From: a virus
Strand: one strand, 5' to 3'
Length of the DNA stretch: 27,427 nucleotides
IMG/VR virus record: IMGVR_UViG_3300032053_000417
Span: 1 to 27,427 of that record
In this document: piece after piece, positions 1 to 27,427 of the stretch
How the letters are laid out: the number at the start of each line of letters is the position of its first letter
Position numbering within the stretch: position 1 is the first letter of the stretch
Position numbers and translations under genes: made by a program
Notes under the pieces: model-generated
Seen by the model: only the letters and a program-made list of their open reading frames with translations
What the model was told of the DNA's origin: nothing
Databases searched by the model: none

Positions 1-1767
1 TCTCTTTATGTAGTAGACGGAGATGCTAATTCTTCTGTTAGAAGAATAGAATTTTATACTACAGGTAAAAAACCTTTAGATTTCCAAAGAGCTACAGAAG
101 CATGGGAAAGAATGTTAACAGATAAAGACCCTGCTATTAAAAAAATGGCTCTTAAGTTAGTGCAATATACTTTCTTCTCTGCAGGTTACGGATTCGGTCC
201 TTTTACTTTCTCTAACATAGTTCCAGTTAAATTCTGGTCAGATAGTTACCAAGTAGATAACGGTATTGTAGATACTAAAGGAAGACCTTTTAATGATTTC
301 CTTGCCGATGCTTTATACTCAGATTTTCTAAAGAATGACGAAGCTAGGTCAAATAGATTTAAGAGGCAATTTATGCAGAACCATGCAGATAGAGAGCAAT
401 TTACTAAATCTGTTAAAGTAGATGTAAATAAAATATTTACTCCTAAAGCAGGAAGAACTGCAGAGCAAATGGACTACGACACTACAATGGCTGCTAGAAA
501 TGATAAAGGAGGTGTTATAGTAACTACTAAAGGAAACTTAATAGTTAACAGAGATAAAAATCCTCAGTTATTTCCTTTTGGTAAAAAAGCTGCTCCAATG
601 AAATACATTAAAGTCTACAATAAAACAGGAGGAGGATATAGACTTTTTGAATATAAGGAAACAGCATTTGACCAAAAGAATAATGATTTATATGAAGGCA
701 GAAATAAAATAGATACAGTTACGTATTTTCCTATTAATACTTTAGGTGCATCTAATTTTGTATTAGAATTTAATTTCTACGATGATATTAATGAAACTTC
801 TGTGCCTAAAAAGAAAAAGATTATAGCTAAAGGCCCTATAGCACAGATGGAAGCAGAAATGGATAAATTATCAGATGATGCTATGATGATGGGAATAGAA
901 CAAGATGCTATGCAAGATATAAGATCTTTGAGACCTACTGTTGCTCCAACTACTCAAACTTCTGCTAGTGTTGAAGGCAAAGTCAGTAATCAATTAACTG
1001 AAGAAGATGTTAAATGGTTACGTGCTAATCTTAAACAGATTGAAACAACATATAAGAGTAGTAATCTTTTTGGAGCTAGAGACACTGAATTAAAAACTCC
1101 TTTATTATTTGATAATAACAAAACTAAAGTTATCCGTATTGACCCAGCACCAGGCAGTACTTCTGCAATTGTATTTGAAAGAGATGCTAAAACATGGATG
1201 GTTAAAATAGAAGAAAAAGATAATAAAGTAAACCCACGTTTATATGAATGGAAAGATGTTTATGGTGAAGGTAACTTTTCATTTTATGTAACTGATGGTT
1301 CTACAGCAAGTGATTTAGAAAATATAAATAAAAGTGGATTAATAGATTTAATTAATCAGCTTTATGAAGACACAAATATTCCTGATCCAGGAGATAAACA
1401 ACTTATAGTATCAAATGCTCTTCAACAAAAGTATGGTCTAAAAAGAACATATAAAGATATAATTAATGAATTAAAGCCTGCTCAACCTACTACTGCAGCT
1501 AAACCATTAAGTCTAGCACAGATGGCAGATACAGGACTTACTGAGAAGCAAGAAGGAACTACTCCATCTGCAACACCAAAACCACTTACACTTTCTCAAA
1601 TGGCTGATGTAAATGCAAAAGAGCCTGTGGGATTATTTGAAAAATTAGAATCAAATGATTTTGAAGAATATACTAAAGCAGGTGGCACAGAGTTAAGTAA
1701 AAAAGATTTCTTATCTTTAAGCCGTCAAGAGCAAGCTAATGCAATATATCAAGCTAAAAATTGTTAA
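1..1767 (+). CDS. C-terminal part of a large probable virion protein (5' end outside window)
   Basis: The reading frame is open from base 1 and the first ATG (112) is internal, so this is the 3' part of a longer gene with at least 588 codons visible. No enzymatic motif is recognised. The visible protein is largely beta-rich or mixed, followed by a low-complexity linker rich in Thr, Pro, Ala and Gln. Near the C-terminus a ten-residue motif KPL(S/T)L(A/S)QMAD occurs twice (1501-1530 and 1579-1608), 16 residues apart. It ends in TAA directly followed by a second in-frame TAA. The next gene starts 12 bases downstream on the same strand, so they are probably co-transcribed late genes. By position next to a giant conserved-type protein it is likely a structural or capsid-packaged protein. 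The exact function is unknown. Confidence 0.8.
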   Translation, partial: SLYVVDGDANSSVRRIEFYTTGKKPLDFQRATEAWERMLTDKDPAIKKMALKLVQYTFFSAGYGFGPFTFSNIVPVKFWSDSYQVDNGIVDTKGRPFNDFLADALYSDFLKNDEARSNRFKRQFMQNHADREQFTKSVKVDVNKIFTPKAGRTAEQMDYDTTMAARNDKGGVIVTTKGNLIVNRDKNPQLFPFGKKAAPMKYIKVYNKTGGGYRLFEYKETAFDQKNNDLYEGRNKIDTVTYFPINTLGASNFVLEFNFYDDINETSVPKKKKIIAKGPIAQMEAEMDKLSDDAMMMGIEQDAMQDIRSLRPTVAPTTQTSASVEGKVSNQLTEEDVKWLRANLKQIETTYKSSNLFGARDTELKTPLLFDNNKTKVIRIDPAPGSTSAIVFERDAKTWMVKIEEKDNKVNPRLYEWKDVYGEGNFSFYVTDGSTASDLENINKSGLIDLINQLYEDTNIPDPGDKQLIVSNALQQKYGLKRTYKDIINELKPAQPTTAAKPLSLAQMADTGLTEKQEGTTPSATPKPLTLSQMADVNAKEPVGLFEKLESNDFEEYTKAGGTELSKKDFLSLSRQEQANAIYQAKNC

Positions 1768-1779
1768 TAAATTTATCGT

Positions 1780-4700
1780 ATGTCGCACTGTATAAATACT
1801 TCCCATCCAGAATATCAAGAGTTATTACTTCAAAGTAACTTAATGCCTGCTATCTTAAAAGCTAAAATAGCTACTTGGATGGACAATAATACTGCAGATA
1901 GATTTCCTACTATAGTAGATTTATTAGGAGATACTTTATACAATCTTCCAAAAGAAACTCCTTTAGCAGCTAAAGCTAGAATACTTAAAAAAGTTAATGC
2001 TACTAAAGAAGGATTTATCTCCCCTTTTAGATACAATGAATTAACTGCTTTACTTGCTGCTTATAATAAAACTCAACCTGTACCTGTTTTAAAAATGCCT
2101 AAAGCTGCTTCAGGAAATTATTATATTAAGATTGTAGATGAAGCTATGCAGTTGAGTTCAGCTATTAATGAAAAGCCTTTAAAAGAATTAGAGGATAAAT
2201 TACGTACTTGGGCAGAAACTAATGGTATAGCAATAGAAGCTATAGAAGATTTAATGCAGAGATTTGAGGGTAAATACCACGAAGGAGCTTTAGGTATAGC
2301 AGATTTTGCTAATTTACTTATAGGTATAGCTGACGGAAGAAGTTTAGACACTTTGCCTGAAGAAATTGCCCATTTTGCTGTTAGAATATTAAAAGATAAA
2401 GGAGATATTTCTGTACTTAGAGCCTTAGATGCAGTGCATTTAACACCTGAATATGCAGAAGTATTAGAAGAATACAAAGATGTTTATAAAACTGAAGCAC
2501 AATTTAGAGAAGAAACATTAGGTAAAATTCTAGCCAAAGAAATAGTAGGTCAATATACTAAACCTGAGATTATCAGACCAGAGACCAAAGGATTTTTTGC
2601 ATACTTAAATGCTATCAAAGAGAAGTTTATAAAATGGGCTAAAACTACTTTCAGTAAAGGAGCTAAGGCAAGAGTAGAGTTAGAGAATTTTATTAATCCT
2701 TTAGCAAAATCTATTTTAGCAAATGAAGCACTTGGAAATTTAAATAGAGAAAGCAAAGATGTTTTTTATCAACTAGAAGAAGAAGCCGAAGAAGAAGTTT
2801 TTGAAGAAGAACCTGAAGAATTAGATGTTGACCCTGTCATAGCGCAGAAACAAAAGTTTTTACTAGAAGCTAAAGCGCAGTTGGTAGAAAGAATGGCACT
2901 TCTTGAGCGAGGCATTAAAAATCAATCTACTATTGATCGATTAAAAGTAGAAATAGATTCTCTAGAATACAAAATAACTAAAGGAGAATTAGATGCTGCT
3001 ATTGCTAGTTTTGTTAAATTAGCACAAGGAGAGTTAAGTCAAATTTATAACTTACTAGAAAAAGGAATAGATAATAAGAAAATAAATCCAGGAGTAATAG
3101 TAATGTCTAAAGGATTTATGGATATGTACTCTAATTTATTTACTACTTTCTTAGCAGATATCTATGAATGGGGTATCCCTAAAGAAGAGCGGGGTGAATT
3201 AGTAGATGCTATTCAATCTGCGGGAACTCTTATATCAGCCATGCATCCAATGCTTCATACACTAGCTAGAAGAGAAGGAATTAAAGCCCTCGTAGAAGCC
3301 AATACTGACTATAATGGCAATAAAATAGACGCAGATTTTGATGAGGCAAAAGCTTTTGATGATACAGAAGAAGATATGAGTGCCTACAGATTGCATGTAG
3401 GTATGTACAAAAATGCTAGTTCTATTTTAATTAAAGCCGCTACTAAAATAATATTTGAATCTATAAGTAGAATTAAAAGATTTACTACTCAAACTGCTAA
3501 TGAAGTACTAAGAGCTCAAGAAGCAATGCTTAAGTCTGGAGGTAAAATGATGGACTTAGTAGAACATGATGTTAATGGAAACCCTACTCAATTTTTTATT
3601 AGAGAATATAATTGGAGCAGATATTACAACGCACTTGCTACAGTTAAACAAGAAATTGCTGAAGCACTAGGAGAAGAAACTTATGATGGCATTTCTAAAG
3701 TATACTTAAATGAAGCAGATAAAAAGATTTACAACGCAATGTGGGAAGCTTTTTATATAAATCATACTAAAAAGCTAACTACTACGGAAGAAATAGAAGG
3801 AACTAATGTAGTAGTACATTCAGTTGTTCCTAATGATTCTTACAAAAATCCTAAGTATGCTGAAATGCAGAATAATCCTGCAACTAAAGCTTATTACGAC
3901 CTACTTATTCAGAAGAAGCAAGAAGCAATAATGAAACTTCCTATTCAATATAGAAAAGAAAGAAATGTTTATATGCTTCCTGGAGTTCTCAAAAGTAGCC
4001 TAGATAGACTTACTAAACCAGGTGAAAGTGTTTTAACTAGAGTAGGTAAACTTGCAAGAGATTCAATGTTCTTAGACCCAGATGATACACAATTTGGTCA
4101 AGTAAGTGTGCTTAACAACAAAATGGTTCCTATTTTCTTTACAGGTTCTATAAAAAACACTAATGATTTATCTTATGACTTAGCACGCACAGTAACTCTT
4201 TTTGCAGAAATGGCAGAAAATTATCAAGAAATGAATAAGATTTCTGGTGATTTAGGAGTTATTCAGTTGTCAATGGCAGAAAGAAACTATACTAAAGCAG
4301 GAGTTAGAAAAACAGGTAAAGAAGGTACTAATGAATTTAAGGCACTAGAAGTTTTAATGGATACTCACGTATTCGGTATTGAAAGAGCTGCTAATTTATC
4401 AGGAAAAGTTCCTTCTAATGCAATAACAGAAAAACTAGGATTATCAGGTAAACAATTCTCCTGGACAAAAGCCAATCAATTATTTACTACTTTTATTAGA
4501 GATAATAACCTTGCCCTAGGATTTACTTCTGCTATTTCAGGTTTCTTAAAAGGTTCAGGTGATTCTGTAATAGAAGATATGGTGGGCCTATACACTACTA
4601 ATGAAAGTAAAAATTGGGCTAGAGTAGAATTTATGTCTAATATTGCTCAAGTATCTGCAGAAATAGGAAAAGCTAAACAGACTAACAAAATGCATCTTAT

Positions 4701-5967
4701 TTTACAAGAAGCACAAGTAGCAAATATTGAAAAAGCTCTACAAGATACTGCTAGAAATAGAGCAACTAGAAAATTAACTAATAAAGATTTACTATATACT
4801 CCATTTGCTACGGGAGATTATGGACTTAAAGGAAGAATAACTTTAGCTATCTATGATAATTATAGATTATATAATAATCAGTTTATGACTAGAGCTAAAT
4901 TCTATGAAAAAACTGCTAAAGAATCTGGAGTAGCTAATGATAAAGCTCATCAAAAAACTGTAGGTAAAACTTGGGAAAATCTTAGAGAAAAGAGTTTATA
5001 TAATGCATACGAAGTAGTAAACGGTAATTTAGAAATTAAGCCTGAATTTAAACAACACGTAACAGAAGGAGTTCTCTCATCTGCTCAAGGTAAAATAGAT
5101 CATGTTACTCATATGGTAGATGGTACTTTAAGTGAGACGGATAAAGGAGCCCTTGCTAGAACTATTTTAGGAGATTATTTATTAATGCACAGGGGCTGGT
5201 TCTTTGGTATGGTGGATACTAGATTTAGAAAAGAAGGAAAACAATTTATTACTGAAGAAGAGGAAATAGGAAGTTATAGAGCTTCTGCAGATTTTATGTG
5301 GAACGGTATAGGAAAAGCAATAATAAAAGATCGCGCGGGATTAGCAGGAGCACATGCTAATTGGAAAAACTTAAGTCCTGCTAAGAAAAGAGGAGTTTAT
5401 AGAACAGCTATGGATTTGTTGTATCTAAACATAGTTTCTATACTAGCTGCTATGGCAAACATTGCCGCAGATGAGGATGATGACGATGATTGGACTACTC
5501 AGTACGCAGCTTATCAAATGAATAGATTACTTCTAGAACAAGGAGCTGCTTGGTCACCTGCAGAACTTGCTCAAATGATTGATGAACCAGTAGTAGGTGC
5601 TAGAATGATTAAGGATTTATTAGATATTTCAGAAGCTTGGAATTTTAGTGAAAAATACGAAGCAGGAATGTACAAAGACGATTCTCATGCAGGCAAATGG
5701 TGGTTCCGTAAACTTCCTATAAAGAACTTATACGAAATGCAGTACCCTGAGCTAAAGAATAACTTTATTAAGCAAATGGTAGATTCTAAAGTATATCAAT
5801 TAATGTCTCCTGAACAAAAGATAAATGTCGGTACACTAGGAACTCTTAAAAATTGGTTAATCCCTACAGGATTAGCTAAAGATTATTCCTCTAAAGGAGA
5901 CGATCCAGTGCCAGAAATAATAGAAGAATTGCAAGATGACAAAACTGTAGATAACGGGTTTAACTAA
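1780..5967 (+). CDS. Giant probable virion/ejected protein (1395 aa)
   Basis: A 1395-residue protein starting at ATG 1780, 12 bases after the preceding stop. The N-terminus (MSHCINTSHPEYQELL) resembles the start of giant virion proteins I know from crAss-like phages; that is recollection, not a search. Visible features are a very acidic Glu-rich stretch near residues 331-352, long helical/coiled regions afterwards, a hydrophobic 18-20-residue segment near residues 1212-1232 that could span a membrane, and directly after it a run of aspartates (DEDDDDDW). It ends with an acidic tail. A membrane-seeking segment late in a giant helical protein suits a cargo or ejection protein, but that is inference. 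No catalytic site is certain. It is followed by a terminator-like hairpin at the point of convergence with the early-type genes. Confidence 0.85.
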   Translation: MSHCINTSHPEYQELLLQSNLMPAILKAKIATWMDNNTADRFPTIVDLLGDTLYNLPKETPLAAKARILKKVNATKEGFISPFRYNELTALLAAYNKTQPVPVLKMPKAASGNYYIKIVDEAMQLSSAINEKPLKELEDKLRTWAETNGIAIEAIEDLMQRFEGKYHEGALGIADFANLLIGIADGRSLDTLPEEIAHFAVRILKDKGDISVLRALDAVHLTPEYAEVLEEYKDVYKTEAQFREETLGKILAKEIVGQYTKPEIIRPETKGFFAYLNAIKEKFIKWAKTTFSKGAKARVELENFINPLAKSILANEALGNLNRESKDVFYQLEEEAEEEVFEEEPEELDVDPVIAQKQKFLLEAKAQLVERMALLERGIKNQSTIDRLKVEIDSLEYKITKGELDAAIASFVKLAQGELSQIYNLLEKGIDNKKINPGVIVMSKGFMDMYSNLFTTFLADIYEWGIPKEERGELVDAIQSAGTLISAMHPMLHTLARREGIKALVEANTDYNGNKIDADFDEAKAFDDTEEDMSAYRLHVGMYKNASSILIKAATKIIFESISRIKRFTTQTANEVLRAQEAMLKSGGKMMDLVEHDVNGNPTQFFIREYNWSRYYNALATVKQEIAEALGEETYDGISKVYLNEADKKIYNAMWEAFYINHTKKLTTTEEIEGTNVVVHSVVPNDSYKNPKYAEMQNNPATKAYYDLLIQKKQEAIMKLPIQYRKERNVYMLPGVLKSSLDRLTKPGESVLTRVGKLARDSMFLDPDDTQFGQVSVLNNKMVPIFFTGSIKNTNDLSYDLARTVTLFAEMAENYQEMNKISGDLGVIQLSMAERNYTKAGVRKTGKEGTNEFKALEVLMDTHVFGIERAANLSGKVPSNAITEKLGLSGKQFSWTKANQLFTTFIRDNNLALGFTSAISGFLKGSGDSVIEDMVGLYTTNESKNWARVEFMSNIAQVSAEIGKAKQTNKMHLILQEAQVANIEKALQDTARNRATRKLTNKDLLYTPFATGDYGLKGRITLAIYDNYRLYNNQFMTRAKFYEKTAKESGVANDKAHQKTVGKTWENLREKSLYNAYEVVNGNLEIKPEFKQHVTEGVLSSAQGKIDHVTHMVDGTLSETDKGALARTILGDYLLMHRGWFFGMVDTRFRKEGKQFITEEEEIGSYRASADFMWNGIGKAIIKDRAGLAGAHANWKNLSPAKKRGVYRTAMDLLYLNIVSILAAMANIAADEDDDDDWTTQYAAYQMNRLLLEQGAAWSPAELAQMIDEPVVGARMIKDLLDISEAWNFSEKYEAGMYKDDSHAGKWWFRKLPIKNLYEMQYPELKNNFIKQMVDSKVYQLMSPEQKINVGTLGTLKNWLIPTGLAKDYSSKGDDPVPEIIEELQDDKTVDNGFN

Positions 5968-5989
5968 AGCAAAACGCCAAATTTTTTTT

Positions 5990-6030
5990 AAAGCAAGTCG
6001 TAAAAGAGTATACTTCTACGACTTTGCTTT
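5990..6030. terminator. Hairpin between convergent operons, probable bidirectional terminator
   Basis: The 13-base arm at 5990-6002 pairs with 6017-6030 with one bulged T and a loop of about 14 bases. On the + strand the stem runs into TTTAATTGTTTT. On the - strand the 3' flank is U-poor after the initial UUU. It lies 22 bases after the stop of the giant + strand gene and 7 bases before the stop of the last minus-strand gene, the expected place for a shared terminator. It is better supported for the + strand. Confidence 0.65.
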
Positions 6031-6037
6031 AATTGTT

Positions 6038-6388
6038 TTAGATCTCTACGAGTTTATACTTAGAAAAATCTAAGCCTTTTTGCAACATGCTGTCTATAAC
6101 AGATAGTGCTACACCATCAGATTTAGCTATTAGCCCAGATATTCTAGTTATAGATCTGGATAATTGCATTGCCTGCATCTCATCAGTCTTCCATATTTTA
6201 TTTCTGTTAGCAGCATTAGAGAGATTAAGCATATTAACCGCTTCTCTTACTTTCTGTGTGACTTTTTTATCATGCTCATAGATAGTACCTTTTAATTCAA
6301 GTTGACAATCTAGTACTACTTGGAACGCTGATAGCATTGTAATGTAAGTCACAGACTCTTCACTCGGCTGGCGCATAGAATCTTTCAT
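6038..6388 (-). CDS. Hypothetical phage protein, 116 aa
   Basis: Last gene of the minus-strand block. It encodes 116 mostly helical residues with no recognised motif, no signal peptide and no Cys pattern. The annotated start (ATG 6388) overlaps the 3' end of the preceding gene by 29 bases. A second in-frame ATG at 6376 would cut the overlap to 17 bases and is an equally plausible start. It ends next to the convergent terminator hairpin. An open frame on the opposite strand of the same segment (6087-6281) is Ser/Leu-rich and looks like a shadow. Confidence 0.65.
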   Translation of the reverse strand: MKDSMRQPSEESVTYITMLSAFQVVLDCQLELKGTIYEHDKKVTQKVREAVNMLNLSNAANRNKIWKTDEMQAMQLSRSITRISGLIAKSDGVALSVIDSMLQKGLDFSKYKLVEI

Positions 6389-6626
6389 TTTTCATATCAT
6401 AAAATCTTAAGTATTCTGCAGAGAGCTGATAGATTAAATCTCTTAAATCCCATACAGTTATGTCAGCAAATACGTCAAATAACTTTATTCCGCTTATAGT
6501 GTTAACTAACTGCGAGGGATCTCCTATGTCCTCTAATATTGCAAGTTGCTCTTCTATAGATAGCGGAGTATCCTCTGTTGTCAAGAAAAACTCTGTAGCT
6601 CTTATTTCAAAATCTCTTATCTTCAT
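6360..6626 (-). CDS. Hypothetical small acidic phage protein, 88 aa
   Basis: ATG start at 6626, TGA stop at 6360. The protein is acidic and predicted helical, without a recognisable domain. It overlaps the upstream gene by 20 bases and the downstream gene by up to 29, fitting tight translational coupling in an operon of small genes. Function unknown. It is kept as real because it fills the only gap between its neighbours on the coding strand and has phage-like composition. Confidence 0.65.
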   Translation of the reverse strand: MKIRDFEIRATEFFLTTEDTPLSIEEQLAILEDIGDPSQLVNTISGIKLFDVFADITVWDLRDLIYQLSAEYLRFYDMKNERFYAPAE

Positions 6627-6936
6627 AATTCTCTTCTATTAATACTGTTTCTTGTTCTTGTTCTTCTTCTTCTAGATCCTCAAATTCATCTAATTCTCTA
6701 AATCTATCTGCTCTAAATGCAGGTTCCTGATAATCGTTTATTAGATGTATATAGATACTACCGTTAATTACTTCTTTAAGCACAATACCTGTTACTATAT
6801 CGTTATTATCGATAATATCTCTTACAGTGTAGGTTTTACCTTTAGTCACCCATTGAGGGTATGCAATCCTAACAAACTCTTCTTTACCAGGTTTAATAGA
6901 ATCATCAATACATACTACTTTTTGATTTATTTGCAT
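6607..6936 (-). CDS. Small beta-rich (SH3-like?) phage protein with acidic tail, 109 aa
   Basis: The N-terminal ~80 residues have the alternating pattern of a small beta barrel (KVVCIDDS, then GKTYTVRDI, then the segment ending EPAFRADRFREL). This is a recurrent arrangement in short hypothetical proteins of Bacteroidota phages that I associate with an SH3-like fold. The C-terminal ~30 residues are dominated by Glu (DLEEEEQEQE). No catalytic residues are evident. The start is ATG 6936, only 3 bases from the stop of the MazG-like gene, and the 3' end overlaps the next gene by 20 bases. The fold call is by pattern only. Confidence 0.65.
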   Translation of the reverse strand: MQINQKVVCIDDSIKPGKEEFVRIAYPQWVTKGKTYTVRDIIDNNDIVTGIVLKEVINGSIYIHLINDYQEPAFRADRFRELDEFEDLEEEEQEQETVLIEENYEDKRF

Positions 6937-6939
6937 ATA

Positions 6940-7395
6940 TTAAAGCTCAGGAGATTTGAATTTGTGGCTCTTTAATACTTTATTGTCCGAAGTACGGTAA
7001 GTTATAAATAGACCTTTCTTATCTTTGGAGTATGTCTGTATACCTTTCTCCATGTAATGTTTATAAGTTCTAATGGCATCATCCATAGTAACATCAGCTT
7101 TTGACATATTACTTACATAAATCTTTTGAATAGTTTCTAAAGGATCTATTCCAAATTCCATCATAGCTCTTACAGTGACCCATAGTAAGTCTCCTAGGCC
7201 ATCTTGTACTTCGGTGATATTTCTGTTGTCAATAGCTTCTAAAGTTTCCATAAACTCTTCGTTTATCAAATCCATACTAAGACCTACTCTTTCCATACCA
7301 GGGAATTCCTTAGTATCTTTAATAGGTAAATCAAAAACCTCACTCCAATCTTTAATCATTAAGATTACATCGTTTGTTATATTTCCTTTTTCCAT
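6940..7395 (-). CDS. MazG-like NTP pyrophosphohydrolase, 151 aa
   Basis: An all-alpha NTP pyrophosphatase (MazG / phosphoribosyl-ATP pyrophosphohydrolase-like superfamily). Known members hydrolyse (d)NTPs to the monophosphate and pyrophosphate, using Mg2+ held by an ExxE...ExxD helix pair. Here the metal-binding residues appear as E47xxE50 and E62xxD65, followed by D69 in the segment EVQDGLGDLLW, a good match to the family. The C-terminal ~45 residues are an extra tail (TYSKDKKGLFITYRTSDNK) with a beta pattern. In phages such enzymes are proposed to sanitise nucleotide pools or lower (p)ppGpp; the substrate here cannot be told. It overlaps the upstream gene by 44 bases. Confidence 0.8.
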   Translation of the reverse strand: MEKGNITNDVILMIKDWSEVFDLPIKDTKEFPGMERVGLSMDLINEEFMETLEAIDNRNITEVQDGLGDLLWVTVRAMMEFGIDPLETIQKIYVSNMSKADVTMDDAIRTYKHYMEKGIQTYSKDKKGLFITYRTSDNKVLKSHKFKSPEL

Positions 7396-7732
7396 AATTT
7401 AAATAAAAGTATTTTTCATTACAACTGAGACTTTCCCAGTTATATTTTAGCGAATTTAATAAAAATTCTTCTGTGATATAAGTATCGTTTCTATAACCAA
7501 ATTTAGTATTAGAAATAATATTACGTTTTAAAGTTCCTGCCGAGCTATTATATAATTCCTCCATAGCTAGAATAATCTTACTAGAAGTTTTAAATTTAGC
7601 AGCAATCTTATTTAATTTTACTTTATCTTTTAATAATCCTAGGGCCTCTATTACCTCATCATAACTAAAAGATAATCTAGTATTTCCCCTATATTTAGGA
7701 GAATACTTACCATGAAAGTTTATCGGGCCCAT
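7352..7732 (-). CDS. Hypothetical protein with possible helix-turn-helix, 126 aa
   Basis: Starts at ATG 7732 inside the 3' end of the UDG-like gene (26-base overlap) and runs 44 bases into the MazG-like gene. About 310 bases between those two genes are covered only by this frame, which supports it. Residues ~36-62 (KLNKIAAKFKTSSKIILAME) have the spacing of a helix-turn-helix. The C-terminal half is Tyr/Asn/Lys-rich and basic. It could bind nucleic acid, but no family is recognised. Confidence 0.55.
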   Translation of the reverse strand: MGPINFHGKYSPKYRGNTRLSFSYDEVIEALGLLKDKVKLNKIAAKFKTSSKIILAMEELYNSSAGTLKRNIISNTKFGYRNDTYITEEFLLNSLKYNWESLSCNEKYFYLNYGKRKYNKRCNLND

Positions 7733-8387
7733 TTAGTGATTTTATTAGTAAATTAATCTGTGCAAAGTTAGGACATTTCCATTCTCTGTACTCTAGGAAG
7801 GCATCTAAAGGATGTTCCCAAGTAAATACATGTTGGTTATAAGAAAGTACGTCTGCGTATTGCTTTGCATCTTTTCCCCATAAAAGAAAGATAGTTCCTG
7901 GTTTCTCTAATACAATTTGCATTAGTACCATTCCGAAGAACTTCTTCCATTGCTTTTTATGCCCTTGTTGTTGTCCTTTAGGGCAACTATTACTTCTGTT
8001 GAGCATTAAGATACCTTGTTGTGCCCAAGTTTCAAAAGTAAAATCAAAATCTAAGTTTAAAGTTTGATTGAGTTTTTCTACGCAATTTCTAATTTGCATA
8101 GCTGAAGGATTTGGAGAAATAGTAGTTATGTCTGAGAATGCAAGTGGCCCTAATCCCACTAGGGGACTAGGTTCGGTGCCGATAACAACCACTCTAAGCT
8201 TTTCCCAAGGACATAATTTAAAAGCTTTAAATAAACTTTTATAATCTTCGGGATGTACTTCCTCCAGAGCATACTGGACCATTAAAAAATTCATCAATTT
8301 CTCCATATAGGGGTCCCTAAGCAGAGGCTTTAATACCTCTACCCAACCTTCTCCAAGTTGGGAAACCCAATAGGCCTTACCGTACAT
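7707..8387 (-). CDS. Uracil-DNA glycosylase family 1-fold protein with altered catalytic loop
   Basis: The 226-residue length from ATG 8387 matches bacterial Ung (about 229). The longer frame begins at a TTG at 8420, and the ATG gives the better family fit. Family 1 landmarks in order: VVVIGTEPSPLVGLGPLAFS (~67-86) in place of the water-activating loop GQDPYHGPGQAHGLAFS; WAQQGILMLN (~121-130, keeping the uracil-contacting Asn); FLLWGKDA (~167-174); and EHPLDA (~191-196) in place of HPSPLS, keeping the His. The catalytic Asp, Tyr and His of the first motif are replaced by Glu, Ser and Pro. Ung removes uracil from DNA. Here activity is doubtful, and a binding or processivity role, as in poxvirus D4, is possible. 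It overlaps the upstream small gene by 49 bases. Confidence 0.8.
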   Translation of the reverse strand: MYGKAYWVSQLGEGWVEVLKPLLRDPYMEKLMNFLMVQYALEEVHPEDYKSLFKAFKLCPWEKLRVVVIGTEPSPLVGLGPLAFSDITTISPNPSAMQIRNCVEKLNQTLNLDFDFTFETWAQQGILMLNRSNSCPKGQQQGHKKQWKKFFGMVLMQIVLEKPGTIFLLWGKDAKQYADVLSYNQHVFTWEHPLDAFLEYREWKCPNFAQINLLIKSLNGPDKLSW

Positions 8388-8623
8388 AGTGTCTTTATTG
8401 AAAATTCTCTCTTTACCCAAGATTCTATTCTAGGTATACCCAAGTGTTGAATAAATTTAAAATAATTATTGTAAAGAACTTTAGTATTTTTACTAAATTC
8501 TGACTCTAAGTATTTTTTATATAATTCTCCTCCTTTTTCATACTGGGTATGGTAAGGAGCACTTTCAAAATAAGTGGAATACTCTCTTAAAGTGCACACA
8601 AATAAATATTCTTCATATCTCAT
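8339..8623 (-). CDS. Hypothetical protein, 94 aa
   Basis: First gene after the terminator at 8653-8677, starting at ATG 8623. The protein is Tyr-, Lys- and Glu-rich with no recognised domain. Its 3' end overlaps the UDG-like gene by 49 bases (81 if that gene starts at TTG 8420), unusually long for this operon, so either this C-terminus or the UDG start could be mis-set. The leader before the ATG is A/T-rich without a Shine-Dalgarno sequence. Confidence 0.55.
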   Translation of the reverse strand: MRYEEYLFVCTLREYSTYFESAPYHTQYEKGGELYKKYLESEFSKNTKVLYNNYFKFIQHLGIPRIESWVKREFSIKTLCTVRPIGFPNLEKVG

Positions 8624-8652
8624 ACTATTCTAATTTTAAATTAATAAGTTAA

Positions 8653-8677
8653 AAAGCCCCTACAAAGTAAGGGCTTT
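8653..8677 (-). terminator. Rho-independent terminator after the structured RNA
   Basis: On the minus strand AAAGCCCTTAC pairs with GTAGGGGCTTT around a UUU loop, giving 11 bp with one U-G wobble, and runs into five U residues. On the + strand the wobble would be a C/A mismatch, so the hairpin is better formed in minus-strand RNA. It lies between the structured RNA candidate and the 94-aa gene. Confidence 0.85.
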
Positions 8678-8680
8678 AAT

Positions 8681-8756
8681 ATATCAAAGTATTCCCAATA
8701 GCTTCAGTCAAGCATTGGGTTATCTCTGACCTTCCTTGCAATAAGGAATTTGATAC
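8681..8756 (-). ncRNA. Candidate structured RNA (three-way junction), no known family
   Basis: Read on the minus strand, a closing stem GTATCAAA/TTTGATAT (8756-8749 with 8688-8681, 7 bp plus a G-U pair) encloses two hairpins. The first is TTCCTT/AAGGAA with loop ATTGC (8748-8732). The second is CCCAAT-GCTT/AAGC-(bulged T)-ATTGGG with loop GACTG (8719-8694). A 12-nt single-stranded linker lies between them, and four of its bases (TCAG, 8729-8726) could pair with CTGA around the second loop. A strong terminator follows within 4 bases. It sits directly after the terminator-like hairpin of the 205-aa gene, with no room for a separate promoter, so it may be a processed 3' UTR or be transcribed from within that gene. 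It does not fit tRNA or any riboswitch I can recall. Confidence 0.5.
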
Positions 8757-8768
8757 TCAAAAATAACA

Positions 8769-8789
8769 GGGGAGTTATTCAAACTCCCC
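8769..8789 (-). terminator. Hairpin overlapping the stop codon of the 205-aa gene
   Basis: Minus strand GGGGAGT pairs with ACTCCCC around a 7-base loop, followed by TGTTATTTTTG. The TAA stop of the upstream gene (8777-8775) lies at the edge of the loop and stem. It probably acts as a terminator or 3'-end stabiliser. The U-tract is interrupted, so termination may be partial and read into the structured RNA. Confidence 0.6.
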
Positions 8790-9392
8790 CGTTGGTTCTA
8801 GCTTCTCTGTTGAGTAAGCAAATTCTTTGAGCATATTTGCACATATAGTGTCCTTTTCTATTTCAATTATTGGCCAAACTTCTTGGTCATATAAATTGGC
8901 AATAGAATTAGGAGCACTCAGCCTATCTTCCCAACTGTCTTTGAGCGCTTCAGATTTATTTAATATTAAAGGAAGGGTAAATGCTTTACCTGTGAAAAAG
9001 TGATTGCCTAAGATTAATCTCTTAGCATCTGCACTTATTTCTGAATATTTTCCTTTTAATAATATTTTATAATCTGGAAGTAGCTCCTCAGAAAGAGAAT
9101 ATACTATTACAAGACAACCGTCTTTTTCGTAGTCATCTCTATAGTTGGGAAATCCTAACATTGTGGTGTAAAATGCATCAAAATCAGCATCTCTATAATT
9201 CTTTACTACTACAAATACACAGTTTTCTCTATAAGCACTAATACTATCATCCATTAGATAAGCATTAAGAAATCTTTGAGTAAACATAGTTTTTCCCCAA
9301 GCAGTTTTTACATTACATGTAAAGAGTGCTTTAGGAATTTCTAGTAGTGGAAATATAAAAGTTGCAGTTTTTGTGTATTTTACTAGACTCAT
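8775..9392 (-). CDS. Conserved-type hypothetical protein, 205 aa
   Basis: Start ATG 9392 overlaps the TGA of the upstream nuclease gene as ATGA, so the two are translationally coupled. The protein mixes hydrophobic strands (CVFVVVKNY, CLVIVYSL) with helices and has an acidic C-terminus (EKLEPTGEFE). Residues ~28-39 (NVKTAWGKTMFT) resemble a P-loop weakly, but the glycine pattern is incomplete, so an NTPase call is not justified. Its place after a PD-(D/E)XK nuclease and RusA-like gene suggests a recombination or replication role. No family is recognised. Confidence 0.7.
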   Translation of the reverse strand: MSLVKYTKTATFIFPLLEIPKALFTCNVKTAWGKTMFTQRFLNAYLMDDSISAYRENCVFVVVKNYRDADFDAFYTTMLGFPNYRDDYEKDGCLVIVYSLSEELLPDYKILLKGKYSEISADAKRLILGNHFFTGKAFTLPLILNKSEALKDSWEDRLSAPNSIANLYDQEVWPIIEIEKDTICANMLKEFAYSTEKLEPTGEFE

Positions 9393-10399
9393 ACTTCAAT
9401 ATTTAATTTTCCGTCATTTAAATAATACTCCATTGGGAATTTCCAATTATTAGTATCTAATGCATATTGTAATCTATTTATTGCCCCACTAAAACCTTCT
9501 AGCGTTCTGCCGTTAGAAAGAGTTCCTCCATGAAATCCTATTTCTATTACATCAGCATCTACATTAAAAATCATAGGTTCATTAAATAGATTAGTTTCAA
9601 CTACAATATACAAAAAATCTTGCACCACATAATCTTTATCTATTAATTCTTTTATTTTAGGATGCTGAAATAATCCCCAAGAATATACAGTAGCTTGAAA
9701 ATCATAGCGATAAGTAAAGAACTCATATTGAAATCCAGTAATAGGTTTTCCTGTAGTTTTAAAATCGATAGGAGTTATAGTTTTATCTTTATGATTTATA
9801 CACACTCTATCTAACTCACCTTTCATTGCAAATCCCTGGTAATCAAATTCTATTACAAATTTATCCCAAAATTCTACGTCTTTATCGTGTTTCTTATCTA
9901 CATACGGTTTAGTAAATTCATCAGACTTAAGAGCCATTACGCATCCTACTGCCTTAGCATATTCACTTTCTGTAATAGGAGTCTTGCCCGCCATTGTTTT
10001 CAACAGCTCAAAATAATCTTTACCGTCTACTAAAATTTTATCTATTCTAGTATCGTCTTTCCAATTATTATAGTAGCCTGTATTATTACAGTGTCTAAGA
10101 ATTATATTTCGGTCTATTAAGCTACTACCTAATTCTAACATCTCTGCAACAACACCGTCTACGATAGTTTTTACTGCTTCACTACACTTAGTCTCATCAG
10201 GTATTCTAACAAACTTTTCTTCAAACTCGTCTTTAGACCCTACCAACATTATATCAACAACACTGCCGAATACAAAATGAGGAGCAATAGATTGCTCTCC
10301 TTGTTCTTGTTTTTCTTTTGCCCTAAGATATTCTTTAGGGCTAATAAGTATCTTCTTAAGGATACTTTGATTTAACTTTTTTAATTCTCTATAACTCAT
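9389..10399 (-). CDS. PD-(D/E)XK superfamily nuclease, RecE/RecB-like, 336 aa
   Basis: The nuclease core is visible: GELDRV (E195, D197), then PIDFKTTG with D212-x-K214, then YDFQATVYS giving the Q235xxxY239 motif typical of RecB/RecE-like and lambda-type exonucleases. The N-terminal GSVVD (45-49) sits where many relatives have GSxxH. These residues coordinate Mg2+ for phosphodiester cleavage. Such phage enzymes usually degrade one DNA strand to make single-stranded tails for annealing, which fits the Sak4-like ATPase and putative SSBs elsewhere in this block. Start ATG 10399 is 4 bases from the stop of the RusA-like gene, and the 3' end overlaps the next start (ATGA). Confidence 0.85.
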   Translation of the reverse strand: MSYRELKKLNQSILKKILISPKEYLRAKEKQEQGEQSIAPHFVFGSVVDIMLVGSKDEFEEKFVRIPDETKCSEAVKTIVDGVVAEMLELGSSLIDRNIILRHCNNTGYYNNWKDDTRIDKILVDGKDYFELLKTMAGKTPITESEYAKAVGCVMALKSDEFTKPYVDKKHDKDVEFWDKFVIEFDYQGFAMKGELDRVCINHKDKTITPIDFKTTGKPITGFQYEFFTYRYDFQATVYSWGLFQHPKIKELIDKDYVVQDFLYIVVETNLFNEPMIFNVDADVIEIGFHGGTLSNGRTLEGFSGAINRLQYALDTNNWKFPMEYYLNDGKLNIEV

Positions 10400-10403
10400 G
10401 CTA

Positions 10404-10892
10404 TTAAATTGTTTTAAGTTTATAAACTAATTTGCGTTCTTTCAGGGTAGCCACAGGGACAAATTCATAAGTAGTTCTTTGCAAATGCTCGATAGTATCA
10501 TCAGGTAATATACCCTTTTTAATCATCACATCATCTAGGCACTTTAGCCATATTAGAGCCAAGTTGCCTATATCCCAATTAGGTTTATAGTCGAGAGGGG
10601 CTGCTTTCCAACTTACTTTTCTTCTTCCTGTTTCTTTATCCAAAATCATTTTCATATTACCAAAATTTACAGGAGCATAGACTGTAAGAATGGTTTCTAT
10701 AGGCCCTTGTATTGTCATATTTTCTGGAATATGTTTTTCTATGTAACCATGCATAGCAGCCACTAGGGCTGCTCTTGTTGAAAAATGCACAGAAGCATGG
10801 ATTTTATTATAACCAATCTTTATCCACACTTTTTTATTTTGCGGTATATGAGTAATAAATTCTGGAAATTCTAATTTAATTTCACTTACCAT
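10404..10892 (-). CDS. RusA-like Holliday junction resolvase, 162 aa
   Basis: RusA-family endonucleases cut Holliday junctions with a cluster of conserved acidic residues in a pattern like D-x-DN...D-L...DD. Here the matching segment is NWDIGNLALIWLKCLDDVM (D107, N110, D120/D121), followed 10 residues later by PDDTIEH (D131/D132), in a protein of suitable length. A beta-rich N-terminal half ends with TVYAPVNFGNMK, which resembles the strand before the family core. The first canonical Asp is shifted, so the assignment is by pattern, not certain. It sits between an unknown 391-aa gene and the PD-(D/E)XK nuclease, consistent with a recombination/packaging cluster. Confidence 0.6.
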   Translation of the reverse strand: MVSEIKLEFPEFITHIPQNKKVWIKIGYNKIHASVHFSTRAALVAAMHGYIEKHIPENMTIQGPIETILTVYAPVNFGNMKMILDKETGRRKVSWKAAPLDYKPNWDIGNLALIWLKCLDDVMIKKGILPDDTIEHLQRTTYEFVPVATLKERKLVYKLKTI

Positions 10893-10902
10893 AATCGTTG
10901 TT

Positions 10903-12078
10903 TTATAGCCATTGTAGGCTTTCGGGTGTAATAACGGAAACTTCCGCTACGGTTTCTTCAATTACTGCTGGAGTAAATTCAGGTCTTATTCTATATTCAT
11001 AATTTGAATTAATAGTTAAGAGCACTTCTTCATTAACAGTAATATTTTTAACTTTAAAGAATGTGTTATCTCCTCCTTGAGTAATCTCCATAGAATACTT
11101 GTCTAGTAAAATATTTAACATTTCTTCAGTTAAAACTTGTTTTTCAATTAAACTTTTAACAATAGTATCTAAGCTACTTTGCAGGGAATAATTATCCTTG
11201 CCTAAATATGCCAGTAAACTCTTAAAGTTTACATGATTTTTAGTGTGACAATTGGAAATTTCACGATAGTGTTCCTTAAATATTATATGCATGTAGAGAA
11301 GACTTTGTTTGTAATTACTATTAGCCATTATCTCCATAGCAAGTATATGATTATCTTCATCTGTACTTGTAAGCATTTGGTCTAACTGATCATAAACCTC
11401 AGAATTAATTACAATTGCTTGATCTCCATTTAATTTATCTACTAAACTACCGTCACTTAAAATAACTCTACCTTCTAAATCAGATAATACCTTGTAGTAC
11501 TCTTCAGATATAACCTCTAAATACTTAGAAGTTCGATTACTTTCAGCAACAATTCCAGGATTTATAATAAGTGTCTTATAAACATTTAAGTCATTATCAC
11601 AAATTTTTGTAATACTATTCCAATCTGAGTGCACCCATTCTCCTGTGTAAAACTCTAAAGCAGTGTCTATATTATCAATAACTCTAGAATCTAAATGAGG
11701 CTTAAGAGCTTGATAACATTCTTTAAAGTCTTCTGTTTTAAGAGAATAATACCACTTAGTAGTCATCATTTTACTAATAGAATGTTTACTACCAAATATT
11801 GCAGTAGCATCTTTGACATTTTTAACTATTGTAACATTATAATCTAGAATAAGATTTTTTAATTTTACTCTAGGAATATTTACTCCAGGTAAAAAGTATA
11901 ACTTATCCCCAATCTTAGGAATATATTCATCAGGAGAAATAGTAATGTTATTTTTAGTTGTATTATTTAATGCTACTCCTGTATCTATTTTTATTCCAAG
12001 CCTTTGTATATCTAGATTACCTTTCCCATCGTATTGTGCTGAATAATTATCAATTTCAAATATTAAAAAATTGTCCAT
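10903..12078 (-). CDS. Hypothetical protein, 391 aa
   Basis: Start ATG 12078 lies 6 bases downstream of the MoxR exon 2 stop, preceded by an A-rich leader. The first ~130 residues look beta-rich (NFLIFEIDNYSAQYD, KLYFLPGVNI). The centre is helical. The C-terminal ~60 residues are again beta-rich with an acidic end. No motif for an enzyme or membrane segment is seen. Its place directly after the MoxR/VWA pair makes it a candidate substrate or adaptor of that ATPase; that is inference from position only. Confidence 0.75.
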   Translation of the reverse strand: MDNFLIFEIDNYSAQYDGKGNLDIQRLGIKIDTGVALNNTTKNNITISPDEYIPKIGDKLYFLPGVNIPRVKLKNLILDYNVTIVKNVKDATAIFGSKHSISKMMTTKWYYSLKTEDFKECYQALKPHLDSRVIDNIDTALEFYTGEWVHSDWNSITKICDNDLNVYKTLIINPGIVAESNRTSKYLEVISEEYYKVLSDLEGRVILSDGSLVDKLNGDQAIVINSEVYDQLDQMLTSTDEDNHILAMEIMANSNYKQSLLYMHIIFKEHYREISNCHTKNHVNFKSLLAYLGKDNYSLQSSLDTIVKSLIEKQVLTEEMLNILLDKYSMEITQGGDNTFFKVKNITVNEEVLLTINSNYEYRIRPEFTPAVIEETVAEVSVITPESLQWL

Positions 12079-12084
12079 ATTTTT

Positions 12085-13035
12085 TTATTTTATAGCCATT
12101 TTAGCGACTTTTGGGTTTAACATTATTTTACTAAATTTAGGCTTATTACCACTCAATAATTCTTTGATAATATAATATCTTAAATCATCAGTAAAAGATT
12201 TACATTCAGTAGTTATCGTAGACAATCTTTGAATAATCCCATCAGAAATAGGACCCGTAGACGCTTTGTTTATAGAATAATTAATAATTCTAGTAGCAAC
12301 TACACTTGAGATATCTGCTCTAAACTCGTCATCTTCTCCAATCATATCCTTAAGAACACCAAATACATATCCTTCATCTTTAGTTAAAATATCTTCAGGA
12401 GAAATTATCTTATCTAATTTATTATTGATAAACATAGTGAACATAGAACTAAAATCGTCTCCAACTGAACCCTCACCAATCATTTGAATCATCGGTAATT
12501 CATCTTCAAACTTTTGAATAGAACTAATAGAGTTAAAGAAAGTAGTTACACTTCTTGGATTAACTTTTTGAGTTACTAATTCAGGATTCATCAACATGAA
12601 ATTAATACATCTACCATCAATGTTTACTGCTTCTGCCCAACGAGCCCATACATTTACATCATACTTTAACTCAACACTAATAAATCTAGTTTGTTGTGCA
12701 ACATCTAAGCTAGTTACATTGTAATCACCATTGTCTGGATTAGTAGTCAATACTACGTGCCAGTTCTTAGGTAATTTCCAAGAAACATATTCTTGTCTAT
12801 CACAAATTTCCATTACTGCTTGCATAAAGCGGTGATCCGCACGAGTAAAATCATCTAGAATAAGTACACCACCTTCACCTTTACCTTGAATCCACTCAGG
12901 AGCAGCATGTGACATTCTTTTATCTACAACTTTATACCCTTTTTGTCCTGCTAACTCAATTTCTTGTTCAGTTATCCAGGATACTTTTCCTTCAGCATTC
13001 TTAATTTTGTATTCTTTAATAGGGAAACCAATTAA
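12085..13035 (-). CDS. MoxR-type AAA+ ATPase, exon 2
   Basis: Second exon of a split gene; the spliced protein is 389 aa (73 + 316). It carries Walker B (GGVLILDDFTRAD, spliced D134/D135), sensor 1 (VLTTNPDN, N near 172-175) and an arginine after QQT that suits the Arg finger, followed by the helical lid domain. MoxR-type ATPases remodel or activate partner proteins, usually with a VWA protein, and here the HExxH/VWA protein is the immediate upstream gene. The open frame can be extended to an ATG at 13038-13036, but that ATG lies in the intron's last bases, and without exon 1 the protein would lack Walker A. Joining GAT (14092) to TTA (13035) gives ELGD-LIGFP in frame. Confidence 0.9.
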   Translation of the reverse strand, partial: LIGFPIKEYKIKNAEGKVSWITEQEIELAGQKGYKVVDKRMSHAAPEWIQGKGEGGVLILDDFTRADHRFMQAVMEICDRQEYVSWKLPKNWHVVLTTNPDNGDYNVTSLDVAQQTRFISVELKYDVNVWARWAEAVNIDGRCINFMLMNPELVTQKVNPRSVTTFFNSISSIQKFEDELPMIQMIGEGSVGDDFSSMFTMFINNKLDKIISPEDILTKDEGYVFGVLKDMIGEDDEFRADISSVVATRIINYSINKASTGPISDGIIQRLSTITTECKSFTDDLRYYIIKELLSGNKPKFSKIMLNPKVAKMAIK

Positions 13036-13301
13036 CATTATTTGTTATCTCTAAGGCTCTTTATCCTTAGATTCTGCATCTTTATATATACATGCAGTTC
13101 AGACTATATCATCACATTTCTATTATAGCTATTCTTGGTAGAATATCAAAATGTGTTCTGCGCTCGTGGATAATTTACCTTCATCACCACATGGTAAGGT
13201 TACTATATCTAGTCGTTGCTCCTTACTTATATTTCTATAAGTCTTGGGTCAGTATTGTCCATTTCAGGATGTTCACTGAGTTCACAGAATTTAAAGGGGA
13301 C
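13036..13301 (-). ncRNA. Group I intron catalytic core and guide sequence
   Basis: Downstream of the endonuclease stop the minus strand begins with the internal guide GTCCCCT (13301-13295), complementary to exon 1 AGGGGAT with the obligatory terminal U-G. Then come typical core elements: AATACTGACCCAAG (Q-like), CAACGACTAGA (R-like) and GATATAGTCTGA (S-like). GACTA pairs with TAGTC to form P7. A hairpin TATTC/GAATA near 13121-13145 suits P8. CTGCAT/ATGCAG and CTAAGG/CCTTAG (P9-type hairpins) precede the end. The intron ends in G (13036). The R/S elements resemble those of T4-type (IA-like) introns. Confidence 0.9.
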
Positions 13302-14051
13302 CTAATTGGTTTTTAATTTTATTTCAATATTAAAATTTGTTTTTCCAGATACTATCATCTTAGAGAAAAATTCCCATGCATTTTTTACATTATTAAAAGC
13401 AAATTCACCTTCAGAATAAAAATTAAAATGTTTACCCAAATAATTTGGGTTTACATCGAATTTTTTTATAGAAGTTTTGCTATTAGAATATCTTAATCTT
13501 ATTCCGTCTTTACTTATACCTTTAATATAACCTCCAGTTAATCTTTGTACGTCTTTCTTAGTAATATTTAATTTTTCAGAAGCTTCTTCTTTGTCTTTAA
13601 AAGACTTTAAATAATTTCCAAAATAATCATATACTTCGACTGTACAAAAATCAAATTTAGTTTTATACTTTCCAGCCGCTCTACCATCAATAATTGATTT
13701 TGATAATTTTTGCTTACTATATATTGATAAAGTTTTAAGAACAGGATCTAATTGTAAATTAAAATTAGGTTTTAATGTATCTATGTAATATTTTTCTCTT
13801 AAAATTCTAGATTCTGGTGAACAAAATTCTAATATTTCGTATTTAAAACTGTTTATACCATATTTATTAAAAGCTTTTTGCATAAAATCATTTGAATGTT
13901 TGTTATTCAAAAGTTTTTGCCTATGTTCTAATAATCTATCGTATAAAGTTTTAGAACTACCTACATATGTTCTAGAATTACATGTTATCATGTATATTCC
14001 AGATTTTTGTCTTAGTTCTTTTGCGCTCAATTGAAGAATTGATGTTTTCAT
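13302..14051 (-). CDS. GIY-YIG homing endonuclease in the group I intron, 249 aa
   Basis: Start ATG 14051; an in-frame TTG at 14057 is a weaker alternative. GIY-YIG nuclease domain: G18-I-Y20, Y29-V-G31, catalytic Arg in YDRLLEHR (R39), metal-binding Glu in LREKYYIDTLKP (E86). The C-terminal half is a NUMOD-type DNA-binding region, with VEVYDYFGNYLKSF (~138-151), a helix-turn-helix-like EEASEKLNITKKDVQRL and GISKDGIRLRY. It would cut intron-less ATPase alleles and start homing by repair. The TAG stop (13304-13302) abuts the guide sequence, and its last three codons plus stop form the P10 guide. Codon use is more A/T-rich than its neighbours. Confidence 0.92.
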   Translation of the reverse strand: MKTSILQLSAKELRQKSGIYMITCNSRTYVGSSKTLYDRLLEHRQKLLNNKHSNDFMQKAFNKYGINSFKYEILEFCSPESRILREKYYIDTLKPNFNLQLDPVLKTLSIYSKQKLSKSIIDGRAAGKYKTKFDFCTVEVYDYFGNYLKSFKDKEEASEKLNITKKDVQRLTGGYIKGISKDGIRLRYSNSKTSIKKFDVNPNYLGKHFNFYSEGEFAFNNVKNAWEFFSKMIVSGKTNFNIEIKLKTN

Positions 14052-14091
14052 ATACAAATATAATTAAATATTTGCTAAAAACTAAATATTA

Positions 14092-14310
14092 ATCCCCTAA
14101 TTCTTCTAATTGAGATAGATTTAGTTTTACAACATTTAATCCTAACTCTTCCCCTACTTGCAATATTGCAGAGGTTTTGCCTAGTCCAGCATCTCCTGCT
14201 ATATTTACAGTAACTGGTACTTTACCTTGTGCTTGAATAAATTGATTATTGCCTACAATATGCTTAACAAAATCTTTTAATTCATCCACATTTAATTTTA
14301 CTTGACTCAT
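14092..14310 (-). CDS. MoxR-type AAA+ ATPase, exon 1
   Basis: 73 codons starting at ATG 14310 with an A/T-rich leader, 14 bases from the stop of the VWA gene. Residues 39-46 (GDAGLGKT) are the Walker A P-loop. LNVVKLNLSQLEELGD (58-73) is the conserved strand and loop before the intron. Unspliced RNA would terminate immediately at TAA (14091-14089), giving a 73-residue fragment without Walker B. The protein continues in exon 2 (13035-12085). The upstream partner gene encodes a VWA/HExxH protein, matching the usual MoxR-VWA pairing. Confidence 0.9.
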
Positions 14311-14324
14311 ATTTATTTAATTTT

Positions 14325-15530
14325 TTAAAGTTCTAATTTAATTACTTGACCTGGAAGACTTTCATTTAGGTTTGATCTTTCTGACAATACCCATAGTATT
14401 TTTCCTGAAGGTTTCATAGATGTACTACATTCACCATCAGTAAAATATATTAAACTTGTAAATTGTCGATTTTCCATAAAATACTCCAACACAGGATCAA
14501 ACTCTGTTCCCCCTCTACCTGATACTTCTAATTCAAATTTACCTTTGTAGTCTTTAACACTAGTAATTTGAGTATCACATTGCACTATAGTAATATCTAC
14601 TCCAGCTTTATAGATATGATGTATCTCATTCATGAATTCTTTAAGCTCACTATCACTTACAGATCCCGAAGTATCTATAGCTAATAGCATCTTTTGCTTC
14701 ATCTTAATTTTAAGACCAGGATTACCATCATATCTTTTATTTTCCTTTCTTCTAATTTTCTTAGTGAAAATCTTAGTAGAAACTCCTGTAAATCTTCTGA
14801 TGTATCCCTTCCAATTAAATTTAGGAGGCACTAATGCATCTAATTTAATCAAAGCGTCCATTTCTCCTGGAACATGTCCTTGCTTCTTAAGAGTTTGCTC
14901 TTTAGCATTAGAAAGTAATCTTTGCGTTTGTTTTTCTATAAGCTTTTGTTCAGCTTCTGGTAAATTTTCAAACTCTTCCCAAGTACTATGATCAGGCAAA
15001 CCGTCACCATCTCCTTCACCATCCATTGGGTCACATAGTTTATCAAAGGCATCACTGCCACTAGTACCGTTCTTATCCTTCTCTTCTTTAGCTTCTTTGA
15101 GCATATCGTAATAATAACGACAGCCTGCTCTAGTATCAAGATTTAATTCTGGATAATTGTCAATATTAATTCCTCCTTTAGGTAACCATTCAGGGATAAT
15201 ATATTGATTAATTTCCATATCCATAGCTATATTAGCTAGTTTCCTGTCAGCAAATTTAAAAAAGATACCAAGGTGCCCAAATGCAATATGCAAGAGCTCA
15301 TGCTTAAGTAAACCCAATCTGTGATCTTCAGATAACTCTTCCCAAAAAGTAGGATTGATAACCAATTGATAATTGATTCCTTGTTTACTAACGCCAGCCG
15401 TGGGTACTTTAGCGTTCCATAATTTATTCAATAAAATGAGAAAGAACCCGTAATAGGGCTCAGAAAGCATAAGATTCTTTGAAGTTCGTGCTAAACTATC
15501 AGCTTTATTTTGTGTATTCATATTACTCAT
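14325..15530 (-). CDS. HExxH metallopeptidase-like / VWA domain protein (DUF2201-type), 401 aa
   Basis: The N-terminal domain has HELLHIAFGH (H77, E78, H81, H86), a zincin-type HExxH motif. A Gly/Asp-rich linker (~155-185) and helical segment follow. The C-terminal VWA domain has a complete metal-ion-dependent adhesion site: DTSGS (286-290), the Thr in GRGGTEFD (~338-345) and TDGE (364-367). This matches the VWA-like metallopeptidase family that pairs with MoxR ATPases. In such systems the VWA protein recruits the substrate and the ATPase remodels it. In a phage the target is unknown. Start ATG 15530 overlaps the previous stop by 8 bases; an ATG three codons on is possible. Confidence 0.88.
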   Translation of the reverse strand: MSNMNTQNKADSLARTSKNLMLSEPYYGFFLILLNKLWNAKVPTAGVSKQGINYQLVINPTFWEELSEDHRLGLLKHELLHIAFGHLGIFFKFADRKLANIAMDMEINQYIIPEWLPKGGINIDNYPELNLDTRAGCRYYYDMLKEAKEEKDKNGTSGSDAFDKLCDPMDGEGDGDGLPDHSTWEEFENLPEAEQKLIEKQTQRLLSNAKEQTLKKQGHVPGEMDALIKLDALVPPKFNWKGYIRRFTGVSTKIFTKKIRRKENKRYDGNPGLKIKMKQKMLLAIDTSGSVSDSELKEFMNEIHHIYKAGVDITIVQCDTQITSVKDYKGKFELEVSGRGGTEFDPVLEYFMENRQFTSLIYFTDGECSTSMKPSGKILWVLSERSNLNESLPGQVIKLEL

Positions 15531-15930
15531 ATTTTTTTAAATTAATACTAACTTCTATTGGAGGATATCCTAAATCAATAAAATTTTGTTCTGTTTGTTT
15601 TGAAAATAATTCCATAAAAAGTTCCTTAGATTGTTTACTAGTATTGAATTCTACCATTTTTGTTATACATTCTTGAGAAGACAGAATTGAAAGAAAAGAA
15701 GGTTTACTTGCCATTTGCAGAGTTTCACACAATATTTTAAATCCTTTAGGATATAAATTTGACCAAATAGCACTATCACATTTACCATATTTATAAAGAA
15801 TAATTAATTCTCCTAAATATTTTTTTTGATTTATTTGTTTTAAAATCTCAAAACCTACTATAGCATTTTCTTTATCTTCAGATTGAAGCATTTTTAAAAT
15901 AGCTTTTACTTCTGTTTTATCTATTTTCAC
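15523..15930 (-). CDS. Hypothetical helical protein, 135 aa
   Basis: Starts at GTG 15930, which overlaps the upstream TAG as TAGTG, so translation is probably reinitiated from the preceding gene. The predicted protein is almost all helix (KAILKMLQSEDKENAIVGFEIL and similar), reminiscent of a short HEAT-type repeat protein, but no family is recognised. It precedes and overlaps the VWA gene by 8 bases and may act with the MoxR/VWA pair. Confidence 0.65.
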   Translation of the reverse strand: MKIDKTEVKAILKMLQSEDKENAIVGFEILKQINQKKYLGELIILYKYGKCDSAIWSNLYPKGFKILCETLQMASKPSFLSILSSQECITKMVEFNTSKQSKELFMELFSKQTEQNFIDLGYPPIEVSINLKKYE

Positions 15931-16121
15931 TATTCTTCAGTTTTTAATCCTTCTTCATCTAAATACTCTACTTCCATTAAGGCACTATTTAAATCCATCA
16001 TAGTCATGTATGCACAATTATCAGTATCAACAGTATCCATATCATAATTAGCTTCTAACAGCTCTATAGCTTCATTAACTAAAGCTTGTACTTTTTCTCT
16101 AATTTGTTCTACTCTTTCCAT
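15930..16121 (-). CDS. Hypothetical small acidic protein, 63 aa
   Basis: ATG 16121 overlaps the upstream TGA (ATGA), and its TAG overlaps the next GTG (TAGTG). It is an acidic, helical protein with an N-terminal amphipathic helix (MERVEQIREKVQALVNEAIE). No domain is recognised. The tight coupling on both sides supports it as a real gene. Confidence 0.6.
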   Translation of the reverse strand: MERVEQIREKVQALVNEAIELLEANYDMDTVDTDNCAYMTMMDLNSALMEVEYLDEEGLKTEE

Positions 16122-16462
16122 CAGTCTTCTATTTTAAGTGTTTTAATCATCCATTCTGTGGGTGTATTAATATTATCTACCCATTCTTTAGCACTAGGAA
16201 TATAATTATTACAGTCCTCTTTTACATGCTGTTCTCCTATGTATCTTACATATACATCTTTTCCATCACAGTTAGTAATAGTCATACCAAATCTTTTCTC
16301 ACATTCAAATATACCTTCACTATGATGTCTAAACATTCTATGTTTACTGTGCCCTATCCAGGCCTTAGTTTCATCAAACCATTTATGAATATCTATATAA
16401 TCTATTGCTGAACCACCAAACTTTCTAGCTGATGATATAGCATGTTGCCAAGGATGTGCCAC
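16121..16462 (-). CDS. DUF6915-like protein, 113 aa
   Basis: The pattern MAHPWQHAISSARKFGG at the start, then HKWFDETKAWIGHSKHRM, RHHSEGIFECEKRFG, TITNCDGKDV and YIGEQHVKED corresponds to a small conserved bacterial and phage family that I recall as DUF6915. It is rich in conserved His, Trp and acidic residues, but no biochemical function is established. The start is GTG 16462, overlapping the upstream TAG as TAGTG. The upstream gene resembles DUF6878, a frequent neighbour in my recollection. The conserved His residues could bind metal; that is inference. Confidence 0.75.
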   Translation of the reverse strand: MAHPWQHAISSARKFGGSAIDYIDIHKWFDETKAWIGHSKHRMFRHHSEGIFECEKRFGMTITNCDGKDVYVRYIGEQHVKEDCNNYIPSAKEWVDNINTPTEWMIKTLKIED

Positions 16463-16860
16463 TATTCTAAAGTTTTATTAATTAAATCTCCTTCATGTTC
16501 ATAGTCTTCAATATGTTGTACATAAATTTTATTAAATATTTTATATTCTCCTGAAGGTACTTTTATACATAAATAACCGTGGCCACCTTCATCATTCCAC
16601 CAGTCTTCTATATCTCCTAGTATTTTGTCTTGTGCAAAATCTTTTAAGATAGAATCCATGCCAGTATTTAATTTGTCTAATTGATTTTCACTCCAAACAT
16701 TTATATTCATTATATCTTCCCAAGTCATATTTGAATTTTTTGAATATACAATTCCTTGAATTGCGCCACTATCCCCACAACCTTCATAATATACATTAAG
16801 GGCAGTAATATCAAGATCAGCCAACTGTAATAGAAGGCTTACCATTTTATTTTCATCCAT
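16462..16860 (-). CDS. DUF6878-like protein, 132 aa
   Basis: The motif YYEGCGDSGAIQGI (~24-37), followed later by WWNDEGGHGYLCI (~87-99), a beta-strand pair and HIEDYEHEGD near the end, matches the pattern I know as DUF6878 (Y-x-G-x-GDSG-x-I, then W-x-N-x-x-G-x-x-G). The GDSG resembles a serine-protease motif, but nothing else supports protease activity. Start ATG 16860, one base after the primase stop. It forms a TAGTG junction with the DUF6915-like gene. Confidence 0.7.
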   Translation of the reverse strand: MDENKMVSLLLQLADLDITALNVYYEGCGDSGAIQGIVYSKNSNMTWEDIMNINVWSENQLDKLNTGMDSILKDFAQDKILGDIEDWWNDEGGHGYLCIKVPSGEYKIFNKIYVQHIEDYEHEGDLINKTLE

Positions 16861-16861
16861 T

Positions 16862-17863
16862 TTATAAAGTTTTAATTTTTAATTTGATAATATCCACTGC
16901 TTCTGTAGTACCTAGGGCCTTTACCAAGTCGCTGAAATCAGTAACTTTAGGCATTTCAGGTACAAAGAAGTAGGGAATATTATACTTTTCAGTGAAGCTC
17001 TTAGATAATTTCTTACCAGCTTCATCATTGTCAAATAGACAAATTACTTTCTTAAATCTAGATTTATATTCATCCATTACAGAATCCTTCATCATAACAC
17101 TTTCTGACTGTAAGCCAATAGCAGCTATACCTAAACAATCGTGAATACTCATAACGTCCTTTAAGGATTTAGTTATAATTAGTAAGTCACCTGATTCAGG
17201 AAGTTGCATGTATCCTTGATGCACAGAATAATCTGCATTGTTAATCCATTTTTTAATCTTAATCTCTAAAGGTTGATAGATTTTATAACTAACTCTATCG
17301 TCTTTTATCTCTACATAAGCATAAGCTAACTCACTAGTTTTAACAGCAGTATCATTATAAAAAACATAATTGATAGCATGCACATTAAACTTTTCTAAAG
17401 TAGCTTTCTTAATGCCGAAGGAAGACCAATATTGCTGATCTCTCTTACTCCAAGGCCTAGTTTTAATTCCTAACTTAACCTTATCCTTATGTACTATTCT
17501 AGTATATTGTACAACTTGCTTAGAAGCATCTATATTAAAACTAGACAATCCTAAATCATACGCTACTTTTTTAAGTGCTTCTGGATAACTCAAATTAAAG
17601 AGTCTTATTACTAATACCAAAAAATCACCACAATCTTTAGTAGCAAAATCATAGAACATTAAGATATTTCTGTCGATTTTATGGAAATACAATGCAAAAG
17701 AAGGAATATTATCTTCTCGTAACGGGCTATGAAATATACCCAAATGTTTAATATCTTCCCCTAAATAAAAAGAATAAATTTCTTCTTGGGTTACATACTT
17801 AAGAATATCTTCTCTTGTAATCTGACTATTAAATACTATTGAATTTAGATTTATTTCTTTCAT
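16862..17863 (-). CDS. DnaG-like primase with CHC2-like N-terminus and TOPRIM domain, 333 aa
   Basis: The N-terminus follows the fold pattern of DnaG zinc-binding domains (SPLREDNIPSFALYFHK then DFATKDCGDFLVLVIRLF) but lacks the zinc ligands. The TOPRIM region runs LLIITKSLKDVMSI (~230-243), GLQSESVM, then VICLFDNDEAGKK (the DxD pair) and VTDFSDLVKALG. The usual glutamate of the first TOPRIM motif appears replaced in TKSLKD, a variation I associate with phage primases of this type. It would make RNA primers for the phage replisome with the DnaB-type helicase. Start ATG 17863 lies directly at the U-tract of the upstream terminator, so expression depends on read-through or a hidden promoter. 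Confidence 0.8.
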   Translation of the reverse strand: MKEINLNSIVFNSQITREDILKYVTQEEIYSFYLGEDIKHLGIFHSPLREDNIPSFALYFHKIDRNILMFYDFATKDCGDFLVLVIRLFNLSYPEALKKVAYDLGLSSFNIDASKQVVQYTRIVHKDKVKLGIKTRPWSKRDQQYWSSFGIKKATLEKFNVHAINYVFYNDTAVKTSELAYAYVEIKDDRVSYKIYQPLEIKIKKWINNADYSVHQGYMQLPESGDLLIITKSLKDVMSIHDCLGIAAIGLQSESVMMKDSVMDEYKSRFKKVICLFDNDEAGKKLSKSFTEKYNIPYFFVPEMPKVTDFSDLVKALGTTEAVDIIKLKIKTL

Positions 17864-17896
17864 AAAAAAATGAGGGGGACATTAGAGTCCCCCTCA
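17864..17896 (-). terminator. Strong Rho-independent terminator/attenuator before the primase gene
   Basis: Minus strand TGAGGGGGAC pairs perfectly with GTCCCCCTCA around a 6-base loop (TCTAAT) and runs into seven U residues. The U-tract ends exactly at the primase ATG (17863). It would set a step in expression between the abundant-type putative SSB gene and the downstream enzymes. Confidence 0.9.
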
Positions 17897-17914
17897 AAAT
17901 TAATTATTTTTTTC

Positions 17915-18511
17915 TCACCAGTCGTCTCCAGCAACAAGATCGTTAGCATTAGCTTTTCCATTAGCAACAAACGAATCTTCTTGAATACGTGCCATCGCAT
18001 CGATGTTACCTGCTTTTAAGCGAGTATCAGCCATAGCAACACTCATTGGCTCTAAGAAAGGAACCCAACTTCTTGGTTGAATATATTTCTTAATTCCTTG
18101 AGTAGAACCGTAATTAGCAAATACTCTGAATTTAGGACCTGCAGTTAACCCTGTACGAATTAACAACATACAACCGTCTAACAATTCCTTAGCGCTGTTA
18201 AAGCCACTAGGAAATTGGTAAGTATCTCCGTAAATTGCATGAATAACATGCTTAAGAACTTTACCTTGCTTTTGCACTTGCTCTGCAATTGTAGAATACT
18301 CTGTATCTTTTTCTACATACCAGAAACTAGTGTTACAAGAACCTCCATCTGCATCTGTAAACGATAACTTGTAATCAGGAGAGTTAGGCTTATCCTCTGG
18401 CTTTTTCTTCTCTACCACCATTGATATATTTTCTGCTACTCCTGCGTTTCCACCATTGAAAACTGCTTTACCTTCTGCTGCATCGAAAGATGCGTCATTC
18501 AAATTGATCAT
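17915..18511 (-). CDS. Putative single-stranded DNA-binding protein, 198 aa
   Basis: Residues ~20-100 have a beta-rich, OB-like pattern with alternating hydrophobics and aromatics (ISMVVEKKK, YKLSFTDADGG, TSFWYVEKD). The C-terminus is short, acidic and ends in an aromatic residue (LVAGDDW), as in phage SSBs such as T7 gp2.5 and in bacterial SSB tips, which contact replication partners. It lies among DnaB helicase, Sak4-like ATPase and primase genes and is followed by a strong terminator, which fits high expression. Assignment as SSB is inference; no sequence motif is diagnostic. Confidence 0.5.
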   Translation of the reverse strand: MINLNDASFDAAEGKAVFNGGNAGVAENISMVVEKKKPEDKPNSPDYKLSFTDADGGSCNTSFWYVEKDTEYSTIAEQVQKQGKVLKHVIHAIYGDTYQFPSGFNSAKELLDGCMLLIRTGLTAGPKFRVFANYGSTQGIKKYIQPRSWVPFLEPMSVAMADTRLKAGNIDAMARIQEDSFVANGKANANDLVAGDDW

Positions 18512-18544
18512 ATTTATTATTTATTTAAAATTATTAATTATTAA

Positions 18545-19174
18545 TTACCAAACTTCCTCGTCAGATTCTTCTTCTTCTAACTCTTCAATCTCCTCATCTT
18601 CGTCCTCGTCCTCGTCTTCTTCTAATACTTCTTCTAAAATAGAATCAGGAACTTCCGTAGTAGTATCTGCCATTTCATATAAAGCTCCTCCTTGAGGTAC
18701 TTCAGGAATAGTGCTTAAGTCAGCGTCAAAATCTGATCCATCAGATACTTCACCTACATTCATAGTGTTGAATTCTAATACTTCTTCAGCAACTGCTGTT
18801 CTAAGAACTAATTGAGAATACCCTTCTAAAGCAATAATATCAAAATGATTCTCTACTTCAGTGTTTAATTCTAATCTTTTAGTGATAAACTCGTAAGTTT
18901 TCTTATCACTAATAGTGCACGCCTGTGTTAAAGCAAATCCTTCAGTCTCTACAGTTACTTTACGGATAAAGATACTAGAACCGTCAGGAGCAAATCCGAA
19001 AGAAACTCTATCTCCTCCATCAATTCCTAAAGCAACTTGCGCAGCTTTATTAAAACTAAACTTTCTACCAGCGCCTACCTTAGCTATTGCTGATAATGTC
19101 ATTGTTGGAGCAGAAAATGACTCCTCTTTTCTTTTTCTTTGTGCAGGGACTGCATCCCAAATTAAATCTTGCAT
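18545..19174 (-). CDS. AbrB-like-domain protein with long acidic tail, 209 aa (possible ssDNA-binding or SSB partner)
   Basis: Residues ~36-72 (GRKFSFNKAAQVALGI, GGDRVSF, then DGSSIFIRK) resemble the swapped-hairpin barrel of SpoVT/AbrB-type domains. A second beta-rich segment follows (~95-135). The last ~31 residues are almost only Glu and Asp and end in EEVW. The combination of an acidic tail with a terminal aromatic is shared with the next gene (AGDDW) and with phage SSBs. It could bind ssDNA itself or regulate the SSB. The start is ATG 19174, with an A-rich leader. The fold call is pattern-based. Confidence 0.6.
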   Translation of the reverse strand: MQDLIWDAVPAQRKRKEESFSAPTMTLSAIAKVGAGRKFSFNKAAQVALGIDGGDRVSFGFAPDGSSIFIRKVTVETEGFALTQACTISDKKTYEFITKRLELNTEVENHFDIIALEGYSQLVLRTAVAEEVLEFNTMNVGEVSDGSDFDADLSTIPEVPQGGALYEMADTTTEVPDSILEEVLEEDEDEDEDEEIEELEEEESDEEVW

Positions 19175-19199
19175 TGTTTTACTTTTTATTGGTTATTTA

Positions 19200-19874
19200 T
19201 TAAATTGAATAATATTCTCTTATTGACGCATTTACTTCTACTAGGTCATTATCGACCAAAGCTTCTTCAAACATTTCAATAGGAGTTTTGCATGTATCTG
19301 TTCCAGAATTTAAGGTTCTAAATACATGTCTGTTGGGTGCTCCAGGTGTTTTTACAATCTCTGCATAAAACACTATAGAACTAAATGACTCAGGCACAAA
19401 GCGCTCAAGCATTTTACCCTGTACTCCGATTCTCTCTGTAGAGAATCCTCCATCATCATAATGAGTTTCTGGATGAGCAAATAGATACACGATAATATCC
19501 TCACGTAACTTATCATTAATGATATTAATTAAATCATATTGATTAGCGGCAAATTTACCATACTTATCAAAGCCTTTTTCAGCTCTAAAAGAAGGGCTCA
19601 TTACTGCATCAGTCATAATACGACTCCATGTATCAATGATAATAGTTTTAGTCTTAGGATTACCGTGAGCTTTTTTTAAAGTAGCTATTACTTCATGTAC
19701 GTCTGAGGTTTTTACATAATTACCTTTTTCTTCATTGTACTTTAAGTTAAACTGCTTAAACGGAAGAGCTTTTTGATCCGTATTAATGATAACTGTTTCG
19801 TCAGGATTTAGGTTCCTTAACGAGGTAGATTTTCCTGTGCCGCTTTTACCAACGACAAACACGAGTTGACCCAT
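19200..19874 (-). CDS. Sak4-like RecA-fold ATPase (AAA_24), 224 aa
   Basis: Starts with a P-loop after the first strand (VGKSGTGKST, residues 8-17) and a Walker B ending TIIIDTWSR (D81). Segments ETHYDDGGFSTERIGVQG and the final strands match the phage nucleotide-binding AAA_24/Sak4 type. Sak4-like proteins are minimal Rad51/RecA relatives that promote single-strand annealing with a phage SSB. Here the putative SSB genes lie immediately downstream and a PD-(D/E)XK exonuclease lies further along. It lacks a RecA N-terminal domain. Start ATG 19874 is preceded by a 46-base spacer, one of the few gaps in this block. Confidence 0.75.
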   Translation of the reverse strand: MGQLVFVVGKSGTGKSTSLRNLNPDETVIINTDQKALPFKQFNLKYNEEKGNYVKTSDVHEVIATLKKAHGNPKTKTIIIDTWSRIMTDAVMSPSFRAEKGFDKYGKFAANQYDLINIINDKLREDIIVYLFAHPETHYDDGGFSTERIGVQGKMLERFVPESFSSIVFYAEIVKTPGAPNRHVFRTLNSGTDTCKTPIEMFEEALVDNDLVEVNASIREYYSI

Positions 19875-19920
19875 AAATTATTGATTTTTAAGTTATTTAC
19901 TTTATTAAAGATAAGGATTT

Positions 19921-20217
19921 TTAAGTTAAATCCCTAATTTCTTGACGTATTTCTACCTCTTTTACTGTCTTTCTTTTCTGCCATAATTTACCTCTTAGAT
20001 GTGGATGCTCTTCTTGTACTTTACGAGAAGCTCTACCAAAAGAATCCATATAAGGTATGACTCTTTTCTCCATGTCTTTTAGAAACTCTTTAGTGGATTT
20101 ACCCACATCATACCCTATTTCTTGTAAGTAGTGATAATATAATCTCTCGTTAGAATCTCGTAAAGCAGTATGAGCGGTTAACTTAGCTTTTACCCAGATG
20201 TATTTGTCTTTTATCAT
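19921..20217 (-). CDS. Small conserved-type phage protein with RxxRKxQEExPxLRG motif, 98 aa
   Basis: ATG 20217 overlaps the TGA of the DnaB-type helicase gene (ATGA). The C-terminal half has SFGRASRKVQEEHPHLRGKL, a motif I have seen in many small phage proteins of unknown function, usually beside replication genes. The protein is basic and helical, and DNA binding is plausible but unproven. Coupling to the helicase suggests an accessory replication role such as a loader or regulator. Confidence 0.65.
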   Translation of the reverse strand: MIKDKYIWVKAKLTAHTALRDSNERLYYHYLQEIGYDVGKSTKEFLKDMEKRVIPYMDSFGRASRKVQEEHPHLRGKLWQKRKTVKEVEIRQEIRDLT

Positions 20218-21287
20218 GAATTTTTATTTTTATAATATTCATCAATTTTTCTTAATTCCTCTGGCTTACCTTGTAGCTCATCTGCTTTGGGTAATTGATA
20301 ATATCCCCCATACTCGCCAATAAACAGGAAGCTGATATTTAGTTGTGCTTGTCCATCCCGATTTTTCAGAATCTTAGCTAACCTATATCTATCCCTAAAT
20401 TTACTAATATCGTATCCAAGACACTTTTCTATTCCCAAATAGAAAGGACTTGCAATCCCAATAATAGTATTAGAATCCTCTGCTACGTTACCTGTGTTTT
20501 TAATATCACTAAGCAGTGGCATCCAACTGTCCCCATCGCGTCTATCCATTTGTTCAGAACCTCTATTTATCTGAGATACTACAACTGGGCTAAAATTAAA
20601 CTTGTTTCTAAAGAATACTAAAGTCTTAGAGATTTTATCTATTGCTTCCTTTAAATTGCTGTATTTACCTAAATCTACTAGGCCTATGTGGTCTATGATT
20701 ATTAGTGTAATTAATGCAGGATTATTAGGAATATAATCTACAATAAAATCATTCTCGTCCCTTACTACCGTACCTCTTTTTTCAGCATAGCCCATTAGGT
20801 CTTTGTACAAGAAATCGGGGTTTAAGTTACTTCTATAAAATAGATACTTATCCTGAATCTCATTCATCTTTTCCTCATATTGGCTTATTAATCCTTCTAC
20901 TTCAGGAGATATTTCCATCTCACCCTTAGATTTAATTTCATCGATCGAAGTTAATATCCCGTGATTCTTCCAGATTAACGCTGCAATATGCTTTGCTATT
21001 TGATCTTGGGGAGGAATCTCTAAGGAATAATATATAATTTCTAAATCGTGAACATACCCAGGGTTTGTTTGTAGATATTCTATAGCACCATAGACGTAAG
21101 TGCTGTTTACGAAAGCGGTCTTGCCGATTGATGTACCTGCAAATACTAGGTCGTATCTACCTTGCTGAATATTCTTAATATGCTTACTAAGAGTTGTAAA
21201 GCCACTAAAAGGAATTCCTGTATTTAGTCCCTTCTTGCCCCTAGCAATCTCTTCTTTGAGTTTATCCCAGTATTTAATCTTCGCCAT
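20214..21287 (-). CDS. DnaB-type replicative helicase (RecA-fold domain), 357 aa
   Basis: Family 4 helicase motifs in order: H1/Walker A GTSIGKT (51-57), H1a YYSLEIP (Glu for catalysis), H2/Walker B LIIIDHIGLVDL, H3 VVVSQINRGSEQ, and an H4-like YRLAKILKNRDGQAQ near the end. It would unwind DNA at the fork as a hexamer. The protein is short (about 450-470 aa in bacterial DnaB) because the DnaB N-terminal domain that binds primase is missing or reduced to about 40 residues, as in other phage versions. Start ATG 21287 overlaps the upstream gene by 14 bases, and the stop forms ATGA with the next gene. Confidence 0.9.
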   Translation of the reverse strand: MAKIKYWDKLKEEIARGKKGLNTGIPFSGFTTLSKHIKNIQQGRYDLVFAGTSIGKTAFVNSTYVYGAIEYLQTNPGYVHDLEIIYYSLEIPPQDQIAKHIAALIWKNHGILTSIDEIKSKGEMEISPEVEGLISQYEEKMNEIQDKYLFYRSNLNPDFLYKDLMGYAEKRGTVVRDENDFIVDYIPNNPALITLIIIDHIGLVDLGKYSNLKEAIDKISKTLVFFRNKFNFSPVVVSQINRGSEQMDRRDGDSWMPLLSDIKNTGNVAEDSNTIIGIASPFYLGIEKCLGYDISKFRDRYRLAKILKNRDGQAQLNISFLFIGEYGGYYQLPKADELQGKPEELRKIDEYYKNKNS

Positions 21288-21525
21288 AATCTTTTTCTTT
21301 TTTCTTAAGAGGTTTTAATCCTAAGACTATACTTTGGGAATCCCAATCATCTAACAATTGCAACCTTAATTTATTTATTTGATTAAGTATTAGCAATTCT
21401 TTAGTAGTAAATACATCTACATTATAAGCAGCTGACCCCATTATTCTCATTTTAGACCAATTTCTCTTTAATGCAAAATGATGCTTAGTCAGTTTAGCAT
21501 TCATTACATAGTCGTGCTGTTCCAT
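21274..21525 (-). CDS. Hypothetical small basic protein, 83 aa
   Basis: The open frame extends to an ATG at 21576, but ATG 21525 is preceded at 7 bases by AGGAGG (21538-21533) and reduces the overlap with the upstream gene from 73 to 22 bases, so I chose it. The purine run also encodes Lys and Glu in the upstream gene, so the match may be fortuitous. The protein is basic and helical (LTKHHFALKRNWSKMR) with no recognised domain. It lies between a putative replisome organiser and the helicase. Confidence 0.65.
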   Translation of the reverse strand: MEQHDYVMNAKLTKHHFALKRNWSKMRIMGSAAYNVDVFTTKELLILNQINKLRLQLLDDWDSQSIVLGLKPLKKKEKDYGED

Positions 21526-22070
21526 TCTTCTTCCTCCTTTCCGTTTTCTTGAATAAATACTTCCCATTGTTCCCATGAACTATTGTTCATTACAGTTTCC
21601 ATATTAGGTAGAAACTCTAATTTACCACTAGACTTTTGTTTAGCTACAAACGCACTTATTGACTCTATAGCTAATTGGTGTTGTTCTGCAGTTTTAACGC
21701 GCGCTAAGTACTTCTTTTCATGCTTAAGAGCTACCTGTGTAGTAGGACCCGATGCTCTAAGCACTCTAGGACCTACCCTTACAGGGTAACAATTATAGAA
21801 TTCCCAGAAATTAATAGCATCACTACGTATTTCAAATAGTTTTTCTACTGCTTTATTACTAACGATAGTCTCTGTAAATTTTGCAGTATGATTGCTTAAT
21901 ACAAACTCCGTAGTTACTATAAGTTTATTTCTAAGATTTATAGAATTAGTCTTACCAAATATTATAGCAATATCATCAAACTTTTTATAATACAAAAGTT
22001 GTAACATCACTGCCATATCTGGAGATAATCCAGATTTCTTTAGTAGCTCTAGCGTTAGTTTAATCTCCAT
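21504..22070 (-). CDS. Putative replisome organiser / helicase-loader-like protein, 188 aa
   Basis: The N-terminal ~75 residues look like a helical, possibly winged-helix unit (LTLELLKKSGLSPDMAVMLQLLYYKKFDD). The C-terminal region follows a layout typical of phage replication-initiation proteins: FWEFYNCYPVR, then ALKHEKKYLARV, then LEFLPNMETVMNN and SWEQWEVF. The position beside the DnaB-type helicase, with one small gene between, supports a loader or organiser role. The order and spacing, not a catalytic motif, are the evidence, so confidence is moderate. Start ATG 22070 is 2 bases after the upstream stop. Confidence 0.6.
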   Translation of the reverse strand: MEIKLTLELLKKSGLSPDMAVMLQLLYYKKFDDIAIIFGKTNSINLRNKLIVTTEFVLSNHTAKFTETIVSNKAVEKLFEIRSDAINFWEFYNCYPVRVGPRVLRASGPTTQVALKHEKKYLARVKTAEQHQLAIESISAFVAKQKSSGKLEFLPNMETVMNNSSWEQWEVFIQENGKEEEEWNSTTM

Positions 22071-22072
22071 AC

Positions 22073-22369
22073 TTACAACATTAATAATTCTAACAATTCT
22101 TCTACATCATAGCAATCGTAGTCTTTCAAATTAATCTCTTCTTTGAGTATTAATTCTCCTATTTCATCTGCTATCATATCTGTTTCTAAAGCAACCATAA
22201 GATTAATTCTAGACTCATCAAACTTAACAAAATCCATAAAATCGTAGTTTATCTTCTTACGAAGTACCATTTCTGCTAACTGTAGGAGCTTATCTTCTTC
22301 CACTAGTGCCGCAAATCTATTCTGTATAGACTTTTTCCAATCTTCTATATTATCAAATTTCATATCCAT
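22073..22369 (-). CDS. Hypothetical small acidic protein, 98 aa
   Basis: ATG 22369 or, two codons later, ATG 22363, which overlaps the SF2 helicase stop as ATGA and is the likelier start given the habits of this operon. The acidic, helical protein is rich in Leu and Glu and has no recognised motif. It lies between the SF2 helicase and the putative replisome organiser. Confidence 0.65.
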   Translation of the reverse strand: MDMKFDNIEDWKKSIQNRFAALVEEDKLLQLAEMVLRKKINYDFMDFVKFDESRINLMVALETDMIADEIGELILKEEINLKDYDCYDVEELLELLML

Positions 22370-23445
22370 TGAATTTTAGTTTTTTCAAATCCTTGTAAAG
22401 CAGATGTCATCCATACTTCGTCTTGTGTGCCTTTAAGATATACTATGTAAATCTTAGCCTTAGACTTTCCCTGGAGATTCATTGCCCTCATGGTTTGTTG
22501 AATACATAGACTTTCTACGCTTTTCAACTGATTAAATACTGCTACTTTTAAATTAGGAATAGTAATGCCCATAGAAATCATAGATATAACAGATAATTTA
22601 TTAATCTTGCCCTCCTTAAAATCCTCCAAAGAAGACTTATTAGCCTTACTATGGAAACATCCATCGCCTATTTGATTAGCTATCTCTTGCCTACCTGTGA
22701 AGACTAAGCATCTATCCGCCATAGAATCTACTATTCCTTTAGTAGCATTTAATTTAGCTCTAGAGTTATAGATTATTCCAGTTCTTTTAGACATTAAGAA
22801 TCTTAGGTTCTTATACCTGCCTGCGTGTACTGCAGCCTTGTATTTACCGTCCCAATAGTTGTAAGCGTCTCTCTCTGTTTGATAGAAAGGAGCTTCTTCT
22901 GTACCCGATAGAACATGTTTGTCTATATCATCTAGATCCGTAGCTACACATATTATTTCATAGTCAGCAATGATCTTATCTTTTATAGCTTGTTCAAAAG
23001 TATAAGTATAAAAAGGAGCTATGTTTAGAATATTACTCAAATTAAACTCATCTTGTTGTGTTAAAGTACCTGTTAATCCTAGGATTCTAGTACCTTTTAA
23101 CTGATGAAATCGTAATTCAGCTAATACTTTTAGGTTATAACTATGGCACTCGTCAGCTATAATTAAATGATAAGTATCTCTATTTTTCTTTAAACTATTA
23201 CTCCACACATAATCTACTTCAACAGTGTCATTTAATCCCCAGGTAATCAACTCTCTTTTCCAATCCTCTAGAATAGACAATTGAGGTGCCACAATTAGCA
23301 CCTTAATTGCCTTATCCACGGTATTCAACGCATCAATCGTTATTTTGCATTTACCAACACGAGGACTTACAAAGAGAACACCATTAAACCTATTGAGTAC
23401 AACAGCTTTACTAGCTTCTTTTTGTATTTTGTCTCGTTTTTTCAT
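22360..23445 (-). CDS. Superfamily 2 helicase / DNA-dependent ATPase, 361 aa
   Basis: SF2 motifs in order: I as SPRVGKCKIT (27-36, with Cys where Thr/Ser usually follows the P-loop Lys), Ia VLIVAPQLS, II DECH (98-101), III LTGTLT, IV/V around CLVFTGRQE and SVISMISMGITIPN, and VI QQTMRAMNLQGK, with Arg in the finger position. It is compact, near the minimal two-domain size. Crassvirales commonly carry an SNF2-like helicase near the polymerase gene; this could be that protein, but SNF2-specific insertions are not evident. It probably remodels forks or recombination intermediates. It forms ATGA with the preceding gene and overlaps the next. Confidence 0.85.
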   Translation of the reverse strand: MKKRDKIQKEASKAVVLNRFNGVLFVSPRVGKCKITIDALNTVDKAIKVLIVAPQLSILEDWKRELITWGLNDTVEVDYVWSNSLKKNRDTYHLIIADECHSYNLKVLAELRFHQLKGTRILGLTGTLTQQDEFNLSNILNIAPFYTYTFEQAIKDKIIADYEIICVATDLDDIDKHVLSGTEEAPFYQTERDAYNYWDGKYKAAVHAGRYKNLRFLMSKRTGIIYNSRAKLNATKGIVDSMADRCLVFTGRQEIANQIGDGCFHSKANKSSLEDFKEGKINKLSVISMISMGITIPNLKVAVFNQLKSVESLCIQQTMRAMNLQGKSKAKIYIVYLKGTQDEVWMTSALQGFEKTKIQWI

Positions 23446-23864
23446 GGTATTAATTGTTTTAATTTATATAAAGTAATATGTTTCCACCCCGTAGGATGAA
23501 TATTAGAAGGAACTGCTTTAGTAAATGTAACTGGGCATACTTTAGTATTCATCCAATCCTTATAATTTAATGCTACTTCTTCTACAACTTCTTTAGTATT
23601 TTCTAATACCATTAAATTTATTATAGTAGCATGGTCTCTTTTTAAAGCTCTCCCAATTTCTGAATAAGATACTCCCCTATCAAAAAGTTCTTTGGCTATA
23701 ATTTTACGAACTTCTACTATATAGCAATTTCTATATTTAACAGTTAACTTAAAATACTCGTATATAGGAATTAGTTCTTCTAATAATTTAATCTCTTGTT
23801 TTAACCCCTCGATTCTTTCTTCAAAAGATTTAAAACTTCCTTTACTTTTTCTACCCACCTTCAT
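23442..23864 (-). CDS. DnaA domain IV-like DNA-binding protein without AAA+ domain, 140 aa
   Basis: Residues ~47-90 contain VRKIIAKELFDRGVSYSEIGRALKRDHATI, closely following the DnaA domain IV helix-turn-helix with the DnaA-box signature RDHAT (R76-T80; RDHTT in bacterial DnaA). A basic N-terminus and a ~25-residue coiled segment precede it. No ATPase domain is present. It could recognise DnaA-box-like sites at a phage origin, or interfere with host DnaA. The start is ATG 23864, overlapping the polymerase stop as TAATG. A TTG four codons upstream also keeps the frame open but is less likely. Confidence 0.75.
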   Translation of the reverse strand: MKVGRKSKGSFKSFEERIEGLKQEIKLLEELIPIYEYFKLTVKYRNCYIVEVRKIIAKELFDRGVSYSEIGRALKRDHATIINLMVLENTKEVVEEVALNYKDWMNTKVCPVTFTKAVPSNIHPTGWKHITLYKLKQLIP

Positions 23865-25873
23865 TAATGTTTCCAAGTTTTAGTTATCATCGGTTCTGCC
23901 TTAAGTTTGACCACTTTACAGAATACTTCACCTGCTCTTTCCATACATTCCTGTAACACAGGAGCTATAGTGCTCGCCATATCTTCTGGACATTCTACTA
24001 TCCATTCATCGTGTACTACATTCGGTAATTTTACCGTAAATACTAGATTATTAGCTACTAAATATCTAAAGAAATATACTCCCGCAAGTTTAGTAATATC
24101 TGCAGAAGAACCCTGAATAGGATAATTTAAAGACATTCTTTCGATATCTCCTTTCTTCATAAAATACTCGCGAACTTTTGGCTTAAAATGATTCATAAAG
24201 ATATGGGAATTTTTAGTCTTTTCCAACTTATAACTGTCCCAAAATCCCTCAGTTTCATATATTTCTGCATGCAATTTTTTAAAATCTTCAAAGAAAGGAA
24301 CAAAGCATTTTCTACCGCTGACATTGTTAAATTGAATATAACCTAACTGAAGAGCTCTAGCTTTTTCTACTTTAAAATAGTTAGCTAATCCAGGAAATGC
24401 TTTAAAGTAAGCTTTATAAACTTCCTCACCTTCAGCCATAGATATGCTTAAGTTTTGAGCAATAGTCATACCTGTACCACCGTAATTGATAGCAAATCCA
24501 GCACCTTTAGCTATCTGTCTTTTGCTTTTATGATTATCTTTTATCTCATCTAGACTTAAATCTCCTAACTCAGGAAATATCTTAGACGCAATAAAAGAAT
24601 GCATATCTCCAAGACCTTTAGAATAAAACTCTAGTAAATCATCATCCAAAGATTTATTAGCAAGTACAATCTGCTCTTGCCCGCTATAATCACTTACTAT
24701 TAACACGTTACCCTTCTCTGCCTGGAAACATCCTCTAGTTCTATTATCACTTGGAATATTCTGCATATTAGGCATTTGAGGCATACCTTGTTTAGGTCGG
24801 CCTTTCTGACCACTAGACAATCTACCCGTATTCATAATCTGTGTATAGTTACTATGAATTCTTCCTGTTACAGAACTTATATAGTTAAACCAATTCTCAC
24901 CGTAAGTACTAACTACTTTCTGATGCTCAGTATATTCTATATAATTAGAAATAAGAGGGTGTTTCTTCTTTTGGGGCCCTAAGACTTTCTTGTCTATAGA
25001 ATCTTTCATCATTCCTGTGTCTTTATCCTTAGTCAACGTATCTACGCCTAAAGATTGCATAAGAGGAATAACTTGTTTAGAAGATGCCCAATTAAGTTTG
25101 CATTTAATACCTGTAGAAAATAAAGACAACTGATTATCTACATATTTAGAATACTTGTCAGGATTCTCTAGAATAAAATCATCTAATACTTGCTTCACAG
25201 CATCTAAATCTTTTAGATCATCATCACATTTTGCTCTCCATTCTTGAGCATTCATAAACATACCACAATACTCTATGTATGCTAGTACTAATACAAACTC
25301 ATTATCTAAAGTAGCAGTGCGCGTTAAATTATTTTCTGTTAAAGCTACTTCTTGTTTTCTCTTAACCTGATGAAGATATTTAACATCATCAGCAGCATAT
25401 TTAATAACTCTAGTAGATAGACCTTCTCGGTGTATATTGCCCCTTATAGTCTTATCTAACTCTATTTTACAATATCTATAGACAACTGCATCTAGCGATC
25501 GTCTAACGGTATCTAAACCTGTAGTTAGAATTCTTTCTACTAAGAAAGTATCAAATATTTTAGTCGGTACAATTGAATAATAATATAGAAATCTAAGGTC
25601 AAACTTAGCATTGTGCATTATTAACACTTTACTTTCTAATAACTCCTTATATAACTTAGGGTCTACATTAGAGCAATCAACTACATATTGTCGTTGTTCA
25701 TCACCTAATTGCATACTTAGTAAATCCTTAGTATAAGGATCCATTCCCCTAGTTTCTGTATCAAATCCAATAACTTCTAATGTTTTTAAGTATTCTATAG
25801 ACTCCTCAACAGTAGCCATAGAATAACCAGCAGCCGTAAATAACGACTGCTGATTAGTTACTAAATAAATCAC
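23864..25873 (-). CDS. Family A DNA polymerase with 3'-5' proofreading exonuclease, 669 aa
   Basis: Exonuclease domain: Exo I FDTE (D38, E40), Exo II HNAKFD (N88, D92), Exo III YAADD (Y159, D163), all catalytic residues present. Polymerase domain: motif A VSDYSGQEQ (D395, steric gate E400), motif B RQIAKGAGFAINYGG (R452, K456, F460, Y464) and motif C VVHDEW (H621, D622), plus NYPIQGSSAD (583-592). No 5'-3' exonuclease domain is present. This is the phage replicative polymerase. Motif A differs from the usual DYSQIELR by having GQEQ after DYS. Start ATG 25873 is 9 bases after the stop of a small gene. Confidence 0.95.
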   Translation of the reverse strand: MIYLVTNQQSLFTAAGYSMATVEESIEYLKTLEVIGFDTETRGMDPYTKDLLSMQLGDEQRQYVVDCSNVDPKLYKELLESKVLIMHNAKFDLRFLYYYSIVPTKIFDTFLVERILTTGLDTVRRSLDAVVYRYCKIELDKTIRGNIHREGLSTRVIKYAADDVKYLHQVKRKQEVALTENNLTRTATLDNEFVLVLAYIEYCGMFMNAQEWRAKCDDDLKDLDAVKQVLDDFILENPDKYSKYVDNQLSLFSTGIKCKLNWASSKQVIPLMQSLGVDTLTKDKDTGMMKDSIDKKVLGPQKKKHPLISNYIEYTEHQKVVSTYGENWFNYISSVTGRIHSNYTQIMNTGRLSSGQKGRPKQGMPQMPNMQNIPSDNRTRGCFQAEKGNVLIVSDYSGQEQIVLANKSLDDDLLEFYSKGLGDMHSFIASKIFPELGDLSLDEIKDNHKSKRQIAKGAGFAINYGGTGMTIAQNLSISMAEGEEVYKAYFKAFPGLANYFKVEKARALQLGYIQFNNVSGRKCFVPFFEDFKKLHAEIYETEGFWDSYKLEKTKNSHIFMNHFKPKVREYFMKKGDIERMSLNYPIQGSSADITKLAGVYFFRYLVANNLVFTVKLPNVVHDEWIVECPEDMASTIAPVLQECMERAGEVFCKVVKLKAEPMITKTWKH

Positions 25874-25882
25874 TAGGAATCT

Positions 25883-26074
25883 TTATTTTTTACCTTGAAA
25901 AGTGATATACGCTTTTGCAAAACGTCTTTGTGGGTATTCACACAAACTACCATCTTTTTTTGTACAAACAACATACAATTGGTCTCCCCAAAATTTCCAA
26001 AAAGGTTTTTTAGTTGCAACCATCACGATAAATTTACCGTCTTTCTCCTCAATTTTAAATTCTCCGTTTTTCAT
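25883..26074 (-). CDS. Hypothetical small basic protein, 63 aa
   Basis: ATG 26074, 7 bases after the upstream stop, ending 9 bases before the polymerase start. The beta-rich pattern (GKFIVMVATKKPFWKFWG, LYVVCTKKDG) could be a small barrel. It is basic overall with two cysteines. No family is recognised. Confidence 0.65.
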   Translation of the reverse strand: MKNGEFKIEEKDGKFIVMVATKKPFWKFWGDQLYVVCTKKDGSLCEYPQRRFAKAYITFQGKK

Positions 26075-26081
26075 AATTTAT

Positions 26082-26300
26082 TTATTTATTTGTTATTGTT
26101 TCTGTAATTACTGTTTTACTACCTTTAGAACTTATAACTAAACACTCAGGCACTATTTTATCTAAGATAGCTGTTCCTTTGCTAATAGATAATACCTCAA
26201 CTTCTGTTTTACCTACAGATTCTAATATTGATTTTTCAATATCATTTTCTGGAATAAGTACAATCTTCGTTGTACCATTTAATAATACTTCTACTTTCAT
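26082..26300 (-). CDS. Hypothetical small protein, 72 aa
   Basis: ATG 26300, stop 7 bases before the next start. Strand-rich protein beginning MKVEVLLNGTTKIVLIPEND and ending in a Thr/Lys-rich stretch. No motif is recognised, and it is too short for confident classification. It precedes the 63-aa gene and polymerase gene on the same transcript. Confidence 0.6.
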   Translation of the reverse strand: MKVEVLLNGTTKIVLIPENDIEKSILESVGKTEVEVLSISKGTAILDKIVPECLVISSKGSKTVITETITNK

Positions 26301-26318
26301 CTTTTTATTTTTAGATTG

Positions 26319-26426
26319 TTACTCATCCTGATGATCTATGTCGTCCTGGTCATCCATTACTTTTTTTACTAAGATAGCAAGAGTTATAAGACAAACTCCT
26401 ACTATCACTAAACAAATTGTTATCAT
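26319..26426 (-). CDS. Membrane microprotein, 35 aa
   Basis: ATG 26426 lies 2 bases after the stop of the lipoprotein gene, and the stop (26319) precedes the next gene by 18 bases. The protein is one hydrophobic helix (ITICLVIVGVCLITLAILV) followed by KK and a hydrophilic acidic tail rich in Asp. This is the topology of a single-span inner-membrane microprotein with a cytoplasmic acidic C-terminus. Tight spacing to the lipoprotein gene suggests a functional pair at the envelope. It is short, so it needs ribosome or proteomic support. Confidence 0.6.
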   Translation of the reverse strand: MITICLVIVGVCLITLAILVKKVMDDQDDIDHQDE

Positions 26427-26428
26427 AA

Positions 26429-26662
26429 TTACCAACTTGTGGTATTAGTTATACAATAGTGTGTACCTACATATGCACTCATCCAATCATCAGGTGTTAA
26501 TACCCAAGTCTTAAAGTTACCACTACAGTCATTCTTAATATCTACTGAATAATCAGCAGCATTATCTGACATTATCTCACCACAATTACATGGTGTTACT
26601 TCTTTCTTCTCACATGACATTGCCATCAATGCAACTGCCATAATCATCATTACTTTTTTCAT
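26429..26662 (-). CDS. Small lipoprotein, 77 aa
   Basis: Signal peptide MKKVMMIMAVALMAMSC with Cys17 as the predicted lipidation site for signal peptidase II. The mature protein begins CEKKEVTPCNCG and has five further Cys residues that could form disulphides. A charged stretch directly after the lipid Cys is a feature of surface-exposed lipoproteins in Bacteroidota, though this one is half Lys and not a clean export signal. Phage lipoproteins often block superinfection at the receptor (for example T5 Llp), and that is a plausible role here by analogy only. It is 2 bases upstream of a membrane microprotein gene. Confidence 0.75.
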   Translation of the reverse strand: MKKVMMIMAVALMAMSCEKKEVTPCNCGEIMSDNAADYSVDIKNDCSGNFKTWVLTPDDWMSAYVGTHYCITNTTSW

Positions 26663-26671
26663 CTTACTTTT

Positions 26672-26790
26672 TTAAATTGTTTTTACAGCCCGAACATTGC
26701 ATAAGTAGTACTTGCTGTAGTTGCTCTGGTTGCCATACTTGAAGTCCTGTAACCACGCGTAGTTACTACTGGACTCGGTGGAACTCCAAT
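26672..26790 (-). other. Candidate DGR variable region at the 3' end of the DUF1566-like gene
   Basis: Between the codons for YYWSS and NVRAV most codons end in C or G (AAC, TAC, AGC, GAC, AAG and similar), in an otherwise A/T-ending genome. That is the signature of A-targeted mutagenesis of AAC/AAY-type codons. No template repeat or reverse transcriptase gene is visible in this window, so it is unconfirmed. Confidence 0.45.
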
Positions 26791-27061
26791 AGTAGTCATT
26801 TGCAAAACCGCCAACCACATCTTTATTTTCATACATTAATAATAACTCTACTCTAGTAGGTAATCTCCAACCTTCACCTAATGAAGCACAAGCTCCCTTT
26901 GCTTCTTCCCAAGTCATTTTTCCTAATTCTTTAGGATTTACTAAAAAGCCAAGGGTTCCACATATAGCAACAGGTTCCTTTTCTTTTTCTGCTTTCATTA
27001 AATCAGCTTTCAATAAAGCTAACTCATCTTCCAGCACTTTAATTCTTTCTAGTTCTTTCAT
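26672..27061 (-). CDS. DUF1566-like (C-type-lectin-fold) protein, candidate DGR target, 129 aa
   Basis: The start is ATG 27061, one base after the upstream stop; the open frame extends to a TTG at 27085 that would overlap the upstream gene. N-terminal coiled coil (ELERIKVLEDELALLKADL), then a DUF1566-type domain: MTWEEAKGACASLGEGWRLPT (GWRLPT is the family hallmark), then YYWSSTESSSNYAW and NVRAV at the end. DUF1566/FGE-like domains are common variable proteins of diversity-generating retroelements. No signal peptide is present. The last ~110 bases are much richer in G+C and in NNC codons than the rest of the gene. It may bind a receptor or virion partner. Confidence 0.8.
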   Translation of the reverse strand: MKELERIKVLEDELALLKADLMKAEKEKEPVAICGTLGFLVNPKELGKMTWEEAKGACASLGEGWRLPTRVELLLMYENKDVVGGFANDYYWSSTESSSNYAWLQDFKYGNQSNYSKYYLCNVRAVKTI

Positions 27062-27062
27062 G

Positions 27063-27404
27063 TTATTTCTTTTTAAATTGTTCAAACCATTTAGTAATCC
27101 CAGATAGGCTAAATACTACTCTTGAATTATTTTCTTTATGAAAACTATATAAAATAGAGATAACTTCTTCCTCACTATACATTTTTTTAGCTTGCCATTT
27201 AGCACCTTCATAAAAAGCAATTTCTGTTTGTTGTTTTTCTGGTTCATTCAAATATATTCCACCATGAACATATCTTTCAGCAGCTTCTTCAAGTGTTTCA
27301 TAATCCTTGAGCTTTTCAAGGTCTCTTTTCCATTCAGCTTTTAATTTCATTGCTATAACCCACATGATAAACATGCCTATAAATAATCCTAATCCAAAGT
27401 CCAT
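27063..27404 (-). CDS. Small membrane-anchored hypothetical protein, 113 aa
   Basis: ATG 27404; the 23 bases beyond it to the window edge hold no gene signal. N-terminal hydrophobic span (residues 3-20, GLGLFIGMFIMWVIAMKL), then a long hydrophilic helix (KAEWKRDLEKLKDYETLEEA) and a C-terminal segment AKWQAKKMYSEEEVISILYS. I recall the MYSEEEV-type tail in other small proteins of Bacteroidota phages. Likely an inner-membrane anchored protein with a cytoplasmic helical domain. It is coupled by a one-base gap to the DUF1566-like gene. Confidence 0.7.
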   Translation of the reverse strand: MDFGLGLFIGMFIMWVIAMKLKAEWKRDLEKLKDYETLEEAAERYVHGGIYLNEPEKQQTEIAFYEGAKWQAKKMYSEEEVISILYSFHKENNSRVVFSLSGITKWFEQFKKK

Positions 27405-27427
27405 ATCAAATCTTTTTAAGTATTAAA

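Follow-up and report, generated by a model that had tools for sequence, protein, structure and literature searches.

The 3' end of a short gene in the phage DNA analysed here reads as an orphan variable region (VR) of a diversity-generating retroelement (DGR), probably (probability about 0.72) diversified in trans by the chromosomal DGR of a Bacteroidota host. The window, a stretch of 27,427 bp, makes up the entire virus record IMGVR_UViG_3300032053_000417 and is, to judge from its sequence, a fragment of a crAss-like phage genome. In the proposed mechanism, an A-rich template RNA would be reverse-transcribed by the DGR reverse transcriptase (RT) with Avd, misincorporating at template adenines (mutagenic retrohoming), and the cDNA would replace the 116-bp 3' end of the phage gene, guided by a conserved frame and a GC-rich 3' end. 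The RT, Avd and template (TR) would most likely reside on the chromosome of the Bacteroidota host and act in trans on infecting phage DNA, the phage supplying only the target gene, which encodes a protein of predicted C-type-lectin fold. The relevant features of the window are as follows.

26672-27061, minus strand: variable-protein gene, 129 aa from ATG 27061 or 137 aa from TTG 27085.
26685-26800, minus strand: DGR variable region, an NNC-rich hypervariable 3' segment of 116 bp.
26801-27061, minus strand: conserved gene body, about 90% identical in nucleotides to the relatives L003 and L004 and not hypervariable.
26429-26662, minus strand: small lipoprotein-like gene with a lipobox-like LMAMSC, directly downstream of the variable gene.
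27063-27404, minus strand: upstream small gene, with relatives in several VR-bearing phage records.
23864-25873, minus strand: PolA-type DNA polymerase, a marker of the crAss-like lineage.

The VR is built on a fixed nucleotide frame, GGAGTTCCACCGAG...GCGTGG...CAG...TTC...GGC...CAG...AAG...GTTCGGGCTGT, and the frame GGAGT..YACBGAG..GCGTGG is kept at the nucleotide level in relatives. NNC codons account for 47% of its 38 codons, compared with 8.7% of the 8,684 codons in the window genes and 3.4% in the body of the same gene, while its GC content is 0.457 against 0.32, which bears out the enrichment in NNC codons and G+C proposed in the first-pass annotation. Only eight of 7,389 sliding windows of 38 codons reach the NNC level of the VR, all of them inside the variable gene. 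Hypervariation is limited to the VR, to codon positions 1 and 2 and to NNC codons, as in a DGR target. The same annotation had delimited the region as 26672-26790; the hypervariable 3' segment is real, and its limits are better set at 26685-26800 on the minus strand. Near the VR of the window, no inverted or direct repeats of at least 14 bp and no obvious BPP-1-like cruciform were detected, and the IMH-like tail of the bacterial elements (CGGGCTTTTTA) is not conserved downstream of it.

The open reading frame was called at 26672-27085 on the minus strand with a TTG start, and since the relatives L003 and L004 begin at ATG in the alignment, ATG 27061 is likely the true start. The variable protein matches the Pfam family Lcl_C (PF07603, E 8.7e-12), and its AlphaFold model (pLDDT 89.7) combines a long N-terminal helix, predicted as a coiled-coil, with a C-type-lectin-type (Lcl_C) domain whose closest PDB structure is the C-terminal domain of Legionella Lcl (8q4e, E 7e-8). 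The variable residues lie in the C-terminal segment of this predicted fold, as is characteristic of DGR targets. The protein would be a displayed or binding protein with diversified ligand specificity. The neighbouring lipoprotein suggests, rather than shows, that it is displayed at the host surface, and the tail-fibre-like targets of other phages suggest a role in receptor binding.

Relatives of the window's polymerase occur at 72-98% identity across dozens of IMG/VR contigs; the identity to gut crAss-like phages is about 40%. The downstream lipoprotein-like gene, possibly a partner of the variable protein, is 92% identical at the amino acid level in L003 and also occurs in L008, and relatives of the upstream gene are found in the VR-bearing phage records L003, L004, L112, L121, L280 and L283. 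L008 (60.9 kb) is about 92-97% identical to the window across most of 12.8-26.7 kb, and the variable gene is missing from it between the downstream lipoprotein gene and the upstream gene; the target is therefore accessory cargo. Two further blocks of the window have no counterpart in L008. At 13036-14086, an insertion of ~1.05 kb with a GIY-YIG/NUMOD1 homing endonuclease, absent from the near-identical L008, splits an ATPase-like gene into parts at 12085-13038 and 14089-14310; it is probably a group I intron, with no Rfam match at the gathering threshold. At 15462-16869, the window contains ~1.4 kb of small genes that are missing from the corresponding place in L008, where the flanks are 93-97% identical. 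The window as a whole gave no Rfam match and no tRNA.

Comparison with related phages separates the VR from the rest of the gene. In L003 and L004 the VR bins are only 50-77% identical to the window, set against a gene body at about 90%, in which differences from relatives are sparse or spread over the codon. Among paralogous copies in L105 and L106, two phage contigs carrying T4-like baseplate genes, VR differences per site amount to 0.35, 0.37 and 0.08 at codon positions 1, 2 and 3, and 35 of the 36 VR columns with at least three bases include A. The corresponding genes L105_c2 and L106_c1, from two phage contigs of one sample, are identical over 196/196 bp of body and in the tail and differ at 24 VR positions, 23 of them at template adenines. 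These copies stand in tandem arrays of short Lcl_C variable genes (~344-bp period), five at L105:5073-6778 and three at L106:2997-4009, with a different VR in each copy. The reading of L105 (G045) as the full genome of an RT-less phage was rejected, as it is an 88-kb piece that carries T4-like baseplate genes and lacks end repeats.

Using a DNA pattern of the conserved VR frame, 21 viral and 67 bacterial loci were collected. The bacterial loci include 24 A-rich TRs, mostly from Bacteroidota, with an RT 0.16-1.04 kb away in 18 of the 24. The locus L136 from a Chitinophagaceae MAG is a complete element on a bacterial chromosome, comprising a signal-peptide Lcl_C target, bAvd (PF22296, E 1e-21), a TR and a DGR RT (RVT_1), and its TR matches the phage VRs of one of two template classes (class 2). 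The neighbours of L137, L163 and L184 are ordinary chromosomal genes. Four bacterial loci (L163, L171, L175 and L134) contain A-rich template-like sequences with no RT in the fetched locus and are possibly solitary templates.

Phage VRs follow these bacterial templates closely outside adenines. Compared with the single TR of L136, the 18 distinct class-2 phage VRs are substituted at 332 of 774 A positions (43%) and 56 of 1170 non-A positions (4.8%), or at 45% and 7.8%, respectively, once the columns that the search pattern fixes are set aside, and pooled class-1 phage VRs compared with the best TR over the core at 329 of 733 A positions (45%) and 28 of 763 non-A positions (4%); the cells are not independent, given the relatedness among some of the phages, and each best TR was selected from about 28, so the counts describe a pattern, not exact probabilities. 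Several class-1 phage VRs have none of 45 non-A positions changed, such as L103 (core A 21/43, non-A 0/45). On these alignments, phage VRs differ from bacterial chromosomal TRs almost only at template adenines. This adenine-directed divergence of related phage VRs, together with the VR signature, supports the DGR target that the first-pass annotation had put forward. Rapid evolution is known for lectin-fold receptor-binding domains, and the window could in principle hold a lectin domain evolving fast by ordinary positive selection or recombination with no DGR at work, but this is scarcely credible given the conserved third codon positions and adenine-containing columns of the L105/L106 VRs and the near-exact nucleotide match of non-A positions to bacterial TRs, synonymous sites included.

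Replacement of the VR inside a conserved gene is seen in L004, whose gene body and 3' tail resemble those of the window and L003 and whose VR agrees with class 2 at 10 of the 11 sites that are diagnostic of template class; the class-1 sites are matched at 10/11 in L003, 11/11 in L005 and L006, and 8/11 in the window. The VR alone appears to have been exchanged for that of the other template class with the gene body kept, which is what template-directed overwriting by the DGR of a different host would produce. L004 is the only clean swap of VR class used; L103 versus L121, considered as a second one, was dropped as the C-terminal half of the gene body differs too. The gene bodies that end in class-2 VRs are of three or more unrelated kinds, some of them tail-fibre-like, and the carriers of these VRs include crAss-like relatives of the window (L282/L283, with 71-72% identity for two genes) as well as phages with no detectable shared protein. 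Tail-fibre-like or other non-crAss phage proteins end in class-2-type VRs in L290, L295, L107, L101, L284 and L108, with no RT in these records, and in the 117-kb record of L265, also with no RT, a class-1-like VR (L265:3503) terminates a protein that contains a long linker rich in Ser and Thr.

The template type of the window VR is common to L113 (TTCCACCGAG), and its 116-bp template was deduced as TTCCACCGAGAACAATAATAACAACGCGTGGAAACAGAAC. The nearest bacterial TR, in L211, is not the cognate one, with core substitutions at 17 of 44 A positions and 5 of 44 non-A positions, and at 19 of 52 and 8 of 64 over the full length (Fisher P 0.002). A search with the deduced template through the 24 TR/VR-bearing bacterial genomes and about 800 further Bacteroidota genomes (about 395 from the class of G066, about 393 from its order and 6 from its family) yielded no cognate TR; the best match, at 89% identity, was rejected as not cognate. 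In the proposed mechanism, the window's own host would carry the cognate DGR, and the transfer would take place during infection.

The 5-8 non-A differences of the window VR from the best available TR would also suit a fossil, that is, a target gene or VR that was acquired from the DGR locus of a bacterium or from the DGR of an ancestral phage and is no longer being diversified, and identical VRs recur across assemblies in the contig groups L107/L110/L114, L101/L109 and L104/L115. Phage VRs overall, however, have 43-45% of A positions changed with a non-A drift of just 4-5%, the L105_c2/L106_c1 pair has accumulated its 24 VR changes with none in 196 bp of body, and L004 shows replacement of the VR alone, which together make an ended diversification quite improbable.

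As to the origin of the machinery, the first-pass annotation had located the TR and RT outside the window, and this holds: the VR itself is the sole match in the record, with no second copy and no TR, and RT queries find no RT. Neither component of a complete phage-encoded DGR, an RT and a TR in the same replicon, is thus present in the window record, itself an incomplete genome, while the excess of non-synonymous variation is present, so that the DGR assignment stands. Of 41 related records, 40 lack RVT_1, among them polymerase-selected crAss-like ones, several of 83-92 kb; the one match is a remote record. RVT_1 is likewise absent from 21 of 24 records in another phage set, in which L102/L119 are RT-positive. 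L008 has no RT either. The class-2 phage records contain no RT, and the TR query matches one place per record, the VR itself. Over the 20 distinct class-2 records (550 kb), a randomly placed RT would escape notice with a probability of about 5e-4 if the genomes measure 100 kb and 0.04 if they measure 200 kb. The VR-bearing records are fragments (longest crAss-like 74 kb), so that an RT far from the VR could lie in the missing part. As positive controls, self-contained phage DGRs were detected in L102/L119, L254, L260, L263, L275, L277 and L281.

These controls, which carry related VRs, also lend something to the idea that RT and TR are encoded by the phage itself, in a region of the genome beyond the sequenced fragment, and act on the target in cis from a distance, as do the 27-kb size of the window record, the known cases of remote VRs within one genome and the complete DGRs of other crAss-like phages (PMC7290462, PMC12386605). 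It is nevertheless unlikely, in view of the RT-less crAss-like relatives, L008 and the roughly 550 kb of distinct class-2 records with neither RT nor TR. Furthermore, L004 on the one side and L003 and the window on the other have near-identical gene bodies with different VR classes, which would be unexpected of a vertically inherited template. The first-pass annotation had left two sources for the machinery, another part of the phage genome or supply in trans; of these, the evidence favours supply in trans by the host.

Extending diversification in trans by the host DGR beyond the window, it seems rather probable that convergent evolution has turned gene 3' ends into landing sites for host DGRs in Bacteroidota phages that are unrelated to one another (crAss-like, T4-like and others whose targets resemble tail fibres). 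These phages would use the mutagenic RT of the host in trans, and the VR class would record the last host template met. If so, the phage would gain targeted hypermutation at no cost, one host DGR would serve many genomes, and the template signature of a VR would be a sequence-based marker of phage-host contact. DGR surveys find an RT and then look nearby, a design that would overlook orphan phage VRs dependent on the machinery of a host. The largest DGR survey states that remote targets are beyond its detection (PMC8144416).

DGRs in general, those of crAss-like phages and VRs remote from the RT of the same genome are already known; the new element would be a phage target diversified by a DGR on the host chromosome, of which no report was found in the searched literature (preprints and most subscription journals were outside its scope). 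The mtd DGR of Bordetella phage BPP-1 (PMC3240598) is similar in its adenine-directed VR at the 3' end of a C-type-lectin-fold gene and in its NNC/AAC codon design, whereas the window VR is orphaned: neither RT nor Avd nor TR was detected in the phage, matching machinery was found in bacterial chromosomes, and the target gene lies beside replication genes instead of tail genes. The Lcl_C family (PF07603) and the Legionella Lcl C-terminal domain (8q4e) resemble the window protein in sequence family and predicted fold; Legionella Lcl is a bacterial adhesin, in contrast to the 129-aa phage protein with its coiled-coil helix. DGR-diversified C-type lectin proteins are also known in Crassvirales, namely in crAssphage LMMB (PMC7290462) and in epsilon (PMC11054128) and zeta (PMC12386605) crAss-like phages. 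Those systems have an RT, usually a TR, and tail-fibre targets, while the window has no RT found and a short protein near the polymerase region; epsilon crAss-like phages with a broken RT were interpreted as not using retrohoming (PMC11054128). A VR with no adjacent RT is shared with the nanoarchaeal DUSEL4 system (PMC4372165), whose partial DGRs have been interpreted either as fossils or as being diversified from a distance, and with the distal second VRs of gut prophages (PMC12629997). In both of these systems RT and VR reside in one genome, whereas for the window the RT and TR most likely belong to the host and the VR to the phage.
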